Of a stretch of 64,000 nucleotides of DNA, positions 1 through 64,000 are shown one piece after another. The notes beneath the pieces were generated by a model. That model had not been told where the DNA came from, made no database searches, and worked only from the letters and a program-made list of their open reading frames with translations. Origin of the DNA: Streptomyces hundungensis (lineage in GTDB: Bacteria > Actinomycetota > Actinomycetes > Streptomycetales > Streptomycetaceae); contig NZ_CP032698.1 in the NCBI RefSeq assembly GCF_003627815.1, positions 4,650,001-4,714,000 on the forward strand. The letters are read 5' to 3'. Made by a program: the position numbers and the translations under genes. Within the stretch, counting starts at the first letter, position 1; each line of letters starts with the position of its first letter.

Positions 1-1
1 T

Positions 2-82
2 CCGGCCAGTGTGAGCGGCCCGTCCGCCCCGGTCAACGTGCCCCGGATCGAGCCGACCGGGGAAGCCGGGACGCGGCGGTGA
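2..82 (+). CDS. C-terminal end of an unidentified upstream gene (partial)
   Basis: Frame 2 is open from the window edge to a TGA at 80-82 and encodes a short Pro/Gly/Thr-rich end finishing ...GEAGTRR. Third codon positions are mostly G or C, as expected for a Streptomyces gene, so this may be the 3' end of a gene that starts outside the window. Only 26 residues are visible, no domain can be named, and frame 1 is also open here, so the call is weak. The following 200 bases, up to the acetyltransferase start at 283, are C- and T-rich and show no gene. Confidence 0.3.
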   Translation, partial: PASVSGPSAPVNVPRIEPTGEAGTRR

Positions 83-282
83 TCGACGCGCTCGCCGCCA
101 TCCGCCACTGCGACACCGCCCGACGAAAGCCTCGGGCGCGCCCGGCGAAAGCCTCCGGCACGTCCGCAAAGGCGTCGCGCCCACCCCCGCATACCCTCTC
201 CCCTCCCGCATTTCCTCCCCCCTCTTCCCCTCTCCTCCTCTCCCCTGTTCCGAGAACCGCCGTGACCTGCCACGCTGTTGCG

Positions 283-834
283 ATGACAGAGGTGTTCTTG
301 CGGCGGCTGTCCCGATGGCAGGCCGAGCAGCAACGGGAATCCGTCGCGGACCTGTACGTAGCGGCGTACGAAGAGGTGCCGGGCGCGCAGTCGCCGGGCC
401 GGAGCGGCTTCCTGCGCCGCTTCGAGGAGGATGTGCAACGCCCCGGCTTCGACATGATCATCGCGGGCGACCCGTTCCTGGTGGGCTGCGCCTACGGATA
501 TCCGCCCGGACGCGAGGGCGAGTGGTGGCACGGCTTCCGCGGCGCCGAGACCGACGGGACCGAGGAACTGGCCGCCTCCGACCGGGTGTTCGCGCTGGCC
601 GAGCTCATGGTGCTTCCCGATCGTCGTCGCATGGGCATCGCGACCCGCCTTCAGGAGCGACTCCTGGAACGCCAGGAAGCCGACCTCCTCACCACCCTGA
701 TCGCCGCCACCAACACCCCCGCGGCGGCGGCGTACACCTCCTGGGGCTGGACCAGATCGCACCGCCCCCCGACCGCCCCGGCCCCCGTAGAGGGCGAGCG
801 CATGGAGGCCTGGACCCGACGCCCGGCGGGTTGA
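283..834 (+). CDS. GNAT-family N-acetyltransferase
   Basis: Predicted 183-residue acetyltransferase of the GNAT fold, transferring an acetyl group from acetyl-CoA to an unknown amine. The acetyl-CoA binding motif A is visible as LMVLPDRRRMGIATRLQERL, with the R-x-x-G-x-A loop, preceded by a beta strand holding FALAELMV. A later AAAAYTSWGW segment fits the usual 'A-x-x-x-Y-x-x-x-G' motif near the C-terminus. The frame stays open further upstream, but that translation is Pro/Ser-rich and unlike a GNAT N-terminus, so I start at the ATG at 283. It stands alone, convergent with the kinase gene. The substrate cannot be inferred. Confidence 0.8.
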   Translation: MTEVFLRRLSRWQAEQQRESVADLYVAAYEEVPGAQSPGRSGFLRRFEEDVQRPGFDMIIAGDPFLVGCAYGYPPGREGEWWHGFRGAETDGTEELAASDRVFALAELMVLPDRRRMGIATRLQERLLERQEADLLTTLIAATNTPAAAAYTSWGWTRSHRPPTAPAPVEGERMEAWTRRPAG

Positions 835-905
835 GAAGGGAGCCGGCGGGAGGGCGTCCCCCGCGCCAGAGCCCTCCCGCGCGAGGCCGCCCCGGGAGTC
901 CCTCC

Positions 906-2555
906 TCACCGGACTCCCTCCCTCACCCCCCGCGCACGCCGGGCGAAAACCGCCGGGACGACGTAGATCATCGCGAGCGAGCCCAGGGCGAGGAAGAAGG
1001 AGAACACGCCGTTCAGGGAGTCCACCAGGTTCTGGTAACCGGTCACCACGCCGTGGTGACGCGCGGCCACACCCATCGCGTCGTACGTGCTGATCCCCCA
1101 CCAGCCCTGCACCTCGAAGAAGGCGAGGACCAGCCAGAACACCTGGTTCAGCCGACACCACTGCCCGACCGGCATCCGCCCCCGAACCGCCGTGAGCCAA
1201 CCGCACAGCGCGAGCAGCCCCGGTACGACGACGACCCGCAGCCAGCCCATGAAGCTGGGCTCCGCGAACACCACCAGATACGAACCGATCCCCAGCGGAA
1301 GCAGCCAGAGCAACCCGAACAACGGCTGCCCGATGAGCCCGCCGTACACCCAGGAATGGTCACGGGCGTCGGCCATGGGGGAGCCGGAGGCGGGGGAGGA
1401 GGAGTACGAGTACGGGTGTGAGTACGGGGACGAGGGCGTGGGCCCCGGCCCGGACCTGGACTCCGACCCGGCCCCGGCCCCGGACGAGTAGGGCGGCGGG
1501 GTGCGGGGCGGAGGCGGGGGAGCGGAGGGCCGTCCCGTCCCGGGCCCCTGCGTCGCGGCACCGAAGAACCCGTCCGTGGCCCCGAACGGTGCCCCGGGCC
1601 GACCGAACGGCGCCCCGGACCCACCGCGGGGCGACTCCGCCCCAGGATCAGGCTCGGTCTCCACCCCCGCCCGCCCGCGGCCGCCCCCCGCCTCCAGGTC
1701 GTCCCGCGCCTCCAGATTCAGCAACTGCTCCGACGTACGGGCGATCGCGGACGCCACCGCCGCGGGCAGCCACGTGTCGGAGGTGGTGTCCAACGCCCGC
1801 GCCTGGACGTGTAGTTGAGCGGCAGAAGGACGCCGCTCAGGATCCTGGTCAAGGCAGTGGGAGATAAGGAGAGCCAACTGCTCGGACACGCCCGGGAGTT
1901 CGGCGGGACGCGTGCCGCGCCGCGGAGTGATGCCGGTCGCGGCGAAGACCAGCGTCAGGCCGTAGCTGTAGATGTCACTCGCAGCCGTGACGCGCTCCCC
2001 GTACGCCTGCTCCGGTGACATGTAGGCGGGCGTACCGATGCGCGCGCCCGACATGGTCAGACCGGTGTCCAGAGCCGCGTGCACGATGCCGAAGTCGATG
2101 AGCCGAGGGCCCGAAGTGGAGAGCAGCACGTTGGAGGGCTTGAGGTCCCGGTGGACGAGGCTCTTGCCGTGGACGTGTTCCAGGGTCTGAGCCAGGTCGG
2201 CCGCGAACCGCCACAGCGCCTGTTCGGGCAGCGGCCCGAACTCGTCCACCGCGTCCTGCAAGGAGGGCCCCGGCAGGTAGTCCGAGGCGTACCAGGGCTG
2301 CCGCTCGTCGACCCCGGCGTCCACGACCGGCACGGTGCCGGCGCCGGAGACCCGCCGTACCACGTCCACCTCGCGCCGGAACCGGTCCCGGAAACCCGGC
2401 AGGGCCGCCATGTCGGAGTGGATGAGCTTGAGCGCCACCGCCCTGCCGCCGGGGGTGCGCGCCAGATAGACCCGCCCCATGCCCCCTTCGCCGAGCCGCC
2501 CCAGAACCCGGTACCCACCGACGGTACGCGGATCCCGCTCGTCCAGCGCTTCCAT
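906..2555 (-). CDS. Membrane-anchored Ser/Thr protein kinase
   Basis: Eukaryotic-like (PknB-type) protein kinase of about 549 residues. The N-terminal catalytic domain is complete: Gly loop GEGGMGRVYLA (residues about 22-32), catalytic Lys43 in VALK, HRDLKPSNVLL catalytic loop, DFGI metal motif and GTPAYMSPEQ activation segment. A Pro/Gly/Ser-rich linker follows. The C-terminal 160 residues hold about four hydrophobic segments (for example GLLWLLPLGIGSYLVVF and VFSFFLALGSLAMIYVV), so the protein is membrane-anchored without a PASTA sensor. ATG at 2555 is chosen over the TTG one codon upstream; a G-rich ribosome site precedes both. The target is unknown. The C-terminal membrane module may be the sensor (inference). 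Confidence 0.93.
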   Translation of the reverse strand: MEALDERDPRTVGGYRVLGRLGEGGMGRVYLARTPGGRAVALKLIHSDMAALPGFRDRFRREVDVVRRVSGAGTVPVVDAGVDERQPWYASDYLPGPSLQDAVDEFGPLPEQALWRFAADLAQTLEHVHGKSLVHRDLKPSNVLLSTSGPRLIDFGIVHAALDTGLTMSGARIGTPAYMSPEQAYGERVTAASDIYSYGLTLVFAATGITPRRGTRPAELPGVSEQLALLISHCLDQDPERRPSAAQLHVQARALDTTSDTWLPAAVASAIARTSEQLLNLEARDDLEAGGGRGRAGVETEPDPGAESPRGGSGAPFGRPGAPFGATDGFFGAATQGPGTGRPSAPPPPPRTPPPYSSGAGAGSESRSGPGPTPSSPYSHPYSYSSSPASGSPMADARDHSWVYGGLIGQPLFGLLWLLPLGIGSYLVVFAEPSFMGWLRVVVVPGLLALCGWLTAVRGRMPVGQWCRLNQVFWLVLAFFEVQGWWGISTYDAMGVAARHHGVVTGYQNLVDSLNGVFSFFLALGSLAMIYVVPAVFARRARGVREGVR

Positions 2556-2754
2556 CAACTGCCCCCCGGTACACCTTGGTTACCCCGTCCCGCATTCTGG
2601 CACGCCCCTCACCCACCCCAGGGCCCGAACAGACCGCCCCCGCCTGCCGGCTCGCGGGGCGGGCCGGGGACGGGCCGGGCGCGAGGCCGGCGACCGTACC
2701 GCCCACAGCCGGACGCATCCGGGAGCAGCCCGAGTCACCCCCGTGACAGGCGAG

Positions 2755-3651
2755 TCACCCGGCGTCGGCAGCCCGTGAACTACCGCGAAAAACCTGGCAG
2801 GTGTGCCAGGAACGGTGGGCCGCCGCGATGGGGTGGATACCGGGCTGAGGCCCGAGGAGCGGACGCCCCGCGAGCGCGGTTACCTGCGCGCGAGCGGCCT
2901 GACTGCGGCCGACGAAGCGCTGGGAGACCAGGATGCGGTGGCCGTCCCCTACACCCAGTACGCCCTTGTCGAAGAGCTTGTGGTGCAGCGAACACAGGCA
3001 CAGGCCGTTGTCGACGTCGTCGGGCCCGTCGAAGGCCCACCAGCGCACGTGCGCGGCCTCCAGCCCGACGGACGAGGTGTCGATCATGCCGTCGTAACCG
3101 CAGAAGGCACACCGGTACTCATAGGCGACCAGCACCAACTCCCGCATGCGCCGGTCCCGTTGGCGCCGCCCGGACACGGCCGGCCCTCCGGCCTCCACGG
3201 CTTCCAACTCCAGACCGACGGCGTCGCACAGGTCCTGGTGCAGTGAGGAGGGAAAGTTCAGATCGAGCAGCACCCGCGCCATGCGGCCCAACAGCGAAGG
3301 CTCCCGCCGGAGCGCGGCCCGGAGTTCCGGCGCCAGCCGCCCGGCGGCCCGCCCGGCCCGCAGCTCCCGCACCCCGGTGCCGGGGCTGCCGACCCCGCGC
3401 TCGGTCCGCACTTCCCACACCCCGTCGCTGACCAGATGATGGAAGGGATAGGCGGGCGTGGTCGCCCGAGGCGGCCCGTACTCCACGAGCAGCCGCCGCA
3501 GATCCCCCTCCACCACGCTGTACACCAACTCGGCCCCGGCATCGGCCTGATACCGCCCCAGCGCGTACAACATCAACAACGGCTTGTGCGGCGCCCGCGC
3601 CCCACCCCGACTCCACTGCCTCAACGTCGCAACCCGCCCGAGCCAGTCCAT
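2755..3651 (-). CDS. Phosphorothioate-DNA-binding HNH restriction endonuclease (ScoMcrA-like)
   Basis: Predicted type IV (modification-dependent) restriction enzyme of 298 residues. The N-terminus (MDWLGRVATLRQWS, RAPHKPLLMLYALGRYQ, PAYPFHHL) matches the sulfur-binding domain that recognises phosphorothioated DNA, as I know it from the ScoMcrA/SprMcrA family. The C-terminal half carries an HNH nuclease: CAFCGYDG, then LEAAHVRWW, DNGLCLCSLHHKLFDKG, with paired cysteines for zinc and the metal-binding histidines intact. The start is the ATG at 3651, where the family consensus begins; the upstream extension is discarded. No dnd sulfur-modification genes are visible nearby, consistent with a host that cuts incoming sulfur-modified DNA rather than making it. 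Confidence 0.85.
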   Translation of the reverse strand: MDWLGRVATLRQWSRGGARAPHKPLLMLYALGRYQADAGAELVYSVVEGDLRRLLVEYGPPRATTPAYPFHHLVSDGVWEVRTERGVGSPGTGVRELRAGRAAGRLAPELRAALRREPSLLGRMARVLLDLNFPSSLHQDLCDAVGLELEAVEAGGPAVSGRRQRDRRMRELVLVAYEYRCAFCGYDGMIDTSSVGLEAAHVRWWAFDGPDDVDNGLCLCSLHHKLFDKGVLGVGDGHRILVSQRFVGRSQAARAQVTALAGRPLLGPQPGIHPIAAAHRSWHTCQVFRGSSRAADAG

Positions 3652-3747
3652 GCCGCGGATCGTAGTAAACCCCGCCCGCCTACCTGTCTGGCCCCCCGGC
3701 CCTGGTACTGCCCGAGGGGCGGGCCTCACGCCGTCCGTCAGCTTGCC

Positions 3748-4068
3748 TCAATCGTCGTACCCGTCGTACCCGTCGTAGTAGTCGTCTTCCTCGTCGAAGT
3801 CGCAACCGTTCCTCGCGGCCTTGGCTCCGTCTAGGAGGCCGTGGGCGTAAGCCGCCGCGTTCGCCATACGCGCGGAGTTGTTTGTGGCGACGAGGGTGAC
3901 GACGACTGTGCCCACAACGGTGACAGCAAACCCGCCGGCTGCTACCGCAATCTGCTTCCAGGAGGGTCCAGACCTGACCGGACCGGCTTTGGCTTCAGTA
4001 ACCTCGCAAGCTACTGAACTGGAAGGCTCGGGCGCCTTCTCTTCACCGTTCTCGGAGACCTTGCTCAT
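3748..4068 (-). CDS. Small single-pass membrane protein with acidic Tyr/Asp tail
   Basis: Unrecognised 106-residue protein. A polar N-terminus (MSKVSENGEEK) is followed by one hydrophobic segment of about 20 residues (IAVAAGGFAVTVVGTVVVTL, residues about 40-60) and a C-terminus ending in the acidic DEEDDYYDGYDGYDD. ATG at 4068 is preceded by GGAAGG at a good distance; a start 11 codons further up has no such site. It sits between the restriction gene and the integrase relic, so it may be cargo of the old element (inference). The repeated GTCGTACCC at 3756-3775 encodes the DGY repeats. Confidence 0.6.
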   Translation of the reverse strand: MSKVSENGEEKAPEPSSSVACEVTEAKAGPVRSGPSWKQIAVAAGGFAVTVVGTVVVTLVATNNSARMANAAAYAHGLLDGAKAARNGCDFDEEDDYYDGYDGYDD

Positions 4069-4461
4069 CAGGCTGCACCTTCCAACTGCCCGGGCAGCCA
4101 AGCCAAACGGCTGCTTCCCGCTCGCTCACTGCCGCATTCTGTGTCATTCGGCCCGTGGGACACCACCTGGTTCGGTCAAGTCGATCCAGTACCCCACCAG
4201 ACACCAGGGCAGAATTTGCCCTTATACGGGGAGGGTTGACATTCCCAGGACTCCAGCGACCTCCCGGCCTCCGCCGTAGCCTGTCCAACCACACTCCAGC
4301 TTCCGGCTCATCGCAGAAGGCCCGGGACAGTCCGACTTCGCTGCAAGACCGCTTGCTCCCGAAGTGACTTGGGTGGGGGTGGTGGCTTGGGCAGCGTTAT
4401 CTATCACCCGCGCTGATGGTGCGCTGACGTTCGTGTTGGTTCGCCGTTGTTCGTCGGCGTT
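4069..4461. other. Gap without a recognisable gene
   Basis: Nearly 400 bases with no convincing gene. Only short frames without ribosome sites or family resemblance are present. Base composition is more even and AT-richer than in the flanking genes. I read it as decayed material belonging to the same degraded element as the integrase relic. The non-coding relic stretch continues to about 4868. Confidence 0.5.
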
Positions 4462-4482
4462 GTCACGCAGTTAGACACTCAC
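4462..4482 (+). repeat. 21-bp arm-site-like direct repeat, copy 1
   Basis: GTCACGCAGTTAGACACTCAC. It differs at two positions from the copy at 5388-5408, and the two copies flank the integrase relic. I recall a 17-bp arm-type site GTCACGCAG(A/T)TAGACAC for the integrase of pSAM2, which integrates in tRNA-Pro. Both copies here fit that pattern exactly over those 17 bases. Confidence 0.7.
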
Positions 4483-4868
4483 CGCAGGACCGTCACCGAG
4501 CTGTCGGTGACTCCGAGATCTGGCACGCATACTCCTCGACGATCTGCGGCACAACGCTTTGGGCGTCCTCGGCTTGCAGAGTTGCAACGTCCGCCATCGA
4601 TCCAGGCAGAGCCCGAGCAGACACGGCCTATTGCGCCCAGGTCGTTCGTAGTAAACGAGCAACCGCCACAGGATGGGAGCCCACCAGGCTCGCTACGTTC
4701 GGCCGGCACTCGGCACCGGCGCCCCCTCCATCCCGGAGTCGGCCGATCCCCCGCCGGAGGCATGCCCTTGGCCCTGGCGCACCGTGCGGTGTCGCCTCAT
4801 GGCCCCGGGCCCATTCCGCATGCGGGAGGGCGTCGGCGCAACGCGCGCGCGGAGCAGGCCGGAGGCAG

Positions 4869-5388
4869 GAGCATCGCGCGGAGCGGAGCCGGGAGCTTGA
4901 GTACGGGTTCAATGGCAGGGACCCATCGACGGTGAAGACGATCAAGATCCTCTGCGACACCCATGTCATTCCGGCTCTGGGCGCCCGTAAGCTCCGGGAT
5001 CTCAGCGTCGACGACGTGGACAAGTGGCTCGCGGGCAAGTGGAAGGTGCTCAGCCCCCGCTCGCTGGAAGCTGTCCGTTCCTGTCTGAACCGTGCGATCA
5101 AGCAGGCCATGGCGCGGGACAAGGTGAAGCGGAATGTCGTAGAGCTGTACTCCGTCCCTGCCGAGCGCCCTGGTCGGCCGTCCAAGTCCCTCACACTCGA
5201 GCAGGCCGACTCGGTTCTCGTGGCTGCCGAGGATTCACCCGTCGCTCGAAGAGATCTCGCGACTGGTCGGTCACTCCAGTACGGCTGTCACTGAAGAGGT
5301 CTACCGGAAGCCGATCCGCCCGGTGATCCAGACCGGGGCCACTGCGATGGACAGCATCTTCGGCACGCCCCCGCCTCCGAAGCGGTAG
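4869..5388 (+). pseudogene. Internally deleted tyrosine-recombinase integrase (pSAM2-type relic)
   Basis: The first part, in the frame of position 4932, encodes a core-binding (SAM-like) domain with DPSTVKTIKILCDTHVIPAL, RKLRDLSVDDVDKWLAG and the linker up to LTLEQADSVLVAAEDS. At about 5230-5245 the reading shifts frame, and the second part (ending at the TAG at 5386-5388) encodes the C-terminal end LEEISRLVGHSSTAVTEEVY followed by RKPIRP and MDSIFG. The last catalytic His and the nucleophilic Tyr are present, but the segment with the first catalytic Arg, the Lys and the H-x-x-R box is missing, so about 150-200 residues were lost. The gene cannot make an active recombinase. The true original start upstream of 4869 is not identifiable. 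Confidence 0.85.
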
Positions 5389-5408
5389 TCACGCAGATAG
5401 ACACGCAC
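5388..5408 (+). repeat. 21-bp arm-site-like direct repeat, copy 2
   Basis: GTCACGCAGATAGACACGCAC. It starts on the last base of the integrase relic's stop codon and lies 57 bases from the 3' end of tRNA-Pro. It has the same 17-base pattern as the copy at 4462. The position between int and the tRNA 3' end is where an integrase arm-binding site of a tRNA-integrating element is expected. Confidence 0.7.
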
Positions 5409-5413
5409 AACGA

Positions 5414-5451
5414 ATCAGGGCCACCGACTCACGTGAGTCGGTGGCCCTGAT
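5414..5451 (-). terminator. 38-bp perfect palindrome, terminator of tRNA-Pro
   Basis: A perfect 19-bp inverted repeat (atcagggccaccgactcac and its reverse complement) with no loop bases beyond the centre. It lies 15 bases downstream of the tRNA-Pro 3' end on the minus strand, where a factor-independent terminator is expected. Being symmetric, it could also stop transcription from the integrase relic side. Confidence 0.75.
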
Positions 5452-5465
5452 CTGCTACTTAGCTG

Positions 5466-5539
5466 TCGGGGTGGCGGGATTTGAACCCACGACCTCTTCG
5501 TCCCGAACGAAGCGCGCTGCCAAGCTGCGCTACACCCCG
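5466..5539 (-). tRNA. tRNA-Pro (anticodon CGG)
   Basis: 74 nt on the minus strand, beginning CGGGGTGTAGCGCAGCTTGG and ending CCACCCCGA without an encoded CCA. The acceptor stem pairs CGGGGTG with CACCCCG. The anticodon stem-loop is CTTCG-TTCGGGA-CGAAG, giving anticodon CGG. The T loop reads GGTTCAAATCC. Its 3' end faces the integrase relic, and tRNA-Pro is the known attachment gene of pSAM2, so the tRNA doubles as the likely attachment site. Confidence 0.97.
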
Positions 5540-5573
5540 ATTGTCTCCGCTTGTCGCGGCGACGTCGTTTACT

Positions 5574-6335
5574 TTAGCCCACTGGCGGCCGGAGACGAAA
5601 TCCGGTTTTCGGGGGCTTCGGGTGCGGGCGGATGTGGTCCAGGCCGGTGATCGTCAGGGCCAGGGCGTAGAAGGCGAGGCCCAGGACGAGCGCGTTGGTG
5701 AGGACGCCCGGGTAGCCGTGCTGGTCGACGTCGAGGAAGGGGTAGGGGTAGCGGCCCACCGTGCCGGGGGCGAGCAGGGCGCCTCGGATCAGGGCGAACG
5801 TGAAGTAGGCCAGGGGATACGCCAGCCACTGGGCGGCGTGGCGCGGGCGCAGGCCGCCCGGGCGGGTCAGGAGGAGCCAGTCCAGTACCGCGCCGAGCGG
5901 GGTGACGGTGTGCAGGAGCTGGTTCGACGCGGAGCGCCAGTCCGTCATGACCGCCGTCGGGTCGTCCGTCATCGAGAAGCCGCTGGAGCTGTTGGCCAGG
6001 ATCAGGTGGTAGACCAGGCCGGTGATCGAGATGTAGAGGAGTACGCCGCCCGTGACGCGGGCGGGCAGCGGGGGCTCGCCCCTCCAGGCGCGTATCGCCG
6101 ACCATCCGAAGGCGACGGCGACCAGCACGTTGGACTGGATCGTGAAATAGCTCAGGACGCGCGGGGGGCTGCCCGTGACCAGGTCGATCACGATGCCCGT
6201 CACCGCTGCCAGGCAGATCAGCGCGCGGAAGACGGCCGCGTACGGGCGGCGGGGGGTCGGTAGGACTACGGAGGCGGGCACGTCGGGCATGTCGGCCACG
6301 CCGGGCGCTCGGGGGGATATGTGGTCGTACCGCAT
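5574..6335 (-). CDS. Pr6Pr-family integral membrane protein
   Basis: 253-residue polytopic membrane protein resembling the Pr6Pr/FAR-17a-like family that is common and uncharacterised in Streptomyces. About six hydrophobic helices are visible: VFRALICLAAVTGIVIDLV, YFTIQSNVLVAVAFGWSAI, VTGGVLLYISITGLVYHLIL, LLHTVTPLGAVLDWLLL, WLAYPLAYFTFALIRGALL and VLTNALVLGLAFYALALTI. The family's YFT-x-x-SN and H-x-x-x-P features are present. ATG at 6335 has GGTGA five bases upstream; an in-frame ATG at 6290 is possible. It lies alone between tRNA-Pro and the phosphoesterase gene. The biochemical role is unknown. Confidence 0.75.
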   Translation of the reverse strand: MRYDHISPRAPGVADMPDVPASVVLPTPRRPYAAVFRALICLAAVTGIVIDLVTGSPPRVLSYFTIQSNVLVAVAFGWSAIRAWRGEPPLPARVTGGVLLYISITGLVYHLILANSSSGFSMTDDPTAVMTDWRSASNQLLHTVTPLGAVLDWLLLTRPGGLRPRHAAQWLAYPLAYFTFALIRGALLAPGTVGRYPYPFLDVDQHGYPGVLTNALVLGLAFYALALTITGLDHIRPHPKPPKTGFRLRPPVG

Positions 6336-6446
6336 ACATTCACCGTAGGGGGTGGGTGCCGGCGCTACGAATCACCCCGCTCTCATTCCCTCCGCACGCT
6401 CTTGCCCCCTACCTCCACGACCTATCCCCCTCGCTACCCCGTCCCC

Positions 6447-7376
6447 TTACGGCCGGCGCTCCACCAGCGTCAGGAGCGTCGCCTCCGGGGGGCAGGCGAA
6501 GCGGACGGGGGTGTAGCGGTTGGTGCCGCAGCCCGCCGAGACGTGCAGGTAGGCGCGGTTGCCCTCGGTGGAGTGGGTGGACAGGCCCTTCACCCGGTCG
6601 GTGTCCAGGTCGCAGTTGGTGACCAGGGCGCCGTAGAAGGGGATGCACAGCTGGCCGCCGTGGGTGTGGCCGGCCAGGATCAGCGGGTAGCCGTCCGCGG
6701 TGAAGGCTTCCAGCGTGCGCAGGTACGGGGCGTGGACCACCGCGATCGACAGGTCGGCGTCCTTCTCGGGGCCGCCGGCGACCCGCTCGTACCGGTCGCG
6801 CTTGATGTGCGGGTCGTCCAGACCGGTGAAGGCCAGCTCCATCCCGTCCAGCTTGAGGCGGCCCCGCGTGTTGCTCAGGTTCACCCATCCCGCCGTGTCG
6901 AACGCGTCCCTCAGGTCTTCCCACGGGTTGTGGACGACGCCCTGGGCCGGCGCGTTGCCGTTGAGGCCGTGCCGGCCCTGCGCCTTCTCGAATAGGTACC
7001 GCGCGGGGTTGCGGAGCTTCGGGCCGTAGTAGTCGTTCGAGCCGAAGACGTACACACCGGGGAACTCCATCAGGGGGCCCAGCGCGTCGAGCGTCTCGGG
7101 CACGCCCTCCGGGTCGGACAGGTTGTCACCGGTGTTCACGACGAAGTCCGGGCGCAGGCCCGCCAGCGATTGCAGCCACGCACGCTTCTTGCGCTGGCCG
7201 CTCACCATGTGGATGTCCGAGACCTGGAGCACGCGCAACGGGCGAACCCCGGGCGGCAGCACGGGCACCGTCACCCGGCGCAGCCGGAACGATCTGGCCT
7301 CGAACCCGGCCGCATAGGCGAGGCCGGCCGCCCCGACTGCCGTGATGCCCAGGGGAATTCCGTATCGCGCGCGCAT
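6447..7376 (-). CDS. Calcineurin-like metallophosphoesterase
   Basis: 309-residue predicted metal-dependent phosphoesterase with an N-terminal hydrophobic segment (GIPLGITAVGAAGLAYAAGF), so probably anchored at the membrane. The five family motifs are present: VSDIHMV (Asp, His), VVNTGDNL (Gly-Asp-Asn), FGSNDYYG (the GNHD motif with His replaced by Asp-Tyr), AVVHAP (His) and LAGHTHGGQL (Gly-His-x-His). The SND variant keeps the key Asn. It resembles the YkuE/UDP-diacylglucosamine-hydrolase-like group, but the substrate cannot be told from sequence. The upstream 265 bases hold tandem repeats rather than a gene. Confidence 0.88.
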   Translation of the reverse strand: MRARYGIPLGITAVGAAGLAYAAGFEARSFRLRRVTVPVLPPGVRPLRVLQVSDIHMVSGQRKKRAWLQSLAGLRPDFVVNTGDNLSDPEGVPETLDALGPLMEFPGVYVFGSNDYYGPKLRNPARYLFEKAQGRHGLNGNAPAQGVVHNPWEDLRDAFDTAGWVNLSNTRGRLKLDGMELAFTGLDDPHIKRDRYERVAGGPEKDADLSIAVVHAPYLRTLEAFTADGYPLILAGHTHGGQLCIPFYGALVTNCDLDTDRVKGLSTHSTEGNRAYLHVSAGCGTNRYTPVRFACPPEATLLTLVERRP

Positions 7377-7400
7377 ACGCCCATGGTCGCAGACCCGGCC

Positions 7401-7500
7401 GCGACACCTGACGACACCTGACTACGCCCGATGCCGCCTGACGACACCTGATGCCGCCGCCCGACGACACCCGGCTCCGCCCGACGACACCCGGCTCCGC
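7401..7500. repeat. GC-rich tandem repeats between phosphoesterase and yqeY
   Basis: Two perfect head-to-tail copies of a 20-bp unit, CCGACGACACCCGGCTCCGC, occupy 7461-7480 and 7481-7500. Degenerate copies of the CGACGACACC(T/C)G core precede them from about 7401. The array lies in the divergent intergenic region and could act on either promoter, or may be neutral slippage. Confidence 0.85.
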
Positions 7501-7641
7501 TTGACGCCCCGCCTGGCAGGGCGCGACGACGGGGCACGGCCGGGCATGGCGGGGAATGGCGGGGTGGGACGGGGTCCGGCAGGGGAGGAGGCGGTGGAAA
7601 TCGGCGGGCGGGTACGCGCCCGCACCTGACACACTGGGGAC

Positions 7642-8106
7642 ATGACCACGCTCAAGGCCCGACTCAAGGACGACCTCACCACCGCCATGAAGGCGCGCGA
7701 CGAGCTGCGCTCGTCCACGCTCCGGCTGACCCTCACCGCCGTCGCCAAGGAAGAGGTCGCCGGTACGGCCGCGCGTGAGCTCTCCGACGACGAGGTGCTC
7801 AAGGTGATCGCCAAGGAGGCCAAGAAGCGCCGCGAGGCGGCGGAGGCCTTCGACAAGGGTGGACGGGCCGAATCCGCCGCGCGCGAGCTGGCCGAGGGCG
7901 AGATCCTCGACGCGTACCTGCCCAAGCAGCTCACCGACGACGAGCTCGCGGCGATCGTCGCCTCCGCCGTCGAGGAGGCCAGGGCCGCCGGCGCCGAGGG
8001 GCCGCGCGCGATGGGCGCCGTGATGAAGATCGTGAACCCGAAGGTGGCGGGTCTCGCCGACGGCGGGCGTGTCGCCGCCGCGGTGAAGAAGCTGCTGGCG
8101 GGCTGA
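7642..8106 (+). CDS. GatB/YqeY domain protein
   Basis: 154-residue YqeY-family protein of standard length. The first half has the family helices (LKARLKDDLTTAMKARDELR, STLRLTLTAVAKEEV), and the C-terminal half is the GatB-like tail domain (DAYLPKQLTDDELAAIVAS, MGAVMKIVNPKVAGLADGG). YqeY is related to the tRNA-binding tail of GatB, the aspartyl/glutamyl-tRNA amidotransferase subunit, but free-standing YqeY has no firmly assigned role. The start ATG at 7642 closely follows GGGGA, and it is convergent with the PBP gene, with a strong terminator between. Confidence 0.92.
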   Translation: MTTLKARLKDDLTTAMKARDELRSSTLRLTLTAVAKEEVAGTAARELSDDEVLKVIAKEAKKRREAAEAFDKGGRAESAARELAEGEILDAYLPKQLTDDELAAIVASAVEEARAAGAEGPRAMGAVMKIVNPKVAGLADGGRVAAAVKKLLAG

Positions 8107-8230
8107 GCCCCCCCGCACCCGGCAACACCCAGTCAACGCGCTGCACCACCGGGCACCGCGCCCCACCACCCGCACCACCCGCGCCGCGCCGCACCACCCG
8201 CATCCCCCGCGCCGCGCCGCACGCGTACGA

Positions 8231-8268
8231 AGAGGGCGCCCCAGGATGTGAATCCCGGGGCGCCCTCT
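8231..8268. terminator. Bidirectional terminator hairpin between yqeY and PBP gene
   Basis: Perfect 12-bp stem AGAGGGCGCCCC / GGGGCGCCCTCT around a 14-base loop. It lies 125 bases after yqeY and 84 bases after the end of the convergent PBP gene, so it can serve both. No U tract, as is usual in Streptomyces. Confidence 0.85.
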
Positions 8269-8351
8269 GCGTGGGGAAGGACCAGCCTCCCCGACAGCCG
8301 TACATGAAGCCGTACGGCCCGGCCCCTACTGCTGAGCCGCCAGCACGCTCC

Positions 8352-10622
8352 CTACTGCGGCCACCCACCCCCATCCCCGCCGATGACGCCCGGCGGGAAG
8401 GAGATGCCCGGGAACGGGGATCCGCCGGACGGGCCGCCCCGGTTCGGGGGCTTGTTGTCGCCGCCCGGCTTCGGCTTGTGCTTGCCCTTGTTCTTGCTCT
8501 TGTCGTTGTTGGTGCCCGCCGTGCCGGCCACCGGGTCGGCCGCCTTCTGGCCGCCGTCGCCGATGTCGACGCGGACGAAGGGCGCCGAATCCTGGCCCTG
8601 GAGCGCGCCGGTCATCGCGTCGCGCCAGATGGGACCCGGGACCTGACCGCCGTACACCTGCTCCTGGAACTGACCGCCGATGGTGATGTTGTTCATCTCG
8701 ACGCGCTGGGAGGGGCTGCCGACCCAGACCGCCGCCGACAGGTTCGAGGTGTAGCCGACGAACCAGGCGTTCTTACGGGCGTCGGTCGTACCGGTCTTGC
8801 CCGCGTTGTCGCGGTCCTTGAGCCCGGCCTCCGTACCGGTACCGGAGTCGATCACGCCCCGCAGCAGCGTGTTGATGCTGTCCGCGGTGGTCCCCGACAT
8901 CGCCTGCGAGCAGGAGGACTTGGGCACCGGGACCGCGGAGCCGTCCGGCTTCTTGATGGACTCGATGGCGATCGGGCTGCAATACGTGCCCCGGTTGGCG
9001 AAGGCCGCGTACGCCGATGCCATCGTCAGGGGCGAGATGCCGGTGGAGCCGAGGGTCAGCGCGGAGGGCAGCATGGGCAGCTTGTCGCCGTTGCCCTGCC
9101 GGACGTTGAGCTTGTCCGTCATCTGCGACACGGGGCACATCCCGATGTCGCCGAGCATCTGCACGAAGTACGTGTTGACGGACTTGGCCATCGCGTCCTT
9201 GAGCGCGTACGGCCCGCTCTCGTTCTCGTTCTCGTTCTCCAGGTGTGCCGGGTTCTTCGTGTCGTTCACCCACGGCTTGCCGCTGCACGTCTGCACGGAG
9301 GCGGGATAGTCCATCTCGTACGGCGAGGGGTACTGCTGGGTCGGCGGCTTGCCGCCCTCGATCGCGGCCGCGGCCAGGAACGGCTTGAACGTCGAACCCA
9401 CCGGGAAGCCGAAGTTGGAGCCACCCATCTGGCGGTTGACCGAGAAGTTGATCTGCGTCTCGTTGTCCCCGAAGCCGTACGGCTTGGACTGACCCATCGC
9501 CAGGATCTTCCCGCTGCCCGGCTGGACCAGGGTGACCGCCGTCGCCACCGAGTCCTTCTGGTAGACGTGCTCCTTGATCGAGGCCTGGGTGGCCTTCTGG
9601 CTCTGCGGGTCGAGCGTCGTCTGGACGGTGAGGCCGCCCTGGTTCCAGAGCTTGGCCCGCTCTTCCTTCGTCTTGCCGAAGACCGGGTCGGAGAGGAAGA
9701 CCTCGCGCACGTAGTCGCAGAAGAAGCCCGCGCCGTCGACGGCCGTGATGCAGCCGTTCTTCGGCTTGCTCACGCTCAGCTTGATCGGGACTTCCTTGGC
9801 CTTGTCGGCCTCCGCCTGCGAGATGTCCTTCATGTCGGCCATCCGCTGGAGCACCGTGTTGCGGCGCTTCTTGGCTTCCTGCGCGTCGTTGACGGGGTCG
9901 TACCGGCTGGGCGACTGCACGATGCCGGCGAGCATCGCCGACTCGTCCAGGGTGAGGTCCTTGGCCGACTTGGAGAAGTAGCGCTTGGCTGCGGCCTCGA
10001 TGCCGTACGCCTGCTGCCCGAAGAACGTGATGTTGAGGTAGTTCTCCAGGATCTTCTTCTTGCCGAGCTCCTCCTCGACCTGGATCGCGTACTTCAGCTC
10101 CTTGACCTTGCGGCCGATCGTCTGCTGGGTGGCCTCGGCGACCTTGTCGGGGTCGTCACCGGCCTCCTCGACGAAGACGTTCTTCACGTACTGCTGGGTG
10201 AGCGTGGACGCGCCCTGGGCGACACCGCCGCTGGTCGCGTTCTTGTTCATCGCGCGCAGGACGCCCTTGAGGTCGATCGCGCCGTGCTCGTAGAAACGCC
10301 CGTCCTCGATCGCGACGATCGCCTTCTGCATGTACGGGGAGATGTCGGCGAGCGGCACCACGGTGCGGTCGCGCGAGTACACCTGGGCGATCGTGCCGCC
10401 CTTGTTGTCCAGGATCGTGGTGCGCTGGCTCAGCGGCGGGGTCTTCAGATTGGCCGGGATCTCGTCGAACCCCTCGACCGTGCCCTTGGCCGCGAGCCCC
10501 AGCGCGCCGGCGGCGGGAAGGGCGATTCCCGCGAGCACGGCACCCGCCAAAACACTCACGCCGAGGAACTTGGCGGCCTGCTGGGTCCCGGTCAGGCCTC
10601 CGCCCGATCGCTTCTTTGCCAT
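8352..10622 (-). CDS. Class A penicillin-binding protein (transglycosylase/transpeptidase)
   Basis: 756-residue bifunctional peptidoglycan synthase. A short cytoplasmic start (MAKKRSGGG) and one membrane helix (residues about 17-45) are followed by the GT51 glycosyltransferase domain with the catalytic-Glu motif AIEDGRFYEHGAID and QGASTLTQQYVKN. The transpeptidase domain has all three active-site motifs: STFKPF (SxxK serine), SVNTYF (SxN) and AGKTGTTD (KTG). The C-terminus is Gly/Pro/Lys-rich, as in actinobacterial paralogues. It lies next to and divergent from wblA, an arrangement I recall from S. coelicolor (SCO3579/SCO3580). It polymerises and cross-links peptidoglycan outside the membrane. 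Confidence 0.95.
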   Translation of the reverse strand: MAKKRSGGGLTGTQQAAKFLGVSVLAGAVLAGIALPAAGALGLAAKGTVEGFDEIPANLKTPPLSQRTTILDNKGGTIAQVYSRDRTVVPLADISPYMQKAIVAIEDGRFYEHGAIDLKGVLRAMNKNATSGGVAQGASTLTQQYVKNVFVEEAGDDPDKVAEATQQTIGRKVKELKYAIQVEEELGKKKILENYLNITFFGQQAYGIEAAAKRYFSKSAKDLTLDESAMLAGIVQSPSRYDPVNDAQEAKKRRNTVLQRMADMKDISQAEADKAKEVPIKLSVSKPKNGCITAVDGAGFFCDYVREVFLSDPVFGKTKEERAKLWNQGGLTVQTTLDPQSQKATQASIKEHVYQKDSVATAVTLVQPGSGKILAMGQSKPYGFGDNETQINFSVNRQMGGSNFGFPVGSTFKPFLAAAAIEGGKPPTQQYPSPYEMDYPASVQTCSGKPWVNDTKNPAHLENENENESGPYALKDAMAKSVNTYFVQMLGDIGMCPVSQMTDKLNVRQGNGDKLPMLPSALTLGSTGISPLTMASAYAAFANRGTYCSPIAIESIKKPDGSAVPVPKSSCSQAMSGTTADSINTLLRGVIDSGTGTEAGLKDRDNAGKTGTTDARKNAWFVGYTSNLSAAVWVGSPSQRVEMNNITIGGQFQEQVYGGQVPGPIWRDAMTGALQGQDSAPFVRVDIGDGGQKAADPVAGTAGTNNDKSKNKGKHKPKPGGDNKPPNRGGPSGGSPFPGISFPPGVIGGDGGGWPQ

Positions 10623-11058
10623 GGGGGCAGCCTACGTTCTCAATCGCCGGACACGGCTTAAGGCTCTGGCCTAAGCTGCTCTCAACTGTCACAGCAGTGC
10701 GGTTGCGCATCAAGTCCTGGGCCGTGCGTGGAAGTGTCCCGCCGTCCTCGAATCCGGTTCCACCGTCCCCGAATCCGGTGAGAATCAACCCGGTTGGTGT
10801 CCGATTGCGCCTCATGCGTCATCAGGTGTCCGTTGTGACTCAGCTGATTCGTCCTGTTATTTCGGATTGGTCGCGCATGTCCTCGGCTCACTCCGTTGGG
10901 TGATCTGCCGCGTACGCATAGTCCGTTCGGGCCATTCAAGATTGGGCCCGACGGGGGTGTTGCGCTGTGCCCACCTTCCGTAACGTCCTCAACTGGCAGC
11001 GGTGAATATGCCGCTGCCGCCGTGGGGGAGCCTCGATTCGGGAGAGGACGGCGCCGGC
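10623..11058 (+). promoter_or_regulatory. Long divergent regulatory region upstream of wblA
   Basis: About 440 bases without a gene between the divergent PBP and wblA genes, AT-richer than the neighbours (for example gattcgtcctgttatttcgg at 10849-10868). wblA is known to have a long, heavily regulated upstream region in streptomycetes, and the size here fits. A pair of 17-bp direct repeats is at 10742-10779. A frame upstream of wblA opens at a GTG at 11002 but lacks a ribosome site. Confidence 0.6.
10742..10779. repeat. Paired 17-bp direct repeats in the wblA/PBP intergenic region
   Basis: CCGTCCTCGAATCCGGT at 10742-10758 and CCGTCCCCGAATCCGGT at 10763-10779 differ at one base and are spaced 21 bases start to start, two helical turns. 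This is the geometry of a tandem operator, placed about 120-140 bases from the PBP start and 280-320 from wblA. Confidence 0.75.
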
Positions 11059-11427
11059 ATGGGCTGGGTAACCGACTGGAGTGCGCAGGCAGCCTGCCGC
11101 ACTACCGATCCGGACGAACTGTTTGTACAAGGCGCAGCGCAGAACAGGGCCAAGGCGGTGTGCACCGGTTGTCCGGTGCGGACCGAGTGCCTGGCCGACG
11201 CGCTCGACAATCGCGTCGAGTTCGGCGTGTGGGGCGGAATGACGGAACGGGAGCGACGCGCCCTTTTGCGCAGGCGCCCCACCGTCACCTCCTGGCACCG
11301 CCTTCTGGAGACCGCGCGCACCGAGTACGAGCGCAGCACGGGGATCCTTCCCGTGTGCGCGGAGGAGGAAGCGGCGTACGACTACCGGCATTCCTTCGGA
11401 GACGAGGCGTACGCGGCGGCGGGCTGA
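11059..11427 (+). CDS. wblA: WhiB-like developmental regulator WblA
   Basis: WhiB-family iron-sulfur regulator whose sequence, starting MGWVTDWSAQAACRTT, I recognise as WblA (SCO3579), which affects sporulation and antibiotic production. The four cluster cysteines are present: AACRTT, then AVCTGCPVRTECL. The G-V-W-G-G turn (VEFGVWGGMTERERRALLRR) and the basic DNA-binding tail follow. ATG at 11059 has GGAGAGG about 11 bases upstream; starts at 11002 (GTG) or 11008 (ATG) would add 17-19 residues but have no ribosome site. The C-terminus is somewhat longer and more acidic than I remember for S. coelicolor. Confidence 0.93.
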   Translation: MGWVTDWSAQAACRTTDPDELFVQGAAQNRAKAVCTGCPVRTECLADALDNRVEFGVWGGMTERERRALLRRRPTVTSWHRLLETARTEYERSTGILPVCAEEEAAYDYRHSFGDEAYAAAG

Positions 11428-11440
11428 CAGAGCCGGAGGG

Positions 11441-12979
11441 TCAGGCAGCTCCGGCCGGGGATCCACCGGCCGCGAGCCGGTCCCCGATGGTCCGCAGCCC
11501 TGCGAGGTCGTGCACATCGCCGGGTAGAGCGGCCACTTCGGCGACCTTCACCTCGGGGTGGAGCGCGGAGAAACGGTCGCGCGTCCGCTGTTCACGCGCG
11601 AGCACCTGCATCCGTTCGGCATGCAACCGCAGCAATCCCGCGGTCAGCCGCTCGACGGAATCGTGGTCTTCCTGATCGTCGTCTTCCTGATCGCCTTGGC
11701 CGGAATCCTGGCGGGAAGCTTGGCCGGAAACCCCCACGGCATTCCCGTTCGTGGCGTTGCCGTCCGCGGCATCGCCATCCGTCGCATTCCCGGCCGTAGC
11801 ATTCCCGTCCGTGGCATTTCGGGTGGCCGAATCCTGTGTGGCCGAATCCCGAGCCGGGGAAGGGGCGTCCTGGTCCAGGGAATGGTCGACGCCATGGCCA
11901 TGGGCAGCGTCGGGAGAGGAAACGCTGGCGCCACGTCCTCCAGCCTTCCCGGCCTCCTGATCCACAATGCGCCGGTCGTCAAGATTTTCCGCGGGTTCTT
12001 CTCCGGGCTCTGCCGCGAGAACCTCAAGGGGACCTTCCGCAAGGTTTTCCATGAGGTTCTCCGCCGCGGCGAGTGCCCGCTCGGCCGAGAGCCGGGAGGC
12101 CGCGCTGGCGTGTACGCGGTTCAGTACGAGCCCGGCCAGCGGCATGTCGTCGGCGGCGAGGCGCTCCACGAAGTACGCCGCCTCGCGCAGCGCGTCACGC
12201 TCCGGCGAGGCGACGACGAGGAACGCGGTGCCCGGCGCCTGGAGCAGCCGGTAGGTCGCGTCGGCCCTGGTCCGGAACCCCCCAAACATCGTGTCCATGG
12301 CCGCCACGAAGGTCTGTACGTCGTGCAGGAAAGGCCCGCCCAGCAGTTTGCCGAGCGTGCCCGTCATCATCGACATGCCGACGTTGAGGAACTTCATCCC
12401 GGCCCGGCCGCCCATTTTCGCGGGCGCCATGAGCAGCTTGATGAACTTGCCGTCGAGGAACGACCCGAGCCGCTTGGGCGCGTCCAGGAAGTCGAGCGCG
12501 GAACGCGACGGCGGGGTGTCGACCACGATCAGGTCCCACTCGTCCCTGGCCCGCAGCTGACCCAGCTTCTCCATCGCCATGTACTCCTGCGTGCCCGCGA
12601 AGCCGGCCGACAGGGACTGGTAGAACGGGTTCGTCAGGATCGCCTGCGCCCGGGCCGGGTCCGCGTGCGCCTCGACGATCTCGTCGAAGGTCCGCTTCAT
12701 GTCGAGCATCATGGCGTGCAGTTCGCCGTCGCCCTCGACGTCCTTGACCCGGCGCGGGGTGTTGTCGAGGGAGTCGATGCCCATGGACTGGGCGAGCCTG
12801 CGGGCCGGGTCGATGGTGAGCACCACGACCTTACGGCCCCGCTCGGCGGCCCGAACTCCCAGTGCGGCGGCGGTAGTTGTCTTACCCACCCCGCCCGAGC
12901 CGCAGCACACGATGATGCGGGTGCCCGGATCGTCCAGCAGCGGATCGATCGCCAGCGCCTCGGCCGCGTCCAAAGTCAC
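11441..12979 (-). CDS. ArsA-like ATPase, second of pair, with repeat insertion
   Basis: 512-residue P-loop ATPase of the ArsA/Get3 (SIMIBI) class. Walker A is CCGSGGVGKTTTAAALG, lacking the signature Lys (KGGxGK) seen in its partner, and VVDTPPSRSALDFLDAP is the switch region. These proteins are well conserved in actinobacteria without an arsenite pump nearby; they may act in membrane-protein targeting or as paired ATPases, but the role is unproven. Residues about 330-450 are an unusual acidic, Asn/Ala/Gly-rich insertion with a tandem NATDG repeat before the family resumes at VERLTAGLLRLHAERM. The start overlaps the partner's stop by ATGA, so the two are translationally coupled. Confidence 0.88.
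   Translation of the reverse strand: MTLDAAEALAIDPLLDDPGTRIIVCCGSGGVGKTTTAAALGVRAAERGRKVVVLTIDPARRLAQSMGIDSLDNTPRRVKDVEGDGELHAMMLDMKRTFDEIVEAHADPARAQAILTNPFYQSLSAGFAGTQEYMAMEKLGQLRARDEWDLIVVDTPPSRSALDFLDAPKRLGSFLDGKFIKLLMAPAKMGGRAGMKFLNVGMSMMTGTLGKLLGGPFLHDVQTFVAAMDTMFGGFRTRADATYRLLQAPGTAFLVVASPERDALREAAYFVERLAADDMPLAGLVLNRVHASAASRLSAERALAAAENLMENLAEGPLEVLAAEPGEEPAENLDDRRIVDQEAGKAGGRGASVSSPDAAHGHGVDHSLDQDAPSPARDSATQDSATRNATDGNATAGNATDGDAADGNATNGNAVGVSGQASRQDSGQGDQEDDDQEDHDSVERLTAGLLRLHAERMQVLAREQRTRDRFSALHPEVKVAEVAALPGDVHDLAGLRTIGDRLAAGGSPAGAA
11741..11815. repeat. Five 15-bp tandem repeats inside the second ArsA-like gene
   Basis: Five head-to-tail 15-bp units (for example attcccgttcgtggc, attcccgtccgtggc) run from 11741 to 11815, with a decayed sixth after them. 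On the minus strand each unit encodes a five-residue NATDG/NATAG-type repeat. The unit length keeps the reading frame, so copy number can change without breaking the gene. Confidence 0.9.
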
Positions 12980-13938
12980 TCACCCACCCCGAGTTCGCGC
13001 AATTCCGTGGCCAGGCGGTACAGCCCGGCCAGGTCCATCCCCTCACCGACCAGAGGCAGTTCGTACGTCGGAAGCCCCAACGTGCCCAGCACCGCCCGCT
13101 GTTCGCGCTCCAGCTCCACCCGCTCGGCGTGTTCGGCGGCCTGCTCGAGGAGGGGTGTCACCAGCTTCGCCGAACCGGTCACCCCGGCGCGGGTCAGCGC
13201 CTTGGCGACCTCCCTGCGCCGGTCGCCGGTCACCCCGCGCACGGCCGCCCCGTCCAGGACGTGCGGCCGGACCATGTTCACGATGACCTTGCCCGTCGGC
13301 AGCTCGGCGCCCCGCAGCTCGGCGATGCCGTCGACGGTCTCCTGAACGGGCATCTCCTCCAGGAGCGTCACCAAGTGCACTGCGGTCTCAGGTGACTTGA
13401 GGACCCGCATGACGGCCTGCGCCTGGTTGTGTATCGGGCCGATCTTCGCGAGACCCGCCACCTCGTCGTTCACGTTGAGGAAGCGGGTGATGCGGCCGGT
13501 CGGCGGCGCGTCCATCACCACGTAGTCGTACGCGTACGCACCCTGTTTGGTCTTCCGGCGCACCGCCTCGCACGCCTTGCCGGTCAGCAGGACGTCGCGG
13601 ACCCCCGGCGCGATGGTGGTCGCGAAGTCGATCGCCCCGAGCTTCTTCAGGGCCCGGCCCGCACCGCCCAGCTTGTAGAACATCTGGAGGTAGTCCAGGA
13701 GCGCCCGCTCGGCGTCGATGGCCAGCGCGTACACCTCCCCGCCGCCGGGCGCCACCGCGATCTTGCGCTCCTCGTACGGAAAGGCCTCCGTCTCGAAGAG
13801 CTGCGCGATGCCCTGTCTGCCCTCGACCTCGACGAGGAGCGTGCGCCTGCCCTCCGTCGCGAGGGCGAGCGCGAGTGCTGCGGCGACCGTGGTCTTGCCG
13901 GTACCGCCCTTGCCACTGACGACCTGGAGCCTGCTCAC
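12976..13938 (-). CDS. ArsA-like ATPase, first of pair
   Basis: 320-residue ArsA/Get3-type ATPase. The N-terminus has the deviant Walker A VVSGKGGTGKTTVAAALALA with the signature Lys, then LLVEVEGRQGIAQLFE (an A-box-like segment) and VVMDAPPTGRITRFL (switch II). It is the upstream gene of a two-gene operon; its stop overlaps the start of the second ATPase by four bases. One partner has the signature Lys and the other lacks it, which suggests a heterodimer with one fully competent site (inference). Location is cytoplasmic. It is divergent from the small DUF4177 gene. Confidence 0.9.
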   Translation of the reverse strand: MSRLQVVSGKGGTGKTTVAAALALALATEGRRTLLVEVEGRQGIAQLFETEAFPYEERKIAVAPGGGEVYALAIDAERALLDYLQMFYKLGGAGRALKKLGAIDFATTIAPGVRDVLLTGKACEAVRRKTKQGAYAYDYVVMDAPPTGRITRFLNVNDEVAGLAKIGPIHNQAQAVMRVLKSPETAVHLVTLLEEMPVQETVDGIAELRGAELPTGKVIVNMVRPHVLDGAAVRGVTGDRRREVAKALTRAGVTGSAKLVTPLLEQAAEHAERVELEREQRAVLGTLGLPTYELPLVGEGMDLAGLYRLATELRELGVGE

Positions 13939-14034
13939 ACCTTCGAGCCTAACCAGTCCGTCCGCGGCCTACGCATGTGGCCCGCGTAAGGCGCTCGCGA
14001 GAGGGGGCCGCGGGCAGCGGCTACAGTCGGGCCC

Positions 14035-14196
14035 ATGACCAAGTGGGAATACGCGACCGTGCCCCTTCTCGTGCACGCGACCAAGCAGATTCTGGACACC
14101 TGGGGCGAGGACGGCTGGGAGCTGGTCCAGGTCGTCCCCGGGCCGAACAACCCCGAGCAGCTCGTGGCCTACCTGAAGCGGGAGAAGCAGGCATGA
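14035..14196 (+). CDS. DUF4177-type small protein
   Basis: 53-residue protein starting MTKWEYATVPLLVHATKQIL and containing the D-x-W-G-x-x-GWELVQV motif typical of DUF4177 proteins, a conserved family with no assigned function. The length is normal for the family. The ATG at 14035 lies just downstream of TACAGTCGGGCCC, so the mRNA may be leaderless or nearly so (inference). The stop codon overlaps the RidA start (ATGA at 14193-14196), so the two are translated as a pair. Confidence 0.85.
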   Translation: MTKWEYATVPLLVHATKQILDTWGEDGWELVQVVPGPNNPEQLVAYLKREKQA

Positions 14197-14660
14197 GCGC
14201 CGTCGAAGCCAAGCTGGCCGAACTCGGCCTGACGCTCCCGTCGGTCGTTCCACCGCTCGCCGCGTACCAGCCCGCCGTGCGGTCCGGGGTGTACGTGTAC
14301 ACCTCCGGCCAGCTCCCCATGGTGGAGGGCAAGCTGCCCGTCACCGGCAAGGTCGGCGGCGAGGTCACCCCGGAGGAGGCCAAGGAACTGGCCGCCACCT
14401 GCGCCCTCAACGCGCTCGCCGCGGTCAAGTCCGTCGTGGGCGACCTGGACCGCATCGCGCGCGTCGTTAAGGTCGTCGGCTTCGTGGCCTCCGCCCCCGA
14501 CTTCACCGGCCAGCCCGGTGTCATCAACGGCGCCAGCGAACTCCTCGGCGCCGTCCTCGGCGACAAGGGCGTCCACGCCCGCAGCGCCGTCGGCGTCGCG
14601 GTGCTGCCCCTGGACGCGCCGGTCGAGGTCGAGATCCAGGTAGAACTCGTCGCGGACTAG
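14193..14660 (+). CDS. RidA-family protein (enamine/imine deaminase type)
   Basis: 155-residue member of the RidA/YjgF/YER057c superfamily, which hydrolyses reactive 2-aminoacrylate and similar enamines. It belongs to the longer actinobacterial branch that begins with a helical MSAVEAKLAELGLTLPSVVP segment before the core (YQPAVRSGVYVYTSGQLPMV). The core continues through CALNALAAVKSVVGDLDRIA and ends VEVEIQVELVAD. Canonical RidA has an Arg in a late R-x-x-x motif; here the region reads HARSAVGVAVLPL, giving a candidate Arg. The ATG overlaps the stop of the DUF4177 gene. Confidence 0.88.
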   Translation: MSAVEAKLAELGLTLPSVVPPLAAYQPAVRSGVYVYTSGQLPMVEGKLPVTGKVGGEVTPEEAKELAATCALNALAAVKSVVGDLDRIARVVKVVGFVASAPDFTGQPGVINGASELLGAVLGDKGVHARSAVGVAVLPLDAPVEVEIQVELVAD

Positions 14661-14680
14661 GTTCCACACTCCTTTCGTCG

Positions 14681-14706
14681 AGGGCCGTTCCCTAGGGGGC
14701 GGCCCT
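14681..14706 (+). terminator. Terminator hairpin after ridA
   Basis: Stem AGGGCCG / CGGCCCT (7 bp) around a 12-base loop, followed by TTGC, 20 bases downstream of the ridA stop. It separates ridA from the NUDIX gene. Confidence 0.6.
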
Positions 14707-14808
14707 TTGCGCGTTCGCAAGCTTCGTCGGTCTTCGAGGGGGTGGCGAGGGAGGGCCGACCCCCTGCACCCCCTCGAACATCCGCACGTCACCCCGTAGC
14801 ATCCGCCC

Positions 14809-15693
14809 ATGCCCAATGGTCAGTGGTATCCGCTGGAGTGGCCGGACCGCATCCGCGCCCTTGCCGCAGGCGAGCTCATCGCGGTCGAGCCGCGGCGGGC
14901 CGCGACCGTCATGCTGCTGCGCGACGGGGCGGCCGGCGCGGACACCGGCCCCTCCGTGCACATGCTGCGCAGACGCACCTCCATGGCCTTCGCCGGCGGC
15001 GCGTACGCGTACCCGGGCGGCGGCGTGGACCCCCGCGACGCCGAGGACGCCCGACTCGGCTGGGCGGGCCCCTCCCGCGACATCTGGGCCGAGCGCCTCG
15101 GCACGGACGCGGCCTCCGCCCAGGCCATCGTCTGCGCCGCCGTCCGCGAGACCTACGAGGAGGCAGGCGTCCTCCTCGCCGGCCCCGACGCCACCACCGT
15201 CGTCGGCGACACCACCGGCGACGACTGGGAGGCCGACCGCCAGGCCCTGGTGACCCGCGACCTCAGCTTCGCCGAATTCCTGGACCGCCGTGGTCTGGTG
15301 CTCCGCTCCGATCTGCTCGGCGCCTGGGCCCGCTGGATCACCCCCGAATTCGAGCCAATGCGGTACGACACCTGGTTCTTCGTCGCCGCGCTCCCCGAAG
15401 GACAGGTCACCCGGAACGCGTCGACCGAGGCCGACCGCACCGTCTGGATCCGCCCCGCCGAAGCCGCCGCCGGCTATGACAAGGGCGACCTCCTGATGAT
15501 GCCGCCGACCATCTCCACCCTGCGCGACCTCCTTCCGTACGCCACCGCCGCCGAGGCCCTCGTGGCCGCGGCCGAACGCGATCTGACCCCCGTCCTCGCG
15601 CGAGCCCGCCTGAGCGACACCGGCGAACTCGTCCTGAGCTGGCCCGGCCACGACGAGTTCACCAAGCACATCCCGGCCGGCGGAACCCGATGA
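14809..15693 (+). CDS. NUDIX hydrolase
   Basis: 294-residue NUDIX-superfamily enzyme that would cleave a nucleoside-diphosphate-linked substrate. The start MPNGQWYPLEWPDRIRALA is followed by ATVMLLRD and RRRTSMAFAGGAYAYPGGG. The NUDIX helix is present in expanded form: GGVDPRD, then a long insertion before AVRETYEEAGVLLAG, which supplies the R-E-x-x-x-E-E core. Such long actinobacterial members resemble the NUDT7/NUDT19 (CoA-diphosphatase-like) type, but the substrate is not clear. The gene ends ATGA-overlapped with a short frame that leads into the metallo-beta-lactamase-fold gene. Confidence 0.85.
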   Translation: MPNGQWYPLEWPDRIRALAAGELIAVEPRRAATVMLLRDGAAGADTGPSVHMLRRRTSMAFAGGAYAYPGGGVDPRDAEDARLGWAGPSRDIWAERLGTDAASAQAIVCAAVRETYEEAGVLLAGPDATTVVGDTTGDDWEADRQALVTRDLSFAEFLDRRGLVLRSDLLGAWARWITPEFEPMRYDTWFFVAALPEGQVTRNASTEADRTVWIRPAEAAAGYDKGDLLMMPPTISTLRDLLPYATAAEALVAAAERDLTPVLARARLSDTGELVLSWPGHDEFTKHIPAGGTR

Positions 15694-15893
15694 GGCGGGT
15701 CTCTGACCGGGCCACCGGTCGACGCGGCCCGGCTGCGGGCAACCTCGCGGTGGCCGCCCGAGCGAGGCACAGTCGCCCCGCCCCGGGCGCTTCGGCGAGG
15801 CTTGCCCGGGTGACCGGGGCTGCCCCGGTCGCCTTGGCGAGGCTTGCCCCGGTGACCACGACCGACCCGGCCACTCCTGGAGGTGCCGTATGA
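15690..15893 (+). CDS. Short frame bridging NUDIX and MBL genes (doubtful)
   Basis: A 67-residue frame starts in an ATGA overlap with the NUDIX stop and ends in an ATGA overlap with the start of the next gene, which would suit translational coupling. Its product is Ala/Arg-rich with a 14-residue internal repeat (LARVTGAAPV / LARLAPVTTT), reflecting a 42-bp duplication at 15794 and 15836. It resembles no family I know, and its start has no independent ribosome site. It could equally be intergenic DNA whose spacing happens to keep a frame open. Confidence 0.3.
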   Translation: MRRVSDRATGRRGPAAGNLAVAARARHSRPAPGASARLARVTGAAPVALARLAPVTTTDPATPGGAV

Positions 15894-16720
15894 CCGAGGC
15901 CGCCGCCCTTCCCGGGCAGCCGCGCGGCGGGGTGCTTTCGGGCCCTGCCACCGAGCGCGCGATCAACGTCCTCGCGCCCAACCCCTCCGCGATGACCCTG
16001 GACGGCACCAACACCTGGATCGTCTCCGAGCCCGACTCCGACCTGGCCGTCGTCATCGACCCCGGCCCGCTCGACGACGGACACCTCAGCCGTGTCATCG
16101 CGACGGCGGAGAAGGCCGGCAAGCGGGTCGCGCTGACCCTCCTCACCCATGGGCACCCCGACCACGCCGAAGGCGCGGCCCGCTTCGCCGAGCTGACCCG
16201 TACCCCCGTGCGCGCCCTGGACCCGGCCCTGCGCCTGGGGGACGAGGGCCTCGCGGCCGGGGAGGTCATCACCACCGGTGGCCTGGAGATGAGGGTGGTG
16301 CCCACCCCGGGCCACACGGCGGACTCACTCTGCTTCCACCTGCCTGCCGACCGCGCGATCCTGACAGGTGACACGGTCCTCGGGCGCGGCACGACCGTCG
16401 TGGCTCATCCCGACGGCCGCCTGGGCGACTATCTCGACTCCCTTCGTAGGCTGCGTTCGCTGACTGTTGACGATGGTGTGCACACGGTGCTGCCGGGTCA
16501 CGGCCCGGTCCTCGACGATGCGCAGGGTGCCGTCGAGTTCTATCTGGCCCACCGCGCCCACCGCCTGGCGCAGGTGGAGACGGCGGTGGAGAACGGTGAC
16601 CGCACGGCGGCCGACGTGGTGGCCCGGGTCTACTGGGACGTCGACCGGTCGCTGTGGTCGGCTGCGGAACTTTCCGTGCACGCTCAGCTCGAGTACCTGC
16701 GCGAGCACGGCCTGATCTGA
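15890..16720 (+). CDS. Metallo-beta-lactamase-fold hydrolase (LACTB2-like)
   Basis: 276-residue MBL-fold enzyme. The zinc-binding signature THGHPDHAEGA (HxHxDH) is followed by GHTADSLCF (His), LTGDTVLG (Asp) and LPGHGP (His), so both metal sites look complete. The C-terminal helical extension (LAHRAHRLAQVETAVENGDR, AELSVHAQLEYLREHGLI) is the LACTB2-type winged-helix-like tail, a group that includes nucleases and thioesterases. TGGAGGTG at good spacing supports the ATG at 15890. It follows the NUDIX gene on the same strand, so the two may be co-expressed. Confidence 0.88.
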   Translation: MTEAAALPGQPRGGVLSGPATERAINVLAPNPSAMTLDGTNTWIVSEPDSDLAVVIDPGPLDDGHLSRVIATAEKAGKRVALTLLTHGHPDHAEGAARFAELTRTPVRALDPALRLGDEGLAAGEVITTGGLEMRVVPTPGHTADSLCFHLPADRAILTGDTVLGRGTTVVAHPDGRLGDYLDSLRRLRSLTVDDGVHTVLPGHGPVLDDAQGAVEFYLAHRAHRLAQVETAVENGDRTAADVVARVYWDVDRSLWSAAELSVHAQLEYLREHGLI

Positions 16721-17104
16721 CACCGCTGGGGCCGGCCCGGGCCCGGCCAGGGGCAGGGCCGGCCCTGGCCAGTTTGGGGCCGAGCCTGCCCTCGGTCCGG
16801 TTCCGGGGCAGGCTCTCGCGCGGTGTGAAAGGGCGCCCTGTAGAGGAGAGTTGAGCGGGACGGCTTTCAACTCTCGTACAGGCGCGGCGCGTTGGCGCCA
16901 AGGACCGTGAGGATTTCGGCGGCGGTTCCACGGTCCGAGATCTGGCTGTGGTGGCCTGGATCTCTGGTGTACATCGTGAGAACGTCCCGGTCCGTGGCCG
17001 AGTTCCCGGCGAATCCGAAGAATTTCAGTTTCTCAACTCGCCGGACTGTTCTGCCTGGTGGGGCCCGGTGCGGGGGCGGGGCCGGGGTGGCCGGCCCATG
17101 CGAA
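16721..17104. other. Gap between MBL gene and crp, with a possible gene remnant
   Basis: The first 100 bases hold GGCCGGCCC-type inverted repeats and may include a terminator for the MBL gene. On the minus strand a frame ending at 16867 encodes a natural-looking sequence (KFFGFAGNSATDRDVLTMYT, then ILTVLGANAPRLYES). It has no start codon other than an internal ATG at 16974, and upstream it runs into the crp terminator. I regard it as a truncated gene remnant and cannot name it. Confidence 0.4.
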
Positions 17105-17134
17105 AGGGGCCGGTCCCGAAAGAGACCGGCCCCT
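17105..17134 (-). terminator. Terminator of crp
   Basis: Perfect 11-bp stem AGGGGCCGGTC / GACCGGCCCCT around CCGAAAGA, 12 bases after the crp stop, followed on the minus strand by TTTCG. Confidence 0.85.
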
Positions 17135-17145
17135 CGCGTGATGGA

Positions 17146-17820
17146 TCAGCGCGAGCGCTTCGCCAGGCGCTCCACGTCCAGCAGGATGACCGCGCGGGCC
17201 TCCAGGCGCAGCCAGCCGCGCTGGGCGAAATCGGCGAGCGCCTTGTTCACCGTCTCGCGGGAAGCGCCGACCAGCTGGGCCAGCTCTTCCTGCGTCAGGT
17301 CGTGCACGACGTGGATGCCCTCCTCGGACTGCACGCCGAACCGGCGCGACAGGTCGAGGAGCGCGCGGGCGACACGGCCCGGCACGTCGGAGAAGACCAG
17401 GTCGGACATCTGGTCGTTGGTCTTGCGCAGGCGGCGCGCGACGGCGCGCAGCAGGGCGGTCGCCACCTCGGGGCGGGCGTTCAGCCAGGGCTGAAGGTCG
17501 CCGTGGCCGAGGCCGAGCAGCTTGACCTCGGTCAGCGCGGTCGCGGTGGCGGTGCGCGGGCCCGGGTCGAAGAGGGAAAGCTCGCCGATGAGCTCACCGG
17601 GGCCGAGGACCGCCAGCATGTTCTCGCGGCCGTCCGGCGAGGTGCGGTGCAGCTTCACCTTGCCCTCGGTGACCACGTACAGGCGGTCACCCGGGTCGCC
17701 CTCGTGGAACAGCGCGTCGCCACGGGCGAGCGTCACTTCACTCATCGAGGCGCGCAGCTCCGCGGCCTGCTCGTCATCGAGCGCCGCGAAGAGCGGGGCG
17801 CGCCGCAGAACGTCGTCCAC
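17146..17820 (-). CDS. crp: Crp/Fnr-family transcription regulator Crp
   Basis: 224-residue cAMP receptor protein homologue that I recognise from its start MDDVLRRAPLFAALDDEQAA as the Streptomyces Crp (SCO3571), a regulator of germination, growth and antibiotic production. The N-terminal cyclic-nucleotide domain has the phosphate-binding cassette LGPGELIGELSLFDPGPRTA. The long dimerisation helix follows (residues about 115-140), and the C-terminal winged HTH is LTQEELAQLVGASRETVNKA with the recognition helix SRETVNKAL. GTG at 17820 is preceded by AAGGAGA. It is divergent from nth, with about 180 bases of promoter region between. Confidence 0.97.
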   Translation of the reverse strand: MDDVLRRAPLFAALDDEQAAELRASMSEVTLARGDALFHEGDPGDRLYVVTEGKVKLHRTSPDGRENMLAVLGPGELIGELSLFDPGPRTATATALTEVKLLGLGHGDLQPWLNARPEVATALLRAVARRLRKTNDQMSDLVFSDVPGRVARALLDLSRRFGVQSEEGIHVVHDLTQEELAQLVGASRETVNKALADFAQRGWLRLEARAVILLDVERLAKRSR

Positions 17821-18000
17821 GAATCTCTCCTTGTGACCGGTTTCAGGGGGTCCAGCTCCCCATTTTGCCGGACGGTATAAACAGTGCGATCAATCACAGG
17901 ATGACGTACTGGAGTGCCGGACCGTGAGTCAGGGGGCCGATTGGGGCCGTGATTCGCGGTGGCCGGGGCGGATGTCGGTGCCGGGCTTTAGGCTGGCCGA

Positions 18001-19353
18001 GTGTCCAATTCGCCGGTGAGAGCGCAGGCCAGGGGGGCTGGGAGAGTGTCCGCAGAGAACGATTCCGCTGTGGGCGAACAGCCCGCGTCCAAGCCGAAAG
18101 AGCCCGCGAAGAGGGCCTCGCGGGGCGGCGGAGCCGTGTCGTCGGCGCGGTCCGACAAGACGGTTGATCGGACCGCGGAGGCCGGCGTCAGGGGGGCCGC
18201 CCCCGCTGAGCCCACCCCCACGAAGGCCACCCCCAAGAAGGCCGGCGTCAGGAACGCCGGCGCCAAGAGGGCCAGGGCCAAGCAGGTCGCCGGCAAGAAG
18301 CCCGGGGCGGGCGTTAAGACGGCTGACGTGGTGGAACCCGCGAACAAGGAAGTTGTCGCAGTGCAGCCCGCGACCAGGAAGGCCGCCGCAGTGAAGCCCG
18401 CCACGAAGAAAGTCGGCTCAGTGAAGCCCGCCGCCAAGAAAGCCGTTGCAGTGAAACCCGCAGCCAAGAAGGCCGTGACCGTGAAGTCCGCCGCCACCAA
18501 GGCGGGGGCGAAGGCGAAGGGGGCGGGCGGCGCGGAGACGAAGGGCGCCAGCCCGGGCGCTCCCGCCGGGCAACCTGTGGGGGGCAAGCCCGAGTCGCAT
18601 CTGGCGATGGTCCGCCGGGCCCGCCGGATCAATCGCGAGCTCGCCGATGTCTATCCGTACGCCCATCCCGAGCTGGACTTCCGCAACCCGTTCGAGCTGC
18701 TGGTCGCGACGGTGCTCTCCGCGCAGACCACCGACCTCCGGGTCAACCAGACGACACCGGGCCTGTTCGCCGCGTACCCGACCCCCGAGGACCTCGCCGC
18801 GGCGAACCCCGAGGACGTGGAGGAGATCATCCGGCCCACCGGGTTCTTCCGGGCCAAGACCAAGTCGATCATGGGCCTTGCCGCCGCGCTCAGGGACGAG
18901 TTCGGGGGTGAGGTGCCGGGTCGTCTGGAGGATCTCGTCAAGCTGCCGGGCGTGGGGCGCAAGACGGCAAATGTCGTGTTGGGCAATGCTTTTGGAGTCC
19001 CGGGGATCACTGTCGACACCCACTTCGGGCGGCTCGTACGGCGGTTCAAGTGGACCGAGCAGGAAGACCCGGAGAAGGTCGAGGCGGAGGTGTGCGCGAT
19101 CTTCCCCAAGAGCGAGTGGACGATGCTCTCGCACCGAGTCGTCTTCCACGGCCGCCGCATCTGCCACGCCCGCAAGCCCGCCTGTGGCGCCTGCTCGATC
19201 GCGCCGCTCTGCCCGTCCTACGGCGAGGGCGAGACCGACCCCGAGAAGGCGCGCAAGCTCCTCAAGTACGAGAAGGGCGGGTTCCCCGGCCAACGGCTGA
19301 GCCCGCCTCCGGACTACCCCGGGCTGCCCGCACCGCCGCTGGGAGCCGGCTGA
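18001..19353 (+). CDS. nth: Endonuclease III with long Lys/Ala-rich N-terminal tail
   Basis: 450-residue base-excision-repair DNA glycosylase/AP lyase acting on oxidised pyrimidines. The catalytic part starts near residue 200 ([12 protein letters not shown]) and has the helix-hairpin-helix [17 protein letters not shown] with the catalytic Lys, the VDTHFGRL Asp, and the 4Fe-4S cysteines in [17 protein letters not shown]. Typical enzymes are about 210-260 residues; the first 200 residues here are a basic, low-complexity tail with repeated KPA(A/T)KK-type units resembling histone H1 or the Streptomyces TopA tail. GTG at 18001 may be leaderless (TAGGCT six bases upstream); GTG at 18046 is an alternative. 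The NUDIX gene follows on the same strand. Confidence 0.93.
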
Positions 19354-19438
19354 CGTCACCCGGAAGACGGACGTCGGCGCCGGCCGGAACGAAAGCGACC
19401 GTCACAGGCGTTGTGGACGATGAACGACGGGGGTGCAG

Positions 19439-20719
19439 ATGACGCACACGAGCGAGACGTACGACGGTGACCTGAGCGGTGTCGACGGTCCTGGCCGGAG
19501 GCCCACGGGCGGCGAGGCCCGCCGTGTGGACGCCGATCGTGGCGCCGCGGGCGGTCACTCCGGCCATAGGGGCGCGGATCGCGGCGCCGCGGGCGGCCAC
19601 CCCGGTCCCGCGGAGGCGGACCACGGTGGCGCCGGCCGATCCGGGCGTGGGGAGGCGGGCCTTGGCCGTACCGGCGGCCTGAGCGACCGTATCGGCGGAC
19701 CCGGCCCCGCCCCGGGCTCCAGCGGTCCCGGCCCCGCTTTGGGCTCCGGCGGTCCCGGCCCCGCTTCGGCCCCCGGCCACCCCGTGTCCCTGGAGGGGAC
19801 CGCCCCGGCCCCCGGCCACCCCCTCCCCTCGGATGGGACCGGAAACTCGACCAGAACCGATGCGCGGCCCGCCCCCGCACCCACCCCGCACCTCACCCAC
19901 CCCCCGGCCACCGATCCCGCCTCCCCCGGCAAGGCCAACCACAGCCAAACCCCCACCCCCGGCAACGCCGAACACAGCCGAACCTCCGCCGCCGGCAAGG
20001 CTGAACACAGCCGAGCCTCCGCCGTCGGGGGCGCCGCCGAGCCGCGCGGGCGCGGGCCCGCCGTGAGTAGCGAGGGGCTGCCCGACTGGCTGGTTCCGGT
20101 CGCCCGGGCGGCCGAGACCGTCGCGCCCGAGCAGATGAGCCGGTTCCTGCCGCCGGAGAGCGGCGACGGGCGGCAGTCCGCCGTGCTCGTCCTGTTCGGT
20201 GAGGGCCCGCGCGGCCCCGAGCTGCTCCTCATGGAGCGGGCGAGCCAACTGCGCTCGCACGGCGGTCAGCCCTCCTTCCCCGGGGGCGCCCTCGACCCCG
20301 AGGACGGCGATCCGGCCACCACGGGGCCGCTGCGGGCCGCGCTGCGCGAGGCCGAGGAGGAGACCGGGCTCGACCCGGCCGGGGTCCAGCTGTTCGGCGT
20401 GCTGCCCCGGCTCTACATCCCGGTGAGCGGCTTCGTCGTGACGCCCGTGCTCGGCTGGTGGCGCGAGCCGACACCGGTGCGGGCCGTCGACAGCGGCGAG
20501 ACGGCGCGCGTCTTCACCGTGCCCGTGGCGGATCTCACGGATCCCGCCAATCGTGCGACCGCCGTGCACCCGCGGGGCCACGCAGGCCCGGCATTCCTGG
20601 TCGAATCGGCGCTGGTCTGGGGGTTCACGGCGGGTGTGATCGACCGGATCGTGCACTACGCGGGGTGGGAGCGGCCGTGGGACCGAGCCAAGCGGGTGCC
20701 GCTCGACTGGCACGCGTGA
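19439..20719 (+). CDS. NUDIX hydrolase (CoA pyrophosphatase type) with low-complexity N-terminus
   Basis: The C-terminal 220 residues are a NUDIX enzyme with the CoA-diphosphatase signature (LLMERASQLRSHGGQPSFPG) leading into the NUDIX box (GGALDPED, then LREAEEETGL). It would hydrolyse CoA or a similar nucleotide. The first 210 residues are Gly/Pro/Ala-rich repeats (GADRGAAGG twice, SGPGPA-type units, EHSR-S-A units) with no known domain. The frame and an ATG with a G-rich site at 19439 support the long form, but an internal GTG near 20062, just before LPDWLVPVARAAE, would give a normal-length enzyme. The stop is 13 bases before marP, suggesting one transcript. Confidence 0.82.
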   Translation: MTHTSETYDGDLSGVDGPGRRPTGGEARRVDADRGAAGGHSGHRGADRGAAGGHPGPAEADHGGAGRSGRGEAGLGRTGGLSDRIGGPGPAPGSSGPGPALGSGGPGPASAPGHPVSLEGTAPAPGHPLPSDGTGNSTRTDARPAPAPTPHLTHPPATDPASPGKANHSQTPTPGNAEHSRTSAAGKAEHSRASAVGGAAEPRGRGPAVSSEGLPDWLVPVARAAETVAPEQMSRFLPPESGDGRQSAVLVLFGEGPRGPELLLMERASQLRSHGGQPSFPGGALDPEDGDPATTGPLRAALREAEEETGLDPAGVQLFGVLPRLYIPVSGFVVTPVLGWWREPTPVRAVDSGETARVFTVPVADLTDPANRATAVHPRGHAGPAFLVESALVWGFTAGVIDRIVHYAGWERPWDRAKRVPLDWHA

Positions 20720-20732
20720 CAGGCTGGGGCCC

Positions 20733-21932
20733 GTGAACGTGCTGGACATCCTGTTGCTGGTCGCCGCCGTGTGGTTCGCGATCGTCGGCTACCGCCAGGG
20801 CTTCGTCGTCGGCATCCTGTCGGTGATCGGGTTCCTCGGCGGTGGCCTCATCGCCGTGTATCTGCTCCCGCTGATCTGGGACCAGGTGACCAATGAGTCC
20901 CAGGTCTCGACGACAGCGGCCATCGTCGCGGTCGTCGTCGTGATCGTCTGCGCCTCCGTGGGCCAGGCCTTCACCACCCACCTGGGCAACAAGCTGCGCC
21001 GGTACATCACCTGGTCGCCCGCGCGGGCCCTGGACGCCACGGGCGGCGCCCTGGTGAATGTCGTCGCCATGCTGCTCGTGGCGTGGCTGATCGGCCTGCT
21101 GCTGGCCGGGGCCGCACTGCCGACGCTGGGCAAGCAGGTCCGCAACTCCAAGATCCTGCTCGGCGTCTCGGACGTGATGCCCCCCCAGGCGGAGACGTGG
21201 TTCAGCGACTTCTCCTCGGTCCTCGCGCAGAACGGCTTCCCGCAGGTCTTCACGCCGTTCTCGAACGAGTCGATCAACGAGGTCCAGGCGCCCGATCCCA
21301 AGCTCGCCGGCAGTCCGGTCGCGACCGCCGCCAAGAAGTCCATCGTCAAGGTCGTCGGCATGGCCCCGAGTTGCGGGAAGCGCCTGGAAGGCACCGGGTT
21401 CGTCTTCGCCGACCGCCGGGTGATGACCAACGCCCATGTGGTGGGCGGCGTGGACGAGCCGACCATCCAGATAGGTGGTCAGGGGCGTACGTACGACGCG
21501 AAGGTCGTGCTGTACGACTGGCGTCGCGACATCGCGGTCCTGGACGTGCCGGACCTGAAGGCGCCCCCGCTCCAGTTCAGCTCCACCGACGCCCGCACCG
21601 GCAACGGCGCGATCGTCGCGGGCTTCCCGGAGGACCACCCCTACGACGTCCGCGCGGCCCGCATCCGCGGCCGGATCAGCGCCAAGGGCCCGGACATCTA
21701 CCACCGCGGTACGGTCCGCCGAGACGTCTATTCGCTGTACACGACGGTCCGGCCCGGCAATTCGGGCGGCCCGCTGCTGACTCCTGAGGGCAAGGTGTAC
21801 GGAGTGGTCTTCGCGAAGTCGCTGGACGACCCGGACACGGGGTACGCGCTGACCGCCGACGAGATCCAGGCCGACATTCAGCAGGGCCGTACGGCCGGTC
21901 AGCAGGTCGACAGCCAGCAGTGCGCCCTATGA
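20733..21932 (+). CDS. MarP-family membrane serine protease
   Basis: 399-residue protease of the MarP type, which in mycobacteria protects against acid by cleaving envelope proteins. The N-terminus is a four-helix CvpA-like membrane domain (ILLLVAAVWFAIVGYRQGF, VGILSVIGFLGGGLIAVYL, AAIVAVVVVIVCASVGQAF, GALVNVVAMLLVAWLIGLLL). The periplasm-side trypsin-like domain has the full triad: MTNAHVV (His), RDIAVLDV (Asp), RPGNSGGPLL (Ser). Two Cys in the catalytic domain (SCGKR and the C-terminal QQCAL) may form the family's disulfide. GTG at 20733 follows the NUDIX stop directly, and GH4 follows 45 bases later. Confidence 0.93.
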   Translation: MNVLDILLLVAAVWFAIVGYRQGFVVGILSVIGFLGGGLIAVYLLPLIWDQVTNESQVSTTAAIVAVVVVIVCASVGQAFTTHLGNKLRRYITWSPARALDATGGALVNVVAMLLVAWLIGLLLAGAALPTLGKQVRNSKILLGVSDVMPPQAETWFSDFSSVLAQNGFPQVFTPFSNESINEVQAPDPKLAGSPVATAAKKSIVKVVGMAPSCGKRLEGTGFVFADRRVMTNAHVVGGVDEPTIQIGGQGRTYDAKVVLYDWRRDIAVLDVPDLKAPPLQFSSTDARTGNGAIVAGFPEDHPYDVRAARIRGRISAKGPDIYHRGTVRRDVYSLYTTVRPGNSGGPLLTPEGKVYGVVFAKSLDDPDTGYALTADEIQADIQQGRTAGQQVDSQQCAL

Positions 21933-21977
21933 CCCCTTGACCGCCCTCTTGACCGACCCCTTGACGAGAAGGCTCCG

Positions 21978-23327
21978 ATGCGACTGACGATCCTCGGCGG
22001 CGGCGGCTTCCGCGTCCCGCTCGTGTACGGCGCCCTGCTGCGCGACCGCGCGCCCGGGCGGGTCACCGAGGTGGTCCTGTACGACGTGGACGCGGCCCGG
22101 CTGCACGCCATCGGCCGGGTCCTCGCCGAGCGGGCGTACGGGATCGACGACGCGCCCCGGGTGCGCACCACCACCGACCTCGACGAGGCGTTGCGCGGCG
22201 CGGACTTCGTGTTCTCGGCCATACGGGTGGGCGGCCTGGAGGGGCGGGCCGCCGACGAACGGATCGCGCTCGACGAGGGCGTCCTGGGGCAGGAGACGGT
22301 CGGCGCGGGCGGCATCGCCTATGGGCTGCGCACCGTGCCGGTGGCCGTCGAGATCGCCCGCCGGGTGAAGGTGCTCGCCCCGGACGCCTGGGTCATCAAC
22401 TTCACCAATCCGGCGGGCCTGGTCACCGAGGCGATGGCCGAGCACCTGGGTGACCACGTGGTGGGCATCTGCGACTCGCCGGTGGGGCTGGCCCGCCGGG
22501 TCGCCCGCGCGATCGGCGTCGACCCCGCCGCGGTGCGTCTGGACTACGCGGGCCTCAACCATCTGGGCTGGCTGCACGGCATGTACGACGGCGAGGAGAA
22601 CGTCCTGCCCCGCCTGTTCGAGGACGACGCGCTGCTGACCTCCTTCGAGGAGGGCAAGCTGTTCGGCGCCGACTGGCTGCGCACGCTGGGCTCCGTACCG
22701 AACGAGTATCTGCACTACTACTACTTCAACCGCGAGGCGGTGGCCGCCTACCAGCGGGCCGAGAAGACCCGCGGCGCCTTCCTCAGGGAACAGCAGGCGG
22801 GTTTCTACGCCTCGACGGACTCCGTGCCCGAGGCATCGGTGTGGGCGGCCTGGGACCGCACCCGGGCCGAGCGCGAGGCCACGTACATGTCGGCGAACCG
22901 CAAGGCGTCGGGCGGCGGCGAGCGCCACGCCGACGACATGGAGTCCGGCGGGTACGAGAACGTGGCGCTCGCCCTGATGCGGGCGATCGCGCGGGACGAG
23001 CCGGCCACGCTCGTCCTGAACGTGCGCAACGGAACGTCCCTGCGCGCGCTCGACGAGAAGGCCGTCATCGAGATCCCCTGCCGCATCGACGCGGCCGGCC
23101 CCCGCCCGCTGCCCGTCTCGCAGCTGACGGGCCATGAGGCGGGCCTGGTCAGCACGGTGAAGGCGGTCGAGCGGTGTGTCCTGGAGGCGGCCGAGAGCGG
23201 TTCGGCGCGAGCGGCGGTGAAGGCGTTCGCCTTGCATCCGCTGGTCGACTCCGTCCATGTCGCCCGCAGGCTTCTGGACGGCTACCGGGGTGCCCACCCC
23301 GGCCTCGGCTACCTCAGGGCCGACTAG
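21978..23327 (+). CDS. Family 4 glycosyl hydrolase (NAD- and metal-dependent)
   Basis: 449-residue GH4 enzyme, the family of 6-phospho-beta-glucosidases and alpha-glycosidases that use NAD+ and Mn2+ in a redox-elimination mechanism. The Rossmann start MRLTILGGGGFRVPLVYGAL is present. The metal-ligand Cys and His are in VGICDSPVGL and GLNHLGW, and the INFTNPAGLVTEA and GQETVGAGGI motifs are typical. No signal peptide, so it acts on a cytoplasmic sugar or sugar phosphate. No transporter or regulator is adjacent, so the substrate is open. GAGAAGG precedes the ATG at 21978. Its stop overlaps by four bases the end of a small convergent gene. Confidence 0.9.
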   Translation: MRLTILGGGGFRVPLVYGALLRDRAPGRVTEVVLYDVDAARLHAIGRVLAERAYGIDDAPRVRTTTDLDEALRGADFVFSAIRVGGLEGRAADERIALDEGVLGQETVGAGGIAYGLRTVPVAVEIARRVKVLAPDAWVINFTNPAGLVTEAMAEHLGDHVVGICDSPVGLARRVARAIGVDPAAVRLDYAGLNHLGWLHGMYDGEENVLPRLFEDDALLTSFEEGKLFGADWLRTLGSVPNEYLHYYYFNREAVAAYQRAEKTRGAFLREQQAGFYASTDSVPEASVWAAWDRTRAEREATYMSANRKASGGGERHADDMESGGYENVALALMRAIARDEPATLVLNVRNGTSLRALDEKAVIEIPCRIDAAGPRPLPVSQLTGHEAGLVSTVKAVERCVLEAAESGSARAAVKAFALHPLVDSVHVARRLLDGYRGAHPGLGYLRAD

Positions 23328-23521
23328 GTACGCGCGTGCCGCAGCCGGGCCGAGACCCAGCGGGCCCGGCGCCGCAGGATGTGCGGAATGCCCACCTCCT
23401 GGGGATGTGGGGAGGGGTGTTGCAGCCCCTGCCCCTGAGGGCCGCCCCTCTCGTACGAGACCGGCCCTGCGGCCGTTCGGCGGTTGCGTGCTGCGTCACC
23501 GTAGTCGTGCGTCCAGCCCAT
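23324..23521 (-). CDS. Conserved-looking small basic protein, unknown function
   Basis: 65-residue frame starting MGWTHDYGDAARNRRTAAGP and ending with a basic helix-like stretch (HILRRRARWVSARLRHART). About 85 percent of third positions are G or C, which supports coding in this frame, and it ends exactly at the convergent GH4 stop. I recognise no domain; the C-terminal Arg-rich amphipathic stretch could bind nucleic acid or membrane (inference). The ribosome site upstream of the ATG at 23521 is weak. Confidence 0.5.
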   Translation of the reverse strand: MGWTHDYGDAARNRRTAAGPVSYERGGPQGQGLQHPSPHPQEVGIPHILRRRARWVSARLRHART

Positions 23522-23637
23522 ACCCCGACGTTTGCCCGGGGCCCATGGTCGGTAACCGCTCCGGAGGGGGCCAATTGGCCTATGCGCCGGGCATTTGGCC
23601 GTTCGTAGGACAGTAGTTCCCCCGAGGCCACCGAAAC

Positions 23638-24585
23638 TCAGCGATCCGGTTCCGGATCCTTCAGCCAGTTGACCAGTTCCGCCGAGAAGGCGGTGGGGTC
23701 CTCCTCGTGCGGGAAGTGCCCCAGACCGTCGAACAGCCGCCAGCGGTAAGGGGCTTCGACGTACTGGCCCGAGCCGGCCGCGCTGCGGGTCCGCATCACC
23801 GGGTCGAGCGAGCCGTGCAGATGGAGCGTCGGAACCTGCACCGGCCGCTTCATCCTGCGGTTGAACTGGATGCCGTCGGGCCGCGCCATCGACCGCACCA
23901 TCCACCGGTACGGCTCGATCGAGCAGTGCGCCGTGGACGGGATGCACATGGCGCGCCGATAGGTCTCCACGGCCTCGTCCTCGGGCTGGCGCGGACCCGA
24001 CCACTCGCGGACGAGACGCCCGACCAACGCCCCGTCGTCCGCCGCCAGTTGACGCTCCGGCAGCCACGGGCGCTGGAAGCCCCAGACGTAGGACCCGGCC
24101 GAGGTCTGCTTGAGGTCGCCGAGCATCGCCGAGCGCCAGCGGCGCGGGTGCGGCATCGACGACACGACGAGCCGGCGCACCACCTTGGGGCGCATCACCG
24201 CCGCCGTCCACGCCAGGTAGCCGCCCAGGTCGTGTCCGACGAGCGCCGCGTCGGGCTCGCCCAGGGACCGTACGACGCCGGTGATGTCGAGCGCGAGGTT
24301 GGCCGGGTCGTAGCCGCGCGGGGTGCGGTCGCTGCCGCCCACGCCCCGCAGGTCCATCGCGACCGCGCGGAACCCGGCGTCGGCGAGCGCGGTCAGCTGA
24401 TGGCGCCAGGTCCACCAGAACTGCGGGAAGCCATGGAGCAGCAACACCAGTGGCCCGTCGCCGAGTTCGGCGATATGGAAGCGCGCACCATTGGCCGCGA
24501 CGTCCCTATGGGTCCAGGGACCATCGATACGGACGGGGCTTCCGGTGCCGCCAGGGCTTCCGGTACCGGGCTCGGGTGCGGTCAT
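23638..24585 (-). CDS. Alpha/beta hydrolase, epoxide-hydrolase-like
   Basis: 315-residue alpha/beta-fold hydrolase. LLHGFPQFWWTWRHQ is the oxyanion HGxP region, VGHDLGGYLAW carries an Asp nucleophile as in epoxide hydrolases and dehalogenases, and GLGHFPHEEDP supplies the catalytic His. Two Tyr in the cap (YRRAM, SSMPHPRRWR region) may assist epoxide opening, but this is not certain. It overlaps the upstream holin-like gene by ATGA, so they form an operon read towards GH4. No signal peptide is seen. Confidence 0.85.
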   Translation of the reverse strand: MTAPEPGTGSPGGTGSPVRIDGPWTHRDVAANGARFHIAELGDGPLVLLLHGFPQFWWTWRHQLTALADAGFRAVAMDLRGVGGSDRTPRGYDPANLALDITGVVRSLGEPDAALVGHDLGGYLAWTAAVMRPKVVRRLVVSSMPHPRRWRSAMLGDLKQTSAGSYVWGFQRPWLPERQLAADDGALVGRLVREWSGPRQPEDEAVETYRRAMCIPSTAHCSIEPYRWMVRSMARPDGIQFNRRMKRPVQVPTLHLHGSLDPVMRTRSAAGSGQYVEAPYRWRLFDGLGHFPHEEDPTAFSAELVNWLKDPEPDR

Positions 24586-25058
24586 GCAGACGAGCGTGCC
24601 ACAGTGGCGCCGGTGTCCGTGACCGTCACCTCGACGGTGGCCGGACGCGGGTGGGGCTTGACGCCCTGCAAGGTCGCCGCCGTCGCCTTGGCCGAGGCGA
24701 TCGACTTCTCCGGCGGCTTGACCTTCTTGAACTTGCTGATGGCGAGCACCCCGAGCACCGCCGCGAGCAGCAGGAACGCGCCGCCGACGATGAGGAACGA
24801 CCAGGCGAGCCCGAGCCCCAGGTTGTGGATGCCGTACGCGGCGGCGAAGCTCAGCACCGGCAGCGAGAACAGCGCGAGCACACCCGCCGTACTGATGGCG
24901 ATGCCACCGATCGCCCCGCGCTTGACGTCCTGGCGCAGCTCGGCCTTGGCCAGCGCGATCTCGTCGTGCACCAGGGCGGACATCTCGGCGGTCGCGGAGG
25001 CAACCAGCTGGCCGAGGCTGCGCTCGGCGCTGCCGGCGTTGTGGCTGGGGTCGCTCAT
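24582..25058 (-). CDS. Phage-holin-superfamily (Actino_Holin_E/DUF1469-like) membrane protein
   Basis: 158-residue protein with an N-terminal helical region (SLGQLVASATAEMSALVHDE, IALAKAELRQDVKRG) and two close membrane helices (IAISTAGVLALFSLPVLSFA, FLIVGGAFLLLAAVLGVLAI) followed by a Lys-rich cytoplasmic tail. This is the layout of the actinobacterial phage-holin-like family, which is widespread on chromosomes and not a lysis protein as far as known. ATG at 25058 is preceded by GAGGGAG; the earlier in-frame ATG at 25073 is less well placed. It is coupled to the downstream hydrolase. Confidence 0.82.
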   Translation of the reverse strand: MSDPSHNAGSAERSLGQLVASATAEMSALVHDEIALAKAELRQDVKRGAIGGIAISTAGVLALFSLPVLSFAAAYGIHNLGLGLAWSFLIVGGAFLLLAAVLGVLAISKFKKVKPPEKSIASAKATAATLQGVKPHPRPATVEVTVTDTGATVARSSA

Positions 25059-25124
25059 CGCTGACTCCCTCATCTCTTCTCGGATTCCGACGGGTCGAAC
25101 AAGTGCAACAGGTCCGTTGTCAGA

Positions 25125-26519
25125 TCATGCCGGACTGTCGCCGTCGTCGCGCCCCGCCCCCGCCAGTTGCGCCAGCCTGCGGTGTTCGGCGGCCTTGTTC
25201 TCGTAGATCGCGGCCATGCGCAGGTGGTATTCCGGCTTGTCCAGCTCGTACATGTCGGGGATGCCGTCCTGGTCGTCGTCGCGCTCCTCGTCCTCGACGA
25301 GCGCCTTGTACTTGCGTACCCGCATCTTGAGCAGGACGGAGGCCAGGACCGCGGCGGTCAGGGAGCCGACGAGCACGGCCGCCTTGACCTCGTCGGTCAG
25401 CCGGTCCTGTCCGTCGAAGGCGAGCTCGCCGATGAGCAGCGAGACGGTGAAGCCGATGCCGGCGAGCGAGGCGACGGCGAAGACGTCGGGCCAGGCGAGG
25501 TCGTCGTTGAGTTCGGCCTTGGTGAAGCGGGCGGCGAGCCAGGTGCCGCCGAAGATGCCGATGGCCTTGCCGACGACGAGGCCGAGGACCACGCCCAGCG
25601 TCTCGGGCCGGGTGAAGACATCAGCCAGGGTGGCGCCGCTGATGCCGACGCCGGCCGAGAACAGGGCGAACAGAGGCACCGCGAGCCCGGCCGAGATCGG
25701 CCGCACCAGGTGCTCGATGTGCTCGCCGGGGGAGTGGTCCTCGCCCTCGGTGCGGTGGCAGCGGAGCATCAGGCCCATCGCGACGCCCGCGATGGTGGCG
25801 TGGACGCCGCTGTTGTACATCAGCCCCCAGTTGACAAGCGCGAGGGGGAGGTAGATGTACCAGCCCCGTACGCCCTTCCTGAGCAGCAGCCAGAAGATGA
25901 CGAGGCCGACGGCGGCTCCGCCGAGGGCGACGAAGTCGAGGTCGCTGGTGAAGAAGACCGCGATGATCAGGATGGCGAAGAGGTCGTCGACCACGGCCAG
26001 GGTCAGCAGGAAGGCGCGCAGGGCGGAGGGCAGCGAGGTGCCGATGACCGCGAGCACGGCCAGGGCGAACGCGATGTCCGTAGCGGTCGGTACGGCCCAG
26101 CCGTCAAGGGATCCGCCGCCGAAAGTGTTGACCAGTGCGTAGACGAGCGCGGGCACGGCCATGCCGCACAGGGCCGCGATCACCGGCAGTGCGGCGGCCT
26201 TCGGATCGCGCAGCTCTCCGGCGACGAGTTCACGTTTGAGCTCGATGCCGGCGACGAAGAAGAAGACGGCGAGCAGTCCGTCGGCCGCCCAGTGCTGGAT
26301 CGACAGGTCGAGGCCCAGCGCGCTGATTCCCAGGTGGAAGCCGCGCACCGACTCATAGCCGGCGCCCAGGGTGTTCGCCCAGACGAGGGCGGCGATCGCG
26401 GCGACGAGCAACAGCACGCCGCCCACGGTCTCGGTGCGCAGGGCCTGGGCCAGATAGGTGCGCTCGGGGAGCGAGAGACGCCGCAGGAACGTGGGTTTGC
26501 TGGGGGTGGGCGTGGCCAC
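25125..26519 (-). CDS. nhaA: Na+/H+ antiporter NhaA
   Basis: 464-residue NhaA-family antiporter that expels sodium in exchange for protons. About twelve membrane helices are evident. The hallmark paired aspartates are in LAVVDDLFAILII, the unwound TATDIAFALAVLAVIG segment is present, and LAVFFFVAGIELKRELVAGE matches the second-helix region. The hydrophilic C-terminal tail after ASVLLKMRVRKYK (about 70 residues, acidic then Ala/Glu-rich) is longer than in E. coli. GTG at 26519 has GGAGGTCG upstream. It lies downstream of acs, with promoter-like sequence between. Confidence 0.93.
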   Translation of the reverse strand: MATPTPSKPTFLRRLSLPERTYLAQALRTETVGGVLLLVAAIAALVWANTLGAGYESVRGFHLGISALGLDLSIQHWAADGLLAVFFFVAGIELKRELVAGELRDPKAAALPVIAALCGMAVPALVYALVNTFGGGSLDGWAVPTATDIAFALAVLAVIGTSLPSALRAFLLTLAVVDDLFAILIIAVFFTSDLDFVALGGAAVGLVIFWLLLRKGVRGWYIYLPLALVNWGLMYNSGVHATIAGVAMGLMLRCHRTEGEDHSPGEHIEHLVRPISAGLAVPLFALFSAGVGISGATLADVFTRPETLGVVLGLVVGKAIGIFGGTWLAARFTKAELNDDLAWPDVFAVASLAGIGFTVSLLIGELAFDGQDRLTDEVKAAVLVGSLTAAVLASVLLKMRVRKYKALVEDEERDDDQDGIPDMYELDKPEYHLRMAAIYENKAAEHRRLAQLAGAGRDDGDSPA

Positions 26520-26821
26520 GGGGGCGACCTCCGGTCGGTTCGGCGGGCATGACTGAGCTCGTTGCCGACCAGACTTCCCGGCGCACCTGACCTTCTTGTC
26601 GCGTCATTGACGCTTTCCTTACTTTACCTAACTTTACGGAGCGGTGCAGGCGGCGGGGTTGATCCGGTGATCATCACTTTAGGGGCATACCCGGCATGAG
26701 GCGCGCGAAAGGGCCGACCCGCGCGCGAAGGGCCCGGCCGCGCACACGAAGGCCGCCCGCGCATGCGAAGGGCCCGGCCGCGTTCCCGGCCGGGCCCTTC
26801 GTCGGATGCCTACGTCGTCGC
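26520..26821 (-). promoter_or_regulatory. acs-nhaA intergenic region with ACTTTAC direct repeat
   Basis: About 300 bases without a gene. ACTTTAC occurs at 26621-26627 and 26631-26637, ten bases apart (one helical turn), inside the most AT-rich part of the region and about 100 bases upstream of nhaA. A third CACTTTA is near 26675. This geometry suggests a repressor or activator site at the nhaA promoter (inference). The part near 26700-26800 holds repeated GCGCGAAGGGCCCGGCCGCG-like units that end in the acs terminator. Confidence 0.45.
26767..26800 (-). terminator. Terminator of acs
   Basis: Perfect 14-bp stem GAAGGGCCCGGCCG / CGGCCGGGCCCTTC with a six-base loop, 21 bases after the acs stop. 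Partial copies of the same arm (gcgaagggcccggccgcg) occur just downstream, around 26725, as though the terminator arm had been duplicated. Confidence 0.88.
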
Positions 26822-28777
<1,956 letters not shown>

Positions 28778-28909
28778 GACATCTCCCTTTCCCAGGGCGT
28801 CTTCTGTGCGTATGTGTCCCGGGCCATAGCTCATCAGCCCTGGGCCCGGGTGACAAGAGGCTCCAGGAAATTGGTTTAGACCTGTAGGGGTCCCTGGCCA
28901 CCGGCAGGG

Positions 28910-28952
28910 CACGCCGACGGCCTCTCCCAGGGTGGAAGAGGCCGTCGGCGTG
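28910..28952 (-). terminator. Terminator of the SulP-carbonic anhydrase gene
   Basis: Perfect 16-bp stem CACGCCGACGGCCTCT / AGAGGCCGTCGGCGTG around an 11-base loop, 19 bases after the stop codon of the upstream gene. Confidence 0.9.
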
Positions 28953-28971
28953 CGGGGGAGGCGGGCCGGGT

Positions 28972-31290
28972 TCAGGCGTGCGTGTCCTCCAAGAGGTTGA
29001 CGCCGACGCCCTCGAAGACCTCCTCGTGGTCGTCCTCGGCCAGCAGATAGGCCTGTGCCTCACCGACGTGGAAGTACATGCCGTGCAGCGCCAGGGTGCC
29101 GGCCGCCAGCGCACGAGCCACCGATTCGTGGCGGCGCAGATGCTCCAACTGCTGGACGACATTGGTCAGACAGAGCTGTTCCACCGCGTCGGCGGGCAGC
29201 CGTCCGGCGATGCGGGCCCAGGCGTGCCGCCGGCTGGCCATGCGCTCGATGCTCGGGGCGCCGTGGCGCAGCCAGCGGCGCAGCGGCGTCATCGGCGCTC
29301 CGGGCTTGGCGTTGAGCAGCGCCTGCATCGCCCCGCAACCGGAGTGCCCGCAGACGGTGATCGACTGCACCTGGAGGATGTCCACGGCGTACTCGATGGC
29401 CGCCGCCACCGAGTCGTCGGCGACCTCCGCGCCGGGGGGCGGCACCAGGTTGCCGATGTTGCGCACGGTGAACAGGTCGCCCGGGCCGCTGGAGGTGATC
29501 ATGCTGGTGACCAGGCGGGAGTCCGCGCAGGTGATGAAGAGCTGCTGCGGACGCTGGCCCTCGCGGGCGAGCCGGGCCAGTTCTTCCCGTACCAGGGGCG
29601 CGGTGTTGCGCTGGAACGAGCTGAGACCGTCGGCCAGTTGATGGCCGTGGGTGCGCTGCGGGGGCTGGTCGTGGCAGTGGTGGTTGCGCCACGGTGTCCA
29701 GGGGCGGCAGCAGCTCTGGGCGGGGGAGGCGGGCTCGGCGATCCTGCCTCCGGCGCGCCCGGTGATCCGTACCGTGCCGCCGCGCGCCTGGTGTGTGCTC
29801 TGCCAGCCCTTCAGCGCCTCGAAGGCGGCGTGGTCCATGAATGATCCGTCCAACTCCACGATCGTGTCCGCTCCTTGGGGAACATGGCTGAGCGCCCGGG
29901 TCAGCCGGGGCACGGCGAGAAACGTCAACTGGCCGCGTGCACGCACCAGATGGGTGCCGTCGGCCTCCTCCTGGGTGGTGATCCGGGTGCGGGCGAGCCG
30001 GTGGAGCGCGACGGCCACGGCGACCGCGATCCCCAGGGCGACGCCTTGAAGCACCCCGAACACCAGCACTCCGCCGACGGCCGCGACATAAACCAGGAAT
30101 TCACGGTGTTCGTGGACGTTGCGGATGTGCGCGAAGTTGACCATCTGGATACCGACCATCATCACCAGCGCGGCCAGCGCGGCCAGCGGGATCCACTCCA
30201 GGACGGTGACGAGCAGCCCGGCCGCGAGCAGCACCCAGATCCCGTGCAGCACCGTCGAGGCCCGGCCGGTCGCGCCGGCCCGGACGTTGGCGCTGCCGCG
30301 CACCGCGCCGCCGGAGACGGGCATGCCGCCGAGCAGCCCGGAGACGGCGTTGGCGATGCCCTGGCCGCGCAGCTCGCGGTCGAGGTCGGCGCGCGGGACG
30401 GTGCTGCCCGGCCGTTCCGCCGCGAGCCGGTCGACGGCGACCGCGGAGAGCAGCGACTCCAGGCTGGCGACCAGCGTCACGGTGAGCACCGCGGTGACGA
30501 GCCCGAGCACCGGGCCGTGCGGCATCTCGGGCAGCACATGCGCGCCCCAGGAGGGCAGGTCGACCCGCGCGATCCCTGGGGCGGCGAACGCGGCGACGCC
30601 GGTGGCCAGCACCACACAGGCCAGCGCGGCGGGGATGCGGCGCAGTGCCTTCCCGATGCGTCCGGGCAGGCGTGGCCACAGCAGAAGCACGGCCAGCGTC
30701 AGCGCTCCGATGAGTGGGGCTGCGGGGCCGACGTGCGCCAACTGGCCGGGCAGCGCAAGGGCGTTGGCGACGGCCGAGCTCTGCGGGGAGCCGCCGAGGA
30801 CGATATGGAGCTGGGCCAGCGCGATGGCGGCTCCGATGCCGGCGAGGGTGCCGTGCACGATCGCGGGGCTGACCGCGAGGGCGGAGCGCGCCGTCTTCAG
30901 GGAGCCGAGGGCGACTTGGAGCAGACCCGCGCAGACGGTGATGGCGCAGGTGGTGCGCCATCCGTAGTTCTGGATCATCTCCGCGGACACCACGGTCAGT
31001 CCGGCCGAGGGGCCGCTGACCAGCAGGGCCGAGCCGCCGAGCAGCCCGGCGACGATGCCGCCGACGCCGGCGGCGATGAGGCTGGCTTCCAGGGGGGCGT
31101 CGATGGCGACGGCGAGGCCGAGTGACATCGGAACGGCGAGCAGGAAGACGGTGATGGACGCCGACAGATCGGCGCCCTTGATCTGGAAGCGGCGGCGCCC
31201 GGAGCCGTCCCCGGAAGGGGGCCGGTGGGATCGCCGTGCGCGGGGCGGGCGAGCTGGTGGCTGGGCGCGAGTGGGTACGCAAGCAGGCAT
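28972..31290 (-). CDS. Bifunctional SulP anion transporter / beta-carbonic anhydrase
   Basis: 772-residue fusion. The N-terminal 500 residues are a SulP transporter (starting KGADLSASITVFLLAVPMSL, with VSGPSAGLTVVSAEMI) ending in a STAS-like domain (GADTIVELDGSFMDHAAFEA). The C-terminal 200 residues are a beta-carbonic anhydrase with all zinc ligands: ITCADSRLV (C-x-D-x-R) and CGHSGCGAM (H-x-x-C). The pairing suggests bicarbonate (or sulfate) uptake directly coupled to CO2/bicarbonate interconversion. ATG at 31290 has GGAGGA nine bases upstream. The linker after the STAS part is His/Cys/Gln-rich. It is divergent from the lipoprotein gene. Confidence 0.92.
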   Translation of the reverse strand: MPACVPTRAQPPARPPRARRSHRPPSGDGSGRRRFQIKGADLSASITVFLLAVPMSLGLAVAIDAPLEASLIAAGVGGIVAGLLGGSALLVSGPSAGLTVVSAEMIQNYGWRTTCAITVCAGLLQVALGSLKTARSALAVSPAIVHGTLAGIGAAIALAQLHIVLGGSPQSSAVANALALPGQLAHVGPAAPLIGALTLAVLLLWPRLPGRIGKALRRIPAALACVVLATGVAAFAAPGIARVDLPSWGAHVLPEMPHGPVLGLVTAVLTVTLVASLESLLSAVAVDRLAAERPGSTVPRADLDRELRGQGIANAVSGLLGGMPVSGGAVRGSANVRAGATGRASTVLHGIWVLLAAGLLVTVLEWIPLAALAALVMMVGIQMVNFAHIRNVHEHREFLVYVAAVGGVLVFGVLQGVALGIAVAVAVALHRLARTRITTQEEADGTHLVRARGQLTFLAVPRLTRALSHVPQGADTIVELDGSFMDHAAFEALKGWQSTHQARGGTVRITGRAGGRIAEPASPAQSCCRPWTPWRNHHCHDQPPQRTHGHQLADGLSSFQRNTAPLVREELARLAREGQRPQQLFITCADSRLVTSMITSSGPGDLFTVRNIGNLVPPPGAEVADDSVAAAIEYAVDILQVQSITVCGHSGCGAMQALLNAKPGAPMTPLRRWLRHGAPSIERMASRRHAWARIAGRLPADAVEQLCLTNVVQQLEHLRRHESVARALAAGTLALHGMYFHVGEAQAYLLAEDDHEEVFEGVGVNLLEDTHA

Positions 31291-31423
31291 GGTTCCCGTC
31301 TCCTCCGGGGCAGCGCGGTCGCGGAACGAGGGGTCGCGGCCGTGGGTCACGGCAGTGCAGCGGCGGGATTCTCAACTCTCGGTAAACGAATCGTAATGCA
31401 GAGTAAAGCGACGTACTTCTCAT

Positions 31424-31434
31424 TTGGTGCAAAT
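31424..31434 (+). promoter_or_regulatory. TTGGTGCAAAT motif upstream of deacetylase-like lipoprotein
   Basis: TTGGTGCAAAT lies in the AT-rich divergent region between the SulP and lipoprotein genes, 137 bases before the latter. The same 11 bases occur at 47791-47801, 96 bases before another lipoprotein gene; in both, GCAA recurs five or six bases later. It may be a shared binding site; chance is not excluded. Confidence 0.35.
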
Positions 31435-31571
31435 AGGGCAACGATTCACTCTCAGGGGTGAATAGGCAGCTTTTAGTTCGGCTTGTCGTGCCGGTGTCCT
31501 TCCGTCCCCGTGCGACTTTTGCGGCGCCGTGACGGCATTCAACGGACTAACCGCAAGGAAGAGGTGGGCGG

Positions 31572-32867
31572 ATGATCGCCGCCACGCACGCCACCAAGAA
31601 GATCGCTGTCGGTGTCATCGCCGCGGTCCTGGCCGTGGGAGCCGCGGGCTGCTCGTCCGGCCCCGCCCCGGACAGACAGCCCGGCCCCGTGGGCAAGAAG
31701 GGCGCCGTCCCCGACATCGCCCCGCATCTCATCGGGGACGGCTCGACCGCGTACACCGGACTCCAGCCGCACCTGCTCAAGGCCCAGAAGCTGAAACCGG
31801 GCGAGCGTCCGCCCCAGTTCGTGGTGTTCTCCTGGGACGGCGCGGGCGAGGACAGCCAGAAGCTCTTCTCGCACTTCCGTGAGGTCGCCAAGGAGTCCAA
31901 CGCGACCATGACGTACTTCCTGAGCGGCGTGTACATGCTCCCGGAGGCGAAGGCGAAGCTCTACACCGCGCCCAAGCACTCCGCGGGCACGTCGGACATC
32001 GGCTTCAACGACCTCAAGGGAATCAAGGACACCGTCACGCAGATGCGCGCCGCCTGGAAGGAGGGCAACGAGATCGGCACCCACTTCAACGGCCATTACT
32101 GCGGGCCCGACGGCGGCGTCGGCACCTGGTCGGTGGACGAGTGGAAGAGCGAGATCGCTCAGGCCAAGTCCTTCGTGAAGAACTGGAAGACGAACTCGGG
32201 CCTGAAGGCGGAGGCGCCGCTTCCGTTCGACTACGACAAGGAACTCATCGGCGGCCGCACGCCGTGCCTGGAGGGGCGCAAGAACTTCGTCGCGGCCGCG
32301 GGTCAGCTGGGCTTCCGGTACGACACCAGCGCCGTCAACGACCAGGTGTGGCCGAAGAAGAACGACAACGGCGTCTGGGACCTGTCGATGCAACTGGTGC
32401 CCGTACCGGGCCGGGGCTTCGAGACCCTGTCCATGGACTACAACTTCTACATGAACCAGTCCAACGCGATGACCGGTGACGCCGATCAGCACGAGTACTG
32501 GGGCAACCAGATGCGCGACGGCCTCCTCCAGGCCTTCGACCGCTCCTACGACGGCAACCGGGCCCCGTTGATCGTCGGCAACCACTTCGAGTCCTGGAAC
32601 GGCGGCGCCTATATGCGCGCAGTCGAGGAGACGATCAGGACGGTCTGTGTGAAGCGCGACGTCCACTGCGTCTCGTTCCGCCAACTCGCCGACTGGCTCG
32701 ACGCCCAGGACCCGGCCGTGCTCGCCAAGTTCCACACGCTCAAGGTGGGCGAGGCGCCGAAGGGCGGCTGGGCGGCCCTGGAGGCCGCCCGGCCCGCGGC
32801 TCCGGCGAAGCCCGTCGCTCCGCTGAAGCCCGCGGAGCCGGCCGTCAGGCAGGCTGCGGCTCACTGA
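31572..32867 (+). CDS. Polysaccharide-deacetylase-like lipoprotein
   Basis: 431-residue secreted lipoprotein. The signal peptide ends with the lipobox VGAAGC (Cys about 27), so the mature protein is tethered to the outer membrane face. The body resembles the NodB/polysaccharide deacetylase fold: FVVFSWDGAGED supplies the metal-binding Asp, EIGTHFNGHYCG the His-x3-His pair, and SMDYNFYMNQ a later conserved region. It would remove acetyl groups from cell-wall or other glycans (inference). The C-terminus is an Ala/Pro/Lys-rich tail. ATG at 31572 has AGGAAGAGGTGG upstream. It overlaps the convergent ATPase gene by 23 bases. Confidence 0.82.
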   Translation: MIAATHATKKIAVGVIAAVLAVGAAGCSSGPAPDRQPGPVGKKGAVPDIAPHLIGDGSTAYTGLQPHLLKAQKLKPGERPPQFVVFSWDGAGEDSQKLFSHFREVAKESNATMTYFLSGVYMLPEAKAKLYTAPKHSAGTSDIGFNDLKGIKDTVTQMRAAWKEGNEIGTHFNGHYCGPDGGVGTWSVDEWKSEIAQAKSFVKNWKTNSGLKAEAPLPFDYDKELIGGRTPCLEGRKNFVAAAGQLGFRYDTSAVNDQVWPKKNDNGVWDLSMQLVPVPGRGFETLSMDYNFYMNQSNAMTGDADQHEYWGNQMRDGLLQAFDRSYDGNRAPLIVGNHFESWNGGAYMRAVEETIRTVCVKRDVHCVSFRQLADWLDAQDPAVLAKFHTLKVGEAPKGGWAALEAARPAAPAKPVAPLKPAEPAVRQAAAH

Positions 32868-33843
32868 CCTCGTCGAGCAGCCGCTCGCTCAGTACGAAGC
32901 CCGGGTCGACCTGCGCCGCCAGGTCGGCCCCGGTCTTCGCATTGCCCCAGCTCTCCGCGTTCTTCAGATGGAAGTGCACCATCTGCCGCGTGTAGCGCTC
33001 CCAATCCCGGTCCTCGTACGAATCGTCCGCCGCGTTCTGCAATGCCTGGAGGGCCAGGCGGTTGTCGGCCTCCAGGAGTTCGAAGCGGGGCGGGCTGCCC
33101 TTCTCCATGGCGCGCACCCAGTCGGAGTGGCCCACCGTGACCAGGAGGTCGTCGCCGACCTCGGCACGCAGGAAGTCCAGGTCGTCCTGGCCCTGGACCT
33201 TGTTGCCGACGACCTTGAGCGCGACCCCGTAGTCCCGGGCGTACTCCTTGTACTGGCGGTAGACCGAGACGCCCTTGCGGGTGGGTTCGGCCACGAGGAA
33301 CGTCATGTCGAAGCGCGTGAACATCCCGGAGGCGAACGAGTCGGAGCCCGCCGTCATGTCGACGACGACGTACTCGTCCACGCCGTCCACCAGGTGGTTC
33401 AGGCACAGTTCGACCGCGCCGACCTTCGAGTGGTAGCAGGCCACCCCGAGGTCGGAGTCGGTGAACGGGCCGGTCGCCATCAGCCGGATGTCCCCGTCGT
33501 CGAGCATCACCCGGCGCGCGCACGCCTCGTACACCGGGTTCGCCTCGCGCACCCGCAGGAGCCGCGAACCACGGCCCGGCGGGGTCGTCTTGATCATGGT
33601 TTCGGTGGAGGCGATCCGGGGGTTGGTGCCGCGCAGGTACTCCTTGATGAGCGGAAGGTGCGCACCCATCGCGGGCAGTGCGGCGGCCTCCTCCTCGTCG
33701 AGCCCGAGGGCGGCTCCGAGGTGCTGGTTGATGTCGGCGTCGACCGCGACGACGGCGGCCTCGTTGGCGGTGAGGTGACGGATGAAGAGCGAGGACAGCG
33801 TGGTCTTGCCGCTGCCGCCCTTCCCCACGAAAGCGATCTTCAT
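32845..33843 (-). CDS. CooC/MinD-like P-loop ATPase
   Basis: 332-residue cytoplasmic SIMIBI ATPase. The N-terminal MKIAFVGKGGSGKTTLSSLF is a deviant Walker A with the signature Lys, and VVDMTAGSDSFASGMFTRFD is the switch region. It resembles the CooC/AcsF group (nickel-insertion ATPases of CO dehydrogenase), but no such metalloenzyme is nearby, and the long C-terminal part (ERYTRQMVHFHLKNAES) is specific to actinobacteria. ATG at 33843 has GGTGA upstream; a TTG three codons earlier is discarded. Its 3' end overlaps the convergent lipoprotein gene. The target protein is unknown. Confidence 0.8.
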   Translation of the reverse strand: MKIAFVGKGGSGKTTLSSLFIRHLTANEAAVVAVDADINQHLGAALGLDEEEAAALPAMGAHLPLIKEYLRGTNPRIASTETMIKTTPPGRGSRLLRVREANPVYEACARRVMLDDGDIRLMATGPFTDSDLGVACYHSKVGAVELCLNHLVDGVDEYVVVDMTAGSDSFASGMFTRFDMTFLVAEPTRKGVSVYRQYKEYARDYGVALKVVGNKVQGQDDLDFLRAEVGDDLLVTVGHSDWVRAMEKGSPPRFELLEADNRLALQALQNAADDSYEDRDWERYTRQMVHFHLKNAESWGNAKTGADLAAQVDPGFVLSERLLDEVSEPQPA

Positions 33844-33945
33844 GTTCACCAACGGTAATCGCCCGGTGGCTGTAAGTGTGCGAACCGAGTGAAGAAGACC
33901 ACTCTAAGGTGGGGTGTGGCTTGCGGACGCGTAGCCTCGCTACTT

Positions 33946-34764
33946 ATGAGTACGAACGCCGCTGACCCTCTTGTCGCCCTGGGCGGGCTGCCGGGCGTCC
34001 CGGATGCCGTGGACTCCGTGCGCAAGGCCGTGGACCGGGTCTACGGGCACCGTGTGATGCGGCGCCGCAGCAACGAGATCACCTCGGAGGCGGCGCTGCG
34101 CGGGGCGCGTGGCAGCGCGGCCTTGTCCGGCGCGGACTGGGCCCTCGAAGAGGTGCGGCGGCGTACCGACTTCGGCAGTGAGAGCGAGGCGCGTACGGTC
34201 GGCGCGGCCCTGCGGCTGACCGCGGAAGCCGGTCAACTCCTGTCCATCTGGCGGCAGTCGCCCCTGCGGGTGCTCGCCCGACTGCACCTGGTCGCCGCGG
34301 CGGACGCCGATGACGCGGTCGGCCGGCCGCGGGGGATCGGCGAAGCCGTGGACGAGCCCCTCATCGAGGTTCCGCTGCCCGACGCGGACGAGGTCGCGGG
34401 CCGCCTCGAAGGGCTCTCCCAGTTGATCATCGCGGGCAGTTCGGCGCCCGCCCTGGTGACCGCCGCCATCGTGCACGGGGAACTGCTCGCACTGCGCCCC
34501 TTCACCTCGTACAACGGGATCGTCGCGCGGACCGCGGAGCGGATCGTGCTGATCGGCAGCGGTCTCGATCCCAAGGCGATCTGCCCCTCCGAGGTCGGCC
34601 ACGCGGAACTCGGGCGGGCGGCGTACGCGGCGGCCCTCGACGGCTATGTCTCGGGGACTCCGCAGGGCATGGCGGCCTGGATCACCCACTGCGGCAAGGC
34701 CGTCGAGCTCGGTGTGCGCGAATCGACGGCGGTGTGCGAGGCGCTTCAGCGCGGCGCCGCGTAG
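33946..34764 (+). CDS. Degenerate Fic-fold protein (annotated 'oxidoreductase' in relatives)
   Basis: 272-residue, mostly helical protein. The segment VHGELLALRPF-TSYNGIVAR aligns with the Fic core HPFxxGNGRxxR, but the catalytic His is Arg, the first Gly of GNG is Tyr and the following Arg is Ile, so AMP transfer is unlikely. Upstream, ARGSAALSGADWALEEVRRR resembles the S/T-x-x-x-E/G-N inhibitory region of Fic proteins only loosely. I recall relatives carrying the label 'oxidoreductase' without a visible nucleotide-binding fold, and I see none here. ATG at 33946 lacks a clear ribosome site and may be leaderless. It is divergent from the CooC-like gene. Confidence 0.6.
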   Translation: MSTNAADPLVALGGLPGVPDAVDSVRKAVDRVYGHRVMRRRSNEITSEAALRGARGSAALSGADWALEEVRRRTDFGSESEARTVGAALRLTAEAGQLLSIWRQSPLRVLARLHLVAAADADDAVGRPRGIGEAVDEPLIEVPLPDADEVAGRLEGLSQLIIAGSSAPALVTAAIVHGELLALRPFTSYNGIVARTAERIVLIGSGLDPKAICPSEVGHAELGRAAYAAALDGYVSGTPQGMAAWITHCGKAVELGVRESTAVCEALQRGAA

Positions 34765-34832
34765 GCGCCGGACACGGGCGCGCGGCTCGACGGGCTGAGC
34801 GCGCGGCTCGGGGACTTCGGGAGAAAAGGGTT

Positions 34833-34861
34833 GCGGCGGTATCGATGTCCGATACCGCCGC
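34833..34861 (-). terminator. Strong hairpin downstream of the Fic-like gene
   Basis: Perfect 12-bp stem GCGGCGGTATCG / CGATACCGCCGC with a five-base loop. On the minus strand it is followed by AACCCTTTTCTCC, so it suits a minus-strand transcript from the structured RNA region best. It could also terminate the plus-strand Fic-like gene 68 bases upstream. Confidence 0.75.
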
Positions 34862-34892
34862 TGGCATGTCCACCGGGTTACCAAGCGTCCTC

Positions 34893-35108
34893 GAATGGTG
34901 CCCATCAGGCCGGGATTCTCTGCCCGTTCACCTGGTGCGGCTGGCCCGTAATCGACGGGTCGACGTCGCGTGGGTGCTCGATGTTCATGCTCGGTCCGTG
35001 GGGCCTTTATTGCGTAGAAGGTGATCCTCTCGGATGTCCCAGGTCTCGCGGGCCGTTGAGTCCTTTCTACTCCCGAACGGCGAGAAGCGAAACCCCTGAC
35101 CACAGTTC
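34893..35108. ncRNA. ssrS: Probable 6S RNA locus (rod-like structured RNA)
   Basis: In a 433-base gap with no gene, the two ends of this 216-nt stretch pair in a long interrupted duplex. TCAGG near 34905 pairs with CCTGA near 35096, the TTCTC and GTTC segments at 34916-34928 pair with GAACGG/GAGAA at 35075-35087, and GGCCCG pairs further in. The middle is open with small hairpins. This rod with interrupted arms and about 200-nt length is the 6S RNA layout. I recall that S. coelicolor 6S RNA (scr3559) lies between the same two genes, an oxidoreductase and a HAD protein. Plus-strand ends in UUUACUUUU; the minus strand has a hairpin terminator, so the strand is not settled. Confidence 0.55.
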
Positions 35109-35197
35109 TTTACTTTTAGCTTCAAACAGGGAGGAAACGGGCGTCTGTTTTCGCCTGTTTCTCCAGACGCGCACGTCGAACGGGTTTGGCGCCCCTC

Positions 35198-36034
35198 TCA
35201 CGCAGAGGCGGCATCCCGCCGACGGCTCGCGTACCAGACGATGCCGGCGGTCGCGGCGGCCGCGCCGACCGCCGCCGCTGCCACCAGTGCCGACCGGGGC
35301 GGCATCTTGATCGCGGGCAACCGTTGCTTGAGGCTCACCGGCTTGTTGAAGACGAGAATCGGCCATTGTCTGGCGGTCGCTTCGCGGCGCAGGGCCCGGT
35401 CCGGATTGACGGCGTAGGGGTGGCCGACCGACTCCAGCATCGGGACGTCGGTCGCCGAATCGCTGTAGGCGTAGCAGCGCGCCAGGTCGTATCCCTCGGA
35501 GGCGGCCAGGTCCTTGACGGCCTCGGCCTTCGTCGGCCCATAGGCGTAGTACTCCACGTCCCCCGTGAAGCAGCCGTCGTCGCCGACCACCATTCTGGTG
35601 GCCACCACCCGGTCCGCGCCCAGCAGTTCGCCGATCGGCTCGACGACCTCGGCGCCGGAGGTCGACACGATGACCACGTCACGGCCGGCGGCGTGGTGCT
35701 CCTCGATGAGGGAGGCGGCCTCGTCGTAGATGATCGGGTCGATCAGATCATGCAGCGTCTCGGCGACGATCTCCTTGACCTGCTGGACGTTCCAGCCCTT
35801 GCACAGAGCGGACAGATACTCGCGCATCCCCTCCATCTGGTCGTGGTCCGCACCGCCCGCGAGGAATACGAACTGCGCGTACGCAGTGCGCAGTACGGCG
35901 CGGCGGTTGATCAGTCCTCCTTGATAGAAGGACTTGCTGAAGGTCAGCGTCGACGACTTGGCAATGACTGTCTTGTCCAAGTCGAAGAAGGCGGCGGTAC
36001 GCGGCAACGAGTGGTTTTCCACAAGTCCGAGCAT
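35198..36034 (-). CDS. HAD-IB phosphatase with C-terminal membrane helix (SerB-like)
   Basis: 278-residue haloacid-dehalogenase-family phosphatase. Motif I is AFFDLDKTVIAKSS (nucleophile and acid Asp, the second with Leu between), motif II VIVSTSG, motif III the Lys in GPTKAEAVKDL, and motif IV AYSDSATDVPMLESVG. The C-terminal 30 residues form a single membrane helix (ALVAAAAVGAAAATAGIVWY) with a short basic tail. In S. coelicolor the counterpart is, as I recall, called a morphological differentiation-associated protein, and it borders the ssd-tad cluster. The phosphate substrate is unknown; phosphoserine is only one option. GGTGGGCG precedes the ATG at 36034. Confidence 0.88.
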   Translation of the reverse strand: MLGLVENHSLPRTAAFFDLDKTVIAKSSTLTFSKSFYQGGLINRRAVLRTAYAQFVFLAGGADHDQMEGMREYLSALCKGWNVQQVKEIVAETLHDLIDPIIYDEAASLIEEHHAAGRDVVIVSTSGAEVVEPIGELLGADRVVATRMVVGDDGCFTGDVEYYAYGPTKAEAVKDLAASEGYDLARCYAYSDSATDVPMLESVGHPYAVNPDRALRREATARQWPILVFNKPVSLKQRLPAIKMPPRSALVAAAAVGAAAATAGIVWYASRRRDAASA

Positions 36035-36066
36035 AGGCGCCCACCATTCGGCGTAAGCTCAGGCGC

Positions 36067-36132
36067 GTGGGTTTGCCTGAGAAGGCTCTCGGGTACACCA
36101 TGGAAGTCACGGATCGTTCGCGACCGTGCTAA
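36067..36132 (+). CDS. Possible 21-residue leader peptide upstream of ssd
   Basis: A GTG-to-TAA frame encodes VGLPEKALGYTMEVTDRSRP plus Cys and is followed 38 bases later by a strong hairpin (36170-36204). TAAGCT at 36054-36059 lies where a -10 box of a leaderless transcript would be. The arrangement resembles an attenuator leader in front of the tad cluster, but nothing proves translation. Confidence 0.25.
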   Translation: MGLPEKALGYTMEVTDRSRPC

Positions 36133-36169
36133 CCCGGTCCGACTCCTCCCCCCCGAGTCGTACCGTGGG

Positions 36170-36204
36170 GACGACCCCCGCTCTCCCCCCCGGCGGGGGT
36201 CGTC
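36170..36204 (+). terminator. Orphan terminator-like hairpin between HAD and ssd genes
   Basis: Perfect 11-bp stem GACGACCCCCG / CGGGGGTCGTC around a 13-base C-rich loop. No full gene ends just upstream on either strand. It lies in a 442-base gap (36035-36476) between divergent genes and about 270 bases before ssd. It may end a short leader RNA. Confidence 0.65.
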
Positions 36205-36476
36205 GCATGTCCGGACGCGTTTTCGGCCCTCGGTTCCGATCGCTGTCCCCTTCTCCCGCCCTCGCGCGCAGGGCTGTCTCACGCCTCGGGCTCGTCACTG
36301 TGCGTAATGGTTGCGCTGCGCTCCGGAAGTCACCGGTATAGGCGAACGAGATATCCACAACGCGGCCGTTGTCCACAGATTTCGACCAAGATCCACATCA
36401 TTTCAGGTCTGCCTCCACGGTGATTCCAGTTCGCGAAGAACGCGGACACGGGAATCGCAGAGAGGGGACGGAAAAC

Positions 36477-37592
36477 GTGGACGGAGTCATGGCTTCCGAT
36501 CGATCGCCGGGCGCGGAAGGGCGTCGCGGCGGACCGCTGATCGTGACCGAGGACGAGGAACTGCTCGACGATCTGCTGCGGCTGTGCGCCGCCGCGGGCA
36601 CCGAACCCGAGGTCTGCCACGGGGTGCCCGAACGCCGGGGAGGCTGGGAGAACGCGCCGCTGATCCTGGTGGGCGACGACGCGGCGCCCCGGCTGCTCGG
36701 AGCCGCCCGCAGGCGCGGGGTGCTCCTGGTGGGCCGGGACCAGGACGACCCCGGGGTCTGGCAGAGGGCTGTGGAGCTCGGCGCGGACCATGTGCTGCGG
36801 CTGCCCGACGCCGAGCCGTGGCTCGTCGACCGGATCGCGGACGCGGCCGAAGGCGTGGGGCGGCCCGCCCTGACGGTCGGAGTGGTCGGCGGACGGGGCG
36901 GGGCCGGCGCCTCGACACTGGCCTGCGCCCTCGCGGTGACCGCCGCCCGAGCGGGCCGGCGCACCCTGCTCATCGACGGCGACCCGCTCGGCGGCGGCCT
37001 CGATGTGCTGCTCGGCGGCGAACAGGCCGACGGGCGACGATGGCCGGATTTCGCCGCCTCGCGAGGGCGGGTCGCCGGGGGCGCCCTGGAGGAATCCCTG
37101 CCGCGGCTGCACCAGTTGAGGGTGTTGAGCTGGGATCGCGGGGACTCGGTGGTGATCCCGGGCGAAGCGATGCGCGCCGTGCTCGCTGCCGCCCGCAGGC
37201 GCGGCGGGGTGGTCGTCGTGGACCTGCCGCGCCGCGTCGACGACTCGGTGGTCGAGGCACTCGCCCAGCTGGACCTGGGACTGCTGGTGGTCCCGGCCGA
37301 ACTGCGCGCGGTCGCCGCGGCCAACCGGGTCGCCGCCTCGGTCGGGATGGTGCTGCGCGATCTGCGCGCCGTGGTGCGCGGCCCGTACGCGTCCGGTCTC
37401 GACGAACAGTGGGTGGCCGACGCCCTGGGGCTGCCGCTGGCCGGCGAACTGCCGGTGGAGCCCGGGTTGTTGGAAGCCCAGGAGGCAGGCGCGCCGCCGG
37501 GCAGCGCGCCCCGTGGACCCTTGGCCAAATTCTGTACGGCCTTCTGGGACCAGGCGCTGGCCGGCGGCCTCACCGGGGGAGCGCTGTCATGA
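36477..37592 (+). CDS. ssd: Septum-site-determining protein Ssd (MinD/CpaE-like)
   Basis: 371-residue MinD/CpaE-related protein, the Ssd family that heads actinobacterial tad clusters and affects septum placement. The N-terminal part is a degenerate receiver-like domain (LLDDLLRLCAAAGTEPEV). The ATPase domain follows, with VVGGRGGAGASTLACALAV, where the Walker A Lys is replaced by Ala, LLIDGDPLGGGLDVLLGG and VVVDLPRRVDDS. It therefore probably binds rather than hydrolyses nucleotide. GTG at 36477 has GAGGGGACGG upstream; ATG at 36489 is too close to its ribosome site. It overlaps tadA by four bases and is likely to localise the Tad machinery to pole or septum. Confidence 0.9.
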   Translation: MDGVMASDRSPGAEGRRGGPLIVTEDEELLDDLLRLCAAAGTEPEVCHGVPERRGGWENAPLILVGDDAAPRLLGAARRRGVLLVGRDQDDPGVWQRAVELGADHVLRLPDAEPWLVDRIADAAEGVGRPALTVGVVGGRGGAGASTLACALAVTAARAGRRTLLIDGDPLGGGLDVLLGGEQADGRRWPDFAASRGRVAGGALEESLPRLHQLRVLSWDRGDSVVIPGEAMRAVLAAARRRGGVVVVDLPRRVDDSVVEALAQLDLGLLVVPAELRAVAAANRVAASVGMVLRDLRAVVRGPYASGLDEQWVADALGLPLAGELPVEPGLLEAQEAGAPPGSAPRGPLAKFCTAFWDQALAGGLTGGALS

Positions 37593-38824
37593 GGGGGACG
37601 CGGAATGCGCGCTATCCGGGTATGACGGTGCCGGTCGACGACGGGGCACGGGCGCACGGCGATCTCGCGCGGGGAGCCGGACCGCCCTTGCTCGACGCCG
37701 TACGGCAACGCCTGGCCGAGAGCGGGGCCGAACCCACCCCGGCCAGGGTCGCCGCCGCCCTGCGCGCCCAGGGCAGGCTGCTCGGCGATGCCGAAGTGCT
37801 GGGTGGGGCCGAGGAGTTGAGGTGCGAGCTGGTGGGGACGGGCCCGCTGGAACCCCTGCTCGCCGACCCCGAGGTGACGGACGTCCTGGTCTCCGCACCC
37901 GACCGGGTGTGGGTGGACCGGGGCGGCGGGCTCGAACTGACCGGCGTCCGCTTCGCCGACGCGGCGGCGGTGCGCCGGCTGGCCCAGCGCCTGGCCGCGG
38001 TGGCGGGACGCAGGCTGGACGACGCCCGGCCCTGGGTGGATGCCCGGCTGCCGGACGGCACCCGGATGCATGCCGTCCTGGACCCGGTCGCCGTCGGCTC
38101 GGCCTGCCTCTCGTTGCGGGTGGTGCGTCCCAGGGCGTTCACCCTGGCCGAACTCACCGCGGCCAAAACGGTGCCGCCCGGGGGTGAACGGCTGCTGCGG
38201 GCGTTGATTGAAGCGCGGGTTTCGTTCCTGGTCAGCGGCGGCACCGGCACCGGCAAGACCACGCTTCTCTCCACCTTGCTCGGCCTCGTGGGGGCGGAGG
38301 AGCGCATCGTCCTGGCCGAGGATTCCGCCGAGTTGAGGCCCGACCATCCCCATGTGGTGCGCCTCGAATCGCGGCCCGCCAACCAGGAGGGCGCGGGGTT
38401 GGTGACCCTGCGGGACCTGGTGCGCCAGGCGCTGCGCATGCGGCCGGACCGGCTGGTCGTGGGCGAGGTGCGGGGCGCCGAGGTGACCGACCTGCTGGGC
38501 GCTTTGAATACGGGCCACGAGGGAGGTTCGGGGACGGTTCACGCGAATTCGGCGGCCGATGTGCCGGCCCGTCTCGAAGCGCTGGGCACGGCGGCCGGGC
38601 TAGACCGGGCCGCGCTGCACAGCCAGTTGGCGGCCGCGCTGTCGGTGGTGGTCCACCTCGTACGTGACCGGGCGGGGCAGCGCCGCATCGCCGAGGTGCG
38701 CGTCCTGGAGCGCGACCCGGCGGGCCTGGTCAGGACGGTGCCCGCGCTGCGGTGGGGCGAGGCGGGGTTCGAGCACGACTCGGGCTGGGAGCGGCTGCGG
38801 ACACTGATCGGGGGTGCGTGGTGA
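37589..38824 (+). CDS. tadA: TadA/CpaF-family secretion ATPase
   Basis: 411-residue type II/IV secretion (GspE-superfamily) ATPase that powers Flp pilus assembly. The N-terminal domain includes ELVGTGPLEPLLADPEVTDV (the family's entry motif). The motor domain has Walker A VSGGTGTGKTTLLS, the Asp box RIVLAEDSAEL, Walker B-like MRPDRLVVGEVRGAEVTDLL and the His box GSGTVHANSAADV. Start ATG at 37589 in ATGA overlap with ssd, with GGGGAG upstream. It is cytoplasmic, bound to the TadB/TadC platform encoded directly after it. Confidence 0.95.
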   Translation: MRGTRNARYPGMTVPVDDGARAHGDLARGAGPPLLDAVRQRLAESGAEPTPARVAAALRAQGRLLGDAEVLGGAEELRCELVGTGPLEPLLADPEVTDVLVSAPDRVWVDRGGGLELTGVRFADAAAVRRLAQRLAAVAGRRLDDARPWVDARLPDGTRMHAVLDPVAVGSACLSLRVVRPRAFTLAELTAAKTVPPGGERLLRALIEARVSFLVSGGTGTGKTTLLSTLLGLVGAEERIVLAEDSAELRPDHPHVVRLESRPANQEGAGLVTLRDLVRQALRMRPDRLVVGEVRGAEVTDLLGALNTGHEGGSGTVHANSAADVPARLEALGTAAGLDRAALHSQLAAALSVVVHLVRDRAGQRRIAEVRVLERDPAGLVRTVPALRWGEAGFEHDSGWERLRTLIGGAW

Positions 38825-39708
38825 CGGCCCTGTCGATGGGGCTGCCCGCCTGGGCGGCGATGTGCGCGGGGGCCGCGGCGTGGATGTGGACGGGCCAGGA
38901 CCAGGGGATGCGAAGGGCCCGGCTGATCTTCGCGGGCGCGGCGAGCGGGGGCGCTGCTGGGGACGGCTCCGGGCTCGGGCCGGCGCCCCTGGGACGGTGG
39001 ATCGAGCGAGTGCGGAGTCGATCGCGCCCGCGCGTGGAGTGGCTGTGCCTACCGCTGGGCCTGGCGCTCGCCGTCCTCGGCGGGTCGGTGCTTCCGCTGG
39101 TCGCCGGGGCCCTGGCGGTGCCGCTGGTGGGACGGCGGCTGCGTGCCCGAGAGCGTGAGCGGGCCAGGGCGCGGCGCGCCGACGAGGTGATCGCCTGGTG
39201 TGCCGCGGTGGCCGGGGAGCTGCGGGCGGGCCGCCAACCCGGCCGGGCGCTGGCGCTGGCCGCCCGGGACACGACGGCCTTGGGCGCGGCGACGGCGCCG
39301 GTGGTGGCGGCCGCCACGTTCGGCGGCGATGTGCCGGGCGCGCTGCGTGAGGCGGCCAAGGAGCCGGGCGCCGAGGGCCTCGCCGGAGTCGCCGCGTGCT
39401 GGCAGGTAGCGGTGGACGGCGGCGCCGGGCTCGCCTCCGGGCTGGAGCGTCTTGAGGGCGCGCTGCGGGCCGAGCGGGAACAACAGGAGTCGCTGCGCTC
39501 GGAGTTGGCGGGCCCGCGCACCACGGTACTGCTGCTCGCGCTCCTGCCGGCCCTGGGACTGGTGCTCGGTACGGCGATGGGCGCGGGACCGTTACGGGTG
39601 CTGCTGCACAGCGCGGCCGGCTTCGGATGCCTGCTGGTGGCCGGGGTCCTGGAGGCCGCCGGGGTGTGGTGGGCGGCCCGGATCGTACGGGCGGGGGAGG
39701 GGCGATGA
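38821..39708 (+). CDS. tadB: TadB-like pilus platform protein
   Basis: 295-residue type II secretion F-domain membrane protein forming half of the Flp pilus inner-membrane platform. The cytoplasmic F domain is seen as ADEVIAWCAAVAGELRAGRQ, with TFGGDVPGALREAAKEPG and WQVAVDGGAGLASGLERLEG. Membrane helices are near the N-terminus (WLCLPLGLALAVLGGSVLPL) and at the C-terminus (TVLLLALLPALGLVLGTAM, LLVAGVLEAAGVWWAARIV). The GTG at 38821 overlaps the tadA stop (GTGA); a GTG one codon earlier is equally possible. Its stop overlaps tadC by ATGA. Confidence 0.9.
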   Translation: MTALSMGLPAWAAMCAGAAAWMWTGQDQGMRRARLIFAGAASGGAAGDGSGLGPAPLGRWIERVRSRSRPRVEWLCLPLGLALAVLGGSVLPLVAGALAVPLVGRRLRARERERARARRADEVIAWCAAVAGELRAGRQPGRALALAARDTTALGAATAPVVAAATFGGDVPGALREAAKEPGAEGLAGVAACWQVAVDGGAGLASGLERLEGALRAEREQQESLRSELAGPRTTVLLLALLPALGLVLGTAMGAGPLRVLLHSAAGFGCLLVAGVLEAAGVWWAARIVRAGEGR

Positions 39709-40499
39709 GCCTGTTCGGACCGGACGTTGCCCACAGGCTGGGGGCGGTGGTGGGGGTGGCCGCCCTCGCCCTGTGGGCGGCCCTGGCGGTGGCGCGGCGC
39801 GGAGAGGAACGCAGGGTGCGGCGCCGAATGGCCGCGCTGCTGGCTCTGGAGGCGATGACCCCGCCCTCACGCCGGCGCTGGGATCCACGGTGGACGGCGC
39901 GGGCGAAGCCCTGGGCCGCACCACTCGGCGCACTCGTTGCTTGCTACGTCCTGGTCGGCGGGGTCGCGGGCGTACTCGTCGGCCTGGCGGCGGCGTACGG
40001 GACCCGGGCGTGGGGGCGCCGACAGCGGGCCCGGGGGCAGGGCGCCGAGGCGTCACGGGCCGCGGCACGCGAACTGCCGCTCGCCGCCGACCTGTTGGCC
40101 GCGTGCCTGGCGGCCGGTGCCGGGCCGCGCGAGGCGGCGGGAGCGGTCGGAGCATCCCTCCAGGGGCCCGTCGGAGCCCGGCTCGGGAAGGTGGCGGCCG
40201 AACTGCGCATGGGCGGCGACCCGGTCGAGGCGTGGGGGAGGTTGGGGGCGATACCGGGGGCGTCGGAGCTGGCCCGCTGCCTGGAGCGGGCCGCCTCGTC
40301 CGGGGCTCCGGCGGCGGGCCCGGTCGCGCGGGTGGCCGAGCGCTGCCGCGCCGAACGAACCCGCCAGGCCTCGGCCCGGGCCAGACGCGCGGGCGTACTG
40401 ATCACCGGCCCCCTGGGGCTCTGCTTCCTGCCGGCCTTCCTGGCTGCGGGCGTCGCCCCGGTGGTGATCGGGCTTGCGGGCGGGTTGCTGAGGCGGTGA
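39705..40499 (+). CDS. tadC: TadC-like pilus platform protein
   Basis: 264-residue partner of TadB in the platform. It has an N-terminal helix (LGAVVGVAALALWAALAVAR), a second pair around LGALVACYVLVGGVAGVLVG, the F domain with LAADLLAACLAAGAGPREAA, and C-terminal helices (GVLITGPLGLCFLPAFLAAG, VAPVVIGLAGGLL). The P-L-G-L-C-F-L-P-A-F motif is typical of TadC. The start ATG overlaps the tadB stop. The following 140 bases hold a tandem repeat array before the pilin gene. Confidence 0.9.
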   Translation: MSLFGPDVAHRLGAVVGVAALALWAALAVARRGEERRVRRRMAALLALEAMTPPSRRRWDPRWTARAKPWAAPLGALVACYVLVGGVAGVLVGLAAAYGTRAWGRRQRARGQGAEASRAAARELPLAADLLAACLAAGAGPREAAGAVGASLQGPVGARLGKVAAELRMGGDPVEAWGRLGAIPGASELARCLERAASSGAPAAGPVARVAERCRAERTRQASARARRAGVLITGPLGLCFLPAFLAAGVAPVVIGLAGGLLRR

Positions 40500-40516
40500 A
40501 CCAGGGCGTGGGCGGC

Positions 40517-40596
40517 GTAACGCACGGGCGCCGCGGAACGCACGGGCCACGTAGCGCGCGGGCCACGTAACGCGCGGGCCATGTGCCGCGCGGCAC
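40517..40596. repeat. 16-bp tandem repeats and palindrome between tadC and pilin gene
   Basis: Units of the form GTAACGCGCGGGCCAC recur at 40517 (variant), 40551-40566 and 40567-40582, with a decayed copy at about 40537. They run into the perfect 14-bp palindrome GTGCCGCGCGGCAC at 40583-40596. The array sits 44 bases upstream of the pilin start, where it could form a processing hairpin setting a higher pilin level, or bind a regulator. Confidence 0.85.
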
Positions 40597-40639
40597 ACGA
40601 ACCACTCAACGAACGTACTCATCAAGGGAGTTCAACACC

Positions 40640-40873
40640 ATGACTGCGATCATGAACCACCCGGCGGATGCCACGAAGCGACGGATGCGGCTCTGGCGGC
40701 TGGCGCTGCGGCGCCGGATCCGGGGTGATGCCGGGATGTCGACGTCCGAGTACGCCGTGGGCACGCTTGCCGCATGCGCTTTCGCCGCGATCTTGTACAA
40801 GGTCGTCACGAGCGGCGGGGTCGTCACGGCGCTGACCCAGCTGATCACCAAGGCGCTCGATGTGCAGTTCTGA
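40640..40873 (+). CDS. Flp-type pilin (DUF4244)
   Basis: 77-residue Flp/Tad major pilin of the actinobacterial DUF4244 type. A basic leader (RRMRLWRLALRRRIRGDAG) precedes the prepilin cleavage motif G-MSTSEY-A, exactly G then four residues then Glu-Tyr, so cleavage would follow the Gly. A hydrophobic helix (AVGTLAACAFAAILYKVV) forms the pilus core. AAGGGAG ten bases before the ATG at 40640 gives a strong start, unlike the coupled starts around it, fitting a need for more pilin. The tadE-like gene starts inside its last codons. Confidence 0.93.
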   Translation: MTAIMNHPADATKRRMRLWRLALRRRIRGDAGMSTSEYAVGTLAACAFAAILYKVVTSGGVVTALTQLITKALDVQF

Positions 40874-41237
40874 GCGCTCCGGGCGGTGGCGGCGCGACCG
40901 GGGCTTCGTGACGGCCGAGACGGCGGTGGCGATCCCGGCCCTGGTGGGGTTCGCGCTGGCGCTGCTCTGGGCGCTGACGGCGGCCTCCGCGGAGATCCGG
41001 TGTGTGGACGCGGCCCGGGCCGGGGCCCGTGCGGTGGCCCGCAGCGAACCGGAGACCGTCGCGGTGGCGGCTGCCCGGTCGGCGGCGCCGAAGGGTGCCA
41101 CGGTCACGGTGCGGCGGACCGGTGAGCTGTGGCGGGTCCGGGTGGAGTCCGCCACCCCGGGCCCGCACCACCTGGCCCTGACGCTGAGCGCGGAAGCGGC
41201 GGCCCTGGCCGAGGACACGGTGGGGGAGGCCCTGTGA
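40860..41237 (+). CDS. TadE-like pseudopilin
   Basis: 125-residue TadE-family protein, a minor pilin of Flp systems. The basic N-terminus (CSSERSGRWRRDRG) precedes the processing-like motif G-FVTAETAVAIPAL with one membrane helix (VGFALALLWALTAASA). The soluble C-terminal domain is small. The ATG lies 14 bases inside the pilin gene, and its stop overlaps the next start (GTGA), so it is coupled on both sides. Confidence 0.88.
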   Translation: MCSSERSGRWRRDRGFVTAETAVAIPALVGFALALLWALTAASAEIRCVDAARAGARAVARSEPETVAVAAARSAAPKGATVTVRRTGELWRVRVESATPGPHHLALTLSAEAAALAEDTVGEAL

Positions 41238-41671
41238 AGGGGCGGGAGCCAAGCGCCACGAACCGGTGCCTGTCCACTCGATGGAGGCTGAACTGGTCTA
41301 TAAGGGAAGCGAGTTGTGTGGATCGGGGTTCCGCCACCGTGTGGGTGGCGCTCACGGCCGCCACGATGTGCGCGGTGTTCGCGGCGGTGCTGTGCCTCGG
41401 ACAGGCGGTGGCTGCGCGGCACCGGGCCGGCGGGGCCGCCGATCTGGCCGCCCTCGCGGCGGCCGACCGGGCCCTGTGGGGCGCGACGGATGCCTGTGCC
41501 AAGGCCGCCGAGGTCGCCGCGGCCCAGGGTGCGCGGATGGTGCGCTGTTCGGTGACCGGAGAGATCGCGGACGTACGGGTGCGGGCGAGGTTCGGCCCGT
41601 ACGCACCCAGCGTCAGGGCCCGGGCGGGGCCGCCCCCGGGTCCGACGGGGCGCCCCGCAGCAGTTCCGTGA
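41234..41671 (+). CDS. Helicase/secretion-neighbourhood TadE-like protein (TadF-type)
   Basis: 145-residue minor-pilin-like membrane protein. RGSATVWVALTAATMCAVFA with a following helix and then AARHRAGGAADLAALAAADR is the signature of the TadE-like family named for lying next to a secretion locus and a DECH helicase (I know it as TIGR03816), and that is the context here. Two Cys (DACAKAAE, VRCSVTG) may form a disulfide outside the cell. GTG at 41234 overlaps the previous stop; an internal start closer to the helix is possible. Its last 59 bases overlap the end of the convergent helicase gene. Confidence 0.85.
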   Translation: MKGREPSATNRCLSTRWRLNWSIREASCVDRGSATVWVALTAATMCAVFAAVLCLGQAVAARHRAGGAADLAALAAADRALWGATDACAKAAEVAAAQGARMVRCSVTGEIADVRVRARFGPYAPSVRARAGPPPGPTGRPAAVP

Positions 41672-44090
41672 GGAGGCGGACGGCGCCCCGCTTGTGCAGG
41701 GGGTCGTTGCCGTTGCCGCACTTGGGTGACTGGATGCAGGACGGGCAGCCGGCCTCGCACTCGCAGGACGCGATCGCCTCGCGGGTCGCGGTCAGCCAGC
41801 GTGCGGCGGTGTGGAAGGCGCGCTCGGCGAATCCGGCGCCGCCGGGGTTCCCGTCGTACACGAAGACCGTCGGCAGCAGGGTGTCCGGGTGCAGCGGGAT
41901 GGAGACGCCGCCGATGTCCCAGCGGTCGCAGGTGGCGAAGAGCGGGAGCATCCCGATGGAGGCGTGTTCGGCGGCGTGCAGGGCGCCGCCGAGGATCTCC
42001 GGGTTGACGCGGGCGGCGTCGAGCTGGTCCTCGGTGACCGTCCACCACACGGCCTTGGTGCGCAGGGTGCGGGGCGGCAGGTCCAGCTTGGTCTCGCCGA
42101 GCACCTCGCCGGTGATCAGTTTGCGGCGCAGGAAGGAGACGACCTGGTTGGTGACCTCGACGGAGCCGTAGCAGAGGCGGCCGGCTCCCCACGGGATCTC
42201 GGTGTCGGTGGCCAGTACGGAGATGGAGGTGGTGTCCCTGGCGACGGTCGAATAAGGCGGGCTGGCCTCCTCGACGAGGGCGGCGGAGTCCTCCAGGTCC
42301 AGGTGCTTCACCAGGTACGTACGGCCCTGGTGGAGGTGGACGGCGCCGTCGTGGACGGCGGTGTGGGCGGCGGACGCGTCGACCGTGCCGAGCAGCCGTC
42401 CCGTCGAGGCCTCGACGACCTGGACCGGGCGGCCGCCACCGCCCCGGATGTCGGTGAGGTCGGCGGCCCGCTCGCGCCGGGTCCAGAACCATCCGTTGCT
42501 GCGGCGCCGGAGCAGCCCGGCCCGCTCCAGTTGCGGCATGAGGTCGGGGCTCGCGGGCCCGAAAAGCTCCAGGTCGGCCTCGGTGAGCGGCAGTTCGGCG
42601 GCCGCCGCGCAGAGATGGGGGGCCAGGACGTACGGATTGTCCGGGTCGAGCACGGTGGACTCGACGGGCTGCTGGAACAGCGCCTCGGGGTGGTGGACGA
42701 GGTAGGTGTCCAGCGGGTCGTCGCGGGCGATCAGGACGGCGAGGGCGCCCTCGCCCGAGCGGCCGGCCCGGCCGGCCTGCTGCCACAGCGAGGCGCGGGT
42801 GCCCGGATAGCCCGCGATCAGGACGGCGTCGAGGCCCGAGACGTCGATGCCGAGTTCCAGGGCGGTGGTGGCGGCGAGGCCCAGGAGCTCGCCGGAGTGC
42901 AGGGCCTGCTCCAGGGCGCGGCGTTCTTCGGGCAGGTAGCCGCCCCGGTAGGCGGCGACACGCCGGGCGAGGGTCCGGTCGACCTCGTACAGGCGCTCCT
43001 GGGCGATGACCGAGATCAGCTCGGCGCCGCGCCGGGAGCGGACGAAGGCGACCGTGCGGACGCCCTGCACGGCCAGATCGGTGAGGAGGTCGGCGGTCTC
43101 GGCGATGGCGGTGCGGCGCACCGGGGCGCCCTTCTCGCCGGGCAGGTCGGTGAGTGGGGGCTCCCACAGGGCGAAGACGAGTTCGCCGCGCGGGGAGGCG
43201 TCGTCGGCGACCTCGACGACGGGCAGGCCGGTCAGGCGTCCCGCGGCGACCGCGGGCTCGGCGGCCGTCGCCGAGGCGAGCAGGAAGACCGGGTCGGCGC
43301 CGTAACGGGCGCACAGGCGGCGCAGCCGGCGAAGGACCTGGGCGACGTGGGAGCCGAAGACGCCCCGGTAGGTGTGGCACTCGTCGATGACGACATAGCG
43401 CAGGGAGCGCAGGAAGGAGGACCACCTGGGGTGGGAGGGCAGGATGCCCAGGTGCAGCATGTCCGGATTGGTGAGGACGTAGTTGGCGTACTGGCGCACC
43501 CACTCGCGTTCCTCGACCGGGGTGTCGCCGTCGTATACGGCGGGCCGGATCGCGTTGCCCAAGGGGGCCGCGAGGGCCTTCACCGAGCGGCGCTGGTCGG
43601 CCGCCAGGGCCTTGGTCGGGGCGAGGTAGAGCGCGGTCGCGCCGCGGCCGTTCGGGGCCTCGGAGCCGTCCAGGAGGGTGCTGAGGACGGGCGCCAGGTA
43701 GGCCAGCGACTTGCCGGAGGCGGTGCCGGTGGCGATCACCACCGACTCGCCGTTGAGGGCGTGCTCGGCGGCGGTGGCCTGGTGGGCCCAGGGATGCTCC
43801 ACGCCGGCGCTCTGGATGGCGTTGATCACTTCCGGGCGGATGAGGTGCGGCCAGACTGCATGACGGCCCGCGCGCGGGGGCAAGTGCTCCGTATGAGTGA
43901 TGCGCGCAGCCCGGCCTGCCCCCGTGGCGAGTCGGTCGAGGACCGTGCCGGGGTCGGGTCGTTCACCCGTGCTGTCGGCGGGTGTTCTGGGGCGGTGATT
44001 CCTGGCCATCGGCACCGAGTGTGTCACTGGCGTAGCGGACAATGGTCCCAAGGCGTCGTGCATGGCTGCTGGTAAGTGATTGAATGCCAT
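41613..44090 (-). CDS. DEAD/DEAH (DECH) helicase of the YprA/MrfA type
   Basis: 825-residue superfamily 2 helicase. Motif I is IATGTASGKSLAY, motif II the DECH box VIDECHTYRG, motif III LLASATAAEP, and motif VI includes QQAGRAGRSG. The C-terminal DUF1998 region ends with a four-Cys cluster (CECEAGCPSCIQSPKCGNG) that may bind zinc. B. subtilis MrfA of this type acts in mitomycin-damage repair, so a DNA repair role is likely. The ATG at 44090 matches the start I remember for relatives; it would place a rare TTA Leu at codon 6. Downstream ATGs at 44063 and 44009 avoid it. Divergent from bldG. Confidence 0.92.
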   Translation of the reverse strand: MAFNHLPAAMHDALGPLSATPVTHSVPMARNHRPRTPADSTGERPDPGTVLDRLATGAGRAARITHTEHLPPRAGRHAVWPHLIRPEVINAIQSAGVEHPWAHQATAAEHALNGESVVIATGTASGKSLAYLAPVLSTLLDGSEAPNGRGATALYLAPTKALAADQRRSVKALAAPLGNAIRPAVYDGDTPVEEREWVRQYANYVLTNPDMLHLGILPSHPRWSSFLRSLRYVVIDECHTYRGVFGSHVAQVLRRLRRLCARYGADPVFLLASATAAEPAVAAGRLTGLPVVEVADDASPRGELVFALWEPPLTDLPGEKGAPVRRTAIAETADLLTDLAVQGVRTVAFVRSRRGAELISVIAQERLYEVDRTLARRVAAYRGGYLPEERRALEQALHSGELLGLAATTALELGIDVSGLDAVLIAGYPGTRASLWQQAGRAGRSGEGALAVLIARDDPLDTYLVHHPEALFQQPVESTVLDPDNPYVLAPHLCAAAAELPLTEADLELFGPASPDLMPQLERAGLLRRRSNGWFWTRRERAADLTDIRGGGGRPVQVVEASTGRLLGTVDASAAHTAVHDGAVHLHQGRTYLVKHLDLEDSAALVEEASPPYSTVARDTTSISVLATDTEIPWGAGRLCYGSVEVTNQVVSFLRRKLITGEVLGETKLDLPPRTLRTKAVWWTVTEDQLDAARVNPEILGGALHAAEHASIGMLPLFATCDRWDIGGVSIPLHPDTLLPTVFVYDGNPGGAGFAERAFHTAARWLTATREAIASCECEAGCPSCIQSPKCGNGNDPLHKRGAVRLLTELLRGAPSDPGAAPPGP

Positions 44091-44169
44091 CGCGGCTGGC
44101 GATCCGTTCTCTGGCTCCGCCGGGGAGTCTCAGGGGGCGGCCGCTCGATAGCAAGGTGCTGGAGGATCC

Positions 44170-44523
44170 GTGGACCTGTCCCTGTCGACTCGCAATGTGT
44201 CCGGCCCTGGTGGCGACCGTACGGTCGTCGAGGTCGGTGGCGAGATTGATGTGTATACCGCGCCCAAGCTGCGCGAGCAGTTGGTCGAGTTGGTGAACGA
44301 CGGCAGCTACCACCTGGTTGTCGACATGGAGGGCGTGGACTTCCTCGACTCCACCGGCCTGGGTGTGCTCGTCGGCGGGCTCAAGCGTGTGCGTGCGCAC
44401 GAGGGCTCGTTGCGCCTGGTCTGCAACCAGGAGCGCATTTTGAAGATCTTCCGGATCACGGGGCTCACCAAGGTGTTCCCGATCCACGGCTCGGTCGACG
44501 AGGCCGTCAACGCGACCGACTGA
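44170..44523 (+). CDS. bldG: Anti-sigma factor antagonist BldG
   Basis: 117-residue STAS-domain protein that I recognise as BldG (SCO3549), needed for aerial growth and antibiotic production. It starts [20 protein letters not shown], and the phosphorylatable Ser is in [15 protein letters not shown] (Ser61 here, Ser57 in S. coelicolor; four extra residues occur in the N-terminal SGPGG turn). Unphosphorylated BldG binds anti-sigma kinases and frees sigma factors. GTG at 44170 has TGGAGGAT upstream. The next gene encodes an ATPase-fold partner. Promoters must lie within or near the 5' end of the divergent helicase gene. Confidence 0.97.
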
Positions 44524-44628
44524 CGGCGGCCGTCCTTCGACGGCTCCGGAGGTAGGACAGGGGCGCCGGGCGGCACTGTGGCCCGGGGCCCCTGAGATGT
44601 TCGCCCGTACGTTCGAGGGGGATCGCCA

Positions 44629-45075
44629 ATGGCCACCGTTGAACTCCGTTTCAGTGCCCAGCCCGAACACGTCAGGACGGCCCGTCTCGTGGCGGCCGCC
44701 GTGGCGCGCCGGGCCGGGGTCGACGAGGCAGTGCTCGACGAGGTCAGACTCGCCGTCGGTGAGGCGTGCAGCCGTGCTGTCGGGCTGCACCGTTCGCACG
44801 GCGTCGATGCCCCCGTCCTTGTCGTCCTGACCGAGGAGGAGAAGTTGTTCTCCATCGAGGTCGGCGACGAGGTGCCGGGGTCGGGTGGTGGCGCCGCCGC
44901 GGTGCCGGGCGTGCGCGGTTCGGCGCCCGAGGGCGATCTCGACGACGGCGCGGAGGACGAAATGGGCCTCGCCGTCATCAGCGGGCTCGTGGACGATGTG
45001 GAGGTCACCTCCGGCGAGTCCGGTGGTGTCATTCGGATGAGCTGGCCCACCACACCGGTCACGACGCTTCCCTGA
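44629..45075 (+). CDS. Anti-sigma factor ATPase (HATPase_c), BldG-operon partner
   Basis: 148-residue GHKL-fold protein of the SpoIIAB/RsbW type, matching the SCO3548 position. The N box is LDEVRLAVGEACSRAV and the C-terminal G-x-G region is MGLAVISGLVDDVEV. The middle is acidic and Gly-rich (SGGGAAAVPGVRGSAPEGDL), a loop where the ATP lid normally is, so kinase activity is uncertain. It would bind sigma factors and BldG. ATG at 44629 follows the bldG stop by about 105 bases, and a clear terminator follows the gene. Confidence 0.88.
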   Translation: MATVELRFSAQPEHVRTARLVAAAVARRAGVDEAVLDEVRLAVGEACSRAVGLHRSHGVDAPVLVVLTEEEKLFSIEVGDEVPGSGGGAAAVPGVRGSAPEGDLDDGAEDEMGLAVISGLVDDVEVTSGESGGVIRMSWPTTPVTTLP

Positions 45076-45099
45076 TCCACTTTTTTTGATATTGAGACG

Positions 45100-45123
45100 G
45101 GCCCTGCTGAGCAGGGCCTTTTT
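45100..45123 (+). terminator. Rho-independent terminator of the bldG operon
   Basis: Stem GGCCCTGC / GCAGGGCC with a TGA loop followed by TTTTTC, 25 bases after the stop of the second gene. This is a classical U-tract terminator, unusual for this GC-rich window. Confidence 0.93.
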
Positions 45124-45335
45124 CATTTCTTGATCCAAAATTACCGGCTCGCAGCTAGATCATCGATCACGCGTCAATGCTTTTGCCCCATTACCGCTTT
45201 CGGGGGCTCTTTCGTGACCGGATCTCTCTCTGATGAGCCAACGAAGGTCAATTCCATTTGCGGCGCCCTGTTTTGATCGTGTTCCGCTACCTACAATCCG
45301 TCCACATCTTGAGCTCTGAGCGTCAAGGAGGACGA

Positions 45336-47729
45336 ATGGCGGGGCTCTTCAACCCAACGGAACTCGACCACCCCACATCCCTGGCTGCCGCGGTCCTGAC
45401 CGACGGCAACCGGCTGATCGTGATCGTCATCGCGGCTGTCGCGCTGGCGGCCCTGATCGTCGCGCAATTGCTGGTGCGCCAGGTCCTCGCCGCGGGCGAG
45501 GGCACCGATTCGATGAAGAAGATCGCGGCGGCCGTACAGGAAGGCGCCAATGCCTATCTGACCCGGCAGCTGCGCACCCTCGGCGTCTTTGCCGTCGTGG
45601 TGTTCTTCCTGCTGTTCCTGCTGCCGTCCGACAACTGGTCGCAGCGCGTAGGCCGTTCCGTGTTCTTCCTGATCGGCGCCGTCTTCTCGGCGACGACGGG
45701 ATACATCGGGATGCGTCTCGCCGTACGCGCGAATGTGCGTGTCGCGGCAGCCGCCCGAGAGGCGACTCCCGCCGAGGGCGAACCCGAAAAAGATCTCACC
45801 ACGGTCTCCCACAAGGCGATGAAGATCGCTTTCCGCACGGGTGGCGTCGTCGGCATGTTCACGGTGGGCCTCGGCCTGCTCGGTGCCTCCGTCGTTGTGC
45901 TCGTGTACGCGGCCGACGCGCCCAAGGTCCTGGAGGGCTTCGGGCTCGGGGCCGCGCTGATCGCGATGTTCATGCGAGTCGGCGGCGGCATCTTCACCAA
46001 GGCCGCCGACGTCGGCGCCGACCTGGTCGGCAAGGTCGAGCAGGGCATCCCCGAGGACGACCCGCGCAACGCCGCCACCATCGCGGACAACGTGGGCGAC
46101 AACGTCGGCGACTGCGCCGGCATGGCAGCCGACCTGTTCGAGTCCTACGCCGTGACCCTGGTCGCGGCGCTGATCCTCGGCAAGGCGGCGTTCGGCGACT
46201 CGGGCCTCGCCTTCCCGCTGATCGTCCCGGCGATCGGCGTGGTCACCGCGATGATCGGTATCTTCGCGGTCGCCCCGCGGCGCGCCGACCGCAGCGGAAT
46301 GTCGGCCATCAACCGCGGCTTCTTCATCTCGGCGGTGATCTCGCTGGCCATGGTGGCCGTCGCGGTCTTCGTCTACCTGCCGTCCACGTACGCCCAGTTG
46401 AACGGCGTCACGGACGACGTGATCAAGGGGCATGACGGCAACCCGCGGATCCTCGCCCTGGTCGCCGTCGCCATCGGCATCGTCCTGGCGGCGCTGATCC
46501 AGCAGTTGACGGGGTACTTCACCGAGACGACCCGGCGCCCCGTCAAGGACATCGGCAGGTCCTCGCTCACGGGGCCCGCCACCGTCGTCCTGGCCGGCAT
46601 CTCCATCGGTCTCGAATCGGCCGTCTACACCGCCCTGTTGATCGGTCTCGGCGTGTACGGGGCCTTCCTGCTCGGCGGCACCTCGGTCATGCTCGCGCTG
46701 TTCGCGGTGGCCCTGGCCGGTACCGGCCTGCTGACCACCGTGGGCGTGATCGTAGCCATGGACACGTTCGGCCCGGTCTCCGACAACGCCCAGGGCATCG
46801 CGGAGATGTCCGGCGACGTCACGGGAGCGGGCGCCCAGGTGCTCACCGACCTGGACGCCGTGGGCAACACCACCAAGGCCATCACCAAGGGCATCGCCAT
46901 CGCCACGGCCGTCCTCGCGGCCTCGGCGCTCTACGGCTCCTTCAAGGACGCCATCGGGACGGCCGTCAACGACGTCCACGCCAAGGCCGGGGAACTGACC
47001 TTGAGCATGGACATCTCACAGCCCAACAACCTGGTCGGGCTGATGCTGGGCGCGGCGGTCGTGTTCCTCTTCTCGGGGCTCGCGATCAACGCCGTGTCCC
47101 GCTCCGCCGGGGCCGTGGTCTTCGAGGTGCGGCGGCAGTTCCGCGAGCACCCCGGGATCATGGACTACACCGAGCAGCCGGAATACGGACGAGTCGTCGA
47201 CATCTGTACGAAGGACGCGTTGCGCGAACTGGCCACCCCCGGCCTGCTCGCGGTGCTCGCCCCCATCGCGGTCGGCTTCACGCTCGGCGTCGGCGCGCTC
47301 GGCTCCTACCTGGCGGGTGCGATCGGCACCGGCACTCTGATGGCGGTGTTCCTCGCCAACTCGGGCGGCGCTTGGGACAACGCCAAGAAGTTGGTCGAGG
47401 ACGGCCACTTCGGCGGCAAGGGCAGCGACGCCCACGCCGCCACCGTCATCGGCGACACCGTCGGCGATCCCTTCAAGGACACGGCGGGCCCCGCGATCAA
47501 CCCGCTGCTCAAGGTGATGAACCTGGTGGCCCTCCTGATCGCGCCGGCCATCGTCAAGTTCAGCTACGGCGACGACGCGAACCCCGCCGTCCGCGGGATC
47601 GTGGCGGCGCTCGCCATCCTGGTCATCATCGGCGCGGTGTACGTGTCGAAGCGGCGCAGCGTGGCCGTGGGTGACGACGGCACCAGCGAGCGGGTGGCGA
47701 AGCCGGCGGACCCGGCGGTGGTTTCGTAA
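45336..47729 (+). CDS. hppA: Membrane-bound H+-translocating pyrophosphatase
   Basis: 797-residue membrane pyrophosphatase with 16 or so helices, pumping protons with the energy of pyrophosphate. Substrate-binding acidic motifs are complete: KAADVGADLVGKVEQGIPED, the DNVGDNVGDCAGMAADLFES box, and VIGDTVGDPFKDTAGPAINP near the C-terminus. The Lys in VGNTTKAITKG (about residue 512), at the position that is Ala in potassium-dependent enzymes, marks it as the K+-independent type. AAGGAGG precedes the ATG at 45336. It follows the bldG operon after an AT-rich leader of about 210 bases with a TACAAT at 45292 that may be a -10 box. Confidence 0.97.
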   Translation: MAGLFNPTELDHPTSLAAAVLTDGNRLIVIVIAAVALAALIVAQLLVRQVLAAGEGTDSMKKIAAAVQEGANAYLTRQLRTLGVFAVVVFFLLFLLPSDNWSQRVGRSVFFLIGAVFSATTGYIGMRLAVRANVRVAAAAREATPAEGEPEKDLTTVSHKAMKIAFRTGGVVGMFTVGLGLLGASVVVLVYAADAPKVLEGFGLGAALIAMFMRVGGGIFTKAADVGADLVGKVEQGIPEDDPRNAATIADNVGDNVGDCAGMAADLFESYAVTLVAALILGKAAFGDSGLAFPLIVPAIGVVTAMIGIFAVAPRRADRSGMSAINRGFFISAVISLAMVAVAVFVYLPSTYAQLNGVTDDVIKGHDGNPRILALVAVAIGIVLAALIQQLTGYFTETTRRPVKDIGRSSLTGPATVVLAGISIGLESAVYTALLIGLGVYGAFLLGGTSVMLALFAVALAGTGLLTTVGVIVAMDTFGPVSDNAQGIAEMSGDVTGAGAQVLTDLDAVGNTTKAITKGIAIATAVLAASALYGSFKDAIGTAVNDVHAKAGELTLSMDISQPNNLVGLMLGAAVVFLFSGLAINAVSRSAGAVVFEVRRQFREHPGIMDYTEQPEYGRVVDICTKDALRELATPGLLAVLAPIAVGFTLGVGALGSYLAGAIGTGTLMAVFLANSGGAWDNAKKLVEDGHFGGKGSDAHAATVIGDTVGDPFKDTAGPAINPLLKVMNLVALLIAPAIVKFSYGDDANPAVRGIVAALAILVIIGAVYVSKRRSVAVGDDGTSERVAKPADPAVVS

Positions 47730-47790
47730 CCCTTCAAGGAGCAAAGGGCGGGCGGGCGGTGGGGTTTGACACACCGTCCGCCCGTTTCGC

Positions 47791-47801
47791 TTGGTGCAAA
47801 T
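47791..47801 (+). promoter_or_regulatory. TTGGTGCAAAT motif upstream of the second lipoprotein gene
   Basis: The same 11 bases as at 31424, here continuing GGCTGCAATAGGGG so that TGCAA occurs twice, ten bases apart. It lies 97 bases before the GTG of the small lipoprotein gene. Confidence 0.35.
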
Positions 47802-47897
47802 GGCTGCAATAGGGGGCAGATCACATGGACGGCAAGCGATTGTCGCCCACTTGGCGTGTATGTTCCGGGGCCGAGAGCCTTGGAAGGGACCAAACCG

Positions 47898-48551
47898 GTG
47901 AACAAGAAGCTTGCAGCCGCACTGTCCGGCGGTGCGGTACTGACCCTGATGTTGTCGGGCTGTAGCGATGACTCCAGCAAGAAGGTCGACGACTGGGCGA
48001 AGACCTTCTGCAACACGGCCCAGCCGCAGTTCAAGAAGATCACCGACGCCAACGCCGCGATCCAGGCGCAGACGCGCGACGACAGCAAGCCGGCCGATGT
48101 GCAGAAGACGGACTCGGCCGCCTTCCAGCAGATCTCGGACGCCTACAAGGCGCTGGGCGCAGCCGTCGACAAGGCCGGGGCTCCGCCGGTCAAGGACGGC
48201 GCCACCACCCAGCAGGAGGCCGTCAAGGAACTGAACGCCTCCTCCGTGTCGTACGCGAACCTCAAGAAGAAGGTGGACGCGCTCAACGCCGGGGACCAGG
48301 CGGCGTTCGCCAAGGGCCTGGAGGACATCGCGACCGAGCTCGGCAAGATCAGCTCGACGGGTGACGCGTCCCTGAAGAAGCTGGAGTCCGGCGACGTCGG
48401 CAAGGCCATGCAGAAGCAGCCCGGCTGCCAGAAGCAGACGCCGTCCTCCCCCGCGCCGTCGGGCTCGGGCGCGGGCGCACCGGCCGACAAGTCGGCCTCG
48501 CCTTCCGGCTCCGCGTCGCCCTCGGCCTCGCAGAGCGCCAAGTCGTCGTAA
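47898..48551 (+). CDS. Small secreted lipoprotein
   Basis: 217-residue lipoprotein of unknown role. The signal peptide MNKKLAAALSGGAVLTLMLS ends in the lipobox LMLSGC (Cys22). The mature part is a helical, Lys/Ala/Asp-rich domain with two further Cys (KTFCNTAQ and QPGCQKQ) likely to form a disulfide, then a Ser/Pro/Ala-rich tail. GTG at 47898 has GGAAGGGACC upstream. The region between this gene and hppA contains the TTGGTGCAAAT motif. I know of related proteins in the same position in other streptomycetes, but not of a function. Confidence 0.85.
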   Translation: MNKKLAAALSGGAVLTLMLSGCSDDSSKKVDDWAKTFCNTAQPQFKKITDANAAIQAQTRDDSKPADVQKTDSAAFQQISDAYKALGAAVDKAGAPPVKDGATTQQEAVKELNASSVSYANLKKKVDALNAGDQAAFAKGLEDIATELGKISSTGDASLKKLESGDVGKAMQKQPGCQKQTPSSPAPSGSGAGAPADKSASPSGSASPSASQSAKSS

Positions 48552-48647
48552 TCTCCGTGCGCCTTCGTCCGTGGCCCGGCTCCCTCGTGGGGGCCGGGCC
48601 ACGGACGTGAGGGGGTGATTGTCAGAGGCAGCGGCGACAATGGCGGG

Positions 48648-50147
48648 GTGAGTACGACCAGTCTTCCCGCGCCCGGTCACGCAGCCCGCCTGCGCGACGC
48701 CCTGCTCGCCGCCGCCTTCACCGCCGACGGCCTGCTCGACCTGCTCGGCGCCCCTGCGTATGCGGCGCTGGCCCGCAGCGAGACCGTCCCCGCCCTGCGC
48801 GCCACCCGGGGTCGGACCCCGCTCGACACTCTGGTGCGGCTCTTCCTGCTCCAGCAGCCCGTCGGGTACGAGAGCGCCCGGGCGGCCCTGCCGCTCGACG
48901 AGGCCCTCGCGGACGGCTGGGTGGTCCGCGCGGGCGACGAGGTGCGGGCCACGGTCGACGTGCGGCCCTACGGCGGCCCCGAAGGGCAGGACTGGTTCAT
49001 CGTCTCCGACCTGGGGTGCGCGGTCGGCGGCGCGGGCGGCGCAAGCGGGCGCGACGAGGCGATGGTGCTCGGCGTCGGCGGCGCCTCCACGACGCTGGCC
49101 GGCCTCACGGTCCGCGTGCCCGCGGGCTCGGCCCTCGACCTCGGCACCGGCTCCGGCATCCAGGCGCTGCACGCCGCACAGCACGCCACCCGGGTCACCG
49201 CCACCGACCTGAACCCGCGCGCCCTCGACTTCACCCGGCTCACCCTCGCGCTGTCGGGCGCGCCGGAGGCCGAGCTGCGGACGGGCTCGCTGTACGAGCC
49301 GGTCGGCGAGGACACCTACGACCTCATCGTCTCCAACCCGCCGTTCGTGATCTCGCCCGGAGCGCGGCTGACCTACCGCGACGGCGGTATGGGCGGGGAC
49401 GATCTGTGCCGCACGCTCGTTCAAGGGGCGGGGGAGCGGCTCAACCCCGGCGGATACGCCCAGTTCCTGGCCAACTGGCAGCACGTCGAGGGCGAGGAGT
49501 GGCAGGACCGGCTGCGCTCCTGGATCCCGCGCGGCTGCGACGCCTGGATCGTGCAGCGCGAGGTCCAGGACATCACCCAGTACGCCGAGTTGTGGCTGCG
49601 CGACGCCGGGGACCACCACAGCGACCCGGCGCGCTACGCGGAGCGCTACGAGGCCTGGCTGGACGAGTTCGAGGCGCGCAAGACCAAGGCGGTCGGCTTC
49701 GGCTGGATCACCCTGCGCCGCACCGACAGCGACCGGCCGTCCATCGTGGCGGAGGAGTGGCCGCACCCCGTCGAGCAGCCGCTCGGCGACACCGTGCGGG
49801 CGCACTTCGAGCGGCAGGACTATCTGCGCGAGCACGACGACGCGGCGCTGCTCGCCGACCGGTTCCGCCTCGCCGACGAGGTGGTGCAGGAGCAGGTGGG
49901 GCTGCCGGGCGCCGACGACCCGGAGCATGTGGTGCTCCGTCAGAACCGCGGCATGCGCCGGGCCACCAAGGTCGACACGGTGGGCGCCGGTTTCGCCGGC
50001 GTCTGTGACGGCGAGCTGTCGGCGGGCCGGATTCTGGACGCGATCGCCCAGTTGATCGACGAGGACCCGGTGCTGCTGCGCGACCGTACACCGGAGTCCA
50101 TCCGACTCCTGGTGGACCAGGGCTTCCTGGAGCCGGTGGCCGAGTAG
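48648..50147 (+). CDS. Class I SAM-dependent methyltransferase (N-methyltransferase type)
   Basis: 499-residue protein with a central Rossmann methyltransferase domain. ALDLGTGSGIQALHAAQ is the SAM-binding motif I, and YDLIVSNPPFVISPG contains the NPPF motif IV found in enzymes methylating an exocyclic or amide nitrogen (adenine, guanine or glutamine). The N-terminal 150 residues (LLDLLGAPAYAALARSETVP) form the non-catalytic domain of this family, and the C-terminal 150 residues are also family-specific. An rRNA or protein-glutamine substrate is plausible but unproven. GTG at 48648 is preceded only by GGCGGG. It is cytoplasmic and single. Confidence 0.85.
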   Translation: MSTTSLPAPGHAARLRDALLAAAFTADGLLDLLGAPAYAALARSETVPALRATRGRTPLDTLVRLFLLQQPVGYESARAALPLDEALADGWVVRAGDEVRATVDVRPYGGPEGQDWFIVSDLGCAVGGAGGASGRDEAMVLGVGGASTTLAGLTVRVPAGSALDLGTGSGIQALHAAQHATRVTATDLNPRALDFTRLTLALSGAPEAELRTGSLYEPVGEDTYDLIVSNPPFVISPGARLTYRDGGMGGDDLCRTLVQGAGERLNPGGYAQFLANWQHVEGEEWQDRLRSWIPRGCDAWIVQREVQDITQYAELWLRDAGDHHSDPARYAERYEAWLDEFEARKTKAVGFGWITLRRTDSDRPSIVAEEWPHPVEQPLGDTVRAHFERQDYLREHDDAALLADRFRLADEVVQEQVGLPGADDPEHVVLRQNRGMRRATKVDTVGAGFAGVCDGELSAGRILDAIAQLIDEDPVLLRDRTPESIRLLVDQGFLEPVAE

Positions 50148-50382
50148 GGCCCGCCGGGGCGGCCTCGGGGGGAGGGGAGTTGGCCGTACGACGGCTGGGG
50201 GCGGGTGAAGTCCTGGTCGGGGCGCGGATGTTCGGGTCCGGAGGGCGGACGTCCGCGTTCGGGGCGCGGGACGGGCGGATCTGGCTGAAATGTGCATGAT
50301 CGGGTGAGCGTTCACCCGGCGTTCGCCGCGATGCGGCCCGGGTGCTGCCCGGGGGTGTCGCGCGGCGGCCAGGATCGCGGCC

Positions 50383-50598
50383 ATGAACGCACTGGGAGGG
50401 ACCGAGACGGGGCCGGCCGTCTTCGCGGGGGCGGTGTTCGTGCTGTTCGGAGGGGCTCTGCTGCTGTGGACGGCGTCCTGTGTGTGCCGCCGCGTCCCGG
50501 TCGCCCACGGCGCCTCCCCGGTTCCGGCCGCGGTGCTCGCGAGCGTCTTCGGTGTGGCGTTCCTCCTGCTCGGGCTCTGGTGCTTCGCCCGGATCTAG
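50383..50598 (+). CDS. Small two-helix membrane protein
   Basis: 71-residue protein with two membrane helices (AVFAGAVFVLFGGALLLWTA and AAVLASVFGVAFLLLGLWCF) linked by a short Arg/Pro-rich loop containing CVCRR. No known domain. ATG at 50383 follows a weak purine-rich site. It lies between the methyltransferase and topA genes, in the same position as a small membrane protein that I recall in S. coelicolor. Confidence 0.75.
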   Translation: MNALGGTETGPAVFAGAVFVLFGGALLLWTASCVCRRVPVAHGASPVPAAVLASVFGVAFLLLGLWCFARI

Positions 50599-50786
50599 CC
50601 CGAAAGGGGATGAAACGCTTTTCAGAAGGCTTCGGGACGGTCCGGGCGGCAGGATCGCGGTAAGTCGGGTTACCGTTCGAGTGGCCGCTGCGGCCTTTTG
50701 CTGTTTGACACGGGGGCGGGTTGTACCGTCACACTCCGCAGCGTCACGTACTGACACCCGAGTGCCGACCGGAGAGAAGAGCGAAG

Positions 50787-53606
50787 TTGTCCCCGACCAG
50801 CGAGACCGCAAAGGGCGGCCGCCGACTCGTCATCGTCGAGTCTCCTGCCAAGGCGAAGACGATCAAGGGCTACCTCGGCCCCGGTTATGTCGTCGAGGCG
50901 AGCGTCGGGCACATCCGCGACCTGCCGAACGGCGCCGCCGAGGTGCCCGAGAAGTACACCGGCGAGGTGCGCCGGCTCGGCGTGGACGTCGAACATGACT
51001 TCCAGCCGATCTACGTCGTCAACGCCGACAAGAAGGCCCAGGTCAGGAAGCTCAAGGAGCTTCTGGCCGAGTCCGACGAACTCTTCCTCGCCACCGATGA
51101 GGACCGCGAGGGCGAAGCCATCGCGTGGCACTTGCAGGAAGTTCTGAAGCCCAAGGTCCCGGTCCACCGGATGGTCTTCCACGAGATCACCAAGGACGCC
51201 ATCCGGGACGCCGTCGCCAACCCGCGCGAGCTCAACCAGCGCATGGTCGACGCCCAGGAGACCCGGCGCATCCTCGACCGCCTCTACGGCTACGAGGTCT
51301 CGCCGGTCCTGTGGAAGAAGGTCATGCCGCGGCTGTCCGCCGGGCGCGTCCAGTCCGTGGCCACCCGTCTCGTCGTGGAGCGGGAACGCGAGCGCATCGC
51401 TTTTCGTTCTGCTGAGTACTGGGACCTGACCGGCACGTTCTCCACCGGTCGGACGGGCGACGCCTCCGACCCGTCCACCCTGGTGGCCCGGCTGAACACG
51501 GTCGACGGCCGGCGCGTCGCGCAGGGCCGTGACTTCGGCCCCGACGGACAACTCAAGAGTGACGTCCTGCACCTGGACGAGGCGAACGCGCGGTCCCTGG
51601 CCGCCGCCCTCGCCGACTCCTCCTTCGCGGTGCGCTCGGTGGAGTCCAAGCCCTACCGCCGCTCGCCGTACGCCCCGTTCCGTACGACCACGCTTCAGCA
51701 GGAGGCCTCGCGCAAGCTGGGCTTCGGCGCCAAGGCGACCATGCAGGTCGCCCAGAAGCTGTACGAGAACGGCTTCATCACCTATATGCGTACGGACTCC
51801 ACGACGCTGTCCGACACGGCCATCTCGGCCGCCCGGGCGCAGGTGACGCAGTTGTACGGCGCCAACTATCTGCCGGACAAGCCCCGCACCTACGCGGGGA
51901 AGGTCAAGAACGCGCAGGAGGCGCACGAGGCGATCCGCCCTTCGGGTGATCGTTTCCGCACCCCCGCCGAGACCGGCCTCACCGGCGACCAGTTCCGGCT
52001 CTACGAACTGATCTGGAAGCGGACCGTCGCTTCCCAGATGAAGGACGCGGTCGGCAACTCGGTGACCGTGAAGATCGCGGGCCGGGCGAGCGACGGCCGG
52101 CAGGCCGAGTTCACCGCCTCCGGCAAGACGATCACCTTCCACGGCTTCATGAAGGCCTATGTGGAAGGCGCCGACGACCCGAACGCCGAGCTCGACGACC
52201 GCGAGCGCCGCCTGCCGCTGGTGGCCGAGGGCGACGCACTGTCGTCCGAGGAGATCTCGGTGGACGGCCACGCGACCAAGCCGCCGGCCCGCTACACCGA
52301 GGCCTCGCTGGTCAAGGAGCTGGAAGAGCGCGAGATCGGGCGTCCCTCGACGTACGCCTCGATCATCGGCACGATCCTGGACCGCGGGTATGTGTTCAAG
52401 AAGGGCACGGCGCTCGTCCCGTCGTTCCTGAGCTTCGCCGTGGTCAACCTCCTGGAGAAGCACTTCGGCCGGCTCGTCGACTACGACTTCACCGCCAAGA
52501 TGGAGGACGACCTCGACCGCATCGCACGCGGCGAGGCCCAGTCGGTGCCGTGGCTGAAGCGTTTCTACTTCGGCGAGGGCGACGCGGCGACGGCCGGTGC
52601 CGCCTCGGCCGCGGGCAACGGCGACGGGGACCACCTGGGCGGGCTCAAGGAGCTCGTCACCGACCTCGGCGCGATCGACGCCCGCGAGATCTCCTCGTTC
52701 CCCGTGGGCGAGGGAATCGTGCTCCGCGTCGGCCGCTACGGCCCGTACGTCGAGCGCGGCGAGAAGGACTCCGAGGGCCACCAGCGCGCGGACGTGCAGG
52801 ACGACCTGGCGCCCGACGAGCTGACCGTCGAGTACGCGGAGGAACTGCTCGCCAAGCCGAGCGGCGACTTCGAGCTGGGCGCGGACCCGGTGAGCGGCAA
52901 CCAGATCGTCGCCAAGGACGGCCGCTACGGCCCGTACGTCACCGAGATCCTGCCCGAGGGCACCCCGAAGACCGGCAAGAACGCGGTCAAGCCGCGGACC
53001 GCCTCGCTCTTCAAGTCGATGGCCCTGGACACCGTCACCCTGGACGACGCCCTCAAGCTGATGTCGCTGCCCCGCGTGGTCGGCGTCGACGCCGAGGGTG
53101 TCGAGATCACCGCGCAGAACGGCCGCTACGGGCCGTATCTGAAGAAGGGCACCGACTCGCGCTCCCTGGAGACCGAGGACCAGCTCTTCTCCATCACGCT
53201 CGACGAGGCGCTGGCGATCTACGCCCAGCCCAAGCAGCGTGGCCGCGCCGCCGCCAAGCCCCCGCTCAAGGAGCTCGGCGTCGACCCGGTCAGCGAGAAG
53301 CCGGTCGTGGTGAAGGACGGCCGCTTCGGCCCGTACGTCACCGACGGCGAGACCAACGCGACGCTCAGGACCGGCGACAGCGTCGAGGAGATCACCCCGG
53401 AGCGGGGCTTCGAGCTGCTCGCCGAGAAGCGCGCCAAGGGGCCCGCCAAGAAGACGGCGAAGAAGGCCCCGGCCAAGAAGGCCGCCGCGAAGAAGGCACC
53501 TGCCAAGAAGACGGCGGCGAAGAAGACGACGGCGGCCAAGACGACCGCCGCGAAGAAGGCTCCCGCGAAGAAGACCGCGGCCAAGAAGGCCACGGCCGCG
53601 GAGTAG
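50787..53606 (+). CDS. topA: DNA topoisomerase I with Lys/Ala-rich tail
   Basis: 939-residue type IA topoisomerase that relaxes negative supercoils; it matches S. coelicolor TopA. The Toprim domain starts LVIVESPAKAKTIKGYLG and has the metal-binding FLATDEDREGEAIAWHL. The active-site Tyr is in GFITYMRTDSTTLS. The C-terminal part has five topo-C repeats with RYGPYV-type motifs (RVGRYGPYVERG, KDGRYGPYVTE, QNGRYGPYLKKG, KDGRFGPYVTDG). The last 60 residues are AKKAPAKKAAA-type repeats known to give Streptomyces TopA its processivity. The start is TTG at 50787, where GGAGAGAAGAGCGAAG supplies the ribosome site. Confidence 0.98.
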   Translation: MSPTSETAKGGRRLVIVESPAKAKTIKGYLGPGYVVEASVGHIRDLPNGAAEVPEKYTGEVRRLGVDVEHDFQPIYVVNADKKAQVRKLKELLAESDELFLATDEDREGEAIAWHLQEVLKPKVPVHRMVFHEITKDAIRDAVANPRELNQRMVDAQETRRILDRLYGYEVSPVLWKKVMPRLSAGRVQSVATRLVVERERERIAFRSAEYWDLTGTFSTGRTGDASDPSTLVARLNTVDGRRVAQGRDFGPDGQLKSDVLHLDEANARSLAAALADSSFAVRSVESKPYRRSPYAPFRTTTLQQEASRKLGFGAKATMQVAQKLYENGFITYMRTDSTTLSDTAISAARAQVTQLYGANYLPDKPRTYAGKVKNAQEAHEAIRPSGDRFRTPAETGLTGDQFRLYELIWKRTVASQMKDAVGNSVTVKIAGRASDGRQAEFTASGKTITFHGFMKAYVEGADDPNAELDDRERRLPLVAEGDALSSEEISVDGHATKPPARYTEASLVKELEEREIGRPSTYASIIGTILDRGYVFKKGTALVPSFLSFAVVNLLEKHFGRLVDYDFTAKMEDDLDRIARGEAQSVPWLKRFYFGEGDAATAGAASAAGNGDGDHLGGLKELVTDLGAIDAREISSFPVGEGIVLRVGRYGPYVERGEKDSEGHQRADVQDDLAPDELTVEYAEELLAKPSGDFELGADPVSGNQIVAKDGRYGPYVTEILPEGTPKTGKNAVKPRTASLFKSMALDTVTLDDALKLMSLPRVVGVDAEGVEITAQNGRYGPYLKKGTDSRSLETEDQLFSITLDEALAIYAQPKQRGRAAAKPPLKELGVDPVSEKPVVVKDGRFGPYVTDGETNATLRTGDSVEEITPERGFELLAEKRAKGPAKKTAKKAPAKKAAAKKAPAKKTAAKKTTAAKTTAAKKAPAKKTAAKKATAAE

Positions 53607-53746
53607 GTCGACGGTGGACGGGGGGTCGGGGCAGTCGCCCCGGCCCCCCGCCGCGCGTTGAGCCCCGGTGGAGCCCGAGTCATGTGGTCCGCCCATATGT
53701 TCGGGCGCCCCCTCAAGGATCCGCACGCTCCGGATAGGCTGGGCGG

Positions 53747-56700
53747 ATGACGCGAGGAGCCGAGCATCCCCCAAGCTCCCAAGGAGCAGTGGGTACCCCC
53801 ACGGACGTGCACCCCACCTCCGACGCCCTGACCGCAGACTCACGGGAGCGCGCCGTCCGCGCCCTGCTGCGCATCCCGCCCCTGCGACGATTGTGGAGCG
53901 CCCAACTCATCGGCGGGATCGGCGACGCGCTCGCCGTGCTCGTCACGCTGCTGCTGGCATTGCAGGCCGCCCTGGAGCAGCAGTCGTTCGGGGGTGGATA
54001 CCGGGGCGCAGCCTTCGCCGTGGCAGCGGTGCTCGGCGCCCGGGCGTTCGCGACGGTGCTCTTCGGCGCCGCGCTGCTCGGCCCGGTCTCCGCGCTGACC
54101 GCGCCGGGCGGCCCCCTCGACCGGCGCTGGACGATGGTCGGCGCCGACGGCGTACGGGCCGCGCTGCTGATCGTCGCCCCCCTGTGGATCGACTGGACCC
54201 CGCGCCACGCGCTGCTCCTGGTCCTGATCACCGCGTTCCTGGCGGGTGTCGCCGAACGGTTCTGGACGGTCGCCAAGGAGAGCGCCGCCCCCGCGCTGCT
54301 GCCCGCGCCTCCTTTGGAGGGCGCCGCCGTCCGGCCGCTGCCGGACCACCTCGACGCCCTGCGCAGGCTCTCGCTGCGTACGACCTTCGTCGCGATCCCG
54401 CTGGGCGCGGCGGCGTTGCTCGTCGCGGCCCTCATCAGCAACCTGCTCGGCACGGGCATCGACTGGTTCAAGCTGCACCAGGCCGCCCTCGGCTCGTACC
54501 TCGCCGCCGGCCTCTTCGCCGCGTCGATCTCCGTGGTCGCGCTGCTCGAACTGCCGGGCACCCAGACGCCGCGCCCCCGTTCGCCGCTGGAGGGGCTGCG
54601 CAGGCCCAGCACCGGCAACGGCCCCGACAAGGGCCGCACCGGGGCGATCCCGCTGTTCGTGCTCGCCTGCGCGTCGGTCGCCGCCGCCATCGCCGCGGCC
54701 GTCTCCGTCGCCGTGCTGCACGCCGTGGACCTGGGCGGCGGCCCGGCCGCTTTCGCGCTCCTGGTCCTCGCCCTGACGGGTGGCACGGTGCTCGGCATCC
54801 GTACCGCCTCCAAGATCCTTCCGGTGCTCTCCCGGCGCCGTCTGCTGTCCCTCGCGATCGCCGTCACCGGCATCGCGCTGCTCGCCCTCGGCCTCGTGCC
54901 GGACCTCGCGACCGTGCTGTTCATCGCCCTGATCGCGGGCGTGTGCGCGGGCGTCGCCGCCAACACCGGGCACGTACTGATCGACCAGGAGACCGAGGAG
55001 TACCGCCGGGCCCGCACCGCCGAGCACCTCCAGGCGGTCGTACGGGTCGCGATAGGGCTCGGCGCCATCGCCGCGCCGCTGCTCGCCGCGGCCATCGGCA
55101 GTCACCGGCTCGAGTCGGGCTCGTTCGTCTTCGCGCACGGCGGCGCCGGCTTCACGCTGATGCTGGTCGGCGCGCTGCTGTTGCCGCTGGCCGCCGTGGT
55201 GCTGGCCAAGGCCGACGACCGCCAGGGCGTGCCCCTGCGGCGCGACCTGGCCGACGCGGTGCGGGGCGCCGACCCCGTACAGGCACCGGCCGCCACCGGC
55301 TTCTTCATCGCCCTGGAGGGCGGCGACGGAGCCGGCAAGTCCACCCAGGCCGAGGCGCTCGCCGAATGGATCCGCGCCAAGGGCCACGAAGTCGTCGTCA
55401 CGCGCGAGCCCGGGGCCACGCCGGTGGGCAAGCGGTTGCGGTCGATCCTGCTGGACGTGTCGTCGGCCGGCCTGTCCAACCGCGCCGAGGCGCTGCTGTA
55501 CGCGGCCGACCGCGCGGAGCACGTCGACTCGCTGGTACGGCCTGCCCTGCAACGCGGTGCGATCGTCATCTCGGACCGCTACATCGATTCGTCCGTGGCC
55601 TACCAGGGGGCCGGTCGTGATCTGTCTCCGACCGAGATTGCCCGAATCAACCGGTGGGCGACTGGCGGACTCGTACCGCATCTGACCGTTCTGCTCGATG
55701 TTTCGCCCGAAACGGCCCGCGAGCGCTTCACGGAGGCGCCGGACCGCCTGGAGTCGGAGCCGCCGGAGTTCCACGGCCGGGTCAGGTCCGGGTTCCTCAC
55801 GCTGGCCGCCGCCGACCCCTCGCGCTACCTGGTGGTCGACGCCGGCCAGGAGCCGGAGGCCGTCACCACCGTCGTACGCCACCGGCTCGACCAGATGCTG
55901 CCGCTCTCCGAGGCCGAAGTGAGGGCCCAGGAGGAGGCGCGCAGGAAGGCGGAGGAAGAGGCCAGGAAGCGCGCGGAGGAAGAGGCCGCGCGCAAGGCCG
56001 AGGAGGAGCGCCTGGAGCGCGAGCGACAGGAGCAGCTCGCCAAGCTCCGCGCCGAGGAGGAGGAGCGCAAGCGGCGCGAGCTCGAAGAGGCGCGCCGTCG
56101 CGAGGAGGAACGCCAGGCGGAGGAGGCCCGTCGCCGGGCCGAGGAGGCCAGGCGGCTCGCCGAGGAGGAGCGGGTCCGGCGCGAGGCCGAGGAGAAGGCG
56201 CGCGCGGCCGAGCAGGAACGCCTGCGCAAGCAGGCGGAGGAGGAGTCCCGGCTGCGGGCGGAGGCGGAGGCGCGCCGCCTGGAGAAGCAGCGCAAGGCCG
56301 AGGAGGCCCTGCTGCGCGCGGAACAGGCCCGCCGTCTGGCGGAGGCCGCCGCCGCTGCCGCCGCCGAGGAGGCGGCAGCCAAGCAGGCCCGCGCGGGCGC
56401 GACGAACGCGTCCGGGGCGGTGGGCGCGGCGGGTGCGACCGGCACCTCGCGTGCGGCCGGCTCGGGCGGTGCGGCCGGCTCGGGCGTGTCCGAGGCAGCT
56501 GGTACTGCTCGGTCCGAGCGGTCCGAGCGGTCCGGGCGGTCTGAGCGGTCCGGGCGGTCCGAGCGATCCGAGCGGTCCGAGCGGTCCGAGCGATCCGAGC
56601 GATCCGAGCGCTCCGCGGGTTCTGCGGGTCCTGCCGGTCGTCCCGCTGACGTCGCGGAGTCGGAGCTCACCGTTCCCACCCCGGTGGTCAGCCCGAACGA

Positions 56701-57172
56701 GGTGACCCAGCAGGTCCCGGTCGCCGAGCCCAACGAGATCACCCAGCCCGTGCCGGTGCCCGAACCGGGCGCGCGGGACGCTGCCGGGGCGCGGCCGGGG
56801 CGGGTTTCCGACGCCGAGGAGACGACCGTCCTGCCGTCGGTGCCCGACGCGGGACACGACGCGGGGCGTGAGGCCCGGGCCGCCGACGAGACGGCGGTGC
56901 TGCCGCCGGTACGCGGCGCCGATCCCTCGGACCGGGTGCCGCCGGGTCTCTTCCGCGACGAGCGCGGCGCGGGTGATTCCTCGGACGGGGGCAACGAGCG
57001 TACGCGCGAACTGCCCCAGATCGACCCGGCGACGGGCCAGGAGCGGTCGCGACGGCGCTCGGACTGGGCGGAGGAGACCCCCCTGGACGACCTGCCGACG
57101 CTGGCCGACGAACTCCTCGGCTCGCGCGACGACGAGGACGACACCCCGCGGGGCGGCCGCCGCAAGCGCTGA
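53747..57172 (+). CDS. MFS transporter-like / dTMP kinase fusion with coiled-coil tail
   Basis: 1141-residue fusion of the SCO3542 type. Residues about 35-500 are an MFS-like membrane domain with roughly twelve helices. Residues about 518-725 are thymidylate kinase: P-loop FIALEGGDGAGKSTQAEALA, TREPGATPVGKRLRSILLD and VISDRYIDSSVAYQGAGRDL with the DRY motif. A long charged Glu/Ala/Arg coiled coil follows (about 726-880), then SER/SGR repeats and an acidic tail ending GGRRKR. It would make dTDP at the membrane; why it is fused to a transporter is unknown. It seems to be the only dTMP kinase in the window. A REP-like element lies in its first codons. Confidence 0.92.
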   Translation: MTRGAEHPPSSQGAVGTPTDVHPTSDALTADSRERAVRALLRIPPLRRLWSAQLIGGIGDALAVLVTLLLALQAALEQQSFGGGYRGAAFAVAAVLGARAFATVLFGAALLGPVSALTAPGGPLDRRWTMVGADGVRAALLIVAPLWIDWTPRHALLLVLITAFLAGVAERFWTVAKESAAPALLPAPPLEGAAVRPLPDHLDALRRLSLRTTFVAIPLGAAALLVAALISNLLGTGIDWFKLHQAALGSYLAAGLFAASISVVALLELPGTQTPRPRSPLEGLRRPSTGNGPDKGRTGAIPLFVLACASVAAAIAAAVSVAVLHAVDLGGGPAAFALLVLALTGGTVLGIRTASKILPVLSRRRLLSLAIAVTGIALLALGLVPDLATVLFIALIAGVCAGVAANTGHVLIDQETEEYRRARTAEHLQAVVRVAIGLGAIAAPLLAAAIGSHRLESGSFVFAHGGAGFTLMLVGALLLPLAAVVLAKADDRQGVPLRRDLADAVRGADPVQAPAATGFFIALEGGDGAGKSTQAEALAEWIRAKGHEVVVTREPGATPVGKRLRSILLDVSSAGLSNRAEALLYAADRAEHVDSLVRPALQRGAIVISDRYIDSSVAYQGAGRDLSPTEIARINRWATGGLVPHLTVLLDVSPETARERFTEAPDRLESEPPEFHGRVRSGFLTLAAADPSRYLVVDAGQEPEAVTTVVRHRLDQMLPLSEAEVRAQEEARRKAEEEARKRAEEEAARKAEEERLERERQEQLAKLRAEEEERKRRELEEARRREEERQAEEARRRAEEARRLAEEERVRREAEEKARAAEQERLRKQAEEESRLRAEAEARRLEKQRKAEEALLRAEQARRLAEAAAAAAAEEAAAKQARAGATNASGAVGAAGATGTSRAAGSGGAAGSGVSEAAGTARSERSERSGRSERSGRSERSERSERSERSERSERSAGSAGPAGRPADVAESELTVPTPVVSPNEVTQQVPVAEPNEITQPVPVPEPGARDAAGARPGRVSDAEETTVLPSVPDAGHDAGREARAADETAVLPPVRGADPSDRVPPGLFRDERGAGDSSDGGNERTRELPQIDPATGQERSRRRSDWAEETPLDDLPTLADELLGSRDDEDDTPRGGRRKR
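53768..53801. repeat. REP-like palindromic element inside the start of the MFS-tmk gene
   Basis: CCCCCAAGCTCCCAAGGAGC continuing to AGTGGGTACCCCCA makes a compact hairpin (GCTCC/GGAGC, with GGGTACCC beside it). I know this kind of sequence as an intergenic repeat of many Streptomyces genomes. Here it encodes residues 8-18, before the conserved protein begins, suggesting an insertion that kept the frame. Confidence 0.5.
56507..56620 (+). repeat. Nine-bp tandem repeats encoding Ser-Glu/Gly-Arg units
   Basis: A CGGTCCGAG-type unit recurs about eleven times with single-base variants (CGGTCCGGG, CGATCCGAG), encoding SERSERSGRSER-type repeats between the coiled coil and the acidic tail of the MFS-tmk protein. 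The frame is kept in every copy, so the array can grow or shrink freely. Confidence 0.9.
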
Positions 57173-57544
57173 CCCCCGGAGACTCGTGCTGGCCCCCTGG
57201 GGGCACTCGTGCTGGTACGCAGCTGGAAGTGCGTGCCAGCACGATCGTTTCGGGGGCCGGGATTTTCTAGAGTTGCAGTGCCGCGGGACGGGCGACCGCC
57301 GATGACCGCACGAGCCGTGCGGCCCACGACGGCCGCACGGGTCGTGCCTCGATGACGGCCGCATGGGTCGCGTCACCGAGGCCGCCCGCACGGGTCGCGT
57401 CGCCGATGCTGCCCGGACGGGTCGCGTCATCGGCCGGCCCGCCCTGACCTGCGGGGGTTTGCCCGCCGACGTCCGTTGTCAGTGGGGTGGCGCACAATGG
57501 GGCGCAGCAGCGACCGGAGGGACGAAGGGACGGAGGGGCAGTAG
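57173..57544. other. Gap with degenerate tandem repeats before holB
   Basis: A 372-base stretch without a gene. From about 57295 to 57440 units like GCCGCACGGGTCGCGTCACCGA recur about five times (GCCGCACGGGTCGTGCC, GCCGCATGGGTCGCGTC, GCCCGCACGGGTCGCGTC, GCCCGGACGGGTCGCGTC). An inverted-repeat-like pair CTGGCCCCCTGGGGGC and CTGGTACGCAGCTGG around 57190-57230 may include the tmk terminator. The holB promoter probably lies near 57480. Confidence 0.7.
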
Positions 57545-58750
57545 ATGGCCGTGTGGGACGACCTGGTGGGCCAGGACCGGTTGCAGGAGCAGCTGGGTGC
57601 CGCCGCCCGGGATGCCGATGCGCTGGTCACCGCCGAGCGTTCCGGCGAGCCGCGCCCCGAAGCGTCGAAGATGACGCACGCCTGGCTGTTCACCGGCCCT
57701 CCCGGCTCGGGCGGTCCCACCGCGGCCCGGGCATTCGCGGCAGCCCTCCAGTGCGTGAGTCCGGACCGTGCGCTGGGCGGCGCACCGGGCTGCGGTTTCT
57801 GCGACGGCTGCCACACGGCGCTGATCGGGACGCACGCCGACGTCACGGTCATCACCACCGAGGGCCTCACCGTGGGCGTCAAGCAGACCCGCGAGCTCGT
57901 GAGGGGCGCCCAGATGTCGCCCTCGGGCGGCCGCTGGCAGGTCATCATCATCGAGGACGCCGACCGGTTCACCGAGCAGGCGGCCAACGCCGTCCTCAAG
58001 GCGGTGGAGGAGCCCGCCCCCCGCACGGTGTGGCTGCTGTGCGCGCCGTCCCTGGAGGACGTGCTCCCCACCATCAAGTCCCGCTGCCGCCACCTCACTC
58101 TGCGCACCCCGCCGGTCGAGGCCGTCGCCGACGTGCTGATACGGCGCGACGGCGTCGAGCCCGAGGTAGCGCATGCCGCGGCCCGCGCCACCCAGGGCCA
58201 CATCGGCCGGGCCCGCCGCCTGGCCACCGACGCGGCGGCCCGGGCCCGGCGGGCCGCGGTCCTGAAGGTGCCGTTGCGCGTGGACGACGTGGGCGGCTGC
58301 CTCAAGGCCGCGCAGGAGCTGGTCGACACCGCCGCCGAGGACGCCAAGCAGATGGCCGAAGAGGTCGACGTCAAGGAGACCGAGGAGCTCAAGGCCGCGA
58401 TGGGAGGCGTCGCCGGAGGCCGCATGCCGCGCGGCACCGCCGGCGTGATGAAGGAGCTGGAGGACAAGCAGAAGCGCCGCAAGACCCGCACGCAGCGCGA
58501 CAGCCTGGACCTGGCCCTGAGCGAGCTGACGGGCTTCTACCGCGACGTCCTCGCCCTGCAACTGCGCACCAGGGTGCCCATCGCCAACGAGGACGTGCGG
58601 GACGCGGTGGAGCGGGTCGCCCGGGCGTCCGGACCGGAGCGCACCCTGCGCCGCATCGAGTCGATCCTGGCCTGCCGCGAGGCCCTGGACCGCAATGTGG
58701 CGCCGCTGCTGGCGGTGGAGTCGATGACGCTGGCCCTGCGAGCGGGCTGA
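57545..58750 (+). CDS. holB: DNA polymerase III delta' subunit (clamp-loader)
   Basis: 401-residue clamp-loader subunit of the delta'/DnaX AAA+ family, starting MAVWDDLVGQDRLQEQLGAA. The P loop GPPGSGGPTAARAF lacks the Lys of GxxGxGK, as expected for delta', which does not hydrolyse ATP. The zinc module is visible as CGFCDGC with an upstream Cys (QCVSPDR). IIIEDADRFTEQAANAVLKA is the Walker B-like segment, and KSRCRHLTLR the SRC motif. The C-terminal collar domain contains an extra Gly/Lys-rich helix (MGGVAGGRMPRGTAG). It stands downstream of the tmk fusion, as in many bacteria. ATG at 57545 has GGAGGGGCAG upstream. Confidence 0.94.
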   Translation: MAVWDDLVGQDRLQEQLGAAARDADALVTAERSGEPRPEASKMTHAWLFTGPPGSGGPTAARAFAAALQCVSPDRALGGAPGCGFCDGCHTALIGTHADVTVITTEGLTVGVKQTRELVRGAQMSPSGGRWQVIIIEDADRFTEQAANAVLKAVEEPAPRTVWLLCAPSLEDVLPTIKSRCRHLTLRTPPVEAVADVLIRRDGVEPEVAHAAARATQGHIGRARRLATDAAARARRAAVLKVPLRVDDVGGCLKAAQELVDTAAEDAKQMAEEVDVKETEELKAAMGGVAGGRMPRGTAGVMKELEDKQKRRKTRTQRDSLDLALSELTGFYRDVLALQLRTRVPIANEDVRDAVERVARASGPERTLRRIESILACREALDRNVAPLLAVESMTLALRAG

Positions 58751-59000
58751 GACAGGACCGAAAGGGGGGCGAGGAGGCGGAGCGGCACCGGGCGCACCGG
58801 GAGCTCCGGGGTCGGCCGGCACACCCACCGCCGACGCATCGGCGCGGTCCGGGGCCGCCGACACCCGAGCCCGCGGCCGCGAGCAGAGCGACCACACCTA
58901 GGGCGGCACCGGGGCGCAGCCGTGGTTGACCGGATCACCCGTACGAGCCGCACCGTCGCGCACCGCGTACATCACGTCACGGGCCGGATACGCTCCCCAG

Positions 59001-60560
59001 ATGGACTCAAGGCGCCTGCTCCGTACTTCAGCCATCGCCGCCGCGACGGCCGGCCTGCTCATCTCCGGCTGCTCGTCGGGCAGTTCGTCCACGTCCGCCA
59101 CCGCTTCCGCGCACGACGCCACCAAGGCGGGGCCGGGCGACACCCCGTCGTCCGAGGCACTCGCCCCCTACTACACGCAGAAGCTGAGCTGGCGGGCGTG
59201 CGGGGTCGCCAAGTTCGAGTGCGCCACGATGAAGGCGCCGCTCGACTACGCGAAACCCGCCGGCCCCTCGATCAACCTGGCGGTGGCCCGGGTGAAGGCG
59301 ACCGGCCCGGGCAAGCGGATCGGTTCGCTCCAGGTCAACCCGGGCGGCCCGGGCGGCTCGGCGGTCGGCTACCTCCAGTCGTATGCCGGCATCGGCTATC
59401 CGGCGCCGGTGCGGGCGCGCTACGACATGGTGGCCGTGGACCCGCGCGGGGTGGCGCGCAGCGAACCCGTCGAATGCCTGACGGGCCAGCAGATGGACGC
59501 ATACACGGAGGTCGACCAGACCCCCGACGACGCGGCCGAACAGGCGGCGCTGGCCCAGGCGTTCAAGGATTTCGCGAAGGGGTGCGAGGCGAAGTCGGGC
59601 AAGGTCCTGCCGCATGTCTCCACGGTCGAGGCGGCCCGTGACATGGACGTGCTGAGGGCGGTCCTCGGCGACAGCAAGCTGTACTACGTCGGCGCCTCGT
59701 ACGGCACGTTCCTCGGGGCGACGTACGCCGAGCTCTTCCCGTCCCGCACCGGGCGGCTCGTCCTCGACGGGGCGATGGACCCGGCCCTGTCGTCCCTCAA
59801 CATGAACCGCGACCAGACCGCGGGCTTCGAGACCGCCTTCCAGTCCTTCGCCGCGGACTGCATCAAGCAGAAGGACTGCCCCCTTGGCACCGACTCCGTC
59901 GCGGACGCGTCGGACCGGCTGCGGAAGTTCTTCAAGGCCGTGGACGGCAAGCCCATCCCCACCGGTCAGAGCCGCCCGCTCGGCGAGGCCCTCGCCACCA
60001 CGGGCGTGATCGCCGCGATGTACGACGAGAGCGCGTGGCCCGAACTGCGCACCGCCCTGTCCCGCGCGATGAAGGGCGACGGCGCGGGCCTGCTGACGCT
60101 GGCGGACTCGTATTACGAGCGTGACGCGAGCGGCAAGTACGCGAACCTGATGTTCGCCAACGCCGCCGTGAACTGCCTGGACCTGCCGCCGTCCTTCACC
60201 GGCCCCGCCGAGGTGACCGCGGCCCTGCCCGCCTTCGAACAGGCCTCGCCGGTGTTCGGCGACGGCTTCGCCTGGTCCAGCCTCAACTGTGCGTACTGGC
60301 CGGTCAAGGCCACCGGCGCCCCGCACCGCATCGAGGCCAAGGGCGCCGCCCCGATCCTGGTGGTCGGCACCACACGCGACCCCGCGACCCCCTACAAGTG
60401 GGCCGAGTCACTCGCCGCCCAGCTCTCCTCCGGCACCCTCCTCACCTACGAGGGCGACGGCCACACCGCGTACGGGCGCGGCAGCGACTGCATCGACACC
60501 GCGATCAACACCTACCTCCTCGACGGCACCCCGCCGGCCAAGGGAAAGCGCTGCTCGTAG
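59001..60560 (+). CDS. Secreted alpha/beta-hydrolase lipoprotein (tripeptidyl aminopeptidase-like)
   Basis: 519-residue lipoprotein peptidase of the SlpD/SlpE/tripeptidyl-aminopeptidase type. The signal peptide ends GLLISGC (Cys24). VNPGGPGGSAVGYLQ is the oxyanion loop, VGASYGTFLGATYAELFPS has the nucleophilic Ser, VVGTTRDPATPY the Asp, and EGDGHTAYGRGSDC the His, with the C-terminal cysteines typical of the family. It would release tripeptides from extracellular proteins. ATG at 59001 lies in a weak ribosome context (GATACGCTCCCCAG upstream may be a -10, giving a short leader). It is followed by tRNA-Thr. Confidence 0.92.
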   Translation: MDSRRLLRTSAIAAATAGLLISGCSSGSSSTSATASAHDATKAGPGDTPSSEALAPYYTQKLSWRACGVAKFECATMKAPLDYAKPAGPSINLAVARVKATGPGKRIGSLQVNPGGPGGSAVGYLQSYAGIGYPAPVRARYDMVAVDPRGVARSEPVECLTGQQMDAYTEVDQTPDDAAEQAALAQAFKDFAKGCEAKSGKVLPHVSTVEAARDMDVLRAVLGDSKLYYVGASYGTFLGATYAELFPSRTGRLVLDGAMDPALSSLNMNRDQTAGFETAFQSFAADCIKQKDCPLGTDSVADASDRLRKFFKAVDGKPIPTGQSRPLGEALATTGVIAAMYDESAWPELRTALSRAMKGDGAGLLTLADSYYERDASGKYANLMFANAAVNCLDLPPSFTGPAEVTAALPAFEQASPVFGDGFAWSSLNCAYWPVKATGAPHRIEAKGAAPILVVGTTRDPATPYKWAESLAAQLSSGTLLTYEGDGHTAYGRGSDCIDTAINTYLLDGTPPAKGKRCS

Positions 60561-60655
60561 CCCCTGCGGCCGCTGCCCCGACCCTGGTCGGGACCACTCC
60601 AGAAACTGTGTAGACTTGGCGACGCTGCTGCTCGCACCATGGTGCGCAGGGCGGT

Positions 60656-60729
60656 GCCGCCTTAGCTCAGTTGGCCAGAGCAACGCACTCGTAATGCGTA
60701 GGTCTCGGGTTCGAATCCCGAAGGCGGCT
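60656..60729 (+). tRNA. tRNA-Thr (anticodon CGT)
   Basis: 74 nt on the plus strand, GCCGCCTTAGCTCAGTTGGC to ...CCCGAAGGCGGCT, without encoded CCA. The acceptor stem pairs GCCGCCT with AGGCGGC. The anticodon arm reads CGCACTCGTAATGCG, giving anticodon CGT. The T loop is GGTTCGAATCC. The integrase gene of an integrated element lies directly downstream and points away, so the tRNA's 3' end is the likely attachment core. Confidence 0.97.
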
Positions 60730-60734
60730 CAGAG

Positions 60735-60770
60735 AAACCCCAGGTCACACACCCCGTGACCTGGGGTTTT
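60735..60770 (+). terminator. Terminator of tRNA-Thr
   Basis: Perfect 14-bp stem AAACCCCAGGTCAC / GTGACCTGGGGTTT with a seven-base loop and a following TTC, six bases after the tRNA 3' end. It lies inside the probable left attachment region of the integrated element. Confidence 0.9.
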
Positions 60771-60857
60771 CTGTTGCTCGGGGCATGGTGCATCACGCGG
60801 CCGGGGTGCCGTGACTTTGCTTGCGTGAGCGATGCGTGAGCGGAGCGGCTCGGGGAC

Positions 60858-62516
60858 CTACTTCTTGGGCTTCTGCCGCTTGGCCTTCTTCTTGGCCTTG
60901 GCGTGAGCGTTCGCATCGCCCTTCGGTTTGCCGCCGGTGCCCTTGCCGGGCTTCTTGGCCGCGGCCTTCCTGGCCTTCGCCTTCTTCGCCGCCTTGCGGG
61001 CCGCCTTCTCGGCCTCGGCCCTGCGCTGCAGTGGGACCAGCTTCGCGGTCGCCTCGGCGGCGCTCTTGCCGACCTGTGGCAGGACGCTCTGGTAGATGTC
61101 CCGCGTGATACGGGTGTCGCTGTGACCGAGGGTGTCCGACACGATCTTGATGTCGATGTCGGCGGCCAGCATGAGGGTGGCCGCGCCGTGGCGCAGGTCG
61201 TGCAGTCGGATCGGCGGGAGGCCGGAGGCGGCGACGAGGCGCTCGAAGAGGTCGGTCACCTTGCCGGGGTGGAGCCAGGAGCCGTCTTCCTGGGTGAAGA
61301 CGTGGCCGGTCTCGACCCAGGCCGAGCCCCACTCTGCGCGGGCTTCGTCCTGCCGCTCGCGGTGCCGCTTCAAGACGTCGACCGTGTCGTCGTCGAGCGC
61401 CACCACGCGGTAGCCGCTGTCCGTCTTCGGGTCGGATGCCTCGACCTCCCAGCCGTCCTGCACGAGCTGGGCGGAGACGGTGAGGGAGTGGGTGTCGAGG
61501 TTCGTCTCCGACCACGGCTGTCCGCACGCCTCGCCACGGCGCAGGCCGCGGAAGGCGATCAGGTGCCACATGGCGTACAGCCGGTCCTGGGCTACGAAGT
61601 CGAGGAAGGCGCCGGTCTGTTGGGGCGTCCAGACCATCACGGGCGACGGCTTCTCGCCCGTCTGCTCCCACTTGGCGACCCGCTCGTCAGTCCACACCAG
61701 CGCCTTCGGCTTGCGTACGGGGTCGATCTCGACGTGGGCCGCAGGGTTGAACGTGATGATCTGCTGCCCGATGGCGTCGTTCAGGGCCGCGCGGAGAGTG
61801 GCCTTCACGTGTTGGCGCGTGGCGGAGCCGGTGACCCGACGGAAGGGCGGCATCTCGTCGATCGCGGCTTTCATGGCCTTGCGGCGGGCACGGTTGTCCA
61901 CGCCTTTCCATGGCACGGTCACCAACTCATCGATCGCCGCTCGCCGTTGAGCATTCTGCTCCAAGATCTGGGCGTTGGCGTCGCGGATGTCCGTGAACAT
62001 CTCGCTGAGGTGGCTGACGCGTAGCCGGTCGAGGCGCCGGTGGCCGATGCGTGGCTTGAGGTGCACTCGGATGTCGGTCTCGTAGCGGTTGATGCCGGAC
62101 TTGCGTATGCGTTTGCCCGCCAGCCACCGGTCGAGGTACTCGGCCACGGTGAGGCTGCCGATGAGGTCCTGGCCGGCGTTGAGGCGCCTGCGGGTCTCCT
62201 CGACTTCGGGCAGGGGCGTCCGCTCGCGGCCAACTTCCATCAGCATGGCGGCGATCAGCTCCGTGCCTTCGGGATCGTCCGACTCGGCCAGGCCCAGGAG
62301 GGCGCGGACGTGGTCGAGGTCGGCTTGGGCGGCCTTGCGGCTGTCGTAGCCGCCACGGGCGAACGACCTGCGGCTGCCGTCCTCGCGGGGTGGCAGTTCC
62401 TGGCGTATGGAGTAGGTGCAGTGGTTCCTGCTGTTGCGCTTGGGGCAGGACGTGCCGAGTTCCTTGCCGGTCTTGGGGTCGCGGCAGGAGCAGCGGCGGT
62501 AGGTGGAGCCCTTCAA
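60858..62516 (-). CDS. int: Tyrosine recombinase integrase of a tRNA-Thr element
   Basis: 552-residue site-specific integrase. The N-terminus is a Cys-rich arm-binding domain (CSCRDPKTGKELGTSC, then CTYS). The core-binding domain starts TVAEYLDRWLAGKRIRKSG. Catalytic residues are complete: Arg in AFRGLRRGEACG, Lys in ASDPKTDSGYR, HDLRHGAATLML (H-x-x-R), LGHSDTRIT (His) and RDIYQSVLP (Tyr). The C-terminus is a long basic tail with repeated AKKAKARKAAAKK-type units, unlike most integrases. TTG at 62516 overlaps the XRE gene's TGA (TTGA), with AAGGAGA upstream, so the two are coupled. It lies 130 bases from tRNA-Thr. Confidence 0.95.
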   Translation of the reverse strand: MKGSTYRRCSCRDPKTGKELGTSCPKRNSRNHCTYSIRQELPPREDGSRRSFARGGYDSRKAAQADLDHVRALLGLAESDDPEGTELIAAMLMEVGRERTPLPEVEETRRRLNAGQDLIGSLTVAEYLDRWLAGKRIRKSGINRYETDIRVHLKPRIGHRRLDRLRVSHLSEMFTDIRDANAQILEQNAQRRAAIDELVTVPWKGVDNRARRKAMKAAIDEMPPFRRVTGSATRQHVKATLRAALNDAIGQQIITFNPAAHVEIDPVRKPKALVWTDERVAKWEQTGEKPSPVMVWTPQQTGAFLDFVAQDRLYAMWHLIAFRGLRRGEACGQPWSETNLDTHSLTVSAQLVQDGWEVEASDPKTDSGYRVVALDDDTVDVLKRHRERQDEARAEWGSAWVETGHVFTQEDGSWLHPGKVTDLFERLVAASGLPPIRLHDLRHGAATLMLAADIDIKIVSDTLGHSDTRITRDIYQSVLPQVGKSAAEATAKLVPLQRRAEAEKAARKAAKKAKARKAAAKKPGKGTGGKPKGDANAHAKAKKKAKRQKPKK

Positions 62517-63214
62517 AGATCGTTCTCCTTGGTGGTGTTGGTGTTGCTGCCGGGTTCGGGTGGGTCGACGTCGGCGAGTTCGGGGGGCAGGTAGGGGAGG
62601 AGGCCGCGGTCGCGGCGGATGAAGGAGCGGGCGACGCGCAGGCGTTGCTTGGCCTTGTCGATGCGCTCCAGGCAGGTGGCCTGGTCGCGCAGGGCCTCCG
62701 CCCGTTCTGTGGCGCTGGTCGCCTGCTCTACGGCGTACTGCGCGTAGCTCTCGCTGGTCATCGCGGAGCGCGCCTCGCTGAGGGCCTCGATGTGCTCGCG
62801 CTGGTAGCGGAGCATGTCGCGGTCGGCCAGGGAGCCGCTGTCCTGGGCGATGAACCAGACCATGGCCTCCCACGGAGCGATTCGCTGTTCGTACGGGAGC
62901 CGCTGGACCTCGGCGGCGTAACCGATCGGGTAGATGAGGCAGATCGGGTTCGTGCGCAGTGCCTTGGCCAGAACCATGACGTCGACCAGGGGGAGGTTGG
63001 CGCGGCGGCCGGATTCCATATTGGCGATGACGTTGCGGGGGATCGGGTGGCCGATCTCCTCGCAGCGGTCGGCGAGGTCCTGGGCGCTCATACGTAGCTC
63101 CTTCCTTCGGCGTCGGACCTCGGCGGCCACGGTGGTCATGACGTGGTCGGCCCACTCGGGGATGTCGTCCTCGTCTTCGTCCTCGTATCCAGCATCGAAA
63201 TCGTGTTGTGTCAT
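62513..63214 (-). CDS. XRE-family DNA-binding regulator
   Basis: 233-residue regulator with an acidic start (DAGYEDEDEDDIPEWAD) and a helix-turn-helix RRRKELRMSAQDLADRCEEI followed by RNVIANMESGRRANLPLVDV. The second half is long and helical, probably for oligomerisation. It is read towards the integrase and overlaps it by TTGA, so it would be produced with Int. As is usual for such elements, it probably represses the divergent excisionase-like operon (inference). The predicted -10 box TAATGT lies six bases before the ATG, so the mRNA is probably leaderless. Confidence 0.9.
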   Translation of the reverse strand: MTQHDFDAGYEDEDEDDIPEWADHVMTTVAAEVRRRRKELRMSAQDLADRCEEIGHPIPRNVIANMESGRRANLPLVDVMVLAKALRTNPICLIYPIGYAAEVQRLPYEQRIAPWEAMVWFIAQDSGSLADRDMLRYQREHIEALSEARSAMTSESYAQYAVEQATSATERAEALRDQATCLERIDKAKQRLRVARSFIRRDRGLLPYLPPELADVDPPEPGSNTNTTKENDL

Positions 63215-63220
63215 GGGGAC

Positions 63221-63226
63221 ACATTA
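63221..63226 (-). promoter_or_regulatory. Predicted -10 box of the leaderless XRE-int transcript
   Basis: TAATGT on the minus strand, six bases upstream of the XRE ATG at 63214, which places transcription start at or next to the start codon. A clear -35 is not seen. The divergent promoter for the excisionase-like gene must share this 94-base gap. Confidence 0.45.
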
Positions 63227-63308
63227 GCTTCGCCATCCTGGATTCAGTGGCCTGGAGCCGGGCGTGATCGTCACGTTCGCCGAGGGCTCAGTCATGGATG
63301 GAGCGCGC

Positions 63309-63539
63309 ATGCGTGAGAACGAGCCCGCCGGCCGGGCGAAGGGGATGAGCCGAGAGGAGCTGCTCGGGCTTCCCGCCGCTATTGACCTGGACACCGGCAA
63401 TCGGGCGCTGGGGCTCGGGCGGAGCAAGGGGTACGAGCTCGCCAAGCGTGGCCAGTACCCGTGCAGGGTGCTGCGGCTGGGCAACGCCTACCGGGTGGTG
63501 ACTGCCGACCTGCTGGCCCTGCTGGGGCTGGCCGCATGA
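63309..63539 (+). CDS. Excisionase-like small HTH protein
   Basis: 76-residue protein. The segment ELLGLPAAIDLDTGNRALGL, with GRSKGYELAKRGQYPCRVLR after it and LGNAYRVVTADLLALLGL at the end, resembles the winged-HTH excisionase/MerR-like proteins encoded beside actinobacterial integrases, where GRSKGYELAK is the recognition helix. It is divergent from the XRE-int pair, and its last codon overlaps the next frame (ATGA). ATG at 63309 has GGAG five bases upstream; ATG at 63294 would add five residues. It probably controls excision with Int. Confidence 0.8.
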   Translation: MRENEPAGRAKGMSREELLGLPAAIDLDTGNRALGLGRSKGYELAKRGQYPCRVLRLGNAYRVVTADLLALLGLAA

Positions 63540-63769
63540 GGGGGCGGGTCCGTGACAGACGCTTCTGCGCTGAGCTGACACAGAATCGCTGGACTGTGAA
63601 CGGGCGTGACCGTACTGTCCGTGGTCCCTCGCGGTACCGAGACGCCTGCGAGAAGGGGGAGAGCCCCCGGCGGTGCAACGCCGGAGGCCCCAAGGCTCCC
63701 CGCCAATCCGATGCGAACCGACCCGGCGACAAGGGCATACGCGCCCGCAACCGCCAGAGGAGCTGCCGA

Positions 63770-64000
63770 GTGCAACCTGAGAACCCCGAGTCCTATTCCG
63801 CTCCCGCCCAGGCGACCTGGCCTGCAACCGCCATCCCCGGTCGGCCTGGCGCCCACCTGCGCGCCTCACAGGCAGGCGACCGTCAGGACCCGAGCGACAA
63901 CGCGGTCGCCCGCAGCGGCGACGAGGCAGATACGGCGAGCGGGCTGGAGGCGATACCCGATGCGGAGCCGACGGTCGGCTCGAAGCTGCTGGACGAACTG
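63770..64000 (+). CDS. 5' end of an element gene (runs off window)
   Basis: A GTG at 63770 with AGAGGAG seven bases upstream opens a frame of 77 codons to the window end, encoding a polar, Pro/Ala/Asp-rich N-terminus ending DAEPTVGSKLLDEL. That ending resembles the entry to DUF3631-type ATPase proteins of actinobacterial elements, but too little is visible to name it. The same frame is open back to an ATG at 63536 in overlap with the excisionase-like stop. That earlier part is Arg-rich and has no good ribosome site, so I treat it as leader. The 230 bases between 63540 and 63769 hold no other gene. Confidence 0.5.
   Translation, partial: MQPENPESYSAPAQATWPATAIPGRPGAHLRASQAGDRQDPSDNAVARSGDEADTASGLEAIPDAEPTVGSKLLDEL

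Follow-up and report, generated by a model that had tools for sequence, protein, structure and literature searches.

The Streptomyces ambofaciens element pSAM2 integrates in tRNA-Pro, and its integrase binds two 17-bp arm repeats. Defective elements and accretion at tRNA genes are known from the CIMEs of ICESt1, and lambda-type integrases use secondary, core-like attachment sites off their normal target, with the crossover in the overlap. For pACPL, a 13.6-kb element of Actinoplanes sp. SE50/110 that was inferred to exist as circles too, the accessible text of PMC3364876 prints arms of the form analysed here and calls them highly similar to those of pSAM2. Decay, tandem accretion, and the presence of several element types at one tRNA are described in the accessible text of PMC9513070.

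The window, a stretch of 64,000 nucleotides from Streptomyces hundungensis, contains an integrase relic, both arms, and tRNA-Pro(CGG), and is recognizable from these as the site of a collapsed pSAM2-like element. The likeness to pSAM2 lies in tRNA-Pro and in the two 17-bp arms; the claim of the first-pass annotation that these have the form of the pSAM2 arms has indirect support only, by way of the pACPL arms (PMC3364876, accessible text). Unlike pSAM2, the element in the window has a broken integrase, a far end that is no copy of the tRNA, and no replication or transfer genes that could be found. Unlike pACPL, it is a relic of about 1.2 kb, in which the two attachment ends, scraps of the interior, and pieces of int are left. 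Its far end resembles the secondary sites of lambda-type integrases in the use of a core-like sequence, but only fossil junctions are seen here, one of them common to two element types. The defective elements of PMC9513070 are alike in decay and accretion, whereas identical direct repeats are described there (accessible text) and a pseudo-core junction is found here. No description of pseudo-core element ends was found in the literature searched, a search that most subscription journals lay beyond. The relic itself is ordinary, and the junction is the interesting part. We regard it as probable that a pSAM2-like element at tRNA-Pro(CGG) was gutted by deletions, had its far end joined to a pseudo-core, and is now probably locked in.

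Arm repeats, integrase relic, and tRNA-Pro(CGG)

The two arm-type sites were GTCACGCAGTTAGACAC at 4462-4478 (distal, T variant) and GTCACGCAGATAGACAC at 5388-5404 (integrase-side, A variant), both exact matches on the plus strand, with starts 926 bp apart and fitting the pattern GTCACGCAG[AT]TAGACAC. In the genome of 8,393,044 bases, GTCACGCAGWTAGACAC was matched exactly at these two arms only, and the next-best place carried 2 mismatches. When as many as 3 mismatches were allowed, the window had 2 arm matches; shuffles gave 0.10 on average, and 1 of 100 reached 2. The arms formed part of a 24-nt direct repeat (88%). Repeats of 21 bp had been described earlier; their 17-bp core was exact, but the full 21-mers around the arms differed at 2 of 21 positions, so that "repeat" here means the 17-bp core. 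In literature text the 9-mer of the arm occurs in 128 papers, and neither arm 17-mer was found in the best-ranked of these.

Both arms, the relic, and the tRNA could be located, and the exact arm-type repeats do lie on either side of a disrupted tyrosine-integrase gene next to tRNA-Pro(CGG), as first described. The N-terminal and central part of the integrase lies at 4895-5239 and the C-terminal end, including the tyrosine region as placed by alignment, at 5243-5388, both on the plus strand. Between the two pieces about 460 bp from the middle of int are missing and the reading frame changes, and the stop codon of the relic overlaps the integrase-side arm. With Pfam, the first piece gave a weak match that stayed under the cut-offs and the second gave none, while DNA and protein comparison of the pieces with intact integrase genes was clear, with about 69-87% DNA identity. 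The amino acid identity to the integrase of locus L164 was 80.9% and 91.5%. In the integrase tree (82 rows), the relic grouped with L164 (S. griseus NCTC13033) at support of 100/98 and then with L152 and L149, on a long branch and with fragments that fill 42% of the columns. A tRNA-Pro(CGG) was called at L164 and L149; at L152 none was called, and a core that differs at 2 positions is located 77 bp past the arm (tree labels for loci without a called tRNA default to ProCGG). The nearest relative is an intact integrase beside tRNA-Pro(CGG).

Between the arms, beyond int, only two scraps (63 and 227 bp) had matches longer than 50 bp to the elements that were fetched. The larger, at 4668-4894 on the plus strand, matched the interiors of related elements at 75-79%, and the smaller, at 4588-4650 (79-90%), was inverted relative to it in comparison with L077.

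The tRNA-Pro(CGG) gene is intact at 5465-5539 on the minus strand, with the element-borne half at 5465-5500 and the motif TCCCGAA at 5501-5507. Its 3' end begins 77 bp past the start of the integrase-side arm, in relatives mostly 76-81 bp. With as many as 3 mismatches allowed, the tRNA-Pro(CGG) core was matched once in the genome. In the gap between integrase and tRNA, a perfect 19+19 palindrome at 5414-5451 (fold z -8.4) is likely a bidirectional terminator, and the element-borne tRNA half and the palindrome are probably still in use.

The far end and its junction

The distal attachment half, which consists of half-core, 98-bp spacer, and arm, lies at 4346-4481 on the plus strand and scored 97.5 bits with a profile built from 34 such ends in other genomes, the loci of its own genome being left out. 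Its spacing agreed exactly with the profile, and its identity to the consensus was 0.77, where the others ranged from 0.77 to 0.91 and none of the 34 was lower. From the core start to the distal arm the distance is 141 bp, and 141-142 bp in the tRNA-type far ends of relatives. In the register that the copy of the tRNA 3' end occupies in intact elements, the window has the non-tRNA half-core GACCGCTTGC and the crossover motif TCCCGAA (4347-4363, plus strand), and its outer 23 bases differ from the tRNA 3' half at 14 positions. A second tRNA 3' end at the left, for which the first-pass annotation had proposed to look, is thus not supported; a non-tRNA half-site that genome G130 shares stands in its place.

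The flank left of the far end (3683-4363, plus strand) is homologous to G130 (C175) over 681 bases at 79.8%, and contains a minus-strand reading frame (3748-4101; 117 aa) of unknown function. This similarity runs up to TCCCGAA and ends there. A second genome, G040, aligned with G130 across the TCCCGAA point (76% over 182 bp) and with the window over 59 bp, up to TCCCGAA, its inclusion resting on this flank alignment. Past the motif, G130 and G040 continue as a type-2 half with arm-like repeats of its own and the window as a type-1 half; the downstream part of G130 and G040 has GTTTGGCCCC-type repeats and resembled other type-2 halves better than 200 of 200 shuffles. The shared left half-site thus bears an end of type 1 in the window and of type 2 in both G130 and G040, and the match of the flank to G130 up to TCCCGAA argues that the far end either arose at a non-tRNA pseudo-core or was exchanged with one. 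Given the homology to G130 and the 14 mismatches in the outer 23 bases, the claim made here is that of a relic derived from a pSAM2-like element, as against a complete member of that group. The sequence AAGACCGCTTGCTCCCGAA was exact in 2 of 295 genomes (the own genome and G130) and had one mismatch in G040; at up to 2 mismatches it occurred in 12 of 295 genomes, places that are no evidence because a reversed control matched more genomes. In G130, the pseudo-site and tRNA-Pro are on different contigs. G130 was considered as an empty pseudo-core and rejected, as a type-2 half sits there; a truly empty pseudo-core was not found, G130 and G040 both carrying the type-2 half (one empty-site search took the wrong side of the locus).

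From the alignments, the far end had first been read as an ordinary duplicated tRNA 3' end, point-mutated after the death of the element. In the right register 25 of 46 bases match the tRNA copy (21 mismatches), and 3 of 34 other far ends are intermediate (4, 8, and 9 of the outer 23 bases mismatched), as such a history would have it. The other modules are bimodal, however, and not graded. Of the 34, 10 equal the tRNA 3' half and 21 have 12-21 mismatches. The 14 mismatches of the window fall inside the 681-base stretch common to G130, and in G130 this stretch is no tRNA copy either. The flank match overturned this first reading; a decayed tRNA copy is largely contradicted and highly improbable.

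Further out, an HNH gene lies at 2755-3729 on the minus strand (PF13391, E 2.2e-12). It stands beside an element in the window, G259, and G106, the DNA similarity to the latter two stopping at 3665-3666, and it is present in other genomes as well. PADLOC matches at 906-2558 were set aside, as they look like general kinase similarity. Locus L104 was rejected as sharing the outer flank: shuffles matched it in 161, 660, and 266 of 1000 cases in comparison with the window, G130, and G040, respectively, and it has half-core letters in common only.

Distal modules and excision

Among 71 distal modules (own included), 18 were tRNA-type, 6 intermediate, and 47 non-tRNA; because the collection partly targeted orphans and some modules belong to a common flank family, the figure of 47 of 71 should not be taken as a frequency, and the cases tested are not independent. 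In the 68 modules with a half-core (own included), 0-3 tRNA letters were found left of GACC in 49, all 26 in 14, and numbers between in 5. The half-core was lost in three further modules (L071, L023, and L024). The 10 bases left of the crossover were perfect in 17 of 18 tRNA-type and 23 of 46 non-tRNA modules (own excluded; Fisher p 0.001), while the first 10 bases of the element-borne side, at up to 1 mismatch, did not differ between module types (p 0.77, own included). One element end, with 92-97% identity over 400-700 bp, was bordered by a tRNA-type flank in G062 and, in G226, by two distinct flanks that are not tRNA-type. One flank family was common to five ends for which no likeness between the interiors was found. 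In one outer-flank family, the genomes that lack the module at that place also lack the half-core, a finding at odds with a simple conserved pseudo-core.

These data bear on the alternative that an illegitimate deletion, with no integrase involved, removed the outer tRNA half and stopped at the core by chance. The other deletions of the relic look illegitimate, the half-core itself is gone in the three modules named, and the family just described has no half-core where the module is absent, three points in favour of such a process. A chance end point is nevertheless hard to reconcile with a change at the same place in 49 of 68 modules, with a half-core left of the crossover that varies as a separate site would, and with a left half that G130 and G040 share with another element type. 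We consider deletion by chance unlikely.

The joining of flanks at TCCCGAA was carried out in silico for 16 elements at tRNA-Pro(CGG), hand-picked from the loci with both ends at hand, and restored the tRNA in 11 of 16. No tRNA resulted in the other 5, namely the window, L071, L080, L104, and L220; L071 has lost the core itself, which fits plain deletion, and the module of L220 has no arm. For a CIME, excision restores the target, and the joined flanks of the window give no tRNA in silico. As one tRNA-Pro(CGG) was found in the genome, excision would probably leave the cell with no tRNA of this kind, and the relic is probably locked in place.

Under the preferred reading, a type-1 pSAM2-like actinomycete integrative and conjugative element would have integrated in tRNA-Pro(CGG), and deletions, judged from intact relatives, would then have removed replication, transfer, and the middle of int. 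The integrase-side end would still supply the tRNA 3' half, whose sequence is in place, and the likely terminator. At TCCCGAA the far end is joined to a pseudo-core that lies outside the tRNA, and the most likely cause is integrase-mediated recombination between this end and a core-like site of an adjacent element. In one possible order, integration in the tRNA came first, followed by accretion beside another element and crossover of the far end with the core-like site of this neighbour; in the other, integration at the pseudo-core preceded the joining to the tRNA, and the same structure would result. In both, excision by an integrase supplied in trans would leave a cut tRNA behind, and the relic would for this reason probably be locked in. 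Such a junction points to a simple way in which mobility is lost and attachment sites are kept, with one wrong far-end crossover making excision costly.

More broadly, the integrases that serve several types of element at tRNA-Pro(CGG) may repeatedly recombine one end with pseudo-cores, often in neighbours, so that element ends move and elements at the tRNA become captives because their excision would destroy it; the window would be a captive in late decay. This wider reading is tentative, and we give it somewhat less than an even chance. Pseudo-core joining would explain dispersed element ends that have an arm and no type-1 integrase, and such ends would escape finders based on integrase genes. 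Four suspected orphan ends (L170, L171, L173, and L174) have a copy of a Gly or Arg tRNA 3' end with 0-2 mismatches in 40, and since this copy is on the opposite side of the end from its tRNA, the ends lie inside another element. The tRNA 3' copy was poor in L169 (10 mismatches) and none was present in L185. Pfam detected an integrase at L170, L173, and L174; the candidate frames at L169 and L185 gave no such match.

The same tRNA-Pro(CGG) core was seen to take at least three kinds of distal half, with GCAACTTGGG (type 1), CGCGATC and GTTTGGCCCC-type repeats (type 2), or TGAGGTTCG (type 3), observed at L079, L225, L284, L310, and L319 and at L092, L121, L194, L222, and L224.

Related elements in the genus

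The exact arm was found in 98 of 295 sampled genomes of the genus (own included), and the reversed pattern in 1 of 295. Intact elements follow the plan of far core, 141-142 bp, arm (mostly T), cargo, int, arm (mostly A), and tRNA-Pro(CGG). At 80 integrase loci, the tRNA near the arm was tRNA-Pro(CGG) in 59, another tRNA (Val, Arg, Ile, Thr, Pro-GGG, or Pro-TGG) in 9, and none called in 12. With the tRNA-Pro(CGG) gene at L164 and at these 59 loci, the assignment of the relic, both arms, and tRNA-Pro to a collapsed pSAM2-like element in the first-pass annotation is upheld. The arm form, as judged across these loci, outlives changes of target. Six loci (L070, L155, L160, L163, L150, and L153) have integrases of the same family and arms with 0-2 mismatches near tRNA-Arg, Ile, Thr, or Val, a pattern readable as target change with conserved arms.

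The A-variant arm was present at 34 places, one of which (L029) is a distal-type end. At the other 33, integrase-side sites, a full-length integrase beside the arm (385 or more of 389 residues in the alignment, no stop; limit E 1e-60) was found at 11 and not at 22, which indicates that decayed elements are common at such sites. The idea that conserved arms point to function was dropped, as the sites had been chosen for exact arms and 22 of 33 are without a full-length integrase. Four loci at tRNA-Pro(CGG) (L072, L073, L076, and L230) span about 2-8 kb with both ends recognizable and only the C-terminal part of int; their far core is tRNA-type with 0-4 mismatches, and they are possible non-autonomous elements.

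The relic in the window could likewise be a working non-autonomous, cis-mobilizable element whose two ends are kept for related integrases acting in trans. Both arms and TCCCGAA are intact, L072, L073, and L076 keep both ends without a full-length integrase, and cis-mobilization of defective elements is discussed in the accessible text of PMC9513070. Yet excision would leave no tRNA in silico, and the distal module of the window is the lowest in identity to the consensus of the 34 others; a mobilizable relic is improbable, and we retain the reading of a gutted element joined to a pseudo-core.

The phage search with the integrase gave no match of at least 60% identity, and 74 of 77 plasmid records with an integrase match were below 60%. 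A near-perfect palindrome follows most tRNA-Pro(CGG) genes, with letters that vary by element. The stem score was at least 12 in 88 of 113 distinct stretches left of tRNA-Pro(CGG), with 81 different stem starts, and at most 5 in shuffles. These palindromes look like element-borne bidirectional terminators.
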